Positions 1 to 64,000 of a DNA stretch of 64,000 nt are shown one piece after another. The DNA is taken from the NCBI GenBank assembly GCA_009778595.1, contig WRJI01000002.1:1-64000 (forward strand), written 5' to 3'. Numbering within the stretch: position 1 is the stretch's first letter; the number at the start of each line of letters is the position of its first letter. The notes under the pieces were generated by a model. That model was not told the origin of the DNA. It saw only the letters and a list, made by a program, of their open reading frames with translations, and ran no database searches. Source of the DNA: Peptococcaceae bacterium (GTDB taxonomy: Bacteria; Bacillota; Desulfitobacteriia; Desulfitobacteriales; Syntrophobotulaceae). The translations under genes and the position numbers were made by a program.

Positions 1-168
1 CCTCTTTTGAACCCAATAATCACTTTTTCGGCGACTTTTTGAAAGACTAACTGCCACCAAGTGGCATTTAGTCTTTCAAAGGTCGCATTTACTTTGACCA
101 GTCACCCAACCCCACACCCACCTCAACACTCAACATCCATCAAAGACTTGTTGACCACTCAATACCGG

Positions 169-1071
169 TCAACCGGGATAAGGTCTGGACTCTATGAAGG
201 TGGAACCCGCGACAGAGCAAATGGGGCAACTCTCGGGACGATCGGTAAGCTCGATATTACCACAAACCGGGCAACGGTAGATTTTGGCGTATTTCACGGT
301 ATCAATTTGATCCAAGGTCGCAATCAGATCCGAGAAAATCCCCGCGTGAACTTCTTCAGCCTGCATTGCGTACTCAAATATTCGAATCGCGTCAGGCAAA
401 GCTTCCTTCTTAGCGATCTCAAGGAACTCAGGGTACATGTGCGTGTATTCCTCTGTCTCCCCATCGAAAGCCGTCTGCAAGTTCTCCATGGTTGTTCCGG
501 GTACCACCGGTCCGGGTTCAGGTCTGACGACAGACCCAAATCCCCTGGCTATAGCGAACTGATCGCTGGCATGTTGTGACTCGGCACCGGCTATGGCCCG
601 GAAAATAACCGCAACCCCTGTATATCCTTCCTCTGCAGCCACATCCGCAAAAGCGAGATACTTCGCGTTCGCTTGCGTCTCACCATTAATAGAATACATA
701 AGGTTTGCCAAGGTTTCCGCATCGGACTCGATACCTTGTTCCCCGCTCTTGGAAACAAGAATTCTAACAATTTGGTGGGACCCGCATTTCGGACACGTGT
801 ATTCTGACGAGACACCGACACCTTTCACAGATATAGAAGAGCTCTCCCAGCCGCACGCGCTGCATTTCTTCTTATACTTGTATTTACCTGTGTTCTCATT
901 CTTGTCAACGAAGATGGCCCCAACCAGAATCGTAAAAGCATACACCTCCCCCTCAACACCTGTGTCAGAGGAACAACCGGTTAGAAGAGACGTTTCCCCC
1001 ACAATAACCGCAAGACCAACGGCACTGCTAACTTTCAGGAAATCCCTTCTGGACAGACTCTCGTTTTTCAT
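169..1071 (-). CDS. Rubrerythrin-family protein with Tat/lipoprotein-type signal (host flank)
   Basis: N-term SRRDFLKVSS twin-arginine motif and LTGC lipobox; C-term rubredoxin-like YRCPVCGNIE...CPIC; ferritin-like middle. Confidence 0.85.
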   Translation of the reverse strand: MKNESLSRRDFLKVSSAVGLAVIVGETSLLTGCSSDTGVEGEVYAFTILVGAIFVDKNENTGKYKYKKKCSACGWESSSISVKGVGVSSEYTCPKCGSHQIVRILVSKSGEQGIESDAETLANLMYSINGETQANAKYLAFADVAAEEGYTGVAVIFRAIAGAESQHASDQFAIARGFGSVVRPEPGPVVPGTTMENLQTAFDGETEEYTHMYPEFLEIAKKEALPDAIRIFEYAMQAEEVHAGIFSDLIATLDQIDTVKYAKIYRCPVCGNIELTDRPESCPICSVAGSTFIESRPYPG

Positions 1072-1151
1072 ATTGAATCAACCTCCTTCTTCACTGCCTA
1101 CGCGCCAATTGGCGCACAAAATCATAACGGAAGCGGCTATGGATATCCCGT

Positions 1152-2759
1152 TTACATCGATACCATATCCCTTTTCCTATAACAAACAAACCCGGCGATT
1201 GTCAAAACAACAGCGATAACCGTCAAAACAGCAAGCGTCCAATAATTGATACTGTCCACAGGCAGCTGCGGAATATAGCCGAAAGGCGTGGTTTTGAAAA
1301 CCCAACTCGGCAGAAGATCGGGAACGCGCCCAATAAAGGCGGCAAAGAACGAGTACCCGAAATACCCCCAAACCACCGGCGTGGCCTTCGGGAGAATTCC
1401 GATCAAAAAAATCGCGATGCCAATCATCACCCACATGGCAGGGAGAAACACCAAATTCGCTTTCAACAAATAAGCAAAAGAGAGATCAGCGTCAGGCAAG
1501 ACAACCTGTGCCGCCAAATAGATCCCCGAAGCTGTAGCCAGTTGCGCCAAGACGCTGGTTGCAAATGCCAGAATCCCATAGCCCGACATATATCGAACAC
1601 GGGAAACAGCCCGGGACAAGACATGCTCGGCACAGCCATCCTTCTCCTCTCCGCGAATCTTCATAGCCGCAGTCAGAACAGCAATCACAGAGATCAGAGC
1701 CATGATGAAGATAACCATGGACATAAACATCTGAGATGTGGAGTAGTCAGGATTCATCACAATCATCATCGAGTAAAACTCACTTTGCGAAGCGAAACTC
1801 TCAATATCCCCCAAGACCGACCCGTAGGAAGCCCCAAGAAGGAAAATAGCGATGATCCACGCCAACAAAATATTCCGCGACAATCTGAACGCCAAGCCAA
1901 AAGAGGATCGGAGAAAAGGTGAAGCGTTCTTCCGTCCCGGCCTGGATGGAATGAAACCTTGGTCTATATCGCGGATCCCATTCAGAACGTATGCGACAGC
2001 CACAACAACCAGCGTTTCAAGCAGCAGCACCAGAACCGGCCACCAATAGTTTTCAACATATATCTGGGCCCGCTGAATGAGCCCCATGGGGCTGGCCAAT
2101 GAAACAGCTTCACTGCTGATATCTCCGTAAGCGCGCATCAAATAGATCACAAACAACGCCACAAAAGAAAGCCCCGCCGCACCCCGGGAAGACGAAGCCA
2201 GTTGCGAAAACATGGCTGTCACCGCCGCGAAAAACAGCCCGGACACGCCCAGTGCGGTACCAAACAACATAGACCCCGCAAGATCCATGCTTTCGATTTG
2301 AAACATAGCAATACCAAGACCTGTAAACAAGGCAAGAACAATATTAACAAAAAAAGCTGTTATCATCGTGGCCTGCAAATTCGCGATTCTTCCTGTGGGC
2401 AGGGAACGCACAACCTCCGTGCGGCCTCTTTCCTCGTCGCCACGAGTATGGCGAACCACCAGCAAAATATTCATAACGGCGACGGCGATAATCACCCAAA
2501 GCAGCATCATGTTTGAATACATGGCTCCGGCCGTATAATCGTCAATACCGTAAACAGGACCCATCATGGCAATCATAGCGGGACTTTCCACCATCTCGAT
2601 GATCGCCAGCCTGGCTTCGTCTTCGATCATACCCCCCAACCCAGGCGCAAGACTCGCCGAAAATAACACCAGGAGAATAATCCAAATTGCGGACATAACC
2701 CGCTCCCGCCGGAGAATCAGCCGGACAAGCCTGCCGGTATTCGCAAAGTAGCCTCCCAT
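1152..2759 (-). CDS. ABC exporter permease (ABC-2-like, multi-TM)
   Basis: 535 aa, many hydrophobic helices, directly downstream of an ATPase gene. Confidence 0.8.
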   Translation of the reverse strand: MGGYFANTGRLVRLILRRERVMSAIWIILLVLFSASLAPGLGGMIEDEARLAIIEMVESPAMIAMMGPVYGIDDYTAGAMYSNMMLLWVIIAVAVMNILLVVRHTRGDEERGRTEVVRSLPTGRIANLQATMITAFFVNIVLALFTGLGIAMFQIESMDLAGSMLFGTALGVSGLFFAAVTAMFSQLASSSRGAAGLSFVALFVIYLMRAYGDISSEAVSLASPMGLIQRAQIYVENYWWPVLVLLLETLVVVAVAYVLNGIRDIDQGFIPSRPGRKNASPFLRSSFGLAFRLSRNILLAWIIAIFLLGASYGSVLGDIESFASQSEFYSMMIVMNPDYSTSQMFMSMVIFIMALISVIAVLTAAMKIRGEEKDGCAEHVLSRAVSRVRYMSGYGILAFATSVLAQLATASGIYLAAQVVLPDADLSFAYLLKANLVFLPAMWVMIGIAIFLIGILPKATPVVWGYFGYSFFAAFIGRVPDLLPSWVFKTTPFGYIPQLPVDSINYWTLAVLTVIAVVLTIAGFVCYRKRDMVSM

Positions 2760-2761
2760 GG

Positions 2762-3736
2762 TTACTCACCTCCGTCAGGGAAAACACCCTCATCACCATA
2801 AGGGGGATCAGCATCATGATCGGCGGTGTTTTCTTCCAAGGACTTTTCCGCGTTATAATGACGCATGAACAAATCTTCAAGGGTTGGTGGTGAGCTTTCG
2901 AGTTTCTTGACACCGTAGGGACCGATATAGGACACAACACTGCCGATCTTGTTTGAATCCACTTGAAAAGATAGCCCTCCCTGTTGCTCTTTTACATCAT
3001 GCACGCCCTCAAGCCGATCAAGGTTTTCAACCGGCGACTCTGTCTCGATAGCCATGGTCATTCTCGTCAGATGCCGCATTTCAGCCAATGTCCCCGTCTC
3101 AACAATCTCACCTTCACGAATGATAGCGATTCTGTCGCACAGCTTCTCCACTTCGGACATAATATGGCTGGACAGGAAAATCCCTTTTCCCGCTCTCTTC
3201 AACTCAAGAACACACTCTTGAAAAACCTGTTCCATCAACGGATCAAGCCCGCTCGTCGGCTCATCGAGGATATAGAGATCAGCATCAGAAGCAAAAGCAG
3301 CGACGAGAGCCACTTTCTGCCGATTCCCTTTCGAATACGTGCGACACTTCTTTGACGGCTCGAGATCAAAATCCTTGAGAAGCTTTTCGCGCCTAGTCTT
3401 ATCGTGTTTCCCCCGCAAGCTGACAAACAAATCAATCACTTCGCCGCCGGTGAGATTGGGCCAAAGATTGACATCCCCCGGCACATAAGCAATTCTTTTG
3501 TGTATCTCCACCGCGTCTTTCCAGGCATCCATCCCAAACACTTTCGCGGAACCTTTTGATGCCTGAAGGATCCCTAACAGAACACGAATCGTCGTCGTTT
3601 TTCCTGAACCGTTCGGACCAATATAGCCGAACACCTCTCCTTCACTCATCCTAAGATCGATCCCGTTAAGAGCGGTAAACTTGCCGAATTGTTTTGACAA
3701 CTTAACAGTCTCCAGACTCAACGACGCCATAGCCAT
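2762..3736 (-). CDS. ABC transporter ATP-binding protein
   Basis: Walker A GPNGSGKTT, signature YSKGNRQKVALV, Walker B LYILDEPTSGLDP. Confidence 0.93.
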   Translation of the reverse strand: MAMASLSLETVKLSKQFGKFTALNGIDLRMSEGEVFGYIGPNGSGKTTTIRVLLGILQASKGSAKVFGMDAWKDAVEIHKRIAYVPGDVNLWPNLTGGEVIDLFVSLRGKHDKTRREKLLKDFDLEPSKKCRTYSKGNRQKVALVAAFASDADLYILDEPTSGLDPLMEQVFQECVLELKRAGKGIFLSSHIMSEVEKLCDRIAIIREGEIVETGTLAEMRHLTRMTMAIETESPVENLDRLEGVHDVKEQQGGLSFQVDSNKIGSVVSYIGPYGVKKLESSPPTLEDLFMRHYNAEKSLEENTADHDADPPYGDEGVFPDGGE

Positions 3737-4298
3737 ATTCCCCTTTCAATCAATGAGTTGACCCCAAAGAAACGCATTCCGCAGAATACAATACATCTTT
3801 ATACATAATACCTCTAAATCCAAAAACCCGCAAATTCAATTGCGCTTATTGTACCTGTAATGACAACAGCCTCTATTCATTCTCCCTATGCCTTATTTCA
3901 TCAATCTCGATTGTCTTCAGCATAGCCACAAAAGTTTCATGACAATCATGGTGCCCTGCAAAATATGCCGTGAACTGATCTTTTGGGGATATGACTATAT
4001 ACCCTTTGTCGTATTTGTTGTCGTCAAGATCAAAGTAGACGCATTTACATCTGATTCAAAGTCAAAAGTCACTTTATAATTAATAACCACAACCATGATC
4101 ACAGTAATAAGCAATGCTAAAATGATGTATAGATTCATATTACTATATTGATGTATCTTATTATGTTGGCATATCGTCAATATACTAATCCTCCCCAGAC
4201 ATTGCAAAACCCGCCAAATCCCACAATTCATAGGATCTCGCAGGTTCCCGTTCACCCTCTCAGGCAATCCGCATTGGATCAAAAACCTGTCTACATAC

Positions 4299-4366
4299 TG
4301 GTGCCGAAGACCGGAATCGAACCGGTACGAGGGATTAACCTCGCGGGATTTTAAGTCCCGAAGTGT
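4299..4366 (-). tRNA. Partial tRNA-Leu(TAA) 3' half; prophage attachment-site remnant
   Basis: Minus strand reads CGGGACTTAAAATCCCG (anticodon arm, TAA), variable arm, GGTTCGATTCCGGTC (T arm), TTCGGCACCA; 5' half (acceptor/D arm) absent. Confidence 0.8.
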
Positions 4367-4695
4367 CAAAAAAAACAAAATCAGCCCACATCAAGGCGTT
4401 TGAGTATTATTCAAAAATGGCTATCCAAGCCGATATTGCGGCATGAGCGATTTCCGTATAAGTATACTTGCATGCTATACACCGATTCTGTGGCGTGCTC
4501 GGGGGTCAATTCGGGGGTCAATTCGTCCTATATATGATATGCTAGACCAGATTCTAAATCACTAAATTCTTGATAGGATTTAATGTGTGTAGCTAGTGAT
4601 TTCCTTTGTCATTTCGAGTGACTTCCTCTGGGTCTATGTAGGGGAGCCGGGCAACCGGCTCATTGGGGGGTGTAATATGTGACCTTTGTGCTTGC

Positions 4696-4724
4696 GAAGA
4701 TGACGGCTAAAACAATCGGTGATC
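4696..4724. repeat. Direct repeat copy 1 (29 nt) flanking solitary CRISPR repeat
   Basis: gaagatgacggctaaaacaatcggtgatc, identical to 4767-4795. Confidence 0.95.
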
Positions 4725-4761
4725 GTTGCAATGGGATCCCTCCCCGAAAGGGGTTTGAAAC
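4725..4761 (+). CRISPR. Solitary 37-nt CRISPR repeat
   Basis: gttgcaatgggatccctccccgaaaggggtttgaaac; reverse complement matches the 7255-7435 array repeat at 34/37 positions. Confidence 0.88.
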
Positions 4762-4766
4762 GCCTA

Positions 4767-4795
4767 GAAGATGACGGCTAAAACAATCGGTGATC
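4767..4795. repeat. Direct repeat copy 2 (29 nt); with gccta upstream forms a 34-nt spacer-length segment 4762-4795
   Basis: Identical to 4696-4724. Confidence 0.95.
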
Positions 4796-5228
4796 TCAGG
4801 AGTATTTCCTGGTGATCTGGGTGTGGGTGGTTTCCAATTTCATCACTTGCGATTACATAGCAGTGGGCTGCTGTTTGGCTGATAACATCGATGTCATCTC
4901 TAAATGATTTTAAAGCGTGGGAGTGGAGAGGATCGTCGTCTATTATATGCCAGGCTGACGTCCCATCTAATGTCGGGAGCAATTCGTATTCATCCGTGCC
5001 AAATTCTGGAAAGCTCCTTTCATCTTCTCTCTCCGAATTGTCTTTACTGTCTTCGCATATTTCGCCAATTTCGCGATCTTTGTTCTCGAACCTAATCCCG
5101 ATCCCTCCGACATAATAGTAATCATCCTCATACCGAGCATACGTTTCCATGATTTTTGTAATCATTTCAGCTTTTGTCATTTCGTGTGCCTCCTCAAATT
5201 TTTGTATTACCAATCCCTTGATAATACT

Positions 5229-5257
5229 ATTATCTCATACTAGATGTAGTATGTCAA
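5229..5257 (-). promoter_or_regulatory. Sigma-A-type promoter with palindromic operator CATACTacatctAGTATG
   Basis: Minus strand TTGACA-17nt-GATAAT; near-identical to 11462-11490 and 11588-11616. Confidence 0.75.
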
Positions 5258-5344
5258 GCGTTTCTACGTATGTAATTTTTACCAGTTTACGCAGCAAGGA
5301 AAATTGTGTATGATTTTCTGGAATAAATATAAGGAGGAGATACC

Positions 5345-5884
5345 ATGAGAAAAGCCTTGCTGTTATCCATTTGTTTGGTGTTTTGTTTCGTTTTGGCGGG
5401 GTGTGGCACCGATGTCGCCGTCACCCCGACGAGTGACGCTCCCCCATCAAGTTCTGATTCGTCCCCAGATCCAGGCACAACAAACACTTTTGTTGTTGGA
5501 GAGAAAGCCGCCGTCAGGGATAAGTCGGGATCCGAGCTGTATACATTCGTAATCAACTCGGTAACCCAAACAGATGCTAGAAACCAGTTTATGGAAAAAG
5601 ACCCCGCGCAAGTGGTAGTGATTAACTACACTTATGAAAACATCGCGATGGATGAGGACATCAGGGTGTCGAGTCTTAACTTCAAGATTATCGATGCCGG
5701 AGGGAACGTATGCGAGACATATCCCGTCAGTACGAGCGCGTACGCGCAAGGAACCCCCATGGGCGCAAAATGTACGGCCGAAGAGGCATACGGCCTTATA
5801 GAAGAAGGCCAATTCAAGTTGCTGTTTTACGATAATATGTTCAACAGCAAGGCAGATGCTACGTTCACGCTGAGTGTAGAATAA
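5345..5884 (+). CDS. Phage-encoded lipoprotein, DUF4352-like
   Basis: Signal peptide with LAGC lipobox, Ser/Pro/Thr-rich linker, beta-rich domain. Confidence 0.65.
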   Translation: MRKALLLSICLVFCFVLAGCGTDVAVTPTSDAPPSSSDSSPDPGTTNTFVVGEKAAVRDKSGSELYTFVINSVTQTDARNQFMEKDPAQVVVINYTYENIAMDEDIRVSSLNFKIIDAGGNVCETYPVSTSAYAQGTPMGAKCTAEEAYGLIEEGQFKLLFYDNMFNSKADATFTLSVE

Positions 5885-5925
5885 GGTTCCGTGGAGCCCT
5901 TTAAAGGGTTCCTCCTACATACCAA

Positions 5926-5951
5926 TAAAGCCCGCCTGGGCTTTTTATTTT
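5926..5951 (+). terminator. Rho-independent terminator
   Basis: aaagcccgcctgggctttttatttt. Confidence 0.75.
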
Positions 5952-6022
5952 GGCCATTCTATCAATATGATTTTCTTATGGCTGCGATAAAAAACAACGA
6001 TTACAAAACCCCCGAAAATCTG

Positions 6023-6051
6023 TTGACATCTCTACTGCATCATGATATAGT
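6023..6051 (+). promoter_or_regulatory. Sigma-A-type promoter
   Basis: TTGACA-17nt-TATAGT upstream of the plus-strand small-gene cluster. Confidence 0.6.
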
Positions 6052-6244
6052 AGTATTATCAAGAGGTTGAGGGGGTGATACAAATCAGGCAAAGCCTGGT
6101 CATCGGAAATATCGGGGGGTAGATCGGAGGGTGACGACTTGAGCGGTGCGAGGTAACACTGCCATGATGGTACGAAGCACGATAGTAGCCCAACACATAT
6201 ACATAGCGGGGACAAGCCCGCAAATACAAAAGGAGGATACCACA

Positions 6245-6445
6245 ATGACATTACAACAAGCATACGCACAAGGCTACACGGACGCTGATGCCACAAGACA
6301 GAGGGGCTATGTATCGCGCAAAATCGATCCCCTCAAACAGGCGGTACAGGTGGCCGGGGGATCCCGCAAAGGTGAGCTGTACGTGTTGCTCCCGGGTTGG
6401 GATACTACAACCTACTGCTGGAGGCGATATCTGACGCGGGACTAA
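6245..6445 (+). CDS. Hypothetical small phage protein
   Basis: RBS aaaaggaggata then ATG; MTLQQAYAQGYTDADATRQRG. Confidence 0.55.
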   Translation: MTLQQAYAQGYTDADATRQRGYVSRKIDPLKQAVQVAGGSRKGELYVLLPGWDTTTYCWRRYLTRD

Positions 6446-6502
6446 CCCTCCCGCTCCCCTACATACCAAGGAAGGAAAACAACAAAGAAAGTAGGAAACC
6501 AA

Positions 6503-6733
6503 ATGACAAAAACGCATTATTTTCTTGCAACACCTGAATTAAGTGCTGCTCCATTAGAGATATCAAGGATCTTTCGTACTTTTTACCCTGTACTCGTTGC
6601 GATAGATCACCCAGATCATTATACCGTTCTTCCTTATTCTTCCTCTCACAAATACACAAAAATAACTCGTGATGAATGGCTCAAAAATGAGGGAGGATTC
6701 GAGCGTCGCAACATTAAGGTCGAGCAGGACTAG
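6503..6733 (+). CDS. Hypothetical small phage protein
   Basis: ORF ending in a stop-codon hairpin followed by ccctacatagcc. Confidence 0.5.
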   Translation: MTKTHYFLATPELSAAPLEISRIFRTFYPVLVAIDHPDHYTVLPYSSSHKYTKITRDEWLKNEGGFERRNIKVEQD

Positions 6734-6789
6734 TCCTGCTCCCCTACATAGCCCCACAGCGGGGCGAAAATAAGAGGAGGAATACCACA

Positions 6790-7023
6790 ATGACAAAGTT
6801 TGAACCAGGAAAAAGGTACCAGACCAGAAGTATATGCGACCACAACTGCATCTACACAATTCTGGTTCTGGATCGTACGGACAAGACAATCGTCTTTTCC
6901 GACGATGGGCGTATACGACGCTCGAAGATCCGCGTTGACAAAGACGGCGAATACTTGATACCGGATCGGTATTCGATGGCTCCTGTGTATCGAGCACACA
7001 GGGATCACGTCAAGGGGTTTTAA
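6790..7023 (+). CDS. Hypothetical small phage protein
   Basis: RBS aagaggaggaat; ORF between two copies of the intergenic hairpin motif. Confidence 0.55.
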   Translation: MTKFEPGKRYQTRSICDHNCIYTILVLDRTDKTIVFSDDGRIRRSKIRVDKDGEYLIPDRYSMAPVYRAHRDHVKGF

Positions 7024-7221
7024 GCCCCTTACATAGCCTCACAAGAGGCGATAAATGAAAGGAGATAGCGAGATGATGACACAAACAAAGCTTGCGAAAA
7101 TCAGGAGAGAGTCAGGGGTAAAGGATCTGGAATACCTTCCGGATCTCTGGAAGGTGGAATACAGGGCATACGAAAGATCCCTCCAGAACGATGCTGAGGC
7201 ATGGGTAAGACCAGACACGCT

Positions 7222-7254
7222 GATTCCGTGGGCGGAAGCCCCAGAATGTGCTGT
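7222..7254. repeat. Target duplication copy 1 (33 nt)
   Basis: gattccgtgggcggaagccccagaatgtgctgt, identical to 7436-7468. Confidence 0.97.
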
Positions 7255-7435
7255 GTTTCAAACCCCTTTCGGGGAGGGACCCTGTTGCAACGACCGTGAT
7301 CGGGCCTATAGTCGATATGCTCAAAAAGTTTCAAACCCCTTTCGGGGAGGGACCCTGTTGCAACTTCAAAGTCAGGGGCCTGTGCATACGCATACAGGGT
7401 TTCAAACCCCTTTCGGGGAGGGACCCTGTTGCAAC
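7255..7435 (-). CRISPR. Mini-CRISPR array: 3 identical 37-nt repeats, spacers of 36 and 34 nt
   Basis: gtttcaaacccctttcggggagggaccctgttgcaac at 7255-7291, 7328-7364, 7399-7435; spacers 7292-7327 and 7365-7398. Strand assigned from the GAAAC-3' end typical of crRNA 5' handles. Confidence 0.95.
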
Positions 7436-7468
7436 GATTCCGTGGGCGGAAGCCCCAGAATGTGCTGT
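7436..7468. repeat. Target duplication copy 2 (33 nt)
   Basis: Identical to 7222-7254. Confidence 0.97.
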
Positions 7469-7897
7469 GGACTGGGAGGAGTGGGACGGTGTGGAACCTG
7501 CCATCACTGATGGATGGGTTTATGTCGAACGTGAGTTCGATGGTTACGTAGTACTAGAAACAGATCTTTACACTCAGGTCTGGAAGGAATCCTGTCTACA
7601 AACCGGATGGGGCCACGCTTGCCCAACCGGAGGCACATCCTCCGGGTGGAAGCCCGATTACTTTACCACTGATGACGATGAAGTCATCTATCTTGTGAGC
7701 GGGTAACCGCTCCTACATAGCCCCAAAAATGGGGCGAATATCACAATGGGGAGAAGAACAAACCAAATCCAAATGGGCCCCTGTGGGATCATGGTCAACT
7801 ACTTTTTAAGGGAGGAAAGGAGGTGAGGGAAAAATGCCTGAGTAGGAGGAGGATCGGGAAGACGCTCATTTTAACGAAAGATAAGGAGGATACCACC

Positions 7898-8239
7898 ATG
7901 GCAACTTGTTTATTTCTGTTGGTGATCTTGGGCTCGGCGGCCATGTATCTGCTGATCCTGAACCTGGCACCCCATGCTCTCAAGCATTTAAAGCAGCACT
8001 TGAAGCATTATAAACATTATAAGCTAACAAAAAGAGTGCAAGCGGAGATTAAAAAGGATCTCGCCATTTACCGCGCAGAAAAATACATGCGAGCCAAATA
8101 CGATTTGCCGTATTTGCAGAGCATCGCGGAGGATGCATTATTCTTGCTATATCCAACGCATGAGGATAAGCAAGGTAAAAAAGATGATTTACTCTTTCAA
8201 ACGCTCGATCGGCTGCGCGGATGGCCGAAGGAGGAGTGA
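7898..8239 (+). CDS. Small membrane-anchored protein, paralogue of 12890-13339
   Basis: N-term TM; AEKYMRAKYDLPYLQSIAEDALFLLYPTHED resembles AERHMYENYDVHEIQRIVEDAIALLYPWPED. Confidence 0.6.
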   Translation: MATCLFLLVILGSAAMYLLILNLAPHALKHLKQHLKHYKHYKLTKRVQAEIKKDLAIYRAEKYMRAKYDLPYLQSIAEDALFLLYPTHEDKQGKKDDLLFQTLDRLRGWPKEE

Positions 8240-8380
8240 CATTCGATCCGGGAAACCGGATCCATCCGCTTCAGCGTTCTTCCGAATGCCGATCCACGCA
8301 CGGGTATTTACATACCCATCAACATCCCTATAACCTCCGCCATCAAGCTTGATGTAATACCTAGCTTTCTTAAAAGCCAT
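8189..8380 (-). CDS. Hypothetical small protein (MAFKKARYYIKLDGGGYRDVDGY...)
   Basis: RBS aagaggaggata before ATG on minus strand; overlaps the end of 7898-8239. Confidence 0.45.
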   Translation of the reverse strand: MAFKKARYYIKLDGGGYRDVDGYVNTRAWIGIRKNAEADGSGFPDRMSLLLRPSAQPIERLKE

Positions 8381-8433
8381 TTCGTATCCTCCTCTTATTT
8401 TTCGCCCCATTTGGTAGATGGGAATTAACCGAT

Positions 8434-8652
8434 TTGTGGACCGGTACCATCTTCGCGGTAACCCAGACGAGGAGAGCGATGGAGTCTGTGTCGCTTGATA
8501 GGCTTCTCAAACTCAGGGGAACGCCTGAGTACGATGAGAAATGGCAGGAGTTTTACGATCTCCTCCCTCCCCCAGACACAGAGGTGTACTATGAGACACC
8601 GGAGGAGGCAGCTGCGCGAATTCAGCTGATCCCAGTCAACGGGAGGGGGTAA
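8434..8652 (+). CDS. Hypothetical small phage protein
   Basis: ORF followed by hairpin/ACATAGCC motif. Confidence 0.45.
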   Translation: MWTGTIFAVTQTRRAMESVSLDRLLKLRGTPEYDEKWQEFYDLLPPPDTEVYYETPEEAAARIQLIPVNGRG

Positions 8653-8708
8653 CCTCCCCCCGTACATAGCCAAGGAAGGCAAATTAAAAGCTGAGGAGGA
8701 AAAGAACG

Positions 8709-9698
8709 ATGTATGATTTCGTGGTCATCGACCCTCGTGCCAATGAGGAAACAGAAAGGATGTTCCAGAACCCCGTTTATGGGGTAGAGATCACCATCCC
8801 GGCGCTCGCGGAGCGCTGCGTTTGGAACCTTGACCACCACGGGGTGAATGTTGGTCTCCCACCTGCCATTGAGCAGGCGCTGACATGCAAGCTCCCGCCG
8901 GAAGGGGCGACTATCGCAACGATACGCCCAGACCTAGATAGCGTTGGATCCATGGCGGTAATGGCCAGGAGGGCTGAATGGGATGAGGGGAGACCAGTGA
9001 CCGGGTTAGGAGACTGGGAAACCAATCTCAGTCTGGACCTTCATTGGTCTGAAACAATGTTCCAGACCCTAGCCTTCAGAGATAGAGTTCTGAAAGTCGC
9101 TACCGCTGACGCAGGCGCGACGGCAGGGGAATGGAGACCCCTTAATCTGCCATCAAGGAGCACCCCATGGCCTGAAGCGGTCGCGGCAAGCGACCGACAA
9201 GACCTTTCTGCCATTGCTCTTGCTGTCAGCGATTACAAAGTCCCCCTCGTGGAGAGGGTGGAATGGATGCGACAATGGCTTCTTTCCGGCGCAGAGCCGG
9301 AAGGATACCGGGATAAGGCCAACTCGGACCGGCAAGGGTTAATCAAAGCCCTTGAGGACGGGACGATCAAGGTCACCCACGACGGTGGTTGCGTCGCTGT
9401 CGTGGAATCAAGTCATCGCAGCGCGATGACCATCGGGTATTCGTTGGCACCTGTTGTGGTTGCCATCAATCCCACCTTTTCGTTTGCTGGGAACCCCCCT
9501 GTCAGGAAGATCACGATCTGCCAGTACTCGGCTGGCTATGTAGATCTCCAAGCGGTGTTTGCAGCCCTCTCCAACCTTGAGCCAGGTTGGGGAGGAACAG
9601 ACACGATAGGCGGGAGCCCACAAGGGGCAGCCTCGGTGCTGTCTGCCGAAGAAATAATCGCAGCAGTAACCACAGCAACAAGGGCCACTGTCGGTTGA
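8709..9698 (+). CDS. DHH/DHHA1-like phosphoesterase
   Basis: NLDHHG, IRPDLDSVGSMAVMA and C-terminal TIGGSPQGAASVLSAEEI resemble DHH and DHHA1 motifs. Confidence 0.55.
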   Translation: MYDFVVIDPRANEETERMFQNPVYGVEITIPALAERCVWNLDHHGVNVGLPPAIEQALTCKLPPEGATIATIRPDLDSVGSMAVMARRAEWDEGRPVTGLGDWETNLSLDLHWSETMFQTLAFRDRVLKVATADAGATAGEWRPLNLPSRSTPWPEAVAASDRQDLSAIALAVSDYKVPLVERVEWMRQWLLSGAEPEGYRDKANSDRQGLIKALEDGTIKVTHDGGCVAVVESSHRSAMTIGYSLAPVVVAINPTFSFAGNPPVRKITICQYSAGYVDLQAVFAALSNLEPGWGGTDTIGGSPQGAASVLSAEEIIAAVTTATRATVG

Positions 9699-9956
9699 CC
9701 AGGTGTGGTAAATGGGGAGTTGTAGATAGTGGAACAAATTTTGTGGCGGAAAGGAGGTATGTGGATTATTGATGAAATAACCCCAGGGTAGGAGGATCAG
9801 GATTCAGAATGTAGAAGAAAGGAGGTGGTTGGGGAATGGAAAGGAGCGGGCACATGCCCGCCCCTACCTCACTCAACGAAGAAAACTATGTTTCAATCCC
9901 CGCCAGGAAGGCGACACCTTTAGGATACCACCAAAATAAAAAGGAGGCAACTTGTT

Positions 9957-10262
9957 ATGAAAAAAGTTATCGAAGGGAAGATGTACGATACAGATACGGC
10001 CAAGGCTGTGGCATTCTGGGACAACAACCTAGGGAGAACAGACTTCGGCTGGTACTCTGAGACCTTGTACAAGAAGAAAACAGGAGAGTTCTTCCTCCAC
10101 GGCGAGGGGAACGCGAACTCAAAGTATACTACGCCTCACGGCGAGAACAGCTGGGGAGGCGGAGAGGAAACGACGCCACTGTCGATATCAGAAGCCCAAA
10201 AATGGGCGGAGAGATTGGACGGTGACGAGTATGTAAAAATATTTGGGGATGTTGAGGAGTGA
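9957..10262 (+). CDS. Conserved mobile-element small protein, unknown function
   Basis: MKKVIEGKMYDTDTAKAVAFWDNN...LYKKKTGEFFLHGEG; RBS aaaaaggaggcaac. Confidence 0.6.
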   Translation: MKKVIEGKMYDTDTAKAVAFWDNNLGRTDFGWYSETLYKKKTGEFFLHGEGNANSKYTTPHGENSWGGGEETTPLSISEAQKWAERLDGDEYVKIFGDVEE

Positions 10263-10430
10263 CAAATATAACGAGGATGCTGGGGGTTACCAGCATCCTC
10301 GCGTGCCCCACCACAAAGCCGGCGGGAGGCTCCAAAAAAGGCCCCTTTCGGGGATTGCTGCACAGTAGCATAATACCATATGGCTATGATATTATCAACC
10401 TGTAGCATCACGAGAGGATTGCTAAAAAAG

Positions 10431-10457
10431 AAAAGGCCGGGGTACTCCCCGGCCTGG
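10431..10457 (-). terminator. Rho-independent terminator
   Basis: Minus strand ggccggggagtaccccggccttttctttttt. Confidence 0.7.
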
Positions 10458-10534
10458 TATCCCTCATAGAGGGGTACCACAATGACACTATTACTCTATC
10501 ACATTTCCCCCAACAACGCAAAGGAGGTGATAGA

Positions 10535-10885
10535 TTGCGTAAAATTGGCAGTGTCGACAACTGCCAAAAATGCGGAGCAGAATATGTGGTGAAGACAGGA
10601 TCACAGAAATTCTGCCCCGAGTGCTCCCTGTCGGACACGGCCCGGAGAGCGTCGAAGAAATATTATGATTCCACTCACCCGCTCCCATCTCAGCGTGAGT
10701 GTGCTTTCTGCGGTACCATTTTCACCCCGAAAGATCACAGGAACACCCTGTGTTCTGACGGGTGCAGATCCGCAAGGAAAGCCTTGCAGCAACGCCAACA
10801 CGTTGCCGCTAATGCTGACGCGATTAGGGAGCGGAAGAGGCGATGGCGGTTGGACCGGATCTCTGAAAAGGATGATCCCCCATGA
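10535..10885 (+). CDS. Double zinc-ribbon protein
   Basis: CQKCGAEY...FCPEC and CAFCGTIF...LCSDGC; ends RRASKK/RERKRRW basic. Confidence 0.6.
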   Translation: MRKIGSVDNCQKCGAEYVVKTGSQKFCPECSLSDTARRASKKYYDSTHPLPSQRECAFCGTIFTPKDHRNTLCSDGCRSARKALQQRQHVAANADAIRERKRRWRLDRISEKDDPP

Positions 10886-10911
10886 GGGGTCTGCCGCCGG
10901 GAGGAGCTTGC

Positions 10912-11142
10912 CTATTCGGCAAACCATTCCTTGATCTCTTCGAGGGTTTTAGTGGTGTGGTGTTCGCCCATGAGGTGGCGTCGCCCACCAATTACCTCGA
11001 AACTCATTCCCTCGTCGTCAATCCAGACGTCGAGGCGAATGCCGTAGACGGTGCGTCCGCGCTCATCCAGAGCGGTGATCAGCTCTCCGTCTTGATCGTA
11101 CTCGATATAGTCACTGTAGATGATATTAAGATCGTCGTCCAT
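10912..11142 (-). CDS. Hypothetical small acidic protein
   Basis: RBS ggaaaggaggtgatatg then ATG; divergent from plus-strand cluster. Confidence 0.55.
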   Translation of the reverse strand: MDDDLNIIYSDYIEYDQDGELITALDERGRTVYGIRLDVWIDDEGMSFEVIGGRRHLMGEHHTTKTLEEIKEWFAE

Positions 11143-11234
11143 ACATATCACCTCCTTTCCTCCTTGACCAAGTGACCTCCCGGCGGCACAGCCCTCCTTG
11201 GCTATGTATGGGGACGGGATCCGTCCCCTTGGGG

Positions 11235-11405
11235 CTAGTAGTCCTCTGGGACTGTTGGCCACATTTGGATCCAGGAGTTGCCCCCATCATCCCATGCGAC
11301 CAAGGCTCCGTTGCTGGCTACTGCGGTTTGATCCATGTCCGAGTATGGCTTGATTGCCGTCCCGTCGATCTCAACCTCAACCCCGTTGACCTCGATAACC
11401 TCCAT
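11235..11405 (-). CDS. 56-aa small protein MEVIEVNGVEVEIDGTAIKPYSDMDQTAVASNGALVAWDDGGNSWIQMWPTVPEDY
   Basis: RBS gaggaggtgaaac before ATG; ends before hairpin+ATACATAGCC; below the ORF track cut-off. Confidence 0.6.
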   Translation of the reverse strand: MEVIEVNGVEVEIDGTAIKPYSDMDQTAVASNGALVAWDDGGNSWIQMWPTVPEDY

Positions 11406-11461
11406 TTATGTTTCACCTCCTCCCCTTTCTTGGCTCGTTTTTTCAATCCCTTGATACTCTT

Positions 11462-11490
11462 ATTATCTCATACTAGCTGTAGTATGTCAA
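11462..11490 (-). promoter_or_regulatory. Sigma-A-type promoter with palindromic operator CATACTacagctAGTATG
   Basis: Minus strand TTGACA-17-GATAAT. Confidence 0.78.
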
Positions 11491-11587
11491 GCGATTCTAC
11501 ATATGTAATTTTTACCAGCTCGTTTTTGACCACGCTGGTTCGGATTTGGTTGGAAAAATTTACATATGGAAATAGCCCTATAAGCGC

Positions 11588-11616
11588 TTGACATACTACA
11601 GCTAGTATGAGATAAT
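11588..11616 (+). promoter_or_regulatory. Sigma-A-type promoter with the same palindromic operator, divergent from 11462-11490
   Basis: TTGACA-17-GATAAT; cgcttgacatactacagctagtatgagataataagagtatc is an exact inverted copy. Confidence 0.8.
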
Positions 11617-11809
11617 AAGAGTATCACTGGGAGGTGATATCCGGATCCTTGACAACCGAATATAGCGTCCAGTACCCGTCTAGATCGGTGGTGAGCCGCG
11701 AGACACGCCAAGACCCCGCAAGGGAGAGCGGTAAAATGTCTGAGCAGGCCAAGACCCGGCTCGTGTGACGGAGAATGACGAAAACCCAATCTTTAAGGAG
11801 GCTACCACA

Positions 11810-12637
11810 ATGGCAATGTTATCAACCCGTTTCACAAGCAATACTTTTGGGATTGTGCGGGACACCCCGCTTGATAACTCGCAACTCTTCAGTATTGCAC
11901 CATCAATATTCGCTGACGGAAAGCACTCGTCGAGGTCGGATAGGTACTCCTATATCCCGACTATCGACATTGTGGAGGGGATGAGACAGAACGGGCTGTT
12001 CCCCTTCATGGCTGTCCAATCCCGTTCCCGCGTCCCCGGGAAGAGCGAGTACACCAAGCATATGCTCAGGTTTCGCCCTGATAACAAAATCAGTGCACCG
12101 GAAGCTTACGAGGTGATCTTGATCAACTCGCACGACGGGACATCGTCGTACCAGCTAATGGCCGGGGTGTTCAGATTTGTATGTCAGAACGGCATGGTGT
12201 GCGGGGACGTCGTTGACGATTTCCGCGTCCACCATAAGGGAGACATTACAAACGACGTTATTGACGCTGCCTTCCGAATCATCGACGAGAAAGACTGTGT
12301 TGCAAATTCCATCGACACCATGAAGTCGGTAACCCTGCTCCCTGATGAGCAAAGAGTCTTCGCAAACGCAGCATTAGCTCTCAGATACGATGATCCGCCA
12401 ATAGATCCAATGCAGATCTTGGCGACGAGAAGGTACGCGGATCGCGACGGGATCTCCTCTCTCTGGGGAACCTTCAACCGGGTTCAAGAGCACCTGACAA
12501 AGGGAGGTCTAGAAGGTCGGACAAGCGCTGGCAAGCGAACGGTAACCAGGTCGATAAGATCCATCGACAACAACGTGGGTCTTAACAGATCATTGTGGAT
12601 GCTGGCCGAAGGAATGGCCGCATTAAAAAACGCCTGA
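11810..12637 (+). CDS. DUF932-family phage/plasmid protein
   Basis: SRSRVPGKSEYTKHMLRFRP, VILINSHDGTSSYQLMAGVFRFVCQNGMVCGD. Confidence 0.8.
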   Translation: MAMLSTRFTSNTFGIVRDTPLDNSQLFSIAPSIFADGKHSSRSDRYSYIPTIDIVEGMRQNGLFPFMAVQSRSRVPGKSEYTKHMLRFRPDNKISAPEAYEVILINSHDGTSSYQLMAGVFRFVCQNGMVCGDVVDDFRVHHKGDITNDVIDAAFRIIDEKDCVANSIDTMKSVTLLPDEQRVFANAALALRYDDPPIDPMQILATRRYADRDGISSLWGTFNRVQEHLTKGGLEGRTSAGKRTVTRSIRSIDNNVGLNRSLWMLAEGMAALKNA

Positions 12638-12746
12638 CAAATGCACTTGCCAAGCGTCTACCATTATCACCTCCTAGGGTACAGTATTCCGGATGGGGCG
12701 TCAAGCCCCGTCTGGGGTATGGAATTAATTACTATGTAGGGAGCTG

Positions 12747-12775
12747 TTGCCATACTGCATCCAGTATGAGATAGG
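12747..12775 (+). promoter_or_regulatory. Putative weaker member of the same operator/promoter family (CATACTgcatccAGTATG)
   Basis: TTGCCA-17-GATAGG with palindromic CATACT/AGTATG. Confidence 0.5.
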
Positions 12776-12785
12776 AGTACGCACA

Positions 12786-12875
12786 ATGACAATCACAGCA
12801 AGCGGGAAGACTTACGAAGTAACAGAGTCGGAGCTCATTGGGGCTATCCGCAAGGCTGGCCTCAAGCGGAATTGA
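12786..12875 (+). CDS. 29-aa small protein MTITASGKTYEVTESELIGAIRKAGLKRN
   Basis: ATG just downstream of the 12747-12775 promoter; overlaps RBS of next gene. Confidence 0.4.
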   Translation: MTITASGKTYEVTESELIGAIRKAGLKRN

Positions 12876-12889
12876 AAGGAGGGATAGAA

Positions 12890-13339
12890 ATGAGGCAGTC
12901 TCTATTCAGTATGGTCGGGGACGCCGACCTGTATGAAAGAATCACGAGGTATGTCCAAGAATCCTATCTGATTTTATGGGGTATTTTCGCGGTCCTTTGT
13001 ATAATTTTTGGGTACTTTGTTATAATTGGAATATTGTGGGCCATAGAAAAATACAAAGATTCCCAGTTTGCCTATGATAGGGCGTCCAATCGTGCCCATA
13101 AAAATAGAAGAAGAAAAGTTGTGGCGAGGGAAGCCGTATACGCGGCAGAAAGGCACATGTATGAAAATTACGATGTGCATGAGATCCAGAGGATTGTAGA
13201 AGATGCTATCGCCTTGCTATATCCTTGGCCTGAGGATAGAGAGGATCCAAGAGATATGGTGCTACAGATGCTGCTCCGCGCGCGCTATAAGGCCGAAAAA
13301 GGGGAGGTGATTATGTATGGCGACCTCAACGATAGTTAA
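12890..13339 (+). CDS. Small membrane protein, paralogue of 7898-8239
   Basis: Central TM then basic region and AERHMYENYDVHEIQRIVEDAIALLYPWPED. Confidence 0.6.
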   Translation: MRQSLFSMVGDADLYERITRYVQESYLILWGIFAVLCIIFGYFVIIGILWAIEKYKDSQFAYDRASNRAHKNRRRKVVAREAVYAAERHMYENYDVHEIQRIVEDAIALLYPWPEDREDPRDMVLQMLLRARYKAEKGEVIMYGDLNDS

Positions 13340-13553
13340 GAGGAGGTACAACGAGAAAACGTATCTCCGAGTACAAGCGTCCCTCCCGAAGGGGCTTGTA
13401 CAAACTCTCAGGGAAGAGATATCAAAAGATGATGACATGCATTTGGCGCGCTTGATAAAGGACGCAATCGAGAAGTACCTCCTCACGAGGGGGTACACAA
13501 CAGAAGAAGTTGATGATATGTCTGGAAAAAATTACATCCCAAAGGGGAAGTAA
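13317..13553 (+). CDS. Arc/RHH-like small protein
   Basis: YLRVQASLPKGLVQTLREEISKDDDMHLARLIKDAIEKYLLTRG. Confidence 0.5.
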   Translation: MATSTIVKRRYNEKTYLRVQASLPKGLVQTLREEISKDDDMHLARLIKDAIEKYLLTRGYTTEEVDDMSGKNYIPKGK

Positions 13554-13633
13554 AAACGCTTGACATACTTGCTCATCCTCATGCAAAGCCAAACGCAAAA
13601 GAAGACAGAAAACTTCGGGAAAGGAGATGGCAG

Positions 13634-14644
13634 GTGAGTCATCCAGCAATGAATCTTGTTAAAGAGATATCAAAGTTCCACCCAGACGTTTGGGATATGG
13701 TGGAGCTTTTCAGGCGCGGCAAGGGTACGGATTTACCAGATTGGGACGACAAGTGCTATGTCCCGATTCACGCCACACTGGCGATTACCTCCCAAAAACG
13801 GCTGCCGTTCGATTTCGCAGCCCTTCTCGCAGCGCTTGCCCCTTGGAGAGTATCCAAGGAAGTGTACCGGTTTGACCCCGATCTTGAAATGATGTTGTAT
13901 GATCAGGGGGCTGACACGAACATCCCTTGCGCGGCGTTCGACACCCTGCCATTCCAGTGTGTCTACATTGAGGCTCCGAATTTCGCGAAGGACTGCCATG
14001 GGTTCTTCGTTCACTTCGATCACGATGTGGAAAAGAAGCACTTCGAGATTCGGTTTATCATCCTGTCGCAGGGAGCCACCCTTGAAGGCGGGTGGGCTCC
14101 GCTTGTTCTGCACCTCAATAAAAAGACGGTTGCAGAAAGCTGGGAGGCTTATGTAGAGGAAGGCGTCGAAAATTTGACTGCCCATCTTGGCCCAGAGATG
14201 GGGGAGCTGTATAGCCTCCTCAAAGACACTAAGCAGATGGAGCAGGTGAAGCAGGGTATGGCAAGGGAGTTATCACGAGCTATGCAGCTCGTCCTCTATC
14301 TTTGCGCTCAAAACTCAGAGATAAAGGAGAACCCCTTGCGGATCCCCCGGGATCCCAAGAAGATCGTCGACCACGGCAAAGACATCCGCCGGTGGGATGT
14401 CGGGCTGAGGATTGGACGCATTATTAGAGCGTCCGCGTCAAGCCCGTCTCCAAGGCAGGGGAGCGGATCAGCTGGGGGCAAACGCCCACACCCACGCCGT
14501 GGCCATTGGCACCACTTTTGGACGGGGCCAAGGGATGACCCAAGAAAGCGCAAAGTCATCCTGAAATGGGTTGCCCCAACTTTTGTTGGGGTTCCTGATG
14601 ACATAGACCCTGTAATCGTAAATAAGATCCTCGGAGGGAGGTGA
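13634..14644 (+). CDS. AcrVA2-like anti-CRISPR family protein
   Basis: C-term KRPHPRRGHWHHFWTGPRDDPRKRKVILKWVAPTFV resembles the AcrVA2 C-terminal KRPHxRRGHWHxxWxG...W...FV as I recall it; APWRVSKEVYRFDPDLE...LPFQCVYIEAPN also resembles its central region. Confidence 0.68.
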   Translation: MSHPAMNLVKEISKFHPDVWDMVELFRRGKGTDLPDWDDKCYVPIHATLAITSQKRLPFDFAALLAALAPWRVSKEVYRFDPDLEMMLYDQGADTNIPCAAFDTLPFQCVYIEAPNFAKDCHGFFVHFDHDVEKKHFEIRFIILSQGATLEGGWAPLVLHLNKKTVAESWEAYVEEGVENLTAHLGPEMGELYSLLKDTKQMEQVKQGMARELSRAMQLVLYLCAQNSEIKENPLRIPRDPKKIVDHGKDIRRWDVGLRIGRIIRASASSPSPRQGSGSAGGKRPHPRRGHWHHFWTGPRDDPRKRKVILKWVAPTFVGVPDDIDPVIVNKILGGR

Positions 14645-14649
14645 TATGT

Positions 14650-14778
14650 ATGTCTTATGGAGGCGATGCCCTCATTGAGAACGAAGGGCTTGAGGAAATG
14701 ACAGAAGGTCAGCTGGCTGATTACATGGCAAGGATAGCCGAGGAGGAGCCCTTCGATTGCGACGAAGGCGATGAGTAA
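14650..14778 (+). CDS. 42-aa acidic protein MSYGGDALIENEGLEEMTEGQLADYMARIAEEEPFDCDEGDE
   Basis: RBS ggagggaggtgat; ends before terminator. Confidence 0.5.
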   Translation: MSYGGDALIENEGLEEMTEGQLADYMARIAEEEPFDCDEGDE

Positions 14779-14782
14779 AGGA

Positions 14783-14811
14783 AAGGCCGGGACAAAATCC
14801 CGGCCTTTTTC
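14783..14811. terminator. Bidirectional rho-independent terminator
   Basis: aaaggccgggacaaaatcccggccttttt. Confidence 0.85.
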
Positions 14812-14814
14812 CTT

Positions 14815-14912
14815 GTTCCCCCGCCAGCGCAGGGATACCCCGCTAATGCAGGGACCTAGTGGCTCACACAGTGCACAAAACAATACACTAGGAGCACCCC
14901 CGCAGGGGGAAC
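14815..14912 (-). ncRNA. Candidate structured RNA with CRISPR-repeat-like hairpins at the 3' end of the csf/radical-SAM operon
   Basis: Closed by GTTCCCCC/GGGGGAAC; tandem hairpins CCCCGCcagcGCAGGG and CCCCGCtaatGCAGGG (19-nt period); inner CCTAGTG/CACTAGG stem. Confidence 0.5.
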
Positions 14913-14979
14913 GGAATCAGTATACCACCAAAAACATCTGCAACGCAAATGGTAACTTCATACATCTAGACATTCTCCT

Positions 14980-16227
14980 CTACATAACATGCAATGGTTC
15001 ATATTCGCTTACAAAAAACCGCTCATCACCAGCTGTTATGCCGCATTGCCTTTTGTGCGCCTTATGCCCCATAAGCCCATCATTTTCCACGAACCACCCC
15101 GGCTCGATCCGGGGGCGCCTGTACATGCTGTGCCACTTTTCTATGGCAAGATACATGTCCCAGGTATAATTTGGGACCTCTTTCGCAAGTGGTGTGCAAG
15201 GCTGTGGAATAAATGGCGTCCACTTAATTCGCAACGAAACATTCTTCTTGAGGGGTATCGAAAACACTCTCTCCATGAACCATTCCCATTTCTCGAAGTC
15301 TTCCATGGTGTCCCATGGGTACCCGACAATCATAAACATTTTGAATTGAACATGCCCACGGTCGACGAATGTTTTAAAGTAATCATAGATCATCTGATCT
15401 GTGATCTTCTTCTTGACTCTGAACCGCGTTTCTTCTGTAAGCCCATCGATCCCCACTCGAATGAGTTGGTTCATTTTGACATTTGGCAAGTTTTTGAGGA
15501 CACTGTCCACCCTCATACTCGCAAACCCTGCGTTATAGCCCTTGATATTGAGATAGTCATACAGATCTTGGTAGCGAGGTACGCTAGCCTCGTCCGGCGC
15601 GTACGGGTTTATCTTCCGCGTCTTTGTCGTATCAGCTTTGTCAATAACCGCCTTGAGGTGATCAATGTCATATGGTCGGTATGGCGTACTGTGCCCTAGC
15701 TCGCAATAGTGGCACGCATATGGGCAGCCACGAGCGAATTCGATATACCATGCCGCTGATCTTGTCCCAGGTCGGTTAAGGTACGGCGGGTTGTCCGGCA
15801 GTGGGTTCTCGATGTTTGCCTTCGGAATTGGCGATCCCACTTTCCAATCTCGGCATATAATCGTCCCAGGGATATCTCTAAGCCCTTCAATGTCATCATC
15901 GGCGTCAATGCGCGGCAGCACTTCCTTGATCCAAGATTCGGCCTCTCCTACGCATATCACATCTGCGTACGGAATCGCTGGGCGCGGGTTATTCTGCATC
16001 GGATGCCCACCAACGATCCGCCATTTCGCCTTTTTCGGCATTGCTGCCAACCGTGCAAAGTCATTGCAGTGGTGGACAGATATCATCTCAACATCATACC
16101 CAGCTTTGGTACTACGCAAAAAGTCAGGCTTATACCCAGCCAACTCAGCGTGATGGGCTACATAAAAGGCCCCAATCGATCCTCTATCTTGATCTTGACA
16201 CGCTTCAATCATGCATGTTTTAAGCAT
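14980..16227 (-). CDS. Radical SAM protein (second of pair)
   Basis: FARGCPYACHYCELG (CxxxCxxC), VGGHP/CVGEAES B12-rSAM-like N-term; overlaps 16209-17612. Confidence 0.88.
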   Translation of the reverse strand: MLKTCMIEACQDQDRGSIGAFYVAHHAELAGYKPDFLRSTKAGYDVEMISVHHCNDFARLAAMPKKAKWRIVGGHPMQNNPRPAIPYADVICVGEAESWIKEVLPRIDADDDIEGLRDIPGTIICRDWKVGSPIPKANIENPLPDNPPYLNRPGTRSAAWYIEFARGCPYACHYCELGHSTPYRPYDIDHLKAVIDKADTTKTRKINPYAPDEASVPRYQDLYDYLNIKGYNAGFASMRVDSVLKNLPNVKMNQLIRVGIDGLTEETRFRVKKKITDQMIYDYFKTFVDRGHVQFKMFMIVGYPWDTMEDFEKWEWFMERVFSIPLKKNVSLRIKWTPFIPQPCTPLAKEVPNYTWDMYLAIEKWHSMYRRPRIEPGWFVENDGLMGHKAHKRQCGITAGDERFFVSEYEPLHVM

Positions 16228-17612
16228 GGCTCCCCCTTGTATGATTTACTCCATGGAATGTCTGTTGATGGTGTATTAAGCCTGTAGTAGGCTAGCATCT
16301 TGTCTATAGTCTTGTCCCCCGTATCCTTGTAGTCAATGTTTGCCACAAGAGAGTGTAGGACGCTACGCTTGGTGTCGCTAAGGTTGTGGTACTCACTCAA
16401 AAATTCCGGTATCATATCGCTTTCGCCATGGTACCGTTTCCAGCTCGGGAACCTCTCCCTGTGTCTTGCGCTGTACTTCCTTCGGTACACAAGAAAGTCC
16501 ATCGGCATCCAAAGATTGTCAAGAAACTCCCCAACGTCCTCCCCCCACATAGATTCAAAGAAATCCCGTTTTCCCGAAACCATCCCACGAGCGCTGCATA
16601 ACATCCCTTGTATCGAACGAATAAACTTCTTATTCCAATGCTCCCCTATGTGGTTTCTGTCCTTATCGGTTACTGGGATATACTTCATGGGGAAAGAGCA
16701 CATTGTGACCCCATACTGTTCCCCGAGGTCGACATTCAGTCGCATCTTCTCATACAACTCGCTTGGTTTATCCATAAAATTGTAAAGCATAGTGGTCACA
16801 AAGTGCCTGTGTCCGCTTTCGACAGCCATATCAACAGCTCTTCGATAAGTGTCAAATGACCTGGCGTCATCAATCGAAAACCGCACAACGGAAACACCAA
16901 TCTCTTTTAGGGTTTTCATGTTTTCTTTTGTCGCAAGCTTGTAATCAATGCCTTGATTGAAGTCTACGGTTTTTACCCCTGCCTTGCTTATATCCCGTGC
17001 GATGTCATCAAACCTCTCAGAGGCAAGGACATTATTATCAAGCAGCACAAGGTTCTTGGCACTTGGGATTGCGACTCCAGTATAACCGCAATATTCCGGC
17101 TCAATTTTATGGACAACACAAAAGGGGCATTTTTTTATACAGCCCCTTGTTGTTGTTGCATATGCTGTGCCCTTGGTATCCGTCATCGTGTAATCAAGCG
17201 GGAGACGATCCACAATAACCCCGTCATCAAAACCGAGCATCCCTGGCTTGTCAAGTAGCCCAACCACAGGCATCACCCCTGCCTCGGCGAACACATCATC
17301 AGGCATTATGCTTGCCATTATCCCGCCCACATAGATCTTTTTTGCCAATCCCTTCGCTTGGATAATCGTTCGGATTGTGACATCCCATTGGAAAGTGAAA
17401 AGCGTCGTCACGCACACAATGTCGTACATTTCGCGGTTGAAGAGGTTGACCTCAGGACACCCTTTAAAAAAATCGACCTGGAATCCTTTATTTTTAAAGT
17501 AGGTCGATATCTTCATAAGCCCTATTGGGGGATATTTGGTTTTATATTTTGGTTCGATCAAGCAAACCCTTAACACGGCGTTACAACCTCCGTTTGAAAG
17601 GCTGGATGCCAA
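16209..17612 (-). CDS. Radical SAM protein with cobalamin-binding-like N-terminal domain
   Basis: TTRGCIKKCPFCVV (CxxxCxxC), N-term IEPKYKTKYPPIGLMKISTYFKNKGFQVDFF and YVGGIMAS. Confidence 0.88.
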   Translation of the reverse strand: MASSLSNGGCNAVLRVCLIEPKYKTKYPPIGLMKISTYFKNKGFQVDFFKGCPEVNLFNREMYDIVCVTTLFTFQWDVTIRTIIQAKGLAKKIYVGGIMASIMPDDVFAEAGVMPVVGLLDKPGMLGFDDGVIVDRLPLDYTMTDTKGTAYATTTRGCIKKCPFCVVHKIEPEYCGYTGVAIPSAKNLVLLDNNVLASERFDDIARDISKAGVKTVDFNQGIDYKLATKENMKTLKEIGVSVVRFSIDDARSFDTYRRAVDMAVESGHRHFVTTMLYNFMDKPSELYEKMRLNVDLGEQYGVTMCSFPMKYIPVTDKDRNHIGEHWNKKFIRSIQGMLCSARGMVSGKRDFFESMWGEDVGEFLDNLWMPMDFLVYRRKYSARHRERFPSWKRYHGESDMIPEFLSEYHNLSDTKRSVLHSLVANIDYKDTGDKTIDKMLAYYRLNTPSTDIPWSKSYKGEPCLKHA

Positions 17613-18265
17613 TAGGGGGGGCGGTACCCCCCAAATGATTTTTTATACCCACATACGTTTTCTAGGTTGACCTTTGCCGGCAGGGTTTTCATCAGGACCT
17701 TTTTACCTTTGTTATTAGCAAAAATCGAGTAGTCCTCTATGGCAGGCTCATATGACCACGTCCAGACCCGGCCATATCCTATAGCCCGGTGTTTTCCGAT
17801 CGAATGAACCGACTTCAAAAGTTTGTTCATCCCTTTCCGTTCCCCCCGCACAAACCAGCAAACCCTTTTTACTGCTCGTATCCGTTCGGGAGCAAACCGG
17901 CTTTTGTATGGGCCGGATGCTACCATGACAGATTTCCTCTGATCCGGCGCAACGACAAGCGCCATCTTCGACGATTCAAACCGTTTGCTAATCCGGTCAA
18001 CCCATTCCGGGGCCATAGGCTCCGGAATGATGGGATCAGAGCAACAGTATACCCCGACCCCGTCTAGAGTCCTTTTGGCAAGAGGGATCGGGACATCGAG
18101 GATTTCTTCGGGAGGCGTCCATCTCCCAGCTTTCTTGTGGTGCTTCATCCCAAGACGACAAGACAACTCCCACCCTAGGACACCGTCTAGCGCTGGAGGA
18201 TCACCGGCCAAAGGCGACGAGAGCCAGGCAGAAACGAGCCAGTTATTCAGCGTCGATGTCGACAT
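17570..18265 (-). CDS. csf3: Csf3-like (type IV Cas5 family) protein
   Basis: AWLSSPLAGDPPALDGVLGWEL, VMVASGPYKSRFAP, Gly-rich SIGKHRAIGYGRVWTW; start taken at internal MSTSTLNN. Confidence 0.8.
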   Translation of the reverse strand: MSTSTLNNWLVSAWLSSPLAGDPPALDGVLGWELSCRLGMKHHKKAGRWTPPEEILDVPIPLAKRTLDGVGVYCCSDPIIPEPMAPEWVDRISKRFESSKMALVVAPDQRKSVMVASGPYKSRFAPERIRAVKRVCWFVRGERKGMNKLLKSVHSIGKHRAIGYGRVWTWSYEPAIEDYSIFANNKGKKVLMKTLPAKVNLENVCGYKKSFGGYRPPYWHPAFQTEVVTPC

Positions 18266-19229
18266 TGGCAACCTCCAATACTTCTGCTTGTGTGGACTTC
18301 TTGGATTTCTTTTGTCCTCTAATCGGCGTTCCGAACATAACGTCAAGCCACTCCTTGATCTTGTCAGCATTGTTCGCAGTATGCTCTCTATACTCAGCTT
18401 CGTAGGCGTCTAAATCAATCTCGTCGCCAAAGACGTTTTCCCCGCCTACATATGCTTCGGTCTTCAATCGTCCATGCCCAATCCTAGAAGATCCCCCGAT
18501 AACCCCTCCGGAGGCTTCCCAGTCTTTGAGGCACGCCCACAACGCCCCGACCTCAAGTCGGCTCACGTTGTGTAAGATAAAGTCGTGGTAAAACATGGCT
18601 CCAGGAATGACATGCTGGCCATTATAGATCATAAGGTTCGACTTGTCTTCCGCCGCTTCCGCCGCATTTTCCATATCAAGCAATTCCGGCTTCTTCCGTG
18701 CATCGCTGCGGGTATACTGCCACCCGCTGACGAAATCCTCACAAGAACGGAGTTCGGGAAGTCCAGCAAGCAACTCGTCCGGCAAACACAACTCAAGCGT
18801 GCCCCTATTTTCCCGACATACCAGAATCCCCATGCTTACAGACAAGCTCCCGCTAACGATTTGGTTCTTGAGGCTCCCGCCGAGGAGGCGCACAAGCGGC
18901 ATTAGCTCTTGCATTTCGGCAATCCTTTGGAGGTTGTCTGATACCGAGGACTCGGTCAAGCTGCCGCCATAAAACAGGTAGTTCGCTTGGTCAATATTGA
19001 GTTTCCCGTACAGTCCGCAAGCGTTGACGATCAGCATAGCTCCAGGCTCTCTAACCATCTTGTGTCGGATAGCGTTCCCCGATAACACAGGGACAGCGTG
19101 GACATGCCCGTCGTGGTATACATTTGTTCGGTTGATAACAGATTCGTTCCCTTCGCTCCCCATCATGTGAGTAATGGGAGCCAGGGCCCGAGAAAGCATG
19201 TGGAACTTAACTGTTTTTATTTCATTCAT
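18243..19229 (-). CDS. csf2: Csf2-like (type IV Cas7 family) protein
   Basis: VPVLSGNAIRHKMVRE, LLGGSLKNQIVSGSLSVSMGI, VIGGSSRIGHGRLKTE; gene context. Confidence 0.8.
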   Translation of the reverse strand: MNEIKTVKFHMLSRALAPITHMMGSEGNESVINRTNVYHDGHVHAVPVLSGNAIRHKMVREPGAMLIVNACGLYGKLNIDQANYLFYGGSLTESSVSDNLQRIAEMQELMPLVRLLGGSLKNQIVSGSLSVSMGILVCRENRGTLELCLPDELLAGLPELRSCEDFVSGWQYTRSDARKKPELLDMENAAEAAEDKSNLMIYNGQHVIPGAMFYHDFILHNVSRLEVGALWACLKDWEASGGVIGGSSRIGHGRLKTEAYVGGENVFGDEIDLDAYEAEYREHTANNADKIKEWLDVMFGTPIRGQKKSKKSTQAEVLEVANVDIDAE

Positions 19230-19702
19230 CTGCCGTTCCTCCGATCATTGAACTCTTTCCAGAGGAACTTATCATTAGAAATCTCCCGCGCTTCCAGGAG
19301 GATTAGTGTCCGGTAGGTTAGACACGATTTGATGAACGCCATTTGCCAATCTTTTGGTTGGCCCTTTATCTCCGCGTTAACCCTTTTCAGTTTGTCGTTA
19401 GTCACAACCCCTTCAGGGCTTGCTTTTACAAACTCCAACGCTTCCGCTATAAACGAGTCTACTTTCCCTCCGCATTTGTTAGCGGCGATAGAGATCCCGT
19501 TAGATATCCGGTTCCAAACGGTTTTCCTATCCAGCGAATCCCCGAAAACATCTTTCAACGCAAGCACAAAATCGATAGCAAGATCCCGCATCCCTTCGTC
19601 CGTCTCCACCGTTTGACTTACATCCTCTAACCCCGCTAATCTGCGGCGAAACTCTACTGCTGAAATTTGTAACATGATACTCCCCTTTCTGTTTTTGGTC
19701 AT
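19226..19702 (-). CDS. Small alpha-helical Cas11-like subunit (by position, size and composition)
   Basis: 158 aa helical protein between csf1-like and csf2-like genes; 4-bp overlap with csf2. Confidence 0.55.
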   Translation of the reverse strand: MTKNRKGSIMLQISAVEFRRRLAGLEDVSQTVETDEGMRDLAIDFVLALKDVFGDSLDRKTVWNRISNGISIAANKCGGKVDSFIAEALEFVKASPEGVVTNDKLKRVNAEIKGQPKDWQMAFIKSCLTYRTLILLEAREISNDKFLWKEFNDRRNGR

Positions 19703-19741
19703 AAAAATACCATTCTGCCAATCCCGGCAAAATGGTTCGCC

Positions 19742-20446
19742 TCAAGGGTTCTTTTCTTTTGGCGGAGCGATCCATGCCGCCAGCCTTGATAATGGCTCCA
19801 TCATGATCTTCTCCCACTGCTCAACCTCTTTGACAACCCCCTCCTTTTTCGCCTGGATGTAGGTATTGAAAGTGACGCCTTTTAATGCTGGCTTGCCAAT
19901 CTTCGTTGATATCGTTGAGGCAAGATCGAGCCTTTCCTTGAGCCTGTCGACATCCACTTCAATGGCTTCATCTTCAAGCAGTATAGAAAAAGCATCTTTC
20001 TCCCAGGCCACCGGCGCCCGGAATATAAGCTGCTTTTGTCCGCTATCGGATATGATGATCGAAAAAGGTGGTTCGGGGAGCTTGTCCGCGTCTGTCAATA
20101 TCTCCCTGATGGTGGAGATGTGTGCTTTTGTAAACCCCAACCGCCTATCTTTTGTGAGTAACCAACTGTACATCCTTGGAGCCATCCCGCGAGCCGTCGT
20201 AAACGCCTTTACCGCTCCGTCGATAGTTTGCATGTCTTCCCATCCGTCTCCCAGACTCATGACGCATCCTTTGCAAACAAAAAGAGACGCTGGATATTTC
20301 GCGATGTCTCGGTTTGTAAAGGTAGGTTTGACGTACTCTTTTACTTGGTATGCTTCTCCGCACTCAGCCCCGCAGTAATAGCATCTATGATCCCCGGCGG
20401 GGTCAATTTGTGCAAAGAGTGTTGATGCTGTAATAATCTGCCTCAC
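19742..20446 (-). CDS. csf1: Csf1-like type IV zinc-finger protein
   Basis: CYYCGAECGEAY...PTFTNRD...FVCKGCV zinc finger; SWLLTKDRRLGFTKAHI; PPFSIIISDSGQKQLIFRAPV. Confidence 0.82.
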   Translation of the reverse strand: MRQIITASTLFAQIDPAGDHRCYYCGAECGEAYQVKEYVKPTFTNRDIAKYPASLFVCKGCVMSLGDGWEDMQTIDGAVKAFTTARGMAPRMYSWLLTKDRRLGFTKAHISTIREILTDADKLPEPPFSIIISDSGQKQLIFRAPVAWEKDAFSILLEDEAIEVDVDRLKERLDLASTISTKIGKPALKGVTFNTYIQAKKEGVVKEVEQWEKIMMEPLSRLAAWIAPPKEKNP

Positions 20447-21032
20447 CGCCTTTCAAGCTTTCGGAAACCACTTGCTGTCTCAGTTTCTGCAACGCCCTTT
20501 CTCTCAGCGTCCATACCCACTGCCGGCTGATACCCATTCTTTTGGCAACCTCCGTACCTTGCAAGTCATCAAAATAAGTCAACACTAAAACCTCCCTCTC
20601 ATCCTCATCGAGCGTAGACAATAGTGATTGGACATAAATAGAATCCAGCGCAAGATCTTCTATCCCCACTGACTCCTGTAATGTGTGCGGCGGAACAGCG
20701 GAACGCGATTCTTCAATTACCCATGGGTTTTTCTTCAAGTACATCTGGATGTAGCCTTTTACGTAAGCCACAATATACGCAACAAAAAGCGGGTTCTCTT
20801 TCCTGGTCCTCCTAATAGCAGCCACGAGCCCAAGGCACCCCACCTGGAAGATGTCTTCGACATCCCCATATTCTTGGCACTGATACGCGTGCTTCATTAC
20901 CAAACGTAGCTTACCAACCACAAGATCATGTATAGCCGTTTCGTCTCCCGCCCACAACCTCTTCAACAGCACCTCGTCTTGTCTCCAGGTATTGATAGGC
21001 ATCTCTCCGAATCCGCCGATCATGGCACTCAT
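20403..21032 (-). CDS. RNA polymerase sigma-70-like factor
   Basis: Region 2 DVEDIFQVGCLGLVAAIRR; region 4 DEREVLVLTYFDDLQGTEVAKRMGISRQWVWTLRERALQKLR. Confidence 0.85.
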   Translation of the reverse strand: MSAMIGGFGEMPINTWRQDEVLLKRLWAGDETAIHDLVVGKLRLVMKHAYQCQEYGDVEDIFQVGCLGLVAAIRRTRKENPLFVAYIVAYVKGYIQMYLKKNPWVIEESRSAVPPHTLQESVGIEDLALDSIYVQSLLSTLDEDEREVLVLTYFDDLQGTEVAKRMGISRQWVWTLRERALQKLRQQVVSESLKGGEADYYSINTLCTN

Positions 21033-21105
21033 GAGCGTCCTCCTTCCGCATTTTTTACTCTCTCCTCCTCGATCGAGATCTTTGGACCCTATAAATGATT
21101 TAAAA

Positions 21106-21126
21106 GGCTCCGCAGGATGCGGAGCC
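21106..21126 (-). terminator. Hairpin terminator downstream of late (tail) operon
   Basis: Minus strand ggctccgcatcctgcggagcc followed by ttttaaa. Confidence 0.65.
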
Positions 21127-21209
21127 GTGCGTTGGAGCTTATGCTATGTCGGATGCGACCAGGAGGGGAGCGTCCGATATCGCATTAGCGGAGACGCACG
21201 ATTATTCAA

Positions 21210-21297
21210 GGGACATAAAACAAATTTGGCAAATTCAGACGTCTCCTAGCACGGAGATGCCTATTTCATCGAATTTGGCTATTTTGTTTTATGTCCC
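21210..21297 (-). ncRNA. Long structured hairpin, candidate ncRNA or leader
   Basis: 15-bp perfect inverted repeat GGGACATAAAACAAA / TTTGTTTTATGTCCC with nested AAATTC/GAATTT and TCTCC/GGAGA. Confidence 0.4.
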
Positions 21298-21304
21298 CTC
21301 CCCT

Positions 21305-22717
21305 TTATACAGGCTCAAAGACAACCGACCCATTAACATATACTGTTGGCGCAAGAGCCGCGTGTGACGGTCCGAAACTCATTAACCCGATAACAACACA
21401 GATCATTGTCCCGGCTGGGATCGTTATTGGTATTGGTAGGTCGCCCAAGGTATTGTCAAGACATCTCAACATCGTGCTTGTCGAATTCGCCCCTGATGCC
21501 CATCCTCTGTCTGCCCACACTCTGGACCGCTCAATTATTTGGAAGTCAAGGGTGCCTGGGTTTGGTATTGCTATCCCGATAAAAGGTCTGATATCCGCAT
21601 TAGCCGGTCCTGTTACACTGGCGCTGTTATTAATAGACGCTACCGCCGCAACCATTTTCACCTCATACGGTATCAGTTGCCAATACTGTACGGCTGCCGT
21701 CCCGACAGGGATGCTAAAGGTATTCCCCCCAGACACTGTTCTGAGTATCGTATTCTGTGGGCTGAGCACTGCGCAAGCAGTCATAACACCTGATGCGTTT
21801 ACCGCTGGGGCGACGGTCGTTAGGGATGGCCCCCCCATTAGTGATATCAGCGCTTTCCCGTGCGCGTTCCCCTCATGCGCCGAAAACTGAGCTTGGGATA
21901 CGAACCCCGATAGATTGATGCTGTCTGCGGGCACGTCAACCCCTGAGACCCTTACATAGTAGTTCCCTGTTGTCCTGTCTGGCAATAGCGGAGAGAAGAG
22001 CTGGAAATCTCTTAATGATACATAGGCGATAGTCCCACCGCTTGTTGCGCTGCATATCTTCGTGATGCTAAGCCGCCAATACCTATATGTCACGGCCGCC
22101 GGAAACTGCAGGGGGATGACAGTGTTTATGCTCCCCCACATGGAACTCGTCCAGTTTTCCCTTGAATCAATGACATCCCACGTTGCGTTATTGTTTGACC
22201 CCAGGAGCTGCCACGTTGCAGGAGCCGACCCAGTTGTTAATGCTTCTATCTGCGCCAACCCATAGCCTGTACACATCACAGACTTCCCCAAATCAATTTG
22301 GACCCACTGGTTCCCCGTGTATCCGTTTCCTGAGGTGAAGGTGTTAGCCGCTGATCTCCAGCTGTTTGCCGCCCCAGAAAAGGCACGCCACGCGGCATAC
22401 GTGGCAGACGCTTCTCCTGATGCTGTTACAACATTTGGCGTCGGCGCTGCGGCCGATGTCATTGTTGGTATTATTTGCTTTACATTCGAGTACTCGAAGT
22501 TTGGGTAATCGCTTGGGTCGTACGATTGTCCGTTCAGCTTCAGCCAGGTCGTGTCGCCCCTCGTCATAGATGGCGTCGATGTTGTTAGAGATTCCAGTAC
22601 ATCCCCAATCAGCAACCCAGCCCCATCACGCCCACCTGATTCCCCAAGGTTTTCGACCACTCGTTCCAACCCAGAGTCATCTAAATACTTCACGCGCTCA
22701 CATCCCCATAATGGCAT
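21305..22717 (-). CDS. Tail fibre / receptor-binding protein with F5/8 type C (discoidin)-like domain
   Basis: GNQWVQIDLGKSVMCTGYGLAQIEALTTGSAPATWQLLGSNNNATWDVIDSRE...YRYWRLSITK. Confidence 0.8.
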   Translation of the reverse strand: MPLWGCERVKYLDDSGLERVVENLGESGGRDGAGLLIGDVLESLTTSTPSMTRGDTTWLKLNGQSYDPSDYPNFEYSNVKQIIPTMTSAAAPTPNVVTASGEASATYAAWRAFSGAANSWRSAANTFTSGNGYTGNQWVQIDLGKSVMCTGYGLAQIEALTTGSAPATWQLLGSNNNATWDVIDSRENWTSSMWGSINTVIPLQFPAAVTYRYWRLSITKICSATSGGTIAYVSLRDFQLFSPLLPDRTTGNYYVRVSGVDVPADSINLSGFVSQAQFSAHEGNAHGKALISLMGGPSLTTVAPAVNASGVMTACAVLSPQNTILRTVSGGNTFSIPVGTAAVQYWQLIPYEVKMVAAVASINNSASVTGPANADIRPFIGIAIPNPGTLDFQIIERSRVWADRGWASGANSTSTMLRCLDNTLGDLPIPITIPAGTMICVVIGLMSFGPSHAALAPTVYVNGSVVFEPV

Positions 22718-23366
22718 CTATCTCAGAATTCGTGAGCGGCTCGAAGACTTCAAGGCCCACGATCCCGTCACTCCCAACAACAAGGACCTTGCCCGAGTTG
22801 CTTGATCCTTGATCCTTGTCCAGTTTCCCCGTTATATCAGTGCTTATTGTAATGTCGTAAACCCAGGTTATCGCTCCGGTTGATGCGTTGATAGCGGTAG
22901 CAACATACCGCGTCATCTTCCCGCCTTGGGTTTCGTCTGCCCTGACAGTGATGAAGTCATTCGCGGTGATGTGGGAAAACCCGCTTTTGTTTTGTGGCAC
23001 AGACGCATACGTGTTGAACGCGCCAACATACTGCCCGAGGTTTTCCAACCCTGCAACTCTCGTTAGCAAGTCGGCAAGATCCGAAGCGCTTGCGATGCCC
23101 AACCCCGCTTTTGTCAGCGCCCCTTTTAGTTGGGTACTGTCAAGAGTCGGGATATTGCTTAGGTCTCCATAATCTCCGGTAAATGATCCGCTTCCTGCGT
23201 TATTGATCTTGGTCACAAGAGCGTTTGTCAAGTCGTTCTGTGAGAGCCCATACCCAGGCACTTTGTCAACCTTATTATCAAGCCAATCGTCAATAATAGT
23301 CTTGAAATAAAGTAATGCATTGTCGTCTAAATACTTCATTTTTATCCCCTTTCTAAATGATGCCAA
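22698..23366 (-). CDS. Tail fibre-associated protein
   Basis: YLDDNALLYFKTIIDDWLDNKVDK; phage tail context. Confidence 0.65.
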   Translation of the reverse strand: MASFRKGIKMKYLDDNALLYFKTIIDDWLDNKVDKVPGYGLSQNDLTNALVTKINNAGSGSFTGDYGDLSNIPTLDSTQLKGALTKAGLGIASASDLADLLTRVAGLENLGQYVGAFNTYASVPQNKSGFSHITANDFITVRADETQGGKMTRYVATAINASTGAITWVYDITISTDITGKLDKDQGSSNSGKVLVVGSDGIVGLEVFEPLTNSEIDAIMGM

Positions 23367-23649
23367 ACAGCTTTGCTATATCCATGTTGGTCAGCGGCGT
23401 TTCTGGCAAGTCCCTGTTCCCTACAAGTGTCACATTATTTATTTTTGGTTTGTTTTTTAGCTGATCATAGTCGTTGGTTCCGCCCTCTCCAACGTCCATC
23501 TCTATCTCAAACAACAGGTCTTCGTCATCAATGGCGATGTCAAAATCAAAGTTCGTCGCGGGCATGTGTAACCTCCTCTCCGAGCATAAGCACCCCGAGG
23601 TATGTTCTCTTGAGGAATTGACCTCTGACAAGCTCAATGTCAAACGCAT
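23353..23649 (-). CDS. Tail-region small protein
   Basis: DYDQLKNKPKINNVTLVGNRDLPE motif common in phage tail proteins; likely internal start MPATNFDFD. Confidence 0.55.
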   Translation of the reverse strand: MRLTLSLSEVNSSREHTSGCLCSERRLHMPATNFDFDIAIDDEDLLFEIEMDVGEGGTNDYDQLKNKPKINNVTLVGNRDLPETPLTNMDIAKLFGII

Positions 23650-23896
23650 ATCTCCCGAAGTCTAGACCGTCTGTTTCATCCGGCATCAACATCAGCCTGT
23701 ACGCGTTACCATCAAAGGATATCTCGCCATTACTTAACCTTTTTTGGACAAACACATCCTTGCTTCTCGGGGACTCTTTCACCGTAAAAAAGATCTCGTC
23801 AAAGGGCTCCGCAGGGGATCCACTCCCTTTATTTGTAACCCTAAACGTCACCTCACACGTGTCGCCTCGATGCATCTCTATTTTCATAACCACCAC
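23546..23896 (-). CDS. BppU-like baseplate/tail small protein
   Basis: MKIEMHRGDTCEVTFRVTN...FDEIFFTVKES; small beta protein. Confidence 0.6.
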   Translation of the reverse strand: MVVMKIEMHRGDTCEVTFRVTNKGSGSPAEPFDEIFFTVKESPRSKDVFVQKRLSNGEISFDGNAYRLMLMPDETDGLDFGRYAFDIELVRGQFLKRTYLGVLMLGEEVTHARDEL

Positions 23897-23951
23897 CCTT
23901 TCCGAGTATGTAGAGGAGCCGGAGGGCTCCTGAAATCAACTTACCGGCAAC

Positions 23952-24224
23952 TTAATCGCTCAGCTGCTTGTATACCTGGTTCGTCCCCGTTGCTGCCAAT
24001 CCGCTAGCGATGCCAATAGCAACGGCAGACAAAATGTCTGTATCAAACAGCCCCGGCACAAACAGGAACCCGATGCACCCCAAGCACGCACCAACGCCAC
24101 CCATGATCAACGGTATCCACTTGCTGTCAAGCGGCGACGCCTTTACTCCGACACCGATCAAGTAACAAATGGTTACGATAGCAGGAATCTCAACAAACCC
24201 GAAATCCATGTCTAACCCCTCCAT
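23952..24224 (-). CDS. Holin
   Basis: Small multi-TM protein adjacent to endolysin; LIGVGVKASPLDSKWIPLIMGGVGACLG...ATGTNQVYKQL. Confidence 0.8.
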   Translation of the reverse strand: MEGLDMDFGFVEIPAIVTICYLIGVGVKASPLDSKWIPLIMGGVGACLGCIGFLFVPGLFDTDILSAVAIGIASGLAATGTNQVYKQLSD

Positions 24225-25085
24225 TTACCCATTTTTTAATTTGCCCCGCGTCAGTGGCCCCGTCCATCCATCAGCCACCAGCCCGGACTTTTTTTGGAAC
24301 GCTTTCACCGCCGCCTCCGTTAGAGGTCCATAGAACCCATCTACCACCAACCCCGCATTATCGCGCCGGTTTAGATACCAGTGTATCCAGTGTGCCCCGC
24401 TCGATCCTCGGCCCAAAGTCTTTGTCGGCTCTTGGTATGGGCACATTAGCGCTGCCCTAGTCAACGGCCCCACGTAGCCGTCCGCAACCATGCCCCTTGC
24501 CTTTTGGAATGTCTTTACAGCCGCCTCAGTGATTGGCCCAAACCCGCCATCAACGACAAGTTTTGGGCTTGCTGCTCCTTTGTTGTTTAGGTGCCATTGC
24601 ACCCATTTGACAGAGTCCGCGAACTTGCTGTCCCTCCCAATCGTGGTAGTTGGCTCAGGATATGGGCACGCTGCGCTAACCCCCATAGGCTGGTAGTCGA
24701 TAGCGTGTGGGTCTATATACACCCCATTACGCCTAACTCCTAGATGCAGGTGGATCCCTGTCGCATTTCCTGTCATCCCCGTGTTTCCGATGATGGTTGA
24801 TTCGGTAACCGTCTGCCCTGTATACACCCTCACCTGTGATAGGTGATAATACAGGAGGCTGTACCCAAGCCTCGGATAATCTACCCACGCATAAATACCC
24901 GCGAGCCCATCCTTGCCTGCAGAGGTAACCTTCCCGCTTTCAAGCGCATATTGCGCCCAGTTCTGTTTGTTTGTGCCATAGTCCGCCCCTTGGTGGTATT
25001 GGGTAACACCGCCGAGAGTTCTCCATCCAAATGCACTGGTGAGATACCAGTCTGTACGTCTGAATATCCTGTCTGCTAACTTCAT
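24225..25085 (-). CDS. Endolysin: M23 peptidase with two peptidoglycan-binding domains
   Basis: SAFGWRTLGGVTQYHQGADYG, GIHLHLG; two FGPITEAAVKTFQK-type repeats. Confidence 0.88.
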   Translation of the reverse strand: MKLADRIFRRTDWYLTSAFGWRTLGGVTQYHQGADYGTNKQNWAQYALESGKVTSAGKDGLAGIYAWVDYPRLGYSLLYYHLSQVRVYTGQTVTESTIIGNTGMTGNATGIHLHLGVRRNGVYIDPHAIDYQPMGVSAACPYPEPTTTIGRDSKFADSVKWVQWHLNNKGAASPKLVVDGGFGPITEAAVKTFQKARGMVADGYVGPLTRAALMCPYQEPTKTLGRGSSGAHWIHWYLNRRDNAGLVVDGFYGPLTEAAVKAFQKKSGLVADGWTGPLTRGKLKNG

Positions 25086-25184
25086 TCAATCGCCTCCTCT
25101 GGCCCGTGGGTTACTGGTGCCTGCGGCAGTTCTTCCCCGTCCGGGGGGATACTGATGATGCTGGTTACAATTTCGTCCATGCGG

Positions 25185-25838
25185 TCACTTCCTTTCCTTG
25201 TTGACAGACAGCAACGCCCCTATTTCGAGCGCTGTTTCCATAATGATTCTTGCAAACTCAGATTCGCGAAACCTTGCGTCATCGACGCTGTAGTCCGCCC
25301 CAATATATCCAATGGGTCGCTTGTTTGTATCCGTTATTTTAGCCCTCAGGGTTTTTATTACCCCCCGCGACGCCAGCGTCTCATATCCTAGGTTTGTGTC
25401 TGCATCAGTCCTGTTGTTTACGTCTAAAACCACATAATCCCGCGCTGTTAGGTCGTTTATATGGGTTGAATAACTCGACAAAAACATGTCCCGCCTTGCG
25501 TCCATTTGGCTCCCTACGCCAGAGTTCAGCGCCTCATAAGTGCAAGACATCTTGGCAAATGGCAGCCCACCGAACCCGCCTCCTGTGTTGTGGTACTCGC
25601 ATACATAAGCACGATCAGCAGCAAGCCTCAGCATCGTTCGGTCTAATATCGTGTTTATTGCTGGGCTTACCTGCGCTCTCAGGTCTAGTAGCCCCTCATG
25701 CTTTTCGCCTGTTAGTTTGCCCTTGACATGCTCAAACCCAAGGTTACCAAATTTAAATGCAAAGAACACGACGATTATTGTGATGAGCAGTGCCAGCCCG
25801 TGTGTGTTCACCAAATCCAGCAGTTCTTTTATGCCCAT
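25185..25838 (-). CDS. Membrane-anchored phage protein
   Basis: N-term TM, GAF-like C-term region; between tail and lysis genes. Confidence 0.55.
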   Translation of the reverse strand: MGIKELLDLVNTHGLALLITIIVVFFAFKFGNLGFEHVKGKLTGEKHEGLLDLRAQVSPAINTILDRTMLRLAADRAYVCEYHNTGGGFGGLPFAKMSCTYEALNSGVGSQMDARRDMFLSSYSTHINDLTARDYVVLDVNNRTDADTNLGYETLASRGVIKTLRAKITDTNKRPIGYIGADYSVDDARFRESEFARIIMETALEIGALLSVNKERK

Positions 25839-27070
25839 TAGCTTCCCCCCTCAAAATATGGTCTGGCCCACATTACAATCTTCTCCGGTTGGTTCGCCAT
25901 GATTGGTCTCCTGAGGATCGTTAGGGAGCTTGATGTGGCCTCATAAGTTTCGTCAAGGCCAGCGTTCCAATACTGCATTGTCATTGTGTCCAAGTCGCCC
26001 TGGGACACAGGTAAATAAGCGCCGTCTACGCGGTGCGCTATATAGCACCGTATATAATTGCATTCCGCCGGGATCCATATCTTGACGGTTCCTGTTCGGT
26101 TTTGAACGCTATTGCCGTATACCATGTTTGTTGTGCCGAGGTATTCGCTGTTAATCGCTTGTGTTTTGTGTAGCGCGATTGACATCCAGCACCATTCCGG
26201 GTCAGGGAGCTTGAGGAAAAGATGTTGCCCAGGTTGTACAGCGATGTACCCTGTCCGCGCCCTCTCGGTATTTGTTACAAAAGACCCCGTTTCGAGATTA
26301 ATTGTCCCAAACAGCCACTCTGTATGTGTTGCCGCAGGAGGGTTAGCGACAACGGCCACATGGCTTATCTGCATGTATCTATCGCTTGTTCTCCCGGGAT
26401 CACGCGCCCAGAAGACCAAGTCTCCCGGTCGCTTTTCTGCGTCGTTGCTCAAGAGCCACCCATGCTTTGCGCAATGCCTGGCTTGTGCTGCCGCTGTTCG
26501 GGGGAAGTCGTTTAGAGCCCATGGGACGCTTCCTAGGTTGCTGTTGCTTGGGTTCACATATTTCGAATCCTGATATGCTATCCCCCGCATAACCAATCTC
26601 GTAAAAGTCGAGCAATCAATAGCATTCGGAATTGGCAATGAATCGAATATTGTGCTTTGCGCGTATACCAATGATGTCCTGTTGTTAAAGTAGCTCTCCG
26701 CAACACTCATCAATGCGTCTGTTATTGGCTCCGGGTTTGCGTATATTGGCAAGTGAGCCTTCCCGAAGTCAGATCCACCGCCAATCACGGCGATGGCGAC
26801 CTTGATGCTTCCGTTGTTTAGGATTACCACGCGCTCTCCTACGCTTGGGCTACAAGCGCGGAACATATCTATCGCAGCGCCTTCTACAAAAACAGACACC
26901 TTATCCCCTGTTACCGCCACGACCTCCCCCATGCTTACAAACGTTCCCATGTTTTCTTTGTTTGCGATTCTGACAAGAACGTCTGATAATGCCTCTATCC
27001 CGCGTTCGAGTTCTTCCACCACCTTACCCCCTAACGAACCGGCGAACCCTTGTGTTACAGGGCATCCCAC
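25838..27070 (-). CDS. NlpC/P60-like tail-associated hydrolase
   Basis: IDCSTFTRLVMRGIAY...KRPGDLVFWARD...ISHVAVV (Cys/His catalytic arrangement). Confidence 0.8.
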   Translation of the reverse strand: MGCPVTQGFAGSLGGKVVEELERGIEALSDVLVRIANKENMGTFVSMGEVVAVTGDKVSVFVEGAAIDMFRACSPSVGERVVILNNGSIKVAIAVIGGGSDFGKAHLPIYANPEPITDALMSVAESYFNNRTSLVYAQSTIFDSLPIPNAIDCSTFTRLVMRGIAYQDSKYVNPSNSNLGSVPWALNDFPRTAAAQARHCAKHGWLLSNDAEKRPGDLVFWARDPGRTSDRYMQISHVAVVANPPAATHTEWLFGTINLETGSFVTNTERARTGYIAVQPGQHLFLKLPDPEWCWMSIALHKTQAINSEYLGTTNMVYGNSVQNRTGTVKIWIPAECNYIRCYIAHRVDGAYLPVSQGDLDTMTMQYWNAGLDETYEATSSSLTILRRPIMANQPEKIVMWARPYFEGGS

Positions 27071-28070
27071 AAGAAAGGGAAACCGATTTGGTAACTGCTA
27101 CCCCAAGGAAAGCAAAATCTGCTTTTGTGTAAATAAGACGCGCTACATCGCCGGTATTATATGGGATGAACGTGTGCGCTATTTCAATCGATTCCACTGC
27201 CGACGATACTTCCGCAAGCCTCCGCCGCGCATAAGCTTGTAACGTCCCCAGCCCCTCCATGTCACTCACCTTTTCCTGGCGCGATATTTCCCGCCCTTGG
27301 GATATGGTTGAATATGGGGAGAGAGGGTCGTCATTTATGGCAACCGCGGACATTTCCTCCTCTGCGTTGCTCAGTACAACCACGAACTTGTTTGGGATGT
27401 CAAAAATATCGAAGTTATATTTTATGGTCGGGTTGAACGTACACCTTTTGTCGTCAAACTCTACCGTTGGTTGTTTAATTGCTGGATCAAGGTACCTGTA
27501 TAACCTTATTTGCCCCGACGGATCGACATCAGCGGAATTAAATCCCGCGTAAACACACAGCTCATTGATAATTTCGAGATATGGTGTCCCTGCGTCCCAG
27601 CTAAGCATTGTATTCAACTGATACGTGGATGCGTCAGCCAAGACTGGCAACCCGAGGCTGGTTATTAGCCCCGCCGCGTATGATATAGCATCCGTCCCCG
27701 CTGGAAGCGTTACCGGTGTATCGGGAGAAGCATCGGCCACTATTTTTAGTGTGGAGTATATATCCGCTGATCCAACCCTTAGCGCCCCGCGTATATCATT
27801 CCCAGGCGTTGATACTAAAAAGGTTCCGTGCATGATCTCCTCCTCTTCGCCTTTCAGGTAGGAGGTGGAGTATACCCGTAAATAATTGAAGCCAACGTCA
27901 GGAGGGGCATAGTAAGGGAGTGACCCGGAGACCTTGAGAGGTGATAGGTCATCGAAATCCAGTCTCCCCCCATCGACAAACATACCAAGGTCTTCTCCTT
28001 CAGCCATCGTTTCTTTATCAACCAAAACATACCTGAAAGTGTCTCTTCGCCCGCTAGATAGCCAATCCAT
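27024..28070 (-). CDS. Tail protein
   Basis: Position between tail tip protein and hydrolase; YLEIINELCVYAGFNSADVDPSGQIRLYRY. Confidence 0.7.
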   Translation of the reverse strand: MDWLSSGRRDTFRYVLVDKETMAEGEDLGMFVDGGRLDFDDLSPLKVSGSLPYYAPPDVGFNYLRVYSTSYLKGEEEEIMHGTFLVSTPGNDIRGALRVGSADIYSTLKIVADASPDTPVTLPAGTDAISYAAGLITSLGLPVLADASTYQLNTMLSWDAGTPYLEIINELCVYAGFNSADVDPSGQIRLYRYLDPAIKQPTVEFDDKRCTFNPTIKYNFDIFDIPNKFVVVLSNAEEEMSAVAINDDPLSPYSTISQGREISRQEKVSDMEGLGTLQAYARRRLAEVSSAVESIEIAHTFIPYNTGDVARLIYTKADFAFLGVAVTKSVSLSCGMPCNTRVRRFVRG

Positions 28071-30681
28071 CTGCCATCACCCTTACCCAATTAACGGAAA
28101 CGTTTGATCGTTGTCCGTAGAGATAATACGATTGTGATACTGTTACATCGACCGGCAACGGGTCTTCCCACGGGAGCCTCATGATTACATATCCTCTATA
28201 AGACGAAAGATCCTTGATATCTCTAATGGAGCAGCACTCCGGAACATCGAGAAAGTTGTCTCGGAACGCAGTCCCTGACACCGTCCCATTATACTCGTCT
28301 GATGATCCGTAAAATATCAGAGGTGCCGGATCGTCTGACGCCGTCGGGAAGATATCGCTCGAATGTTTAACCGTCTCCGTATACGCCAAATCCAGTACCA
28401 CCGCCGCCACAGACCGGTAATTTTGTCCAAAGTTAAAGAACGCGGCCCCATATGATGGGATATTCACCGGTACAGCAAGCCTCGATGTTACTCCTGTGGC
28501 TGTGTACGCGACAAACACATACTCAAAGTCTTGGTCTAGCGGCGGGTATAGGTCTTTGAACCCAGATCCCGATGGTGCTTGGTCCAGCAGGAGCACGAGC
28601 CTTCCATCAGCGTGTCTCCGATAGATACCTACGGCGGCTGTCTTCCCTGTTGGAATAGCAATCGGGGTTGGCATTCGCAATCGGTTCGTTGCCGACGAGT
28701 TGCCCCCTGTTGATGCTGAGATGGTCCCTATTACCCATGGTCCGGGATAGGTCTCATCTCCATACACCAACACAAACGATTCCAGATCATCCTCTGTTAT
28801 CTCCTGGTCTGTTCCTGCTACCCTTTTCGCAGCGCTTACACGAAAGTACTTAGCTCCTTCTGGGACATTGAGATAGAAAGGCCCTGGGCTTCCTGTAACA
28901 TTCTGTCCCTCTAGGTTGGAGGATGTTATCCAAGAGCTGTTTGCGGTGGTTTCGTAAAAATGGAAGGAAATAAACACTTGGTTCTCTCCATCCATGCGAA
29001 CAACAAGAGGCTCTATGGCCGTGTCTACTCCTGGGTCGCCTGCGATCACAAGCAACGCCGCTGATCCTGTATCCTCATCGATATCTATCTGGTAATCAGG
29101 CAAAGGTGGCGGGGTGTAGTCGATATATAGCGGTATCTCTGCAATTGCCGTTAGCGACGATGACGATCTGACCTCGATCCGGAGGGTGTAAGTTTGTAGA
29201 TTCTCCGGCAAAAACTCAGCGCTTGTTATGCTGAAGTTCGTTGCGTTCCCCGTCTTGCGGTACGCCTCGGACCCTCCATCTGTTATAAGTGAGACAACGG
29301 CAGAAACCATCGTCCCTGATATATCGCTGTAGCTGAACGCCCCTGCAATAGGGACATCTGTGATCGGTGATACTGGCGTTATTATCGATATCTGCGGGAC
29401 TTGGCACACCTTAAAGCTAAAGCTTGCTGACCATACCCCGTAGTTTGCGTGCGCTCCTTTTGTCCTGACTTGCCACACCACAGAAGCGTTTACGGCAAAC
29501 CCGTTTACCATTGCATACGTCTGGGATGATCCCGATATGGCAACCGTTGTCCATGTGCTCCCGTTATTGGTTGAATACCTTAGTTCTGCGTCCTCTTGCT
29601 GGCTCCCATCAATTGGGTTGTGTTGCCAAGCAAATCTTATCCCTTCGGTTAGTTTTACGACACTTCCTGATGCTGGAGCAGTTAGTGTCGGTGCCGCCGG
29701 AGCTACGATAGTCACAACTGCGTTCGACGTCCCCGACCATGCTGAGTAAAGACTTCCTCTGGTGTTTCTGACTTGGTAGTAAAACGTCCCCCCACCTGGG
29801 GATGTGTCTATGGTTGTTATGTTTGCCCCTGAGATCGCCGTCGCAGGCCACCATGTCGTTCCGTTCGTTGAGACACGCCATTCCGTTGCTGTTTGTGTCG
29901 CCCCCATATTTGTAAATGTGAGCCGCACCGTGTCCGCGTCCACCCTCGCTGCTGTTGGCGTCCCTGGTGCCATAGGGGTGTTGTAGGTCGCTGCGCTTGT
30001 GTTGGAGTACCCTGACTTGTTCCCATAGAAATCTGCCCTCACCCTGTAAGAGTAGGAGCAGTTTGTTACACAGCTTGTGTCGCTGTACGATGTTACAGCC
30101 GAGTTGGTTGATAAACTCGCGATCTGAGTCCACGCATGCCCGTTTATCGATCTTTCTACAAGAGCCGTCCCATATGGGTTTGACGTATTTGTGTACGTCC
30201 ACGACAAGTTGTTTTGACTGTCTGACACCCGTGTGTGAGTTAGCCCTGTCGGCGTCGCCGGTGTCCGTTGGATTGTTGGGAGGGCTTGCGAAAAGCTTCC
30301 CGAGGGATTTACATACCCACCCCATGAGGAGTTAACGCCCCATTTCCATGACACGGTTATAGTCTTGGCCCCGGAATGATCATGGGGTACAACGAAGCTT
30401 TGTTCCTCTGCAATCCAATATGGGCCCGCTGTGTACGGAATCGCCCCATTTATCGCCCTAGATGTTGGTGATGCCCCTGCCACACCAAGCGAAGACCCAT
30501 AAACATCACTCCACGCGCCAATGTTGCCGGACGAGAGCGATACATACATGCCGAGATAGACAGTCGATGAGTTGGCGGCCTGATTCTGCGTTGACCGCAC
30601 ATACACGTATAAGTTGATCGTTGTGCCAGCTTGTGATTTTGCGGACTTTACATGTGTTGCGGACCCCCCAGACATCGCCAT
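28054..30681 (-). CDS. Large tail tip protein with fibronectin III-like repeats
   Basis: NNLSWTYTNTSNPYGTALVERSINGHAWTQIASLS, repeated beta modules. Confidence 0.75.
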   Translation of the reverse strand: MAMSGGSATHVKSAKSQAGTTINLYVYVRSTQNQAANSSTVYLGMYVSLSSGNIGAWSDVYGSSLGVAGASPTSRAINGAIPYTAGPYWIAEEQSFVVPHDHSGAKTITVSWKWGVNSSWGGYVNPSGSFSQALPTIQRTPATPTGLTHTRVSDSQNNLSWTYTNTSNPYGTALVERSINGHAWTQIASLSTNSAVTSYSDTSCVTNCSYSYRVRADFYGNKSGYSNTSAATYNTPMAPGTPTAARVDADTVRLTFTNMGATQTATEWRVSTNGTTWWPATAISGANITTIDTSPGGGTFYYQVRNTRGSLYSAWSGTSNAVVTIVAPAAPTLTAPASGSVVKLTEGIRFAWQHNPIDGSQQEDAELRYSTNNGSTWTTVAISGSSQTYAMVNGFAVNASVVWQVRTKGAHANYGVWSASFSFKVCQVPQISIITPVSPITDVPIAGAFSYSDISGTMVSAVVSLITDGGSEAYRKTGNATNFSITSAEFLPENLQTYTLRIEVRSSSSLTAIAEIPLYIDYTPPPLPDYQIDIDEDTGSAALLVIAGDPGVDTAIEPLVVRMDGENQVFISFHFYETTANSSWITSSNLEGQNVTGSPGPFYLNVPEGAKYFRVSAAKRVAGTDQEITEDDLESFVLVYGDETYPGPWVIGTISASTGGNSSATNRLRMPTPIAIPTGKTAAVGIYRRHADGRLVLLLDQAPSGSGFKDLYPPLDQDFEYVFVAYTATGVTSRLAVPVNIPSYGAAFFNFGQNYRSVAAVVLDLAYTETVKHSSDIFPTASDDPAPLIFYGSSDEYNGTVSGTAFRDNFLDVPECCSIRDIKDLSSYRGYVIMRLPWEDPLPVDVTVSQSYYLYGQRSNVSVNWVRVMADGLAI

Positions 30682-33600
30682 TATTTCACCATTCTTTCTT
30701 TGCGTAGCACTAATTCGGCCATCTTTATAAATGCCTGGCCGAGTTCGCTGTCCGAATCTATTTTCATATTACCTATGCTAAGGTTGTTTACTGTGGATTC
30801 TCCCTGTGTACTTGCAATAGGCGCAGCCGCAACACTATAAAAGGTCATTGGCGCCTCGGTAAACGCTGCCGACACTCTTTGGAACGCTTCCGGCATCTGC
30901 CCAATCCGTGCTGATATCCCTTCCGATATCTTTTCGACCTCTTCATACAGAGCGCTCTTATACGTCTCTATCCCATCAATAATCCCTTGAATGATGCTTT
31001 TCCCGTCTTCGTACGTGTCCGGAGCTATATTGATGTCGCCTATATCGAGGTCTTTGGCCTCTAATGCGTCCAGTCTGTCCACGCCTTCCTCGGCAATCGC
31101 CTCAACGGATCCCAAGAACTCTGCCCTCTTTGCCTTGATCCCTTCTATAAGGCCGAGTACGAAGTATTCAGCTCTTTCCGCTGCGACCTTTGATGGTGAG
31201 TGCTCAGCCCACACCTTCGACAACATGCTAACAGCTGCAGACGCAATGCTGGAAATCGTGCCTAGGAAAGACGACCTCTTGCTTTCGGCTCCCCTTGTCG
31301 CTCCCGCGATAAGGTTTGACCCTGCCGAAGTCCCGTCCATCCGTTCTAGCGTTGCCTGGGCATCTTCTCTGACCGATCCCACCGTTTTGCTTAACGTCTT
31401 TGCTTGTATGCTTGCCTCGGTGTTCGCTTTCCCCATGAGGTTATATCCAGCTTTTGTTCCGTCCATAGATTCAAGGGCAGTTTGTGAGTTTTTAGATGTT
31501 TTCGTGACCAAGTCAACGACCTCGACACCTTTGGACTTAGATTCCTTCACGAGCTCAGCCCATGTTTTCCCGTTCAGGTCTATCATGCCGCCGCTCATAT
31601 CCGCCAAGGTCTTCAGAACATCGTCTTTGGTCATCCCCATATGGAAGGCAATATCATTTAGTTCTTTTCCGCCGTCTGCCGTCATCCGTTTAAACGCCCT
31701 TACGGCGCTATCAGCGCCTTCCGGAACCCTATTGACCAAAACATCGTATATGCTCAGAGATTTGTCATTAACGGCGCTCTCTAGGTCTTCTATTGACATC
31801 TTGTTCTTCTCAGCGTAATCCCGTATAGCGTCCCCTGAAATACCCCAAGCCGTCTCTAGCCGCTCTATGGTTGTGGCAAACCTTACAAATGTTCCATCCG
31901 CCTTCGTAACGGTGTTGTCAGCTTGGACATACTCGTTTGTTGTTTTCCCCAATGCTTCTCTGTAGATATCCAAGGCTTCGCGACTTTTTGTAAGCGCCAT
32001 CTGCTCGTCATTATGCTTGGCGAAGACAAGATCTAACGCCTTCGCCATCTCCATGGTGTAGAACAGGGTTTTACCCGTCTCCCTATTGGCATTGGCGGAA
32101 GCCACCAGAAATACATCCCAAAAGTCCTGTGTGTTCTTCGCTGCGTTTTGCTGTTCTACTTTGAAATCTATTAGGGCCGCCGTTGTATCATCCAAGAGTT
32201 TTTGGTATGCCTTTTGTTTTGCGGCCTCCCTAGCCGCCTCAGCATTCTTCTTGAGGGCTTCTGTGTTTGTGTGGATTTCTTGAGTTACGTCATAGATAGC
32301 GCCTTTCTCTGAGTCCCAGGCGATTAGCGTCTCCCCTTTTGCCTCGTTGTATCGCCTTGCTAATTCTGTCATCTCTTTGTCTAGGCTAGCTTTATCTTTC
32401 CCGGCGCTCACGGCCTTTTCCATCGCGTCGATGATTTCTATCTCTCGGTGGTACCTGCTATCCGCCATCTGCAGGCTTTTCTCGCTTTCTTTTTGGGCCG
32501 ACCTGAGAGAGTTGCTGAACTCATCCATGCTTCGCCTGTTGTCTTCGATCACTGTAGATAACTCTTTCATTCTCTTTGAAACACTTCCGGTTGTATCGCT
32601 AAAAATAACCAACGCAGCAACAACAGCCGCAATCCCCACCACTATCCACGTTAACGGGCAAGCAAGCAACGAAGCGTTAAGCCCGTATTGGGCCAGTGTC
32701 GCCGCCGCCTTTGCTCCCGTCTCTCTCACTTGGGCTTGCATTGCTATTGTCGTTGCCGTTGCCTCTGCCTTTTTTAGCCCTATTGTTACAGTATAGAGCG
32801 CTTGGGCAACCTTCATGGCCTTGTTTATCGTCTCCATTGCCGTGCTTGCCATTTGGAGCACTTTATACCCTGCCCAGGCGGCAAGGAATAGTTTTACGAG
32901 GGGAACGACGACGCCCATGTTGTTTGTCAGCACCTTGAGCGCTTTCCCCACGATATCAAATGCCTTTGATGCAGTGCTTTTGAAGCTGTTTATCCCTTTC
33001 TCTATGGATTTCCAGTCCATATTTTTCATGAGATCCTTCGCTCCGGCTGAAATCTTGGCAAAAGCTTTTGATATTATCGTTTTTGCTTCGTCTATGACTC
33101 CCGCAATACCGCCCCAGCGGGTCTCCCCAAGACCGTCATCTAGGGATGTGATAATGTCCGCCACCCCGCGCACGACAGCGTTCTTCATGTTCTGCCAGCT
33201 TGTTCCGATACCTGCCGTGGATGTTTTCGCGACTTCAGCGAACCCTCCGGTCTCTTCGCTCAGTAATATCATGCGGTCATTGAGCTCATCCATTGTGATA
33301 GATCCGTCTTTTAGCGCATCATAGAGCTTCCTTGCGCCATCTTTCCCGAACTCGAACGATTCAGCCAACTTCGACACGGCATATGGAGCTGTTTGAAGCA
33401 AGGTGTTCCAGTGCGCCATATCAACCTTGCCCTGCTGAAGCATCGTAATATAGGCGTCGCCGCCCCTTTGGGCTTTCTCGAAGTTTGCCCCTGATGCAAG
33501 TAGGGCATTATTTATGCCCAAAGTGGAGCGTGTAGCCGTATCAGCGTCTTTGCCCATGATAATGAACTGTTGCGACATGGCCACGGCTTCCGGCAATGTT

Positions 33601-33884
33601 GTCGGGAGCCCTTGGAGCCCCAACGACAACTTTTGTGTAGAAGCTGCCGCGTCTTCGGCAGACACCCCCATTTGTTGTAGAACTCTTGGGTAGGCGTTTA
33701 GGATATCGACGCGCTCGATTGCTCCCCCAACAGAGTTTTTTACCATGTTGAACCCGGCTTCCAAGACTTTGAACACAGCCAGGCCCTTGACGATATCGCC
33801 TAACCGGCTTGTGCCCTTCTCGAAATCTCCGGTGTCCAACTTGGTATCAAATTTCAAGGTGCCGTCGTAGGACATTTTGGTCAC
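30681..33884 (-). CDS. Tape measure protein
   Basis: 1067 aa; MAMSQQFIIMGKDADTATRSTLGINNALLASG; hydrophobic centre. Confidence 0.92.
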   Translation of the reverse strand: MTKMSYDGTLKFDTKLDTGDFEKGTSRLGDIVKGLAVFKVLEAGFNMVKNSVGGAIERVDILNAYPRVLQQMGVSAEDAAASTQKLSLGLQGLPTTLPEAVAMSQQFIIMGKDADTATRSTLGINNALLASGANFEKAQRGGDAYITMLQQGKVDMAHWNTLLQTAPYAVSKLAESFEFGKDGARKLYDALKDGSITMDELNDRMILLSEETGGFAEVAKTSTAGIGTSWQNMKNAVVRGVADIITSLDDGLGETRWGGIAGVIDEAKTIISKAFAKISAGAKDLMKNMDWKSIEKGINSFKSTASKAFDIVGKALKVLTNNMGVVVPLVKLFLAAWAGYKVLQMASTAMETINKAMKVAQALYTVTIGLKKAEATATTIAMQAQVRETGAKAAATLAQYGLNASLLACPLTWIVVGIAAVVAALVIFSDTTGSVSKRMKELSTVIEDNRRSMDEFSNSLRSAQKESEKSLQMADSRYHREIEIIDAMEKAVSAGKDKASLDKEMTELARRYNEAKGETLIAWDSEKGAIYDVTQEIHTNTEALKKNAEAAREAAKQKAYQKLLDDTTAALIDFKVEQQNAAKNTQDFWDVFLVASANANRETGKTLFYTMEMAKALDLVFAKHNDEQMALTKSREALDIYREALGKTTNEYVQADNTVTKADGTFVRFATTIERLETAWGISGDAIRDYAEKNKMSIEDLESAVNDKSLSIYDVLVNRVPEGADSAVRAFKRMTADGGKELNDIAFHMGMTKDDVLKTLADMSGGMIDLNGKTWAELVKESKSKGVEVVDLVTKTSKNSQTALESMDGTKAGYNLMGKANTEASIQAKTLSKTVGSVREDAQATLERMDGTSAGSNLIAGATRGAESKRSSFLGTISSIASAAVSMLSKVWAEHSPSKVAAERAEYFVLGLIEGIKAKRAEFLGSVEAIAEEGVDRLDALEAKDLDIGDINIAPDTYEDGKSIIQGIIDGIETYKSALYEEVEKISEGISARIGQMPEAFQRVSAAFTEAPMTFYSVAAAPIASTQGESTVNNLSIGNMKIDSDSELGQAFIKMAELVLRKERMVK

Positions 33885-34462
33885 TCCATATCCAAAAGCC
33901 CAGTTTTTCGCTGGGCTTCTGCAAATCTTCTCTTGACACGGTCAAGTGTTTTTTTGTTGATGTCTTCTCCTGAGACTCGCTCGGTTTTTAATGCGAATGC
34001 GTTCCTAATTCTCACGGCCCGCTTCCGTTCTTCTTTCCCCATTTCGCTGAAATCAGCCGTTCGGTAATAAATGGCCCTTTGGATCATTGTTGTTTCTGGC
34101 AATCCCTCGAACAACGCCATGAACTCCCACCAGTGCAAGAAATCAACCGTTGTCAAGCTTATCCCGTACGTTGCAAGGAATGCCGCGTAAATCAACCCAG
34201 CATCTTGGTCAAAGTCGAACGATTTTTTTGATGATTGCCCCGCTTCTTCTTCCCCGCGCCTGAAGAACCACAGCAGTCCCTCTATAGCCTTCTCGATGTT
34301 GTCCGGGATCTCTGGGTACAGTTGGTTTAACGCGCTGTAAACCCTTTCCGGCTCACTAAGGGTTTGGTCGCTCAGGATTTTGTCGACATGGATCATGTTA
34401 CGAAAGTCCGGGGAAATCGGGATCCCTTCGTAATCTTCTGGCAACCCAAGGAGGATGTTCAT
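33881..34462 (-). CDS. Tail assembly chaperone-like (Gp15-like)
   Basis: Position upstream of tape measure; 193 aa; DFLHWWEFMALFEGLPE. Confidence 0.75.
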   Translation of the reverse strand: MNILLGLPEDYEGIPISPDFRNMIHVDKILSDQTLSEPERVYSALNQLYPEIPDNIEKAIEGLLWFFRRGEEEAGQSSKKSFDFDQDAGLIYAAFLATYGISLTTVDFLHWWEFMALFEGLPETTMIQRAIYYRTADFSEMGKEERKRAVRIRNAFALKTERVSGEDINKKTLDRVKRRFAEAQRKTGLLDME

Positions 34463-34830
34463 TTCGCCCGCCGTTGGGCCCGATTGGGTTGGTATTTTTG
34501 CAACCGCACCCCGAGAGCCTTGCTTTGCGCGTCCATCGCTTCTTTTAGCGCGTCGTTGACATCAACGATTTTATTAAGGCTTGGGTTGTCCCCCAAAAGC
34601 TTGCCAGCCACGCCTTCGCCAAAGGCGTCATCAAGGAAGTTCCCGAATGCAATTAACTCAAGATTTAACATCTCGATGTACTCATCCATGAACCCAGGGT
34701 CATCTGTCGGTAACGCGGGGAAAGTGATGCTTTCCCCCGCCGCTTCCATCTTTTCCCCGGCTTCTTTGTATCGCTTGACATCTGCCGGCGATGTTATATC
34801 AAAGTCGATCTCTAGCCCTTTAACATTCAT
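34459..34830 (-). CDS. Tail assembly chaperone-like
   Basis: MNVKGLEIDFDITSPADVKRYKEA; position. Confidence 0.7.
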   Translation of the reverse strand: MNVKGLEIDFDITSPADVKRYKEAGEKMEAAGESITFPALPTDDPGFMDEYIEMLNLELIAFGNFLDDAFGEGVAGKLLGDNPSLNKIVDVNDALKEAMDAQSKALGVRLQKYQPNRAQRRAK

Positions 34831-35001
34831 CGGTGTCCTCCTGTTCGATTACCGGCATCTTAAACTTGTTTTTGTTGCCCAAAAGGTACTCCAATCGTTT
34901 TCTGCTGGGCTCATACCCTTCTCTAGGGTACGATTGCCCAACCCAATACACATGGTATCCGTCGGAAGTGTCGGTGAAGCTGACCAAGACCTTGTACATG
35001 G

Positions 35002-35505
35002 TTACGGCCCTCCTGGGGCATATTCATACTCTACTGGCTTCACCGTGCTTGTTAGTGTCGCAGTGAACGACGCGTTATCCCCGGCTGCCCCGCCAAGGTC
35101 GTTTTCAACGGCAATAGAGATGCTACCCGTCTCCCCTTTGCCCGTCAGCATATTAAAGTATACATAAGGTTTGATTACCGCTTGCCCGGTTCCGTATTTG
35201 ATTCCGTGTGACAGCAATTCGTCTTGGAACGGATCCCCGCAATGGCGATCCCCGTTAACCGTGAAACTCCTTGAGGTTCCCGTCTTCGTTGTTACTTGCC
35301 CAGTCCTCAAATACTGGCTGTCTTGTGTCTGTGCGCTCAGCTTCCCCGAGGCTTCTGATACTCCGACTTGTGCCACAAGGTAGTCTCCGACCCCGACGCC
35401 CTCGGTAAATCCCACCGCAAAGACCATGTCGTCCGCAGTTGAAAACCCCTCAAATGTAGCGCTTGGCGTTACTCCCGCCATTAGTTCCTGCAATGTCATG
35501 GCCAA
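35002..35505 (-). CDS. Major tail protein
   Basis: GSISIAVENDLGGAAGDNASFTATLTSTVKPV; position. Confidence 0.75.
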   Translation of the reverse strand: MAMTLQELMAGVTPSATFEGFSTADDMVFAVGFTEGVGVGDYLVAQVGVSEASGKLSAQTQDSQYLRTGQVTTKTGTSRSFTVNGDRHCGDPFQDELLSHGIKYGTGQAVIKPYVYFNMLTGKGETGSISIAVENDLGGAAGDNASFTATLTSTVKPVEYEYAPGGP

Positions 35506-35942
35506 TCTCCTTTTCGATAATACTCAAGCTCACATTGGATCTGATATTTTCCTGTATCGGCTTCTGGTTGGTACAGGTACCCAAACCCCTTCGCCTTGAT
35601 GCTCCGCGCCAACATACCCTGGGGGAGCACAGGCAGATTGCGCAGCCGCGATTGAACCCGCAACCACTGCGCCAATTCTTCGCCAAACCCGGAGTTCAGC
35701 ATGTTTTGAGCAGCGTCCGGTCCATAATCGTTCACGCTTGAAATAATGAACGGGTACCGGCACCGCGCTCCGCCGTCTTTGTACTGTTGCATGACTTCGT
35801 CAGCCGGTTCCGTGCTTATCGAGTACTCGATCCCTGCTTTCTTGGTGTCTTCCGGCAAATAGTTGATGTTGAGCCGGTTGTTTGCCATCAATGGGCAGTT
35901 CTCAAAATACTCGAACAACGCTTCAATGATTGTCTTAACCAT
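35496..35942 (-). CDS. Head-tail connector / minor capsid protein
   Basis: Position; EYSISTEPADEVMQQYKDGGARCRYPFIISS. Confidence 0.65.
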   Translation of the reverse strand: MVKTIIEALFEYFENCPLMANNRLNINYLPEDTKKAGIEYSISTEPADEVMQQYKDGGARCRYPFIISSVNDYGPDAAQNMLNSGFGEELAQWLRVQSRLRNLPVLPQGMLARSIKAKGFGYLYQPEADTGKYQIQCELEYYRKGDWP

Positions 35943-36312
35943 CTTTTGCCCCCACGACCGCAGATGCGCCCCTCAGGATCGCCGCCCTCTCAGCCGCTTT
36001 CATTCGCTCAAACCATTGTCCGCCTCTGTTTGGGTCGTAACCCCTAGATGGGGAGGTGCGGTACTGCCGCCCGGCATATGAGGCTGTATAGCTGACTTCC
36101 CCACCGCTCCTCGTTCCCGATCTGATGAGGGCTCCTGTCTTGAGAGGGATTCGTGGAGCGCATTTTGCTATTACCTCGTCGTCAATATAGTCTTGTCCCT
36201 TGTTGAACTCCCCTGATTTTCGCGCCCCGAAATCCGGAGACCATTCTAGGGTTCCTGTCCCATTTGGGGTTTTGATTGTTGTTGTTCTTGGGGTTGATAT
36301 TTTTATCGCCAT
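35935..36312 (-). CDS. Minor capsid / neck protein
   Basis: FNKGQDYIDDEVIAKCAPRIPLKTGALIRSG typical of phage minor capsid proteins. Confidence 0.7.
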   Translation of the reverse strand: MAIKISTPRTTTIKTPNGTGTLEWSPDFGARKSGEFNKGQDYIDDEVIAKCAPRIPLKTGALIRSGTRSGGEVSYTASYAGRQYRTSPSRGYDPNRGGQWFERMKAAERAAILRGASAVVGAKDG

Positions 36313-36881
36313 TTTCCACCCTCCAACACAAGCAGGGGAAGAGGTTTCTTGGTTCCCATGCTCACAGAGGTAATCACGAAACTATTCCTGATCTTTTTGG
36401 CCTCTTCCACGGTGATCGGTCCATCTCCCAGGCATACCACATCCCCGTTGTTTACAGTGAGCGTGTCAGGGATCTTGTCTGCAAGGATTTTCACGCAGTG
36501 CACATCGTTTTGGGTCAGACCTTCCCCAACTGTAACTTTTTGCCCGCCCGTCCATTTCGCAGCAGCTTCGATAACCATCCGGATCCATGCTGTATTTCTC
36601 CCGTTAACGTCTTGGTGATAGATGGTCACCGTCTCGTCATACAAGAGCTCCTTGGCGTGGATTATTCGCCATCTTATAGCGTCTTTTACCGAGATTACGT
36701 CGTACGCACGCCCGTCAACCACAAGGCTGTCAGCTGTTCTTGCTTTCCCCATGCTTGTGTGCACCTTCACCGCAAGACCAGCCACCTCTTCAACGCCGTC
36801 GATTACTAGAGGAGTGGCGTATCCATTTGTCGTTGCAAATTCATGGCCTTCGGCGATCAACCCGATCCTGCTTTGCTTCAA
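36303..36881 (-). CDS. Head-tail joining protein
   Basis: Position within head-neck cluster. Confidence 0.55.
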   Translation of the reverse strand: MKQSRIGLIAEGHEFATTNGYATPLVIDGVEEVAGLAVKVHTSMGKARTADSLVVDGRAYDVISVKDAIRWRIIHAKELLYDETVTIYHQDVNGRNTAWIRMVIEAAAKWTGGQKVTVGEGLTQNDVHCVKILADKIPDTLTVNNGDVVCLGDGPITVEEAKKIRNSFVITSVSMGTKKPLPLLVLEGGKWR

Positions 36882-37207
36882 ATGAATCTCACCACTTTCT
36901 TCTCCGTCCCCTCGTTTCTCAGGTATGCCTCGAATTCAGCTGCGTACTCGGCCAGGATGTTGCTGATAAACGAAACGCTCACCCCGTCTATGCTTTCTTT
37001 GTTGATTCCTTCGTAATACTGCCTTCTGTACGCCTTTAAGGCAGCTTCAACAGCTATGCTCTCCATTACACGCGGCAAGGATTTGACGCCAAGACGCAAA
37101 CAAATCCTGTCAGAGACTGTTATTATCAGCTCTTCCAGGAATTCGTCGCTTGGCGTCTCTTCCTCGGTTAACCGGATTTTAATCCTGTCTGTGAGTGCCG
37201 CTATCAT
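36878..37207 (-). CDS. Head-tail connector
   Basis: IAALTDRIKIRLTEEETPSDEFLEELIITVSDRICLRLG. Confidence 0.65.
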   Translation of the reverse strand: MIAALTDRIKIRLTEEETPSDEFLEELIITVSDRICLRLGVKSLPRVMESIAVEAALKAYRRQYYEGINKESIDGVSVSFISNILAEYAAEFEAYLRNEGTEKKVVRFI

Positions 37208-37209
37208 GG

Positions 37210-38103
37210 TTATGGCCCGACTGGGGCAAGCCCGCTTTCGATTTCAACTTTGACAACCCCATCGAGACGTTCCGCAAACAGGAGCACGCCAGAGGCAGCC
37301 ACCGTCTCGTAGGACATGGTTTTATTCTGGGGCTCGTGCGTTACGCCAATATACCCGGTCTCGTCTGTAGTGAGAGGAATAGCCTTGCTGATTTCCCCTG
37401 CGCCATTTACCACGATCCACGCAAGTACGATGTTGCTGGGAACCGTCGCGTACAGGTACCCTTGTGGTACGTTGGTATTCGTCAGGACGCCACGAACACC
37501 TGTGAACCCTTCGAGGTAGTTCATTCCAAAGATGTTCTGGTGGACAAGCGTCGCCTGCCCGATATAATCAGCGATATCAAAGGGGTTAACGAAGGCTATA
37601 GTCTCAACGCCGTCATCCTCGAACAGCGCCTGAGTCGCGCCCCACCCTTGGGCAAGGGCTCCCTGAAGACCAACGCCAGAGGCCGTCCCTGTTCCTGTTG
37701 CAAGGAAATCGAAGAATTTCTTGCGGATCCCTTTCTGGATCTCTTTGAGCAGTTCGGTGTCGGTGTTGATAACAGCTTGCGTAAACCCATGTTTCTGAAT
37801 TGCCTCTACCGTTACGGCTTTACGCCATTTATTAAAGGGCAATTCGTATGGGTCTCCTTCTTCTGTTGTGATTTTGGATAGTGGGATCAGATCTCCCTCT
37901 TCCACAACGCCATTTTTAACATCTTTGATTGTTTTGTAGGTCTTGATAATGGAACCGAGTGCCATGGGTTGCTTGCGGGTAACTCCAAGAGCCTCTAGGA
38001 GCTTTTTTAAAGATCCATTGAATTGCTCCACAAAGTCAATGCTGTGCACCCTTGCAAATTCGTCCGTAACAGTGATATTGGTTTCTGGGGCCATTATTAT
38101 CAT
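37210..38103 (-). CDS. Major capsid protein
   Basis: 297 aa after scaffold gene; NITVTDEFARVHSIDFVEQFNGSLKKLLEALGVTRKQPM. Confidence 0.85.
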   Translation of the reverse strand: MIIMAPETNITVTDEFARVHSIDFVEQFNGSLKKLLEALGVTRKQPMALGSIIKTYKTIKDVKNGVVEEGDLIPLSKITTEEGDPYELPFNKWRKAVTVEAIQKHGFTQAVINTDTELLKEIQKGIRKKFFDFLATGTGTASGVGLQGALAQGWGATQALFEDDGVETIAFVNPFDIADYIGQATLVHQNIFGMNYLEGFTGVRGVLTNTNVPQGYLYATVPSNIVLAWIVVNGAGEISKAIPLTTDETGYIGVTHEPQNKTMSYETVAASGVLLFAERLDGVVKVEIESGLAPVGP

Positions 38104-38116
38104 CCTTTCTTGATCA

Positions 38117-38139
38117 TAAAAAATAGCCCTCCCGGGCTA
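38117..38139 (-). terminator. Rho-independent terminator between scaffold and capsid genes
   Basis: Minus strand atagcccgggagggctattttttatg. Confidence 0.7.
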
Positions 38140-38823
38140 TCATGGGTACAGGTCTAAGTGTGCGGCTATCATTTTTTGCCGTTCTACTGGGTCTGTGATT
38201 GCGTTTATCTGCGCTTTCGTCATCTTGGGAGGAGCGCTTCCCCCTTTAGGCGTGTTGCCCTTGAGTTTTGCTTTCACCTCACTGTCTACAGCGTCCTTGA
38301 ACAGTTTGAGAAACCCATCGACGTTCTCTTTCGTTTCTTCTGCACTCGTGCTTACGAGAACAGACAAAACGCCATCTGATAGATTAATGCCTTTTTCAGC
38401 ACATCTTGCCCGCGCAGCCTTAATCATCTCGTTTTGCTGGTTCTTGCGCTCAAACTCCTCAAGCTTGCTCTCAAGTTCTGCCATTCGGTGAGCTTCTTTT
38501 TCTGCCGCGGTCATATCTGCAAGCTTTTTCGCTTGATCTACGGCCTCTTGCTGTTCTTTTTGCCATCTGGCAAGACGTTTCTCGATAATTTTGTTAACAT
38601 CAGCATCGGTGAATTTTTTCTCATCAGGTTTCTCTTTGTTCGGTTCTTTTGATTCTTTTTGCCCTTCCTGCGTTTCCTTTGTTTCAGTGTCTTTCGGTTG
38701 TTCTAATGTCTCGTTCTTTACATCTTCATTCATTTGTGTAACATCCTTTCCATTGGGTTTTACGTCTTCAATGCTCAGACAAATTTCCATATCTTTTAAT
38801 GTCATAAATGCTTGGACTTCCAT
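38140..38823 (-). CDS. Capsid scaffolding protein (DUF4355-like)
   Basis: KFTDADVNKIIEKRLARWQKEQQEA; coiled coil. Confidence 0.85.
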   Translation of the reverse strand: MEVQAFMTLKDMEICLSIEDVKPNGKDVTQMNEDVKNETLEQPKDTETKETQEGQKESKEPNKEKPDEKKFTDADVNKIIEKRLARWQKEQQEAVDQAKKLADMTAAEKEAHRMAELESKLEEFERKNQQNEMIKAARARCAEKGINLSDGVLSVLVSTSAEETKENVDGFLKLFKDAVDSEVKAKLKGNTPKGGSAPPKMTKAQINAITDPVERQKMIAAHLDLYP

Positions 38824-38849
38824 GTGCTTTTAACGCCTTCAATGCTTGG

Positions 38850-38882
38850 GCATAAAAAACAGCCCTTTCGGACTGTTTGGAT
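38850..38882 (-). terminator. Rho-independent terminator
   Basis: Minus strand aaacagtccgaaagggctgttttttatg. Confidence 0.7.
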
Positions 38883-38914
38883 ACCATTTTTTGGTATAAG
38901 CTGGGCCAACCCCG

Positions 38915-39373
38915 TCAGACAACTTCAATTTCTTCCTTCAGCATTCTGACTGTGTTCGTATAGGCACGCTGCAGTATACCAGCATCAAGTGTATCATCGT
39001 ATACGCTTCCGCTTCGCCCCATCCCTGCCATTGTTATGTCAATAACTCTCTCCAGAACATCCAGCAGGGTCACATCGTCTGGGCATCTGTCGTTTAAATG
39101 GTGTCTCTCTGTCATGTGCAGTTGGAACCATTTCATGGCTTTGAATCCAGCCCCGGTTACCCCCGTTGCGTAATCAGCAAAAAATTGGTCGATGCCCTCT
39201 ATTTTTGTATGATCGTGTCTCTCCCCTATTTCAATGAGTTTGTCGGCGAAGTATTTACACCCCTTCCTGACATCCTCTATGTGTTGCATACTCTCGTTAA
39301 GCAGCACTTGTTTGTTCGGCTTACCATCCATTGTCCTACTATCTGCGTTGTTGCTTTTCTTGATTGCAATCAT
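38915..39373 (-). CDS. DUF5662-like phage protein
   Basis: GERHDHTKIEGIDQFFADY...WFQLHMTERHHL...DVLERVIDITMAGMGRSG. Confidence 0.7.
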   Translation of the reverse strand: MIAIKKSNNADSRTMDGKPNKQVLLNESMQHIEDVRKGCKYFADKLIEIGERHDHTKIEGIDQFFADYATGVTGAGFKAMKWFQLHMTERHHLNDRCPDDVTLLDVLERVIDITMAGMGRSGSVYDDTLDAGILQRAYTNTVRMLKEEIEVV

Positions 39374-39717
39374 AATATCTCCTTCCTCACGGTGTTATCT
39401 GCAAAGAACCTCGCTGACACGGCATTGTCTTCGTCCCTAGTAAATTCCACAAAATAGCGCGGTATTTCTTCTCCCTCTGGGACTTCGTCGAATTCGTTAG
39501 AGCAAGCATGATACTCAAAAGCGTTTTTGCTATAGCAGAACTCGCACCTGAGCACAACTATTTTTGAGAAAATATGTTCCATCAATAGTTCTGGATTAGA
39601 CTCAACAAGTTCTCTTGCGATGTCAAAGGTTCCCCTGCGATTGAGAATGTGGCTTCGCGATTGTTCGATCACTTCGTCCGTTGTTTCCATCAGGTCGGGA
39701 ACATCTTTTCTGCTCAT
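39370..39717 (-). CDS. Hypothetical phage protein
   Basis: Co-directional ORF in head operon. Confidence 0.5.
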   Translation of the reverse strand: MSRKDVPDLMETTDEVIEQSRSHILNRRGTFDIARELVESNPELLMEHIFSKIVVLRCEFCYSKNAFEYHACSNEFDEVPEGEEIPRYFVEFTRDEDNAVSARFFADNTVRKEIL

Positions 39718-39977
39718 ACTTCCCCTTTCTCGTCCTTCGCCGCGTTATTGGCCTTGCTTTTCGCCTTTGCCTTCTTGTTCTCTCTTGCCTGACACGCTAC
39801 TACCGCTTTCTCAAGAGTTGTGCCGTGTGCTAGCCTTTTGGCATTACCAGTTTCGTCTCTCACATACGCTCCATAGCCGCCTTTTTTTGTGCCCCACATA
39901 TACTTGCAAACGACATACGTCTCTCCTTCGCCTTTGGCGGTAATGGACATCCCGCTACTTTCCCAAACAAGCATCAC
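39714..39977 (-). CDS. Hypothetical phage protein
   Basis: Co-directional, 4-bp overlaps. Confidence 0.5.
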   Translation of the reverse strand: MMLVWESSGMSITAKGEGETYVVCKYMWGTKKGGYGAYVRDETGNAKRLAHGTTLEKAVVACQARENKKAKAKSKANNAAKDEKGEV

Positions 39978-41299
39978 TTCGCCTCCTCCCCATTCAGTTT
40001 CTTCAACGCTCGTACATACTGCCCACTTCCTGACTCTCTTGCTTCTGCGATCCGCCGCAGCTCTGTCTTCACATCGTCAACAGCTGAAATGACATTTTGA
40101 TACAGCGTTTCCTCGGAAACGATCCCCCAAAGATTCGCCGCGATTGTGCTTTCTTCTAAGAGGTTCGCCGGGACATTTCTTGTGAATTTATACGTTATGT
40201 TTTGCCATTCCCCTGCAAGGGGAGACGATGGAATGTTCGCTATTGTTTTGTACCGGTTAATCATCGATGCTGTGAACTTGCGTTCTTTCGTCATCCCAAG
40301 GTTGCTCATCCCTTGGAGCTTGTATCGCAAGCTTACGCCAGAACTCCCTCCAAAGTCTTCATCGCCAATATTGGCTACAAGCGAAATCTGGAAAATAAGT
40401 TGCTCTAAGCGGTTTATTAGGTTCTCTTGCGTCCCGTCGCTTTCTGGTTTTGAAAGGAATTCTACTGTTATCTTATCAGAGTTCCCAATCTCTCCCTCGA
40501 TGTTGATAATTCGGCTATTCCTAAGCTCTGCCAGCGTTTTCTCATCGAGCGCTGCTCCAAGGATGGACAAGTATGCATCAGCGTAATAATCAACGTCATT
40601 CGCTTTTTCAGATAGCGCTTTGTTATAAGCGTTTATAAGTGTTTCGACGCTCTCAAAGGCCCCTATTCGTTCGGCGTTCTCAACATATTCGATAATCGGC
40701 ACAGCACAAAATCGCTGCGGCTTTTTGTGCAATAACCGTATCTCTCCGGCATCATCGCGAAAGTGGGTTATTTCTTCATCATCAGAAAACGTCCCTTCAA
40801 TATGTCCCTTTGTATTTTTGTAATAATGTACCCCATAAATCGGGTTTCCTACAATGCTTTCGTCATATATCAAGAAACAGTTTTGCGGAGACAGTGGGGC
40901 AATCCCCACGTTTGAGTTCTCATCCAAATAAAGCAACTCAAATGCGTGCCCGTAGATGGAGCACATTTTTGATAGTTCGGCGTTGTTGTCATCTTGGTTG
41001 TTGTACCGGTTTAAGAATTGCAAGAATGCCGCGACCACGTCATTTACGTGGAGCACTTTGACAGGGTTCCCCATGAAAAAGCCGTTGTAAGTGTCTGTGA
41101 TATACTTCGCGAAATTAACAACAAGCCGATTGTCTGGCTTGTACGCTGGTTTAGCCGCTTGAACCAGGATCGGGTGCTTGCCGTCATACATGTTTTTCAG
41201 CCTGGTATACCGCGTGCATTCTATTTCGTGTTGTTGGATAAACTTTGACATCTTTTCCGGCGTCAGTTGTTCACCTTCTGGTAATATAAACATGCTCAA
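39974..41299 (-). CDS. Portal protein (SPP1 gp6-like)
   Basis: YITDTYNGFFMGNPVKV, GVSLRYKLQGMSNLGMTKERKF. Confidence 0.92.
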   Translation of the reverse strand: MSMFILPEGEQLTPEKMSKFIQQHEIECTRYTRLKNMYDGKHPILVQAAKPAYKPDNRLVVNFAKYITDTYNGFFMGNPVKVLHVNDVVAAFLQFLNRYNNQDDNNAELSKMCSIYGHAFELLYLDENSNVGIAPLSPQNCFLIYDESIVGNPIYGVHYYKNTKGHIEGTFSDDEEITHFRDDAGEIRLLHKKPQRFCAVPIIEYVENAERIGAFESVETLINAYNKALSEKANDVDYYADAYLSILGAALDEKTLAELRNSRIINIEGEIGNSDKITVEFLSKPESDGTQENLINRLEQLIFQISLVANIGDEDFGGSSGVSLRYKLQGMSNLGMTKERKFTASMINRYKTIANIPSSPLAGEWQNITYKFTRNVPANLLEESTIAANLWGIVSEETLYQNVISAVDDVKTELRRIAEARESGSGQYVRALKKLNGEEAK

Positions 41300-41601
41300 T
41301 CACCCTCTCCAATCGCTACCGCTGCAGTTTTTACTATTGCCCTTATCATCCTTGTCAGCCACTCCACCAACAGCTCATCGTTGTAATATCTCGGCAACCC
41401 GCTCTCTATGAGATACCCATGGATTATCTCGTGCGTTATTGCCGCCTCCCGCTCTTTTTCGTCTAGACCTTCTTGGATCGTGATCGTTTTTTCGTCGGGA
41501 TCTATAAGCCCAAAGCAAACAGCGTCTTCATGGACAACAACATCAAGGTGTTTAATTTCGTATTTTGTCCCAAGTATAGATACGTTCTTTGGTTTTTTCA
41601 C
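41296..41601 (-). CDS. HExxH-type phage metallopeptidase-like protein
   Basis: EREAAITHEIIHGYLIESGL. Confidence 0.65.
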   Translation of the reverse strand: MKKPKNVSILGTKYEIKHLDVVVHEDAVCFGLIDPDEKTITIQEGLDEKEREAAITHEIIHGYLIESGLPRYYNDELLVEWLTRMIRAIVKTAAVAIGEGD

Positions 41602-41602
41602 T

Positions 41603-42856
41603 TTAGATCCCCTCTGAAAACAAGCTTACTCTCACACCGCGCGGTTTTCGCCAGCCCTCGACGCCATACCTTAATGCGCTCATGGCATCATCAAAAATAG
41701 CCACTGGCGTATCTGTGTAGTCGCCGGTGACTTGGTCTCTTATCCATTTCCATTGTTGAAGTTCTTTGATCGTGTTGACGCAGGACGGGTGCACATAAAT
41801 ATTACGTTGCTTCAGCCAGTCTATTTGTGCGTTTATTGATCTTGATGTCCCGCGCTCCTTGCTAACGGCCACAGCCTTATATCCAGCGTTGTGCCACAAC
41901 CGCGTCCTGTCCGGCTCCGCCGACTCACACCACATGATAATATCTTTGGGGGCATTCGCTGCTTTGATAATCTCCATCGTATCCATCTGGGTCTTATAAA
42001 ACTCTTTGTATATATATACATCGTCGCCCTTCATCCCCAATTGCAAGATTACATTTGGGTGGTTGAACCCAAAGTCTTGGCCTTGGGCGACGTCTTCATA
42101 CTCCTCGGGATTTTGCGATATCTCTTCTACAGCCCAGTTTGTAAATATCAGGCCCCCGGACTCACCCCATTCGCCCAGACCATACACCAGGTATCCTTCC
42201 GGATCAACTTCTTTCCTGCGTAACATACGGTCTTTGTATGCATCATCAATAAATCGGTTGCTTAGGTACGTTGAGTGATGTGTGAGCGTGTCTTTGTCTC
42301 TTTTATCAAAGAATTTCTTCTTGATCCAGTGTGTGCTTGTTACCGGATTGAAGGTTCCTTTTATCTGGTAAAACAGCCCATCCGGCAGTTTCCCACGCAA
42401 GCGGTCGTCTAGTATCTCAAAGTCTGGCTGAGAAAGTTCCGTCATCTCTTCGACCCAAATGTCCGTTAGCTTTCCGTTCCCGAAGGTTATTGATTTCAGT
42501 TTCTCGCGCTGTTGTTCATCATTCGCCCCACGAAAGATGACGCAGTTCCCATTAACACACCGTAGCATAAGGGGGTTCTTGGTTATTTTCCAGAACTTCG
42601 CGAACATCGCACTGCCATCCGGGCCTGGTTGGTTTATGACCTTCACGAGTTCTGCGAAGGTGCTATCCCGATTTGACACCTCTGACTTTCTTACACATAG
42701 CAAGTTCCTTCCCTTGTCGGCCATGAGCCGCAAAATATACTGTTGCGCGGTATCGCAGGACTTCCCGGCCCCGGCGGATCCCTTCATGATCACATATCTG
42801 TGCTTGGATTTGTGCACCGGCAGAAAAATCTTGTTACTCTGAACTGTTATCTCCAT
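41603..42856 (-). CDS. Terminase large subunit (PBSX-like)
   Basis: Walker A GSAGAGKS, IWVEEMTEL, YVYGLGEWG; C-terminal nuclease region. Confidence 0.93.
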   Translation of the reverse strand: MEITVQSNKIFLPVHKSKHRYVIMKGSAGAGKSCDTAQQYILRLMADKGRNLLCVRKSEVSNRDSTFAELVKVINQPGPDGSAMFAKFWKITKNPLMLRCVNGNCVIFRGANDEQQREKLKSITFGNGKLTDIWVEEMTELSQPDFEILDDRLRGKLPDGLFYQIKGTFNPVTSTHWIKKKFFDKRDKDTLTHHSTYLSNRFIDDAYKDRMLRRKEVDPEGYLVYGLGEWGESGGLIFTNWAVEEISQNPEEYEDVAQGQDFGFNHPNVILQLGMKGDDVYIYKEFYKTQMDTMEIIKAANAPKDIIMWCESAEPDRTRLWHNAGYKAVAVSKERGTSRSINAQIDWLKQRNIYVHPSCVNTIKELQQWKWIRDQVTGDYTDTPVAIFDDAMSALRYGVEGWRKPRGVRVSLFSEGI

Positions 42857-43370
42857 CGCCGTAATCCACCTTCACGGTAAGTGACAAGTCGCCTTCGACA
42901 TTGAGCTTATCATTCCACAGCCCGCAGTGTTCGCCCAAGAGTTTCAGCGCTTGTGTCTTCGGGAAGAGCGTCACTTCTCGTTCCTCCATGAATTGGTTGC
43001 CGCGAATTTTTATAGATGCTATCGCCGCCGTGTCGTCTCTTGTATATACTTCCGGCCTTAGTTGCCCGTCCATCCCAACGATATCGGTTATGTCGGCAAA
43101 CGCTACCTTCGCAAGTTCTCGTATTACCCTATCAGCGTTAACGCCGGTTCGCTTAGACCGCTCGGCCATTCTCCGCGCAATCTCATCCGCCACATGGGGC
43201 TTATCCATGAGGTCGTTCGCTATCGAACTCGCCGACCTTGGCGAATATCCCGCCCGAATCGCGGCTTGTGTGCCGTTTAGGTCTATAAGATACTCGTCCA
43301 CAAACGCCAGTTGTCTGACCGTTAGCTCCATGGCGCCCACCTCTTCCATTAATTTAGTTAATTTCAGCAT
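42834..43370 (-). CDS. Terminase small subunit
   Basis: LTVRQLAFVDEYLIDLNGTQAAIRAGYSPRSA. Confidence 0.92.
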   Translation of the reverse strand: MLKLTKLMEEVGAMELTVRQLAFVDEYLIDLNGTQAAIRAGYSPRSASSIANDLMDKPHVADEIARRMAERSKRTGVNADRVIRELAKVAFADITDIVGMDGQLRPEVYTRDDTAAIASIKIRGNQFMEEREVTLFPKTQALKLLGEHCGLWNDKLNVEGDLSLTVKVDYGDGDNSSE

Positions 43371-43672
43371 TGGAAAAATTGCGATGTTCCCTCAGCCGAG
43401 TCCAGCGGCGGCCTGACGCCAACCGCCAGGGGCATGGGGGGGGTATACTCCATTCTTTTCACTAACTAACCCAGCTCTACCCTTGCGTCCCTTTTCCCTT
43501 TCGCCTACTCCCTTTGTATGCTACCCCTACCTGCTTCCGCGTCATCCCACTATCACGTCGTCTGTTATGCCCTGTTATAGAGTGTGCCAGCAAAAATTCC
43601 CGCTCGTTTTGGTCACGGACGATACCGGGGTTGCTTCCTGACCGCGATGGTGCTCTTATGGATCTGGGCGCA

Positions 43673-43704
43673 TAAAAAACACCCCCTGTTTCCAGAGGGT
43701 GAGT
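43673..43704 (-). terminator. Rho-independent terminator
   Basis: Minus strand caccctctggaaacagggggtgttttttatg. Confidence 0.7.
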
Positions 43705-43869
43705 TGACCCATGTCGCCAAACACGGGCCTGAAAGGAGGTGCGAAAAAGATGAGACTTTCCCTTATAAAAGAGTGTATCACCCTTCTGATACGCTGTAAA
43801 TATACATTCTGTTCCGCCCTCTTGATACGGTTCCATGTCTATTCCTTGTCTCTATACATCTGCAAAGCT

Positions 43870-44088
43870 TCACCACTCACTTGCCATCTTTCTGAAACAT
43901 GCTTCGCACCACACTTTTGGGTGCCACTCACCGCTGTATTCCCAAATAAACCCTTTCCCAAATTCATAAGTCTCTCCACAACCTTCACAACACAGCTCGT
44001 AATAATCTAGTTCTCGGATCGTTTCTGTCCTCCTTTGTGGTTGCCCTATGCGTTTCATTCTGCCTCCTCCGTTTTCGCCACGAAACAC
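43870..44088 (-). CDS. Small zinc-ribbon protein
   Basis: CCEGCGETYEF...WCEACF. Confidence 0.5.
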   Translation of the reverse strand: MFRGENGGGRMKRIGQPQRRTETIRELDYYELCCEGCGETYEFGKGFIWEYSGEWHPKVWCEACFRKMASEW

Positions 44089-44313
44089 TTTATCTTACGC
44101 GCCACCCACCCCTCATTTTCTGGGAATGCTTCGTCGCACGCGCTCCGATGGATGCAATCACAACACAAATTTACATACGCAGCCTCATTCCTCTGAGATC
44201 TCGCCACATGGCGCCAGATCACCAAGGACACAACCGCATTCGATATCAGCATTTAGAAGTGCGTCAAACCCATTTTTCACAAGGTATTCAGAAACAACTT
44301 CTATCACGTTCAT
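44055..44313 (-). pseudogene. Cys-rich small protein gene with a frame break
   Basis: MNVIEVVSEYLVKNGF...CGCVLGDLAPCGEISEE* continues in the other frame as NEAAYVNLCCDCIHRSACDEAF...IKCFVAK; paralogues at 48302-48733 and 50005-50283. Confidence 0.6.
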
Positions 44314-44531
44314 TTCCCCATCCTCTCTTTTGGCGGGACTGGGAGCTCCATCCAGTGAGTTACCTCCTCAAGATAGATGTCCTCGTACTCAATGGCCTCA
44401 CAAGCCCAGCCGGTTGCACTATCCAAATCCTCATATACATGCCCGATAAGCAGCTCATTTTGATAACCGATAGCCAGGCATTCACCTTCTGGTCTTTTTA
44501 CCCTTACATCAATCCATTCGCTCATCTCCAA
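44310..44531 (-). CDS. DUF551-like small phage protein
   Basis: SEWIDVRVKRPEGECLAIGYQNE...VTHWMELPVPP. Confidence 0.65.
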   Translation of the reverse strand: MEMSEWIDVRVKRPEGECLAIGYQNELLIGHVYEDLDSATGWACEAIEYEDIYLEEVTHWMELPVPPKERMGK

Positions 44532-44716
44532 CCACCCCCCTTCTCATCAAAGTGCCAGCAGTTGTTCTTTATCCGATCCCCGCATCTTGGGCAGAACCCT
44601 ATATCCATCTCTATACCTAAAACGTGCCCACACGGCTTTACAAGGAGCTTCCCTTCGTCTATGCGTACAGCCGCCCCTGCAATTCTCGTCACCTCTCCGT
44701 TACAGAAGTTACACAT
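44522..44716 (-). CDS. Small zinc-ribbon protein
   Basis: MCNFCNGE...FCPRCGDRIK. Confidence 0.55.
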   Translation of the reverse strand: MCNFCNGEVTRIAGAAVRIDEGKLLVKPCGHVLGIEMDIGFCPRCGDRIKNNCWHFDEKGGGWR

Positions 44717-44719
44717 TCT

Positions 44720-45493
44720 CTATACCTCCATCCTCTCGAACCTATAGACCCAAACCCAAGGGTTTTTATCCCATGCGTATATCCCGCCGTCTTTTTTTGT
44801 GTAGATGCTGTCCCAGAGTGCGGCGATATCATAGTACGCAGGTATAACGAAGTCATAACACGCCGTCCACCCCTGCTTTAAGAACCGCTCCCCTTTTCCG
44901 GCAGCACATCCCTCGGCAATCGCATCCTCCTCACTGATGTCCTGAAGCCTCTCTGCCCTCACCCCAGCCACCAGTAGAAATATCCTTGCGGCGTCTTCCG
45001 GCATGTGGATGGAGGGCTTCCACCGTATCCATCCCCTTGTCTTTTCGCAAAGGTCGCAATATGCAGTAGCAAGGTAGTCTCTCTCACAATCCCCCTCGTC
45101 TCCAGGCTTTCCACCGTACCGACAACGCCCACCAGCCAAATAGTACCTCTCTCCGGTAAACACATCCTCTGTCCACGTCACTTTCACCCAAAGTATATCC
45201 CCTACTTCACAGCGTGGCTTATGCGTTTTAGCCCACTGGAATCCCCAGTTCGGTTTGTCGATATGCTCACACCATTCTCCATCCCAGTTTTTTCGTATAC
45301 TGCAATTTTCGCCATTCAACCCCCTGAATTCCGGTTGTGGCTTGATCACCCGCCTTGTCTGAGTTTTCTTGCCGTCCAGGATTGCTTGTACCATAGATGT
45401 GTTAAACAGTATCGGCTTGCTCTTATTCACGCTACTCCCTCCCTCCTTTGTGCAATTATCCCTCTTCGTTTGCCGGGTCTCCACCACACGCAC
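44720..45493 (-). CDS. ASCH-like phage protein
   Basis: ILFNTSMVQAILDGKKTQTRRVIKPQP. Confidence 0.7.
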   Translation of the reverse strand: MRVVETRQTKRDNCTKEGGSSVNKSKPILFNTSMVQAILDGKKTQTRRVIKPQPEFRGLNGENCSIRKNWDGEWCEHIDKPNWGFQWAKTHKPRCEVGDILWVKVTWTEDVFTGERYYLAGGRCRYGGKPGDEGDCERDYLATAYCDLCEKTRGWIRWKPSIHMPEDAARIFLLVAGVRAERLQDISEEDAIAEGCAAGKGERFLKQGWTACYDFVIPAYYDIAALWDSIYTKKDGGIYAWDKNPWVWVYRFERMEV

Positions 45494-45529
45494 CCCACAC
45501 AGTAGCTACTATATCGCTTTTCACACGGA

Positions 45530-46414
45530 TTATTCACAACCAGCCACCTCCTCCCAAGGTAATTCTTGCACAAAGTCGGTGCCCATCAGATCCTTGAGGC
45601 TGCCTTTCATGAACACAGGCGTCTTCCAAAAGCGGCAGTCTTTGACTATACTGTCGATCCACGCACGTTCTGGGACAACCTTGTCTTTTCTGTTCCCCGT
45701 CTCAGCCCCGATAACGACCCACTTCCAGCGGGGATATTCAGAACTGCTGTCGTACGGCGCGAACAAGACCGAACACTCATCAAATGCGTCAGAAATGTCC
45801 TCAAGCAAAGGCTCAATGCTTAGCCATTCGGCAGGGCTTTCATATGCCTCGCAAAGTTGCTCTTCGTTCGTGACTGTTGCGCCGAACAAGAATGGCGGCC
45901 TTCCGTCGTCTTCTGCCTGTTCGTCGTAACCAATAAATCCGTCACTATAACCGTCTTCGACATCGCGGTACCGCGCTGGGTTCTTCGTCAAAAACAAATA
46001 TCGGTGCTGAGGCGCTTTTTCACAAGCCTCGAATACTTTGTAAATCCACTCGTCAGGCACCCAATCCCCGAAAAGGTCTGCCATGGAACAGACAAAGACG
46101 GTTGACGGCTTTTTGAGTTTTGCTGGATCATCCAGGCGATGGCGGTGGAACGTAGGGTGGAATCCATACGGATACGGCAACACTCGCCCAGTTCCCGTTT
46201 GTATTGGCAGGGTAAGGTCGATAATGCGCTTCTCGTCTTCCAGTGGGTACGATGTATACCCCATGTCTTGATTCCCGCATCTATTGGCTATCCTCCGCGC
46301 ATAGCAGTACTCACAGCCATTCAGACAGCCGGTAACAGGGTTCCAGGTATAATCAACGTATTCTATAGCTGTTTTGTTCATTTGCCACTGCCTCCCCAAG
46401 CTTCTTTTGTGCAA
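45530..46414 (-). CDS. DUF5131 / phage Gp37-Gp68-like protein
   Basis: TAIEYVDYTWNPVTGCLNGCEYCYARRIANR. Confidence 0.85.
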   Translation of the reverse strand: MHKRSLGRQWQMNKTAIEYVDYTWNPVTGCLNGCEYCYARRIANRCGNQDMGYTSYPLEDEKRIIDLTLPIQTGTGRVLPYPYGFHPTFHRHRLDDPAKLKKPSTVFVCSMADLFGDWVPDEWIYKVFEACEKAPQHRYLFLTKNPARYRDVEDGYSDGFIGYDEQAEDDGRPPFLFGATVTNEEQLCEAYESPAEWLSIEPLLEDISDAFDECSVLFAPYDSSSEYPRWKWVVIGAETGNRKDKVVPERAWIDSIVKDCRFWKTPVFMKGSLKDLMGTDFVQELPWEEVAGCE

Positions 46415-46892
46415 TTATCCCCAAAGTTTTCTTTCATTTCTTGGGTGGCTTCCTCTTCTGTCTGCCCTTTTTCGAATACTCCACCACATACAGCACACTT
46501 ATATTCACTCATTATTGACTCCTTTCATCCATTGCAAATGATTCTACGCACACCAATTTCTTCCACCGTTCGTTTCCCTTCCGCCATTCTATTTCTACCG
46601 TCTCTCCCAGCCCATATGGTAACGGAATGCCAGGCTTAATAGCGACACCATCAAACTCCTTTGGGGTATCTGATCTCCTAGACAGTCTCAATATGCTTAT
46701 CGCTTCCTCTGTTGTCATGCCCTTCCCCTCCTCCCATTTTTGCTAAAACCTTCTCACACTCGTCTATTGCTTTTCGCTGCTCTTCTGATAAACTAGACGC
46801 TAACCTGAGTTTGTCTCTTAAATCAATGTACATGATACTCAGTTCACTTTCCGACCTACGTATTGCCACGGTCTGCCCTCCATTTCCCTTTT

Positions 46893-46970
46893 TTATCTAA
46901 CCGCCATAGCCCCATACAGCCACACAGCCATCTTATTAAGCAACCTCGCCCTGTTCCTTCGCACCGTCAT
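46893..46970 (-). pseudogene. 3' fragment of an ArpU-like regulator
   Basis: Reads TVRRNRARLLNKMAVWLYGAMAVR*, cf. end of 49530-50027: TVRKHRGRLVNKMTVWLYGAEAVR. Confidence 0.7.
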
Positions 46971-47128
46971 AATCCATCCACGAAAAAGGCTCCGTCAAAT
47001 GATCATGAAAGCAATCGTATTCACAATAAACGCAACCGTCCGAAACAACTGGATCCCAATTGATTACATCTCCACAATAATCACAACGTAAGGCCTTTTT
47101 CATCGCTCACCCAGTCCTTTCTCTACTC

Positions 47129-47596
47129 CTATTTCCCGAAGTACAATAGCCATCTGAGCCTTGAAACTCCTATTTCTCTTGTTTTCAAGTCCTTGATCTT
47201 CTGGTTGTTATCCATGTGGAGTTGGATCTGTTGCTGCACCAATTCGTTGGATTTTAGTTCTGGATAAATTGTTGCCAAAGTTATTGCGCTCGGTTTCAAC
47301 TCCCCAAACGTGTCCTTTTCGTGTTGCATATAAACCTCGACAGCGGCATCAATATTCGATTCGATATTCGCATTTTCGGATTGATACATCTCTATTTCCT
47401 GGCTGATCGTGTAGGCTGTTTTTACCTTATACGCCAACAAACATGATTCATAACATAATACAAGCGTGAGAACAATAGTCACAAAAATACCAGCCCCACA
47501 GAAACACTTCTCATCGGTATAGCTATCTGTTCGGAAAAAGAGAACGAAACAAACCACCAACCCAACTATAGAAAGCAATGCTAACAGACTAATCAT
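47129..47596 (-). CDS. Membrane protein with LemA-like region
   Basis: N-term TMs; YQSENANIESNIDAAVEVYMQHEKDTFGELKPSAITLATIYPELKSNELVQQQIQ. Confidence 0.55.
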   Translation of the reverse strand: MISLLALLSIVGLVVCFVLFFRTDSYTDEKCFCGAGIFVTIVLTLVLCYESCLLAYKVKTAYTISQEIEMYQSENANIESNIDAAVEVYMQHEKDTFGELKPSAITLATIYPELKSNELVQQQIQLHMDNNQKIKDLKTREIGVSRLRWLLYFGK

Positions 47597-47652
47597 GATC
47601 CCATCCTCCTATTTTGTTAAATTTTTTGTGTGTGGGATCAACATGGCCAAGG

Positions 47653-48069
47653 TCAAACATCATTTTCAATCACCCACTTACCATTCTCATCAACGATCTC
47701 ACACCGTAAATTCTTTGGCCTCATGTCTTTTTCAACCTCTTCTTCAATTTCCGCCAGCCTCCCCAGGTACCGGGCACACTCCAGACGATACCAACGGACA
47801 AACGCTTCTTTTGCGCAAAGCCTCTCAAAGGCTTTTTTGCGATTCTGGTGGAAAGACCGTTCCTCCTGGCATTCGGACACCGTACCGCTGGCCGGATGGG
47901 TAATCCGACAAGCTGAAAAAGTTTTATTGCGCTTCTGTCCACCTTTACCGGATCCCCGAAAAGGCGTAACAATGAAATCGCCATTGGCTTTACTCAGACT
48001 AAAAAGCAAAGTTTTATTCACTGTCATGATCAACCCCCAACTCCAATAAAAATGCAACATTACACGCAA
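47653..48069 (-). CDS. Hypothetical phage protein
   Basis: Co-directional ORF. Confidence 0.4.
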
Positions 48070-48301
48070 CGTGCTCCAAGTGCGGCAGCCCTGATTCCTC
48101 GTCTACCCCATCTGGGTCTCTGAGGTAAGCCCAGATATGCCCCCTGAATAAATTTCCAAAAGCGCTAAAACGCTCGTTTCTCAAGCCTTCCAATGTAGTC
48201 ATGAACTATATCAAATTGCTCTTTTTGGGTTTCATACTCCGTCGCCTTGTAAGCCATCCTTAGCAAGGCATGTAATGCATCAGAAACGACCTTATCCATC
48301 A

Positions 48302-48733
48302 CTAATCCTCACCTTCCACCTCATGATTAAGCCATGCTAAAACATTTCTTACAGCAATTTTTGCAGCAACGGCTGTTTCCGAACTCCCCTGCTTGCCGCA
48401 ATCCCCGCACTCTGAAATTTTGGCGCACATGGGTACCACGAATTCGGCCAGTGCTTCCGGGCTTGCCGTGATCCGATCAAAGTTTGTCCTTTTCACAAAA
48501 CACTTAACGTCTCGTATCAAATAGTCAAATCCGTCTTTTTCCTTGACGCACTCACCTCTTTTGGCGCACATACAGCAGTTATTTTTATAGCTCAACCGGC
48601 ACATCTCTGACATCTCGCCGCATGGGGCGAGGTCATCAAGTACACATGCGCACTCCCCATCTTCGTTGTACAATCCGTCAAACTCAGATTCTTCAAGAAA
48701 TTTTGCCACAATGTAGCGCACAGAACGCATCAC
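48302..48733 (-). CDS. Cys-rich small protein
   Basis: ECACVLDDLAPCGEMSEMC...CCMCAKRGEC. Confidence 0.5.
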   Translation of the reverse strand: MMRSVRYIVAKFLEESEFDGLYNEDGECACVLDDLAPCGEMSEMCRLSYKNNCCMCAKRGECVKEKDGFDYLIRDVKCFVKRTNFDRITASPEALAEFVVPMCAKISECGDCGKQGSSETAVAAKIAVRNVLAWLNHEVEGED

Positions 48734-48918
48734 TCACCACTCCTTTCCTTTCCGCATAGTTTTCGCCCGCATTCGAAGCAATAATTAATGGGAACCGTTG
48801 CTTGCTCTCCGTGAATGTTGACAGCCAGTTTATCGTCTTCGCGAATCGCAATCATACCATCGCCATCAAACAAGATTTCACCCGTTCCTGTATATCGAAT
48901 CTCGCAACGCTTACACAT
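48730..48918 (-). CDS. Small zinc-ribbon protein
   Basis: MCKRCEIRY...YCFECGRKL. Confidence 0.5.
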   Translation of the reverse strand: MCKRCEIRYTGTGEILFDGDGMIAIREDDKLAVNIHGEQATVPINYCFECGRKLCGKERSGE

Positions 48919-49074
48919 TGTTTAGACCTTCTTTCTGTCGCTCACCTTTCCAACACATGCTTCACCCGATCCCTCTCTTCCGCTTGCTTCGCGTTGTTAA
49001 AACGGTCTGTACTCCCTACCAAATACCCCGTAATACGACGGATGCGGTCAAACTTAACCCCTTTGCCCACCTTT

Positions 49075-49512
49075 TCAGTCATCCTGCTCATCGCCTTCCC
49101 CAACAACAGCCACATCAAACGGTATCAGCATGTCAGGGTTAATAGTGATCTGGTACCTAAACGACTCCACTTCGACACCGTGTAGATCTTTGACAATATA
49201 CGTTGTTGTCTCGTTCAGCCCTACAAAATGCTTTTCATACGTCCCTCCTGGTTGTGCAACTATGATATCGAGCTTTGATTGTGCAACGTCAACATCGATA
49301 CTCATGCGACCTTGGGCGATAAACAAGATGTCACCTGTAACATTGTTAAAAACGGTAAGCTCCCTGACAACCTCAAACCTATTTGCCGCCTCACTCACGC
49401 GCTGAGAGGCCACGTGTGCCGGGCTACTACACCCGCTTGTAAGCACCGCCACTGTTGCTAAACTTCCAAACAGCATCAACAAAACACCAAAGATTATAAT
49501 CCTTTTCATCAC
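49075..49512 (-). CDS. Phage lipoprotein, beta-sandwich type
   Basis: Signal peptide with TSGC lipobox; VVRELTVFNNVTGDILFIAQGRMSID. Confidence 0.7.
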   Translation of the reverse strand: MMKRIIIFGVLLMLFGSLATVAVLTSGCSSPAHVASQRVSEAANRFEVVRELTVFNNVTGDILFIAQGRMSIDVDVAQSKLDIIVAQPGGTYEKHFVGLNETTTYIVKDLHGVEVESFRYQITINPDMLIPFDVAVVGEGDEQDD

Positions 49513-49529
49513 TTTACCTCCTCAAGGTT

Positions 49530-50027
49530 TTACCTAACCGCTTCAGCCCCATATAGCCACACCGTCATTTTGTTCACGAGTCTTCCTCGGTGCTTCCGGA
49601 CGGTTGGAATTGCGCAATCTATGGACAACGCTATATCTTCGTCCGTCATCCCGAGGATATATTTCCCTTCGACCGTTAAGAAATAGTGATCTTCCCCGAC
49701 CAGCTCCAAAGCCTTATCAATTTCGCTAATCTCAAACTCATCCGCTGCAATCTTTGCCTCAAGGTCTTGTTTCCATGCTGCGAAGATGTCTTCTTCGCTT
49801 ACGCGCACCCCCGTTTTTTTGAACCGCACTATGTCTGCGCTTTTTTCAGGGACAATAAAATGCTCAATCCTGTATTTATTGTCTTCAACCCTTTCTTTGA
49901 GGATGTTGTAAGCGTGGAGCCTCCTTTCTGTGTCTTTGTATGGTACTTGGTGGGGTCTGCCCTTGAATGCCTCTCTTACCGCCTCAACGACGACCTGCCT
50001 AAGCTCACTCTTGTCGACTTTCATCAC
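49530..50027 (-). CDS. ArpU-like / sigma-like phage transcriptional regulator
   Basis: VEGKYILGMTDEDIALSIDCAIPTVRKHRGRLVNKMTVWLYG. Confidence 0.65.
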   Translation of the reverse strand: MMKVDKSELRQVVVEAVREAFKGRPHQVPYKDTERRLHAYNILKERVEDNKYRIEHFIVPEKSADIVRFKKTGVRVSEEDIFAAWKQDLEAKIAADEFEISEIDKALELVGEDHYFLTVEGKYILGMTDEDIALSIDCAIPTVRKHRGRLVNKMTVWLYGAEAVR

Positions 50028-50283
50028 TCAAATCACCCGCCTTTTGCTTCGCCACAAAACACTTGATTTCCCTAGCAACCCATACTTCATCCGCCGAATT
50101 TATATCACATTCCTCCGCTCCTCTCTTGGCGCAATTAATGCACTCATTAGCGTGCGCCACCTCACAGTCCATCGCATCACATGGGGCTAGATCACCTGGC
50201 CTGCACGCACATTCGCCTCCATTCCAAAAGCAGAGGCCATTTTTTTTAAGGTATTCCTCAACGATTTCAATACCATATTTCAT
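50005..50283 (-). CDS. Cys-rich small protein
   Basis: ECACRPGDLAPCDAMDCEVAHANECINCAKRG. Confidence 0.5.
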   Translation of the reverse strand: MKYGIEIVEEYLKKNGLCFWNGGECACRPGDLAPCDAMDCEVAHANECINCAKRGAEECDINSADEVWVAREIKCFVAKQKAGDLSDESRQE

Positions 50284-50287
50284 TTTT

Positions 50288-50611
50288 TCACCTATTCCAG
50301 CGCCTGTAGCGCTCGACGTAGCTCATCCTTGCTAATGCCGGATCCTCCTCTCTTAACCTTTTGTCGAGTCGCTTCACCTTCTTATCTACTTCCTCATCCA
50401 CTCTTCCAAACATCATCTTGAGCTGCTCTAGCATTATGATCACATCAGACATTTCCTCTCTTACCTTGGACTCTAAGCACCTCCCATATCTTTTGTGTTT
50501 GCTTAAAGCATGAATCAATTCGGCCATTTCTTCGATTGCCATGTAAATCTGAGCCTGTTCGCCATATTTAAAGATAGCGCTTCGGAGCACATCTAGCTGC
50601 CTTTCGTCCAT
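50288..50611 (-). CDS. MazG-like pyrophosphohydrolase family protein
   Basis: MAIEEMAELIHALSKHKRYGR...VREEMSDVIIMLEQL. Confidence 0.7.
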   Translation of the reverse strand: MDERQLDVLRSAIFKYGEQAQIYMAIEEMAELIHALSKHKRYGRCLESKVREEMSDVIIMLEQLKMMFGRVDEEVDKKVKRLDKRLREEDPALARMSYVERYRRWNR

Positions 50612-51073
50612 TCACTTAACCTCCTCGAACTCAACCTCTACCCTCGGATGCTCTTTGTCGACATAGAAGTAATCTCTGAAGTTCTCAATATGCTTCCATC
50701 CGTCGTTTTCGAGGATTCCTTCGTTTACCAACGCGTCCTCAATGGCCTTTCTGGCAAACCCAACGATATTGCTTTTGTCGGTCAGCCTGTCTGGCACGTA
50801 CCAGTGGTAATGCATTACCACTCTTTTCCCAATTGGGACAAGCCCACTCATCTTGATATACCATGATATCTTGTCTTGGACGTCTTGTTTCATCGCATTC
50901 CCGCTGTTATAGTCGTTACGCCGCCTGGAATGCCCCCGCGCTTTGCAAGCGTTCAGAAACGCGTTCAGGCTTGGCAACCTCTCTTGTATGATCAGCTTCA
51001 TTGGTCTTCCTCCACAAGCTCTGCAAATGGTATTCCTTGGTCTTCGATCTCTTCTCCCTGCTTCCTCATCCAA
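50612..51073 (-). CDS. RusA-like resolvase/endonuclease
   Basis: LPSLNAFLNACK...DRLTDKSNIVGFARKAIEDALVNEGILENDGWKHI; likely internal start MKLIIQERL. Confidence 0.65.
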   Translation of the reverse strand: MDEEAGRRDRRPRNTICRACGGRPMKLIIQERLPSLNAFLNACKARGHSRRRNDYNSGNAMKQDVQDKISWYIKMSGLVPIGKRVVMHYHWYVPDRLTDKSNIVGFARKAIEDALVNEGILENDGWKHIENFRDYFYVDKEHPRVEVEFEEVK

Positions 51074-51240
51074 GCAATATCCCAGCCAGCTGGGCTATTG
51101 GCGCTTACAATCATACACTCTGGTACCGAGGAATCGAGGAATGGGCATCCTTCGCAAGACCATCTAAACACGGCATCTCTGCATATCTCTCGTATCGTCT
51201 TTGCTGACCTTATCATGTCTAACGCATCTAATTTTGTCAT
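50998..51240 (-). CDS. Cys-rich small protein, 'KLxAMDMIR' paralogue
   Basis: MTKLDALDMIRSAKTIREIC...CEGCPF. Confidence 0.5.
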   Translation of the reverse strand: MTKLDALDMIRSAKTIREICRDAVFRWSCEGCPFLDSSVPECMIVSANSPAGWDIAWMRKQGEEIEDQGIPFAELVEEDQ

Positions 51241-51700
51241 TGTTTTCCGCCCCCTTCCCGTCCCTCCTGTTTGTAGTACTCCCTCTCACTGGCCACACAC
51301 TTGCCGCATCTAGGGCACGCATATTCCCAGTAATTACCTATTTTGTAGAATTTGGCTCTGTACACGTATACCTCTTCTTCGCTGCAAACGAACACACACC
51401 CACAGCTTCTACACTCGAATCTGATCATCCGCTTCTCCCGAAGGATTTCCACTCAGTCCACCTCCTTAGCCCCTTCAATCCACCCCATGAATACAGATTT
51501 TATGGCGTCTACTCTATCCGATGGCCTTGTATTCGCGAACACTCCGGAGCAGAACGCGTTATCTAGGGCTTCCAGAAGGGCCCCTTCCATCGCTCTCCCC
51601 GCAATGGCTCTTGCTTCTATGCCATCGAATATTTCTCGTGCTGGGCGACTGTCTCCAGACGGCCCCGTGTACCGGCTGGAATGTTTAATCGTCCTGTTGC

Positions 51701-52240
51701 TCACGGTCCTCCCCCTTCCCCCTTGAAAAAACAGAGCCAGTGTGTTTTTGCGTTCCGAGTGTTCTTCTGTCCGTAAATCGGCCGTCTGCCGATGCAGTCA
51801 AGAACCCTTTGAAGCTTGATGTCATGCTCATTCCATTTGAAAATCAGCGTTCCGTTGACCTTGAGCACTCGCCAGCACTCGTCAAATGCCGCTTTGATAA
51901 AAGGCTCCCAAGGCTTCTGGAGCTTGCCATAATGGATTTTCATGTCCGATAGATCGGAGCAGGAAGTCAGCTGTGGCGGGTCGAGGATGATGTGCCAAAA
52001 TGACCCATCGGAGAAAGGGAGGCTTGTTACGTCGGCGATCATATCCGGACTCACATCAAACACCCGGCCAGGCTCGGTCATCCGGAATAGCCCGGCGCGG
52101 CTGTCGCAGAAAAGGACGTGCGGATTGTCTTTGTCAAAGTAAAACATACGCCCTCCGCAGCATGGGTCAAGTATTGGCTTTGACACTTGCCGGTTGTGTC
52201 CTGGTGTGATGTGCATTGTCACCCTGCCTCCTTCATACAC
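51701..52240 (-). CDS. SAM-dependent methyltransferase-like phage protein
   Basis: ILDPCCGGRMFYFDK, FWHIILDPPQL, ECWRVLKVNGTLIFKW. Confidence 0.7.
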   Translation of the reverse strand: MYEGGRVTMHITPGHNRQVSKPILDPCCGGRMFYFDKDNPHVLFCDSRAGLFRMTEPGRVFDVSPDMIADVTSLPFSDGSFWHIILDPPQLTSCSDLSDMKIHYGKLQKPWEPFIKAAFDECWRVLKVNGTLIFKWNEHDIKLQRVLDCIGRRPIYGQKNTRNAKTHWLCFFKGEGGGP

Positions 52241-53385
52241 AGTTCCGGCAGATTTGCCATGGTAATCGCTTCCGCCAGCGGCGGCGGTACCGCATTCCCG
52301 CAGCGGGCCACCTGAGACGCTTTGCTCTGTAGCTTCCCCTCGGAATCACGGTCAATGATATAGTCCGAGGGGAAGCCCTGCGCCGCGAACAGTTCATGAG
52401 GTTGGAGCATCCGGAGGCCTATGTCGGCGATACAGTACCGCTCTCCTTTGACTGTTACCAGCCCAAAGGTATCGCGTCCCGTAATTGTGTGTAGCGGCTC
52501 GGCGACAGATTGGCCGACGCCTCGGCCATAATACTTAACTAAGAAGCTCCTGCCCTCGCCGAAATGGTTCCCCTCCCCGCAGGCCTTCTCGCCGTGGTAC
52601 TTTATCAATAAGGCTTTTACCAAGCCATACCCGTTTACACCGGTTATGGTTCGTAGCGGGCTGTCCACGCACTTCGAAGCGTTATCGAATTTAAAATCTA
52701 CAACGAATGGACTTGGGCCATTAACTACAAACCTCATAACGCCACGGGCAATCCTCCGCATGGTCGCCTCGGCCAGCGGGCGTCGCCGCTCAAATATCGA
52801 CGGACACGGTAGTGTCCAGTCAATGATTTCCGCTGCCGTTCTCCATGGCAACAGTAGGCCACTTTGCACCTCGGCGCTCTTGGGGTCGCCGTGTGTGGGT
52901 TCCGGCCAGTGGACAGGGATCCTGTCACGGCGGGCGACAAGGAAAAATCTCTTGCGGATCGTCGGCGCTCCGTAATCGCACGCTCTCAGCTCTTGCCACT
53001 CAACCCGGTACCCATGGCGGCGCAGCGCATTGACAAAGCTGGTAAATGTGCGGCCTTTTTGTGCGGGATCCGGCCTGCCATCAAGTAGCGGCCCCCATGT
53101 CTTGAACTCCTCAACGTTTTCAAGGATAATCACCCGAGGATGCACTGTCGCGGCCCAGCGTACAGCAACCCAGGCAAGACCCCGAATACTTTTTTCGACA
53201 GGTTTGCCGCCTTTGGCTTCGTGCGCTGGTAGTTCGGCGCTGATCGTGTCATCAAACATGATCCGGCAATATAAGGCAAGATCTATGGGTTCACCATGCT
53301 CAAGGCGGGTGATAATCGCGGCGATGGAGTCTTTCCCGAAACTACAACTTGCTATATACTTCATGCTCGTTCTCCTCCCCGTCAA
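52219..53385 (-). CDS. Chimeric protein: N-terminal CysH/PAPS-reductase-like P-loop fused to a C5-cytosine methyltransferase lacking its N-terminal motifs
   Basis: MKYIASCSFGKDSIAAIITRLEHGEPIDLALYCRIMFDDTISAELPAH then RVIILENVEEF ... LRMLQPHELFAAQGFPSDY...ARCGNAVPPPLAEAI; no DLFxGxGG or PCQxFS motif seen. Confidence 0.75.
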   Translation of the reverse strand: MTGRRTSMKYIASCSFGKDSIAAIITRLEHGEPIDLALYCRIMFDDTISAELPAHEAKGGKPVEKSIRGLAWVAVRWAATVHPRVIILENVEEFKTWGPLLDGRPDPAQKGRTFTSFVNALRRHGYRVEWQELRACDYGAPTIRKRFFLVARRDRIPVHWPEPTHGDPKSAEVQSGLLLPWRTAAEIIDWTLPCPSIFERRRPLAEATMRRIARGVMRFVVNGPSPFVVDFKFDNASKCVDSPLRTITGVNGYGLVKALLIKYHGEKACGEGNHFGEGRSFLVKYYGRGVGQSVAEPLHTITGRDTFGLVTVKGERYCIADIGLRMLQPHELFAAQGFPSDYIIDRDSEGKLQSKASQVARCGNAVPPPLAEAITMANLPELCMKEAG

Positions 53386-53546
53386 GCTCTTTCCGGTGTG
53401 ATCGTCTGGTATCCATGCACTCGCATCTCACGCAGCAAAGGTCTCCGTTTGCTTTCTCGAAGAGAATTATCCCGCGATTACCGCATGTTTTGCAGTCGTA
53501 GCCGTCATAAGGCTCATCCGGGGCCAGGATTACCCGCCCTGCCACA

Positions 53547-54089
53547 TTAAGCTCCAGCCAAGCGCTTGACCCTGGCTGAGACCTCCTGCAAAAACACATC
53601 TGGCTGGTAATCTCCGGTTATGCCAAGCCTTTGATACTCGTCTTTTTTGCTCTTGAGCATATAACAAAACTCTTTTTTCAGGCCAGTCACACAGTCGTTT
53701 GTCGTCATGCAAATCCTATGCCACCCAAGTGTTCTGACGACTTCTCGGGTCGGTCTGCCAAGGCTTTGCATGGCCTCTGGTTCCCTGTAATACCCGTAAT
53801 CCCTAATAGCCGCAATCACCGACGCCCACTCCGCTTCCGGATTCGCCTGTAAAAACGGGTTTGATAAATACGCAATTTCCGCCTTCAGGTCATGGATTGA
53901 CGGCATGAATTTACTTTTGACGATTAAGCTTTGTATGGCGGATAGAAGCCGCTCTGGCTTTTCGGTGCCGAAAAACGGATACCACGCCTCCAGAAACTCC
54001 CTTTTCTCGGTTTTATCCATGTCTTTAAAATAATACGGATAAGCATACCTCAAGAGCGTCACACCCTTAGAAAACTCCTCTTTCGTCAT
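53547..54089 (-). CDS. G39P-like helicase loader/inhibitor
   Basis: YPYYFKDMDKTEKREFLEAWYPFFGTEKPERLLSAIQSLI. Confidence 0.6.
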   Translation of the reverse strand: MTKEEFSKGVTLLRYAYPYYFKDMDKTEKREFLEAWYPFFGTEKPERLLSAIQSLIVKSKFMPSIHDLKAEIAYLSNPFLQANPEAEWASVIAAIRDYGYYREPEAMQSLGRPTREVVRTLGWHRICMTTNDCVTGLKKEFCYMLKSKKDEYQRLGITGDYQPDVFLQEVSARVKRLAGA

Positions 54090-54966
54090 CGTAATAAGCT
54101 CCTTCCTCGTCGAATTTTAAGCCGAATGCCGCGAAACTCAAAGGGTCTACCTCTTTTTTCCGCACAGGCGCGTTCAGGTAACCCTCGAACTTTCCTCCGA
54201 AAAGCGTCTCCGGCCGCAAGTATGGTCGCATGTCTTTCCCGCCTTTTGGTGGGTCGCGATTCCACAGGAAACACATTTTTTCTACGACGGTAATCATGTC
54301 GGATACAGTGAACCCCTCGTTGACCCTAGCGATTATTTTATCTCGGGTGGTTTTTGAGGTTGCTCGGTAATTTGTTCCGGCCAGTTCGTTCAGTCGGTCA
54401 ACGATTTTTTTGAAATCGATTGGTTTCTCGTGAACGTCCCCAAGGGGGACTATAGGGGGTTCTATACTTTCCTTTACTTTACTTTCCTTTACTTTACTTT
54501 GTGTACCGATGTCAACATTTACGGGATTAATGTATACATTAATCCAGGTCACACGTGGTTCACCATTCTTATTCGCCTTGATATCTCTGCTTATCAGCCA
54601 ATAATCCTCAACAAGCTCGATCTCTTTTCTCCTCTCGGAGGCAAGGATAAATCTTTTCTGTATTCCCTTAGATGTCAAAACACTGTATTTGTCAAAAATG
54701 ATCTGGTCAAAAATCTTCCAGCGTAAGCAGTCATTAATGATTGCATTTATCGTATTAATGTCAACATTAATGTCCTTGCCGAACAATAATTGCCGCTCTT
54801 CTGTCCACTCTATGAAATAGCCGTCATTATAAATTTTCTGCCACAATTTTATGACTACACCAAACCCAGTAATGCCGTATTTAGCTTCGATCAATCTTAT
54901 TTTGTCGTCCATATTAACATCAAGAGAAAAATAGTCTAGCCCAGATTTATGCTGTCTCGCCATCAT
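54067..54966 (-). CDS. Phage replication protein (DUF4373/Lin1244 N-term, Phg_2220_C-like C-term)
   Basis: YFSLDVNMDDKIRLIEAKYGITGFGVVIKLWQKIYNDGYF; IVDRLNELAGTNYRATSKTTRDKIIARVNEGFTV...YLRPETLFGGKFEGYLN. Confidence 0.85.
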   Translation of the reverse strand: MMARQHKSGLDYFSLDVNMDDKIRLIEAKYGITGFGVVIKLWQKIYNDGYFIEWTEERQLLFGKDINVDINTINAIINDCLRWKIFDQIIFDKYSVLTSKGIQKRFILASERRKEIELVEDYWLISRDIKANKNGEPRVTWINVYINPVNVDIGTQSKVKESKVKESIEPPIVPLGDVHEKPIDFKKIVDRLNELAGTNYRATSKTTRDKIIARVNEGFTVSDMITVVEKMCFLWNRDPPKGGKDMRPYLRPETLFGGKFEGYLNAPVRKKEVDPLSFAAFGLKFDEEGAYYDDERGVF

Positions 54967-55689
54967 TCAGCCCCCTCCTCATTCCATCACTTTATCCGTC
55001 TATCCACTCCGGAGATGGGACCATCTCAGCGTAGCCAATAGCAGTATCTTTCGTTGAGATAATGACCTCTTTCCCGATCCACGACTGGTCTTTTACTTCT
55101 ATGGCTCTCGTATCCGTAGCGCTGTAATCTGTCTTCCCGAAGCAATCCTCCTTGACCCACTTATGGAATAAGCTCCGCGCCCCTCCCCTTTCTTCCGCGA
55201 GAACGTAATAAAACCATGGTTCACTAGCATACCTACACTTCCATATTTTCATGGCCTCTTCCCCTTTCGCCGCCTCTTCTCCGCCCTTGCGGCAGCTGCT
55301 GACACCCCTGCTTCCACTGCGCCGCAGAATCCATTCATGCACATAACCCCATAAACATCCCGGCTTATACACATGAGGCTATCATGATTGGCTTCCCCAT
55401 TCCCGGGCTATCTGCCCGTCAAGAATCTTAATCTTGAGCTTGTACACTTGAATAGCCTCCTTAGCGCTCTCATATAAGCTCAGCGCGATATCTCTCATCA
55501 TCCGTAGCTTGGCTATCTCCTGATCACCTTTGGCAAGATCGGACAGCAGCGTTACTGCCGTCCCCATTGCCCTTTGCTCTGTGATAAATTGGGCTTGTTG
55601 TACCCTGTAAGCATGTTCACACTCCGCGTATTTTTGGCCTCTGGCGCGATACTCGGCCAATGCTCTATCAAGATCTGTTTGGGTTGCTC

Positions 55690-56175
55690 TTATTTCTGTG
55701 TATAGGTCTTGCATCTCATCGCCTCCCTTAACTCTTCACACCATCCCTCATCCTCCTTATATACATTATCGACCGTGATAACCACGCGCGGCCGCTCAGA
55801 ATAGTATTTACCCGTGCCCGGCGCGTACTCCACTACCTGGCTATCATCAAGCCAGGCTACACCATTCAGGGCATCCTCAATGCCCTTGATGTAATTTCCG
55901 AGATCAGGCCTTGATGTGGGCTTGATCCTCCCCTTAATGGCATCGAGCCTCTTTTTTTTCGCCCAGCTTTTTGGTATTGGCCTGTACACTGCTACCCCAA
56001 GCACCACGGGCCCATCAAGGGGAGGATTGCCCCCCATCTGCTCTTTTGCGGTATTTTTCACATACTCTTTATAGGCGCGTGATTTTTCAGGATCATATAC
56101 GTGAGGCCACGGATTAATTGTGGCCCGTGGTCGCCCCTGGGCGACAGGAACGCCTGGGATTTCTAAATATATCAT
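55690..56175 (-). CDS. RusA-like Holliday junction resolvase
   Basis: IPGVPVAQGRPRATINP...PTSRPDLGNYIKGIEDALNGVAWLDDSQVVEY. Confidence 0.85.
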   Translation of the reverse strand: MIYLEIPGVPVAQGRPRATINPWPHVYDPEKSRAYKEYVKNTAKEQMGGNPPLDGPVVLGVAVYRPIPKSWAKKKRLDAIKGRIKPTSRPDLGNYIKGIEDALNGVAWLDDSQVVEYAPGTGKYYSERPRVVITVDNVYKEDEGWCEELREAMRCKTYTQK

Positions 56176-56401
56176 CCCATCACCGCCTTAATATCTGCTA
56201 AGCACGCTGCCTTAGCCTCAAATAGCAGCACGCAATAAGCTAAATTGTGCCCTGCTAGTGTACTAGCATCCTGATAATAGCGGTAGGCAGACCACGGATT
56301 ACGCCCGAGCTTAGCCTGATAATCAGACTTTGTGCACACATAATGAAAATCGTCAAAGCGTGCTGTGTATCTGTGAGAATTGATTCTATCCCAGATGAGT
56401 T

Positions 56402-56620
56402 TTACCATTCTGATTGCTCCCCACCTAAAAAATAGCCCCAATCTAAAGGACCCGAAGGATCCATAAAGAAGCATCTCCCATCAATATCCGAGCAATAGCA
56501 GCCTTGACACCCATCGCGCCGCCCTTCTGATTTTCTCCATTCCGCATCGTGATTGTTGTAGCAAATTTGCTCGATTCTTCTCATCGCTCTAATCATATCC
56601 ATAGCCTCAAGCTTATTCAT
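56402..56620 (-). CDS. Cys-rich small protein, 'KLxAMDMIR' paralogue
   Basis: MNKLEAMDMIRAMRRIEQIC...CQGCYC. Confidence 0.5.
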   Translation of the reverse strand: MNKLEAMDMIRAMRRIEQICYNNHDAEWRKSEGRRDGCQGCYCSDIDGRCFFMDPSGPLDWGYFLGGEQSEW

Positions 56621-56804
56621 TCGCGCCTACCTCACTTCGTTTTGCCAGTAAATAACTGCTCCAATCCATGGGTATGTCCTGTGTATAATTGAAAAAGCAC
56701 TCATCCATAACATTGAAAGGGCACCCATCACACCTATTATCGGCGCAAATATCCATCACCCTCTCCGCGGCTCTAATCATATCCATGGCCTCAAGCTTCT
56801 CCAT
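56613..56804 (-). CDS. Cys-rich small protein, 'KLxAMDMIR' paralogue
   Basis: MEKLEAMDMIRAAERVMDICADNRCDGCPF. Confidence 0.5.
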   Translation of the reverse strand: MEKLEAMDMIRAAERVMDICADNRCDGCPFNVMDECFFNYTQDIPMDWSSYLLAKRSEVGANE

Positions 56805-57141
56805 CTGTATCCTCCTCCCAAAAATTTCTGTCTAGGTAGGATTTTCCGAAGATGCGGATGAACTCTTCAACACTCATTCCTTCGTCCATCAATCTTTTTT
56901 GATGCTTTTGTTTGAGCACCAATGACAAAGACGCATCTTGGTGTACACTGTAATTTGATCCCGTGTGGTGTTCAATGCAAAGTGTTTCCAGGCATCCGTA
57001 TCTGTCGGAGCTTCTACGCCGTCCTCCTCCAAACACATGGTGTGTTTGGAGGTTTCTGGTGGTTCCGCATATGAAACACCGATCGTACATCATATCACTC
57101 CTCCTCGAATTCAGCTTGCATGAGGAGTAATATTTCTTCAA
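56791..57141 (-). CDS. HNH-like endonuclease
   Basis: CFICGTTRNLQTHHVFGG...LCIEHH. Confidence 0.6.
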   Translation of the reverse strand: MKKYYSSCKLNSRRSDMMYDRCFICGTTRNLQTHHVFGGGRRRSSDRYGCLETLCIEHHTGSNYSVHQDASLSLVLKQKHQKRLMDEGMSVEEFIRIFGKSYLDRNFWEEDTDGEA

Positions 57142-57715
57142 ACCTTTCCTGTGTTGTAGTTCTATCTAGATTATAGGTTTGAGCTAACTCTTGTTGAGAT
57201 ATCCCCTTTTCTTCCGCGTACTTTATCAATTTGGATCTGAAGTCGGACTTTCTATTTTCCTTTGACTTGCTCTGTTGTTTTTCATCCAATTCAGCACTTG
57301 ATATCTTGTCAGGATCTTCCCCTGTCGGGATTGCAAAGACTCTGAGCAGCAGATACTTATAGGCGTACGTCATGGCCTTTCCAACGCCTTTGTCTTGGGT
57401 ATCAACGCCCGTCCCACTGGATACAGCCGTAACATAATCAGTTGGGTCATCAACGTTGACAATCATATAGGTCATATCAACCGTGGTAAGGTATCCGGCG
57501 TGTTTTCCTTCTTTGTTCACCATTGCCTCCCTAGTATGGGTCTGGCTACATGGAATGATGGTGATTCCGTATTCAATCAATTTTTCTCGGACGGCCCTTG
57601 TAACTTTTTCTTCTGAGATAGCTTTGTATCTTGTGTTGCCGAATTGAATGTCATCGTCCTTACACAGATATCTGACATCTTCCATGACCTTTGAAATTCT
57701 TTGGTGAATATTCAC
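57095..57715 (-). CDS. erf: ERF-family ssDNA annealing protein
   Basis: YKAISEEKVTRAVREKLIEYGITIIP...GVDTQDKGVGKAMTYAYKYLLLRVFAIPTGEDPD. Confidence 0.88.
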   Translation of the reverse strand: MNIHQRISKVMEDVRYLCKDDDIQFGNTRYKAISEEKVTRAVREKLIEYGITIIPCSQTHTREAMVNKEGKHAGYLTTVDMTYMIVNVDDPTDYVTAVSSGTGVDTQDKGVGKAMTYAYKYLLLRVFAIPTGEDPDKISSAELDEKQQSKSKENRKSDFRSKLIKYAEEKGISQQELAQTYNLDRTTTQERFEEILLLMQAEFEEE

Positions 57716-58434
57716 GCAAGCTTCAACTCCTTTTTCAGGTTGTACACCCCGAGAAGGTGTTTAAATATCTCGAAATACTTGTCTGTGTCAGATACAACCC
57801 TTTCCTCAAATCCTTCCGTCGCATCGCGCCCAATCCGCAAGATTCGGCATTGCTTTACAGGGTGCCCATGCTCCTCCAAAAGGTGGCGATATGCTGCCAG
57901 CTGAATGAAGTAATCGTCGTATATGGCTTTCCCTGTTTTGAAATCAACCAGGGTAGGGATCCCATCAAGAACACAATAACAATCAATTGTACCCCCATAG
58001 CCCAGTTCGTCAGACACAAGAGGGTGTTCGCTCATAATGAGCTCAATATCGTGTTGATTCTCCCATGCAAAGAAAGAGGCAACTGCGCGGGTAGCTAAGT
58101 CAATGCTCCTTTGTGAGTATTGATCAAAATCAACTTCGTCCCCCAAAAGGTGTTCTTGGATCATGGCGTGAGCTAATGTCCCAACCTCTGCCGCACCGTC
58201 ACGATACTTTGAGCTGTCGATTCCCTCTAGCCCAAGACGATTTGCCCACGCAACTAAGTGAGGCTTGTTGAGCAAGCTCGTAACTGTTGTTGTGCCTGGT
58301 ACGAGTTTTCCATCGCTGGTTTTATAGCGCGTGTGTGCTTTTGAACCAATCTTGATCTTATCAACCATATCTCCACCCCCTAAAAATCGACAGCTTCTTG
58401 GCGGCTCATAAAAAAGTGTATACCATGGGAACAT
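57712..58434 (-). CDS. PD-(D/E)XK nuclease (RecB/Cas4-like fold)
   Basis: GGTIDCYCVLDGIPTLVDFKTGKAIYDDYFIQLAAYRHLL; likely internal start MVDKIKIG. Confidence 0.8.
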   Translation of the reverse strand: MFPWYTLFYEPPRSCRFLGGGDMVDKIKIGSKAHTRYKTSDGKLVPGTTTVTSLLNKPHLVAWANRLGLEGIDSSKYRDGAAEVGTLAHAMIQEHLLGDEVDFDQYSQRSIDLATRAVASFFAWENQHDIELIMSEHPLVSDELGYGGTIDCYCVLDGIPTLVDFKTGKAIYDDYFIQLAAYRHLLEEHGHPVKQCRILRIGRDATEGFEERVVSDTDKYFEIFKHLLGVYNLKKELKLA

Positions 58435-59057
58435 TCATTCCATCGGTCTTCATCCCAGGAGTCGGGGACTACGGTATCCCCAACTTTGTATACAGTTTCC
58501 CTGTCGTTAACGGAAACAGCGCTGGCGCCCCAGGGATTACCATCCATGTCCGTGATCTCTAAGACCGTTGCCAAGGATGCCCTGCACTTTCTAGTTGTGG
58601 CGCTACTACGCTCAGCTTCTGCCGGGATAAGAAGTTCAACAATCACTGGCCGCGACGAGGCGATACCCATGCATTTCTTAAAAGCTGTAAAGCTCCCTTT
58701 TTCCGGGGGAACCATAGGGATAAATGGAACATTTTTTCCACCCTGGAGGTATGCATCCCGGAGGTTTGCGCCCCGGAGGTCTGCGTCCCGGAGGTTTGCG
58801 CCCCGGAGGTTTGCGCCCAGGAGGTATGCATCCCGGAGGTTTGCGCCCCGGAGGTCTGCGTCCCGGAGGTTTGCATCCCGGAGGTTTGCGCACAGGAGGT
58901 TTGCATTCCGGAGGTATGCGCCCCGGAGGTCTGCGCCCAGGAGGTCTGCATCCCGGAGGTTTGCGCACAGGAGGTTTGCGGCCTTCCCTCCTTCACCATC
59001 AATCCATTTTTTATGCTCTGCTAAAATGTCAATTAACTCGTCTTTTGTCATATCCAA
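58380..59057 (-). CDS. Pentapeptide-repeat protein with DUF5758-like C-terminus
   Basis: A(D/N)LRGA(Y/N)LRDA repeats; YKVGDTVVPDSWDEDRWNECSHGIHFFMSRQEA. Confidence 0.88.
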   Translation of the reverse strand: MDMTKDELIDILAEHKKWIDGEGGKAANLLCANLRDADLLGADLRGAYLRNANLLCANLRDANLRDADLRGANLRDAYLLGANLRGANLRDADLRGANLRDAYLQGGKNVPFIPMVPPEKGSFTAFKKCMGIASSRPVIVELLIPAEAERSSATTRKCRASLATVLEITDMDGNPWGASAVSVNDRETVYKVGDTVVPDSWDEDRWNECSHGIHFFMSRQEAVDF

Positions 59058-59063
59058 CCTCCC

Positions 59064-59744
59064 TTATTTATTTGCCCTATAAAATGCTTCTGCGAACCCC
59101 TTAGGGGTGATTGCCCGTATAGCTGCACGATCAAGGCCCATATGCTTGTACTCCGGCGGGCAAATGGGGCACGACATGCCGCGCCCATTTGCCCGCCCAT
59201 TGGGGTATCGCACGGATAACCCACCAGGCCTAGTCTTTACTGTTGGCGTCGGGGGTTTGAGGTACCCCCATAGATCTGTCCTCTTGACACCAGCGTGACC
59301 ATATTCCCACTGCTCAAAGGTGTAAGCGGGCTTACCCAAAAACTGTCGCAAGAATCCGACGGGGTTTTCTAGGGCCCAGAATTTGAGCTGTGATCCCGGA
59401 TACGCTCTGATCGTCCAAATGATCCTCAATCCCGCCTCAACCAGCTCCATCGCTTCCTCAAAATCTCGTGGGGCCGCTCCTTTCGCAAGGCTGAATTCGG
59501 TACATACAGGAGCAAAGAGTATGCCATGGACAAGAGCGATATCAACAAGGCACGAGGGCCAGCCTTTCCGCGACCACTCTATCCAGCCTTTCCGCGACCA
59601 CTCCGTCCAGCCATCCCTCAAGAGTGTGTAATTCCTCATGTCGTACTCCGGTAATGTGATGATCCTCACATCGTACCCAGCCTCTACGTAGGGTTTTGAC
59701 CACGCACCTGTGCCGCCACAGAGATCCAGGATAATTTTAGCCAT
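59064..59744 (-). CDS. Phage DNA (cytosine) methyltransferase-like protein
   Basis: ILDLCGGTGAWSKPYVEAGYDV, FAPVCTEFSLAKG, FWALENPVGFLR. Confidence 0.8.
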   Translation of the reverse strand: MAKIILDLCGGTGAWSKPYVEAGYDVRIITLPEYDMRNYTLLRDGWTEWSRKGWIEWSRKGWPSCLVDIALVHGILFAPVCTEFSLAKGAAPRDFEEAMELVEAGLRIIWTIRAYPGSQLKFWALENPVGFLRQFLGKPAYTFEQWEYGHAGVKRTDLWGYLKPPTPTVKTRPGGLSVRYPNGRANGRGMSCPICPPEYKHMGLDRAAIRAITPKGFAEAFYRANK

Positions 59745-61497
59745 TGGACATCACCGCCGCCACATAACCGGCGTTAAGCTCGGCCTCTTCCGCTAGACGG
59801 TACGCCTCCATACAGTTGTCTCTCTGTTCTTCGTACCCCGTTATCATTGCGTCGATTTCCTCCTTGACTTCGGCGATGACAGGATCGCTAAGCCAAACAG
59901 ACGCATCCCCCAAGGCGGTGCAAGCCTCATATAAGGCTCCTATCCCGGTAACAAGGTCGAGGAACGAGTCTTCCCGCATCTTAATCATTTACAAACCCTC
60001 CCATATGTGGTACCCTTGAAGTGATAATTTTCTACGCCCTCGGCTTTATGCTGGGGGCATTTTAGGTGGTGCCGTAATCCGTCGTTCTTCCCTCCTCTGG
60101 TTTTGCTATCACGGCGTAATACTTGTGATTTTTTGGCCGCTCTACATATACCGGCGTCACCTTTAGCGACATCTCTGCAAAATCGACGTATGACACGCCG
60201 CATTTGCAGGTGAAAAACTTCTCCCCTTTGTACGATCCGGGGGAGGACTCTTCGAATTGTATATATTGCGAGAGATCCTGCTCCCCGCATGTTGGGCAGG
60301 TTGTGCCCAAAAAGACACATAGAGAGTTTGTCATGCGCTTCTCCTCTTCCTGGAGAGCAACAGATGTGCTCTCGCGATAAACTCATGATTTGTCATATGA
60401 TCCTCAACGGATCTTACCGCGTGTCTAATACCACGCTCGATTCTAGATGGTGTTGTCGAAAACTCCTTTGCGACGTCTGGATACAACTCTTTTGTAACCA
60501 TGACGCCAGGGGCATACAAATCGATGGCTTTGGCAAGGTACCAGAAGCCTGAATAATGGACCTTAACGCCAAGCCCTAATAAATAATCTTCTATCATTTC
60601 CATTTTATTGTCTGTCATTTCGCCACCCTGAGCCCGTTACTAAACCGGCTCTCCTTTCCGGACCTATATTCAACCTCTCTTTCGAGGACTTCGGCCCGTG
60701 ATTTTGCGTCGGACAAAGCATCTTGCAACGCCTTGATTTCTCTTCTCAGCTTGTCCGTCTCCGAAAAGTAGAGGTCGGACATTTTGTTTTTCTCGTCCTC
60801 TTTTTTGTCGCCCCAAGCCTTCCATTGCTCGATGACGCGGTCTGCGTAATCCCGAGCAAAGTGCTCTAAGGCATCTTCGATTCTGTCTAATCTGGATCCC
60901 ATCCTTTTCGATAAAGATAGGTATGCCCCCAAGAAAACGCAGGCAATAAGCGCTGTTGTGCCTAGCGATAATATGCTAATCATCGGTTCCCGCCCCCTTT
61001 TTCTCGCCGCTCCCTTCCTCAAGAGTGAGCACTTTTATTGCTATCTCCAGCCCTAGGCAAAGGCCTTCATGGATCCCATCGAAATAGCTTTGCTGCCCAC
61101 CATCTAATGCCTTGCGAAAGGTATCATTTAAGTCTCGAAGCCTATCCAAGACGTTCATCATCTCTTCCTCCTTCTACGCTGTTGTCAGCGCTATTTGTAT
61201 TTTTACTCCTTTTTGCCGTAACGGCGACTTGCCATTGATTCATGGCGGTTCTGACTACTTTTTCTTTTCGCAATTCCGAATGACATCAATTGTCCAAAAC
61301 CCCATTATCATTAGTAAAACGACAATGGTAACGATAAACGAACTGTTCATCTTCCGCCTCCCTTCCGTTTTCTCGTGTTTTTGAGACCAGAGATTATATA
61401 GACACACGCAAACACTGTGCCAAATATAAGCACAGCAAGCAGGGAAACCAGGGAAACCACGAATATAGAGCCTAGATCCGTCAACAAAAAAATAACA

Positions 61498-62190
61498 TCA
61501 TCCACTCGCTTCACATCCTCGACGGTGGTACTTTCCATACACCGCATCGCTCACTGATAGTTTAAGCCCGAAGCTATCATTGACCGTCATTAGGCTTACT
61601 GTGTCCGCTAGTATCGGCTGCCGTGTGGCCAGCATTTCAGGTGTCATTTCTGATTTTTTGATCATCTTGGGGTGCCCGTAGATGCTTGAAACGGCCTTAT
61701 TCGCGATGGTGTTGGCTTTAATATAGTCAACACGGCTCGGATCATTTAGTGATTCGGATAGGTTTCGCATTGCTTCGCATTGATGCATCTTGTCAAGCAT
61801 CCGGAAGGCGTGGAACGATTCAAGTCCAGAAGTCCGGCGAAGAGTTTTGAGGACTTCGAATGTCCACCGCTTGAATGTTTTCGCTTCTGGTTTGCGACTT
61901 TCGAAAATCGCTTCGTAGATTCCAAACTCATTGACGATAAGCATCTCCTGTTGCCCTCCCGGTGTATCAAGGGGGTGCTTTGAAAGCACATCCTTTGACA
62001 ATCGCCTTCCAAGGAACCTTGCTGTTAGCCCAAGAGCGCCTGCGATATCCGCGAGCACCGCCCACCAGTCGCCGGGGATAATCTCGACAAATCGTATATC
62101 GTGACCGTCCCAAGCTTCAGTTCTTAGTGTTTTCACAAGGCTTGTCCTCCTTCCTCGCGGTTGGTACTCTTTGTTCATCAGACTCTTCAA
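61498..62190 (-). CDS. Phage antirepressor (BRO-N domain)
   Basis: DIRFVEIIPGDWWAVLADIAGALGLTARFLGRRLSKD...LIVNEFGIYEAIFESRKPEAKTFKRWTFEVLKTLR. Confidence 0.88.
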   Translation of the reverse strand: MKSLMNKEYQPRGRRTSLVKTLRTEAWDGHDIRFVEIIPGDWWAVLADIAGALGLTARFLGRRLSKDVLSKHPLDTPGGQQEMLIVNEFGIYEAIFESRKPEAKTFKRWTFEVLKTLRRTSGLESFHAFRMLDKMHQCEAMRNLSESLNDPSRVDYIKANTIANKAVSSIYGHPKMIKKSEMTPEMLATRQPILADTVSLMTVNDSFGLKLSVSDAVYGKYHRRGCEASG

Positions 62191-62522
62191 GGTTGCCCAT
62201 CCCTTTCTTTCGCCAAATCCCCCAGTAACTGCAAAATCAGGCCTATTGCTTGCGCTTCTTTTTTTTCAGTTACATATTCGTAACTTTCGAGGCAAAAAAG
62301 TTTAACAATAGGGACGCCCAAAACCCTTGCCATTCGGCACGCTTCCGGCAAAGTAAACGGAATTTCCCCTTGCATTCTGGCATTAAAAGACGTTATGCTC
62401 ATGCCAAGCCTTTTTGCCATTGCGCTGTACGTTATTCGTTGCTCGAACAGCTCATTCCTCACCTCCTGATTCGGCTTCTGCTTTCTTTTCTTAATGGTAT
62501 CCATCACTCGTCCCTCCCTCAA
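62187..62522 (-). CDS. HTH (Cro-like) regulator
   Basis: RITYSAMAKRLGMSITSFNARMQGEIPFTLPEACRMARVLGV. Confidence 0.7.
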   Translation of the reverse strand: MREGRVMDTIKKRKQKPNQEVRNELFEQRITYSAMAKRLGMSITSFNARMQGEIPFTLPEACRMARVLGVPIVKLFCLESYEYVTEKKEAQAIGLILQLLGDLAKERDGQP

Positions 62523-62675
62523 GTTTCATATCCGTAACTCATCATACCGCTCCCGTTTCGAAAAGTCAACATCCATTACATATATTTCTTATTTTTCTGT
62601 TCCATTTATGAAACTCTGTGATATAATGCTTGTATGAGCGCCCAAGTAATACTATATAAAGGAGGTGTGTGTCCG

Positions 62676-63023
62676 ATGAAGACGATTTTTGCAACTAGGT
62701 TGCAAACTCTCAGGGTAGAAAGAGACATGACGCTTGAGGAATTTGCAAAGATGCTTGGAACGACGAAACCAACCATATGGAGATATGAAAACGACGAAAA
62801 TGTCCCAAGCATGGATTTTGTAATGAGGGTTTCAGCTGTTTTTGGCGTCTCTGCCGACTGGATCGCTGGATTGAGCGATATCAGAGAAAGCCCGTATCTG
62901 CTCCAAAAAGAACTATTAAAATCTTATGAAGTAATGACCGTCGCAGAGCGGGAAAAAGTGATCGAGTATTCAAACTTCATCTTGCAATCAAGGAAGGGCG
63001 ACAATAATGAGGGGAACTGTTAA
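62676..63023 (+). CDS. XRE-family (CI-like) repressor
   Basis: RLQTLRVERDMTLEEFAKMLGTTKPTIWRYENDENVPSMDFVMRVSAVFGVSADWIAG; RBS aaaggaggtg. Confidence 0.88.
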   Translation: MKTIFATRLQTLRVERDMTLEEFAKMLGTTKPTIWRYENDENVPSMDFVMRVSAVFGVSADWIAGLSDIRESPYLLQKELLKSYEVMTVAEREKVIEYSNFILQSRKGDNNEGNC

Positions 63024-64000
63024 GAAACGCAAGGATGGGCGTTATGAAGGACGTGTTGATCTTGGTTATGATGCGGCTGGTAAGAGGTTAAGAAAGTCAG
63101 TCTATGCAAACTCAAGGCAGGAATGCCAAGTCCTTGTTAACGAGATTGTTTATAAAACGGAGACCTCTTCCTACGCAGATCCAGGGAAGCTAACCGTAGG
63201 CGGGTATTTAACGTCTTGGTATGAGTCTGTCCACAGCGGGAAAATCGAAGCAACTACACGGGAAGGCTACGAAAACATTTTATACAACCACTTGGCCCCT
63301 TACTTTAATAGTGCTAAACTTAAAAGCCTTCTCCCCCTCCACATTGAGGAGTACTACAACGCGAAACGCAGGGATGGGTTATCTGATAATACCCTGAAAA
63401 GGCACCATGCGCTTTTATCCAAGGCATTTAATGATGCAATGAAAAATAGGATCTTGACAAGCAACCCTTGTTCACTTGTAGACAAGCCAAAGCCGAAGGA
63501 ATATGTACCTGCCGTCCCTACGCGGGAACAATATTTCGAACTTTTGGAAGCATCTATAGGGACTGAATTTGAAGCCGCTATATTACTTATGGGGATGTGC
63601 GGATGTCGACGCGGGGAAGCGCTGGGGGCCAAAGGAGTCGACTTTGATTACGCTAGTATTACATATGATATTAGAAGAGAGGTCGTCGAAGTAAAAAAGG
63701 ACGCTGTAAATAAATCGAAATACCGTGTTCTTGGGGAGATCGTCGATACTTCTCCAAAATCAAAAAAGGTTTTGCTTGTGAAGCCATACCCGAAAGGCGG
63801 AAGATCGAGGGAGTCCGGTGTTCCTGTATGGGTTTTCGACTATGTCCGCCGCCTGGATCAACATGCATACATCATCGGACAGAAGAATCGTCCTGAAGTG
63901 CCTACAAATTATTTCAAGAGATACGAGACGTTCCTAAGGAAGGCCGGGCTTGGGCATTTCAACTTTCATGCGTTCCGCCATTTTTACGGAACGTCGCTGA
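63007..64000 (+). CDS. int: Tyrosine recombinase/integrase (truncated by window end)
   Basis: MRGTVKKRKDGRYEGRVDLGYDAAGKR...GMCGCRRGEALGAKGVDFD...FNFHAFRHFYGTSL; open at window edge so absent from ORF track. Confidence 0.93.
   Translation, partial: MRGTVKKRKDGRYEGRVDLGYDAAGKRLRKSVYANSRQECQVLVNEIVYKTETSSYADPGKLTVGGYLTSWYESVHSGKIEATTREGYENILYNHLAPYFNSAKLKSLLPLHIEEYYNAKRRDGLSDNTLKRHHALLSKAFNDAMKNRILTSNPCSLVDKPKPKEYVPAVPTREQYFELLEASIGTEFEAAILLMGMCGCRRGEALGAKGVDFDYASITYDIRREVVEVKKDAVNKSKYRVLGEIVDTSPKSKKVLLVKPYPKGGRSRESGVPVWVFDYVRRLDQHAYIIGQKNRPEVPTNYFKRYETFLRKAGLGHFNFHAFRHFYGTSL

What the first reader, a model, noticed from the sequence alone, without database searches (positions are those of the whole stretch)
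7222..7468. Mini-CRISPR array inserted in a phage gene with a spacer-length target duplication
Seen: three identical 37-nt repeats with 36- and 34-nt spacers lie between two identical 33-nt copies (7222-7254, 7436-7468) of phage coding sequence. The offset between copies is 214 = 3x37+36+34+33, i.e. exactly three repeat-spacer units if the duplicated phage sequence counts as the third spacer. Collapsing the duplication restores one reading frame (...LIPWAEAPECAV|DWEEWDGVEP...). Inference: a block R-S1-R-S2-R-S0, where S0 is a spacer against this very gene, entered by homologous recombination between spacer S0 and its protospacer. In the crRNA orientation the protospacer is preceded by TCC in the phage.
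Basis: partly seen in the sequence, partly recalled or inferred. Interest (0 to 1): 0.93.

Follow-up and report, generated by a model that had tools for sequence, protein, structure and literature searches.

The report
CRISPR pieces inserted in targeted prophage
A virus lying dormant in a bacterial chromosome carries, in two of its genes, short pieces of a bacterial CRISPR memory bank, each framed by two copies of the very viral sequence that the memory is aimed at, which looks like recombination between a CRISPR spacer and its own target and suggests how viruses come to own CRISPR repeats.

Summary
Three identical 37-nt repeats with 36- and 34-nt spacers sit between two identical 34-nt copies of prophage coding sequence (7222-7255, 7436-7469). 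There a single repeat (4725-4761), identical to the host's CRISPR repeat, is followed by a 34-nt spacer-like stretch (4762-4795) whose last 29 nt duplicate the phage sequence just before the repeat. Its first 5 nt differ, as expected for an imperfect spacer after a crossover.
The contig holds a ~60.7-kb prophage in tRNA-Leu. The same genome bin holds a type III-D cas operon and an orphan array with the same repeat, in which 8 of 17 spacers match this prophage. Contig ends overlap by 123 nt, other exactly matching sites carry no insertion, and a de Bruijn simulation never gives these joints, so a simple assembly chimera is unlikely, though reads were not seen.
Best explanation: recombination between a spacer and its protospacer inserted repeat-spacer units, with type III tolerance of silent prophages giving time for it. 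Spacer-target recombination is known experimentally; this doubled natural scar was not found in the papers searched. Whether the pieces do anything is unknown.

The parts
4296..4360 (+). attL: 65-bp identical copy of the tRNA-Leu(UAA) 3' part; left end of the prophage (attR is at contig position 64983-65047, just beyond the window)
4691..4724 (+). Event 2, phage copy of the protospacer (CTTGC + 29 nt identical to the spacer copy)
4725..4761 (+). Event 2, single CRISPR repeat GTTGCAATGGGATCCCTCCCCGAAAGGGGTTTGAAAC, identical to the commonest repeat of the host array on contig C94
4762..4795 (+). Event 2, 34-nt spacer copy (GCCTA + the same 29 nt), followed directly by phage sequence
4764..5213 (-). 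phage ORF whose end is altered by event 2 (71-nt insertion, frameshift; 11 C-terminal residues lost against the joined flanks)
7055..7706 (+). phage ORF interrupted by event 1 (214-nt insertion, frameshift); no PHROGs family
7222..7255 (+). Event 1, first copy of the 34-nt target duplication
7255..7291 (-). Event 1, CRISPR repeat 1 (crRNA orientation is the - strand: GTTGCAACAGGGTCCCTCCCCGAAAGGGGTTTGAAAC)
7292..7327 (-). Event 1, spacer S1, 36 nt, no target found
7328..7364 (-). Event 1, CRISPR repeat 2
7365..7398 (-). Event 1, spacer S2, 34 nt, no target found
7399..7435 (-). Event 1, CRISPR repeat 3
7436..7469 (+). Event 1, second copy of the 34-nt target duplication
8427..8460 (-). protospacer of C94 spacer 13 (4 mismatches)
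8797..8831 (-). protospacer of C94 spacer 10 (1 mismatch), no insertion
11201..11234 (+). protospacer of C94 spacer 3 (exact), no insertion
13351..13385 (-). protospacer of C94 spacer 12 (6 mismatches)
32314..32346 (+). protospacer of C94 spacer 8 (exact) in the tape measure gene, no insertion
37016..37050 (+). protospacer of C94 spacer 7 (4 mismatches)
50793..50825 (+). protospacer of C94 spacer 4 (1 mismatch)
55469..55503 (+). protospacer of C94 spacer 9 (3 mismatches)
30681..33884 (-). tape measure protein (prophage marker)
39974..41299 (-). portal protein (prophage marker)
41603..42856 (-). terminase large subunit (prophage marker)

Best explanation
Both loci are scars of homologous recombination between a spacer in a CRISPR array of this bacterium's lineage and its protospacer in a resident ~60-kb temperate phage. 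A repeat-spacer block that contained the anti-phage spacer (R-P for event 2; R-P with two neighbouring spacers for event 1) recombined with the phage copy of P. The result is P-R-P and P-R-S1-R-S2-R-P. The block could have been an excised circle. It could equally have been a repair tract copied from the array that slipped back one or three units at the identical repeats; the two routes give the same product. Shown here: the sequence structure, its two occurrences, the matching array, and a type III-D operon in the same genome bin. Inferred: the recombination itself, its route, and that type III immunity, which needs target transcription, allowed array and silent prophage to coexist long enough. 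Each insertion shifts the reading frame of a small phage gene. The repeats lie antisense to those genes and have no recognisable leader, so I think they are at present passengers rather than working crRNA genes.
For: Event 1 has spacer-length duplication with boundaries exactly at repeat edges. Event 2 has the same topology with one repeat; only 29 nt are identical, and the right copy carries 5 private bases next to the repeat, giving a 34-nt spacer inside the host's 33-36-nt range. That is what a crossover inside the identical 29 nt predicts. The event-2 repeat is identical to the C94 repeat, and the event-1 repeat is one base from the last C94 repeat. Eight of 17 C94 spacers match this prophage with 0-6 mismatches, against at least 10 for shuffled spacers, so spacer-target pairs did coexist in this lineage. 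The C93 contig has Cas10d, Csx10-type Cas5, Csx19, Cas7 and Cas6 next to a related array. Most protospacers are antisense to the genes they hit and have no shared 5' motif. Terminal contig overlaps are 123 nt and no k gives the joints in simulation. Literature: spacer-target recombination is reported experimentally (Varble 2019 and Watson 2018 as cited in PMC8616872); repeat-mediated spacer loss occurs in about 1 per 1,000-2,000 cells in Legionella (PMC8047081); type III tolerates silent prophages (Goldberg 2014 as cited in PMC6990116).
Against: There is a single metagenome-assembled genome, and no reads could be inspected. The IMG/VR copy is 100% identical over the compared part and begins at an ORF boundary, so it is probably the same assembly and not an independent witness. 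The source array holding P, S1 and S2 together is not in the bin, so the donor is inferred. No empty-site relative was found. Among 16 INPHARED phage repeat loci and 239 viral contigs sampled with two repeat-end patterns, none had the P-R-P structure, so it is not common.
Confidence: 0.75

Rival explanations
1. Assembly chimera: the phage and an array in the same sample share P, and the assembler (or a scaffolder or gap filler) walked from phage into array and back.
For: Any walk phage-P-R-...-R-P-phage through a collapsed graph has exactly this structure. The source is a metagenome bin, and the phage is heavily targeted by an array in the same bin, so shared words abound.
Against: Contig-end overlaps of 123 nt (C8/C140; both ends of C121) show a final word length far above 29-34 nt. 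An unbranched path cannot pass P twice or R three times at a word length below their length; in simulation no k between 21 and 123 made either joint, and from k=37 up the true empty site was recovered. The exactly matching sites of C94 spacers 3 and 8 are intact. Event 2 shares only 29 nt.
Confidence: 0.17
2. Cas1-Cas2 put the material there: off-target integration of a prespacer into the phage with a target-site duplication.
For: Two insertions with direct duplications of about 30 nt; CRISPR DNA is involved.
Against: By the established mechanism the duplication would have repeat length (37) and the insert spacer length. Here the duplication has spacer length and the insert consists of whole repeats. 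In event 2 the two copies differ at 5 positions, which a target-site duplication cannot give. No Cas1 gene was found in the bin, which is however only 91.6% complete.
Confidence: 0.02
3. The insertions are domesticated phage tools: a mini-array that aims the host type III-D complex at competing phages, and a solitary repeat that acts as an RNA anti-CRISPR. They arose by the same recombination but are kept by selection (an addition to, not a contradiction of, the best explanation).
For: Mini-arrays and solitary repeats with such roles exist (PMC6858448, PMC10651486). A type III-D effector and Cas6 that could process them are in the bin. S1 and S2 have no match in this prophage, so they would not hit the carrier.
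Against: There is no leader and no strong promoter in crRNA orientation close to either insertion. Both lie inside or at the end of genes, antisense to them, and shift the frame. No target of S1 or S2 was found. One copy of P next to the repeats keeps its phage flank, so the insertion does not even remove the target.
Confidence: 0.1

Closest known systems
Spacer-target recombination that moves CRISPR loci into phage (Varble et al. 2019, Watson et al. 2018; read here through the review PMC8616872)
   Same: Homology of a spacer with its protospacer as the crossing-over site; CRISPR DNA ends up in a phage genome.
   Different: [quoted passage not shown] Here one or three repeat units only are inserted, with the target duplicated, twice, in a natural prophage.
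Virus-borne mini-CRISPR arrays (Saccharolobus portogloboviruses SPV1/2, PMC6858448; Streptococcus thermophilus phages with 2-3 repeats between terminase genes)
   Same: Repeats close to the host's, 1-2 spacers, no cas genes in the insert.
   Different: The SPV arrays have leaders and known targets. The S. thermophilus arrays sit at one fixed intergenic site, differ in their spacers, and show no target duplication beside the repeats. Here the array interrupts a gene, is leaderless, and is flanked by its own target.
Solitary repeat units / RNA anti-CRISPRs (Racr, PMC10651486)
   Same: A lone complete CRISPR repeat in a prophage (event 2).
   Different: [quoted passage not shown] this one is in a gene end, antisense to it, and flanked by a spacer duplication that shows where it came from.
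Type III conditional tolerance of prophages (Goldberg et al. 2014, as described in PMC6990116)
   Same: Type III operon, spacers against a resident prophage, most protospacers antisense to genes.
   Different: Tolerance itself was not tested here; subtype III-D instead of III-A.

Membership tests
Phage-borne mini-CRISPR array | two or more copies of a host-type CRISPR repeat with 1-2 spacers, no cas genes in the insert | tested here: met
   event 1: three identical 37-nt repeats, two spacers; repeat one base from the last C94 repeat
Phage-borne mini-CRISPR array | spacers target related viruses | tested here: inconclusive
   no match for S1 or S2 in the bin, and no exact 20-mer in IMG/VR apart from the locus itself
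Phage-borne mini-CRISPR array | transcribed and processed into crRNA | not testable with these tools
   no expression data; no strong promoter-like site in crRNA orientation beside it
Solitary repeat unit / Racr | single complete repeat similar to the host's, no second repeat nearby | tested here: met
   event 2 repeat 4725-4761, identical to the C94 repeat; nearest other repeat 2.5 kb away
Solitary repeat unit / Racr | intergenic, behind a promoter, transcribed in crRNA sense | tested here: not met
   lies at the end of ORF 4764-5213(-) as judged from the joined flanks; no promoter-like site on the + strand upstream within 4300-4725; transcription itself not tested
Spacer-protospacer homologous recombination product | junctions fall inside a stretch identical between spacer and phage target; repeat edges coincide with spacer edges | tested here: met
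   34-nt and 29-nt identical stretches; repeat edges exact at both events
Spacer-protospacer homologous recombination product | the donor array with the same spacer exists in the host | tested here: inconclusive
   C94 array has the repeat and 8 other spacers against this phage but not these spacers; C93 array runs off its contig
Spacer-protospacer homologous recombination product | related phage without the insertion has the uninterrupted target | tested here: inconclusive
   no relative of the region in IMG/VR, INPHARED or the 25 genomes of the family
Cas1-Cas2 off-target integration | target duplication of repeat length around a spacer-length insert | tested here: not met
   duplications 34 and 29 nt around whole repeats; copies of event 2 differ
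Type III-D CRISPR-Cas (the host system) | Cas10d, Csx10-type Cas5, Cas7 paralogues, Csx19 | tested here: met
   contig C93, six adjacent genes

The most novel reading that the evidence does not exclude
Spacer-protospacer recombination is a general birth route of phage-borne CRISPR pieces. Under type III immunity, a silent prophage and the spacers aimed at it share a chromosome for many generations, so repeat-spacer units keep moving into the phage. One unit gives a solitary repeat, several give a mini-array, both frozen here before the tell-tale duplication has decayed.
Probability: 0.4. Interest if true: 0.85.

Novelty: new variant of a known kind. Interest (0 to 1): 0.74.

Why it matters
Phages and prophages carry mini-arrays and solitary CRISPR repeats that can attack competitors or jam the host's defence, and how these pieces enter phage genomes is open. 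Two papers suggest recombination with host arrays for bacterial phage mini-arrays (PMC6858448, PMC7099407) without, in the passages read, showing a junction. Here are two junctions that name the crossing-over site, the anti-phage spacer itself, and yield both kinds of product. It would mean that immune memory supplies the homology by which the phage captures pieces of the memory bank.

Tried and rejected
PAM reading of TCC: ten protospacers of this system have no shared 5' motif, and the operon is type III-D, so rejected. Cas1-Cas2 integration: rejected on lengths and on the mismatched copies. IMG/VR contig UViG_2820327087_000001 as independent witness: 100% identical over the 6.4 kb compared and starting at an ORF boundary, so probably the same assembly. 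Looking for the repeat, spacers S1/S2 or phage siblings elsewhere: nothing in the family, genome collection, IMG/VR or INPHARED; only terminase relatives at 57-67% identity, mostly in Clostridia. Survey for the P-R-P scar: 16 INPHARED repeat loci and 239 viral contigs found with two 14-mers of common repeat ends (most of these are chance 14-mer matches), none positive. Two apparent hits were a short unrelated duplication (L292) and an array spacer matching 10 kb away (L256). Repeats used for the INPHARED survey were recalled from memory and served only as search bait.

Full report
What is there. The three repeats (7255-7291, 7328-7364, 7399-7435) are identical, the spacers are 36 and 34 nt, and the block lies between two identical 34-nt copies of phage sequence (7222-7255, 7436-7469) with an offset of 214. 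Joining the two flanks gives a single open frame of 145 codons; as assembled the frame is shifted and stops at codon 152.

A second event. A search of the genome bin with the locus found one more repeat in the same contig, at 4725-4761 on the other strand. Reading around it shows the same topology with one repeat: phage CTTGC+29 nt (4691-4724), repeat, GCCTA+the same 29 nt (4762-4795), phage. If the right copy is a spacer of 34 nt, it is a normal length for this array (33-36 nt), with its first five bases differing from the phage target. A crossover within the identical 29 nt would leave the phage bases on the left and the spacer bases on the right, as seen. A target-site duplication would have given identical copies. 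Joined flanks again restore a longer frame; the insertion removes 11 C-terminal residues. In the whole 87.6-kb contig the flanks of these two blocks are the only direct duplications of 29 nt or more at 45-460 nt spacing, apart from low-complexity tandem runs and the CRISPR repeats.

What it lies in. The contig carries terminase, portal and tape measure genes and endolysin-type domains. A 65-bp copy of the tRNA-Leu(UAA) end at 4296-4360 matches the intact tRNA gene at contig position 64983-65047, so this is a prophage of about 60.7 kb, not a free phage. Both insertions lie within 3.2 kb of attL.

The host's CRISPR. Contig C94 has an array of 17 repeats without cas genes beside it. Its commonest repeat is identical to the event-2 repeat, and its last repeat differs by one base from the event-1 repeat. 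Eight of its spacers match this very prophage: spacers 3 and 8 exactly, 4 and 10 with one mismatch, 9 with three, 7 and 13 with four, 12 with six. Shuffled spacers never came below ten mismatches. Contig C93 has a type III-D operon (Cas10d, Csx10-type Cas5 fused to a Cas7-like part, Cas7s, Csx19, Cas6) next to the start of an array whose repeats share the last 18 bases, CCGAAAGGGGTTTGAAAC. No Cas1 was found, in a bin that is 91.6% complete. The protospacers share no obvious 5' motif. Those in clearly called genes are antisense to them, that is, the crRNA would pair with the mRNA; for spacers 3 and 13 the gene context is ambiguous. Both features fit type III.

Is it an assembly artefact? Contig ends in the bin overlap by exactly 123 nt in two cases (C8/C140, and both ends of C121), the mark of a final word length near 123. 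In a simulated graph of an intact phage plus an array R-P-R-S1-R-S2-R, no k from 21 to 123 produced either junction within a unitig, and from k=37 the empty site came out correctly. The simulation was single-stranded, with invented extra spacers, covered event 1 only, and says nothing about scaffolders or gap fillers. The exact-match sites of spacers 3 and 8 are as exposed to such an artefact but are intact. I therefore judge real DNA much more likely than a chimera, but reads were not available, and the IMG/VR entry with the same sequence is probably the same assembly.

How it works. The simplest account is homologous recombination between spacer and protospacer. A circle excised from an array by recombination between repeats, containing P, and integrated by one crossover in P, gives P-R-P if it holds one unit and P-R-S-R-S-R-P if it holds three. 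A repair tract copied from the array that slips back at the identical repeats gives the same. Loss of spacer-repeat units by recombination between repeats is frequent in one measured case (about 1 per 1,000-2,000 cells, PMC8047081). Long coexistence of array and target in one cell is expected under type III, which spares silent prophages (Goldberg 2014 as described in PMC6990116). The order of steps, the recombinase and the donor array are inferred. After the event one copy of P next to phage sequence keeps its original flank, so the insertion does not by itself remove the target.

Does it do anything? The insertions are in genes, antisense to them, with no leader and no strong promoter-like site in crRNA sense. 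S1 and S2 have no target in the bin, and no exact 20-mer in IMG/VR. I regard them as passengers; a role as mini-array or RNA anti-CRISPR is not excluded.

How common? Phage mini-arrays from INPHARED were fetched as a comparison: S. thermophilus phages with two or three repeats between the terminase genes, Listeria LP-101, C. difficile phages, satellites. None had the duplication beside the repeats. In SW18 the spacer is identical to a stretch of the phage's own superinfection-exclusion gene 196 nt upstream, but not in the P-R-P arrangement. A sample of 239 IMG/VR contigs by two repeat-end 14-mers had none either, although most of those are chance matches.

Compared with what is known. Spacer-target recombination carrying CRISPR loci into transducing particles is reported in laboratory work (cited in PMC8616872). 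That phage mini-arrays lacking host leaders might come from recombination with host arrays is stated as a suggestion in PMC6858448 and PMC7099407. Solitary repeats as RNA anti-CRISPRs are described in PMC10651486; the word 'recombination' does not occur in its main text. I found no paper in the library describing a repeat unit framed by its own target in a prophage, but most subscription papers, including Varble 2019 itself, were not readable. I file it as a new variant of a known kind.

Noticed in passing
L017 (contig C94) 7750-8924: Orphan array with 8 of 17 spacers against the resident prophage; the four leftmost repeats end in GAAGT/GAAAG/GAAAT instead of GAAAC, and for spacers 3 and 4 the deviating base matches the phage, so those repeats may be one nucleotide shorter.
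   Followed up: partly
L092 (contig C104) 3408-3442: Exact 35-nt target of C94 spacer 14 in another contig of the same bin, next to a helicase-like gene; possibly a second self-targeted mobile element.
   Followed up: partly
L109 (contig C121) 1-5050: Contig with a 123-nt terminal overlap, so apparently circular (about 4.9 kb); its four largest - strand ORFs have no PHROGs match.
   Followed up: partly
L069 (Streptococcus phage SW18) 449-478 and 645-674: A published phage mini-array carries a 30-nt spacer identical to the phage's own superinfection-exclusion lipoprotein gene just upstream: an apparent self-targeting spacer.
   Followed up: no
L068, L070-L074, L081, L082 (S. thermophilus phages): Mini-arrays at one fixed site between terminase genes with a different spacer in most phages and a truncated last repeat (28 of 36 nt); the spacer of phages 128, CHPC982 and CHPC1034 matches the terL start of relatives such as P7574, while CHPC982 and CHPC1034 carry a mutated version.
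   Followed up: partly
window 58745-58980: Tandem repeats with a unit rich in GGAGGTTTGC in the late region of the prophage.
   Followed up: no
window 6735-7040, 7700-7740, 11200-11235: Several phage genes are followed by a TACATAG motif and a GC-rich inverted stretch; C94 spacer 3 comes from one of these stretches.
   Followed up: no
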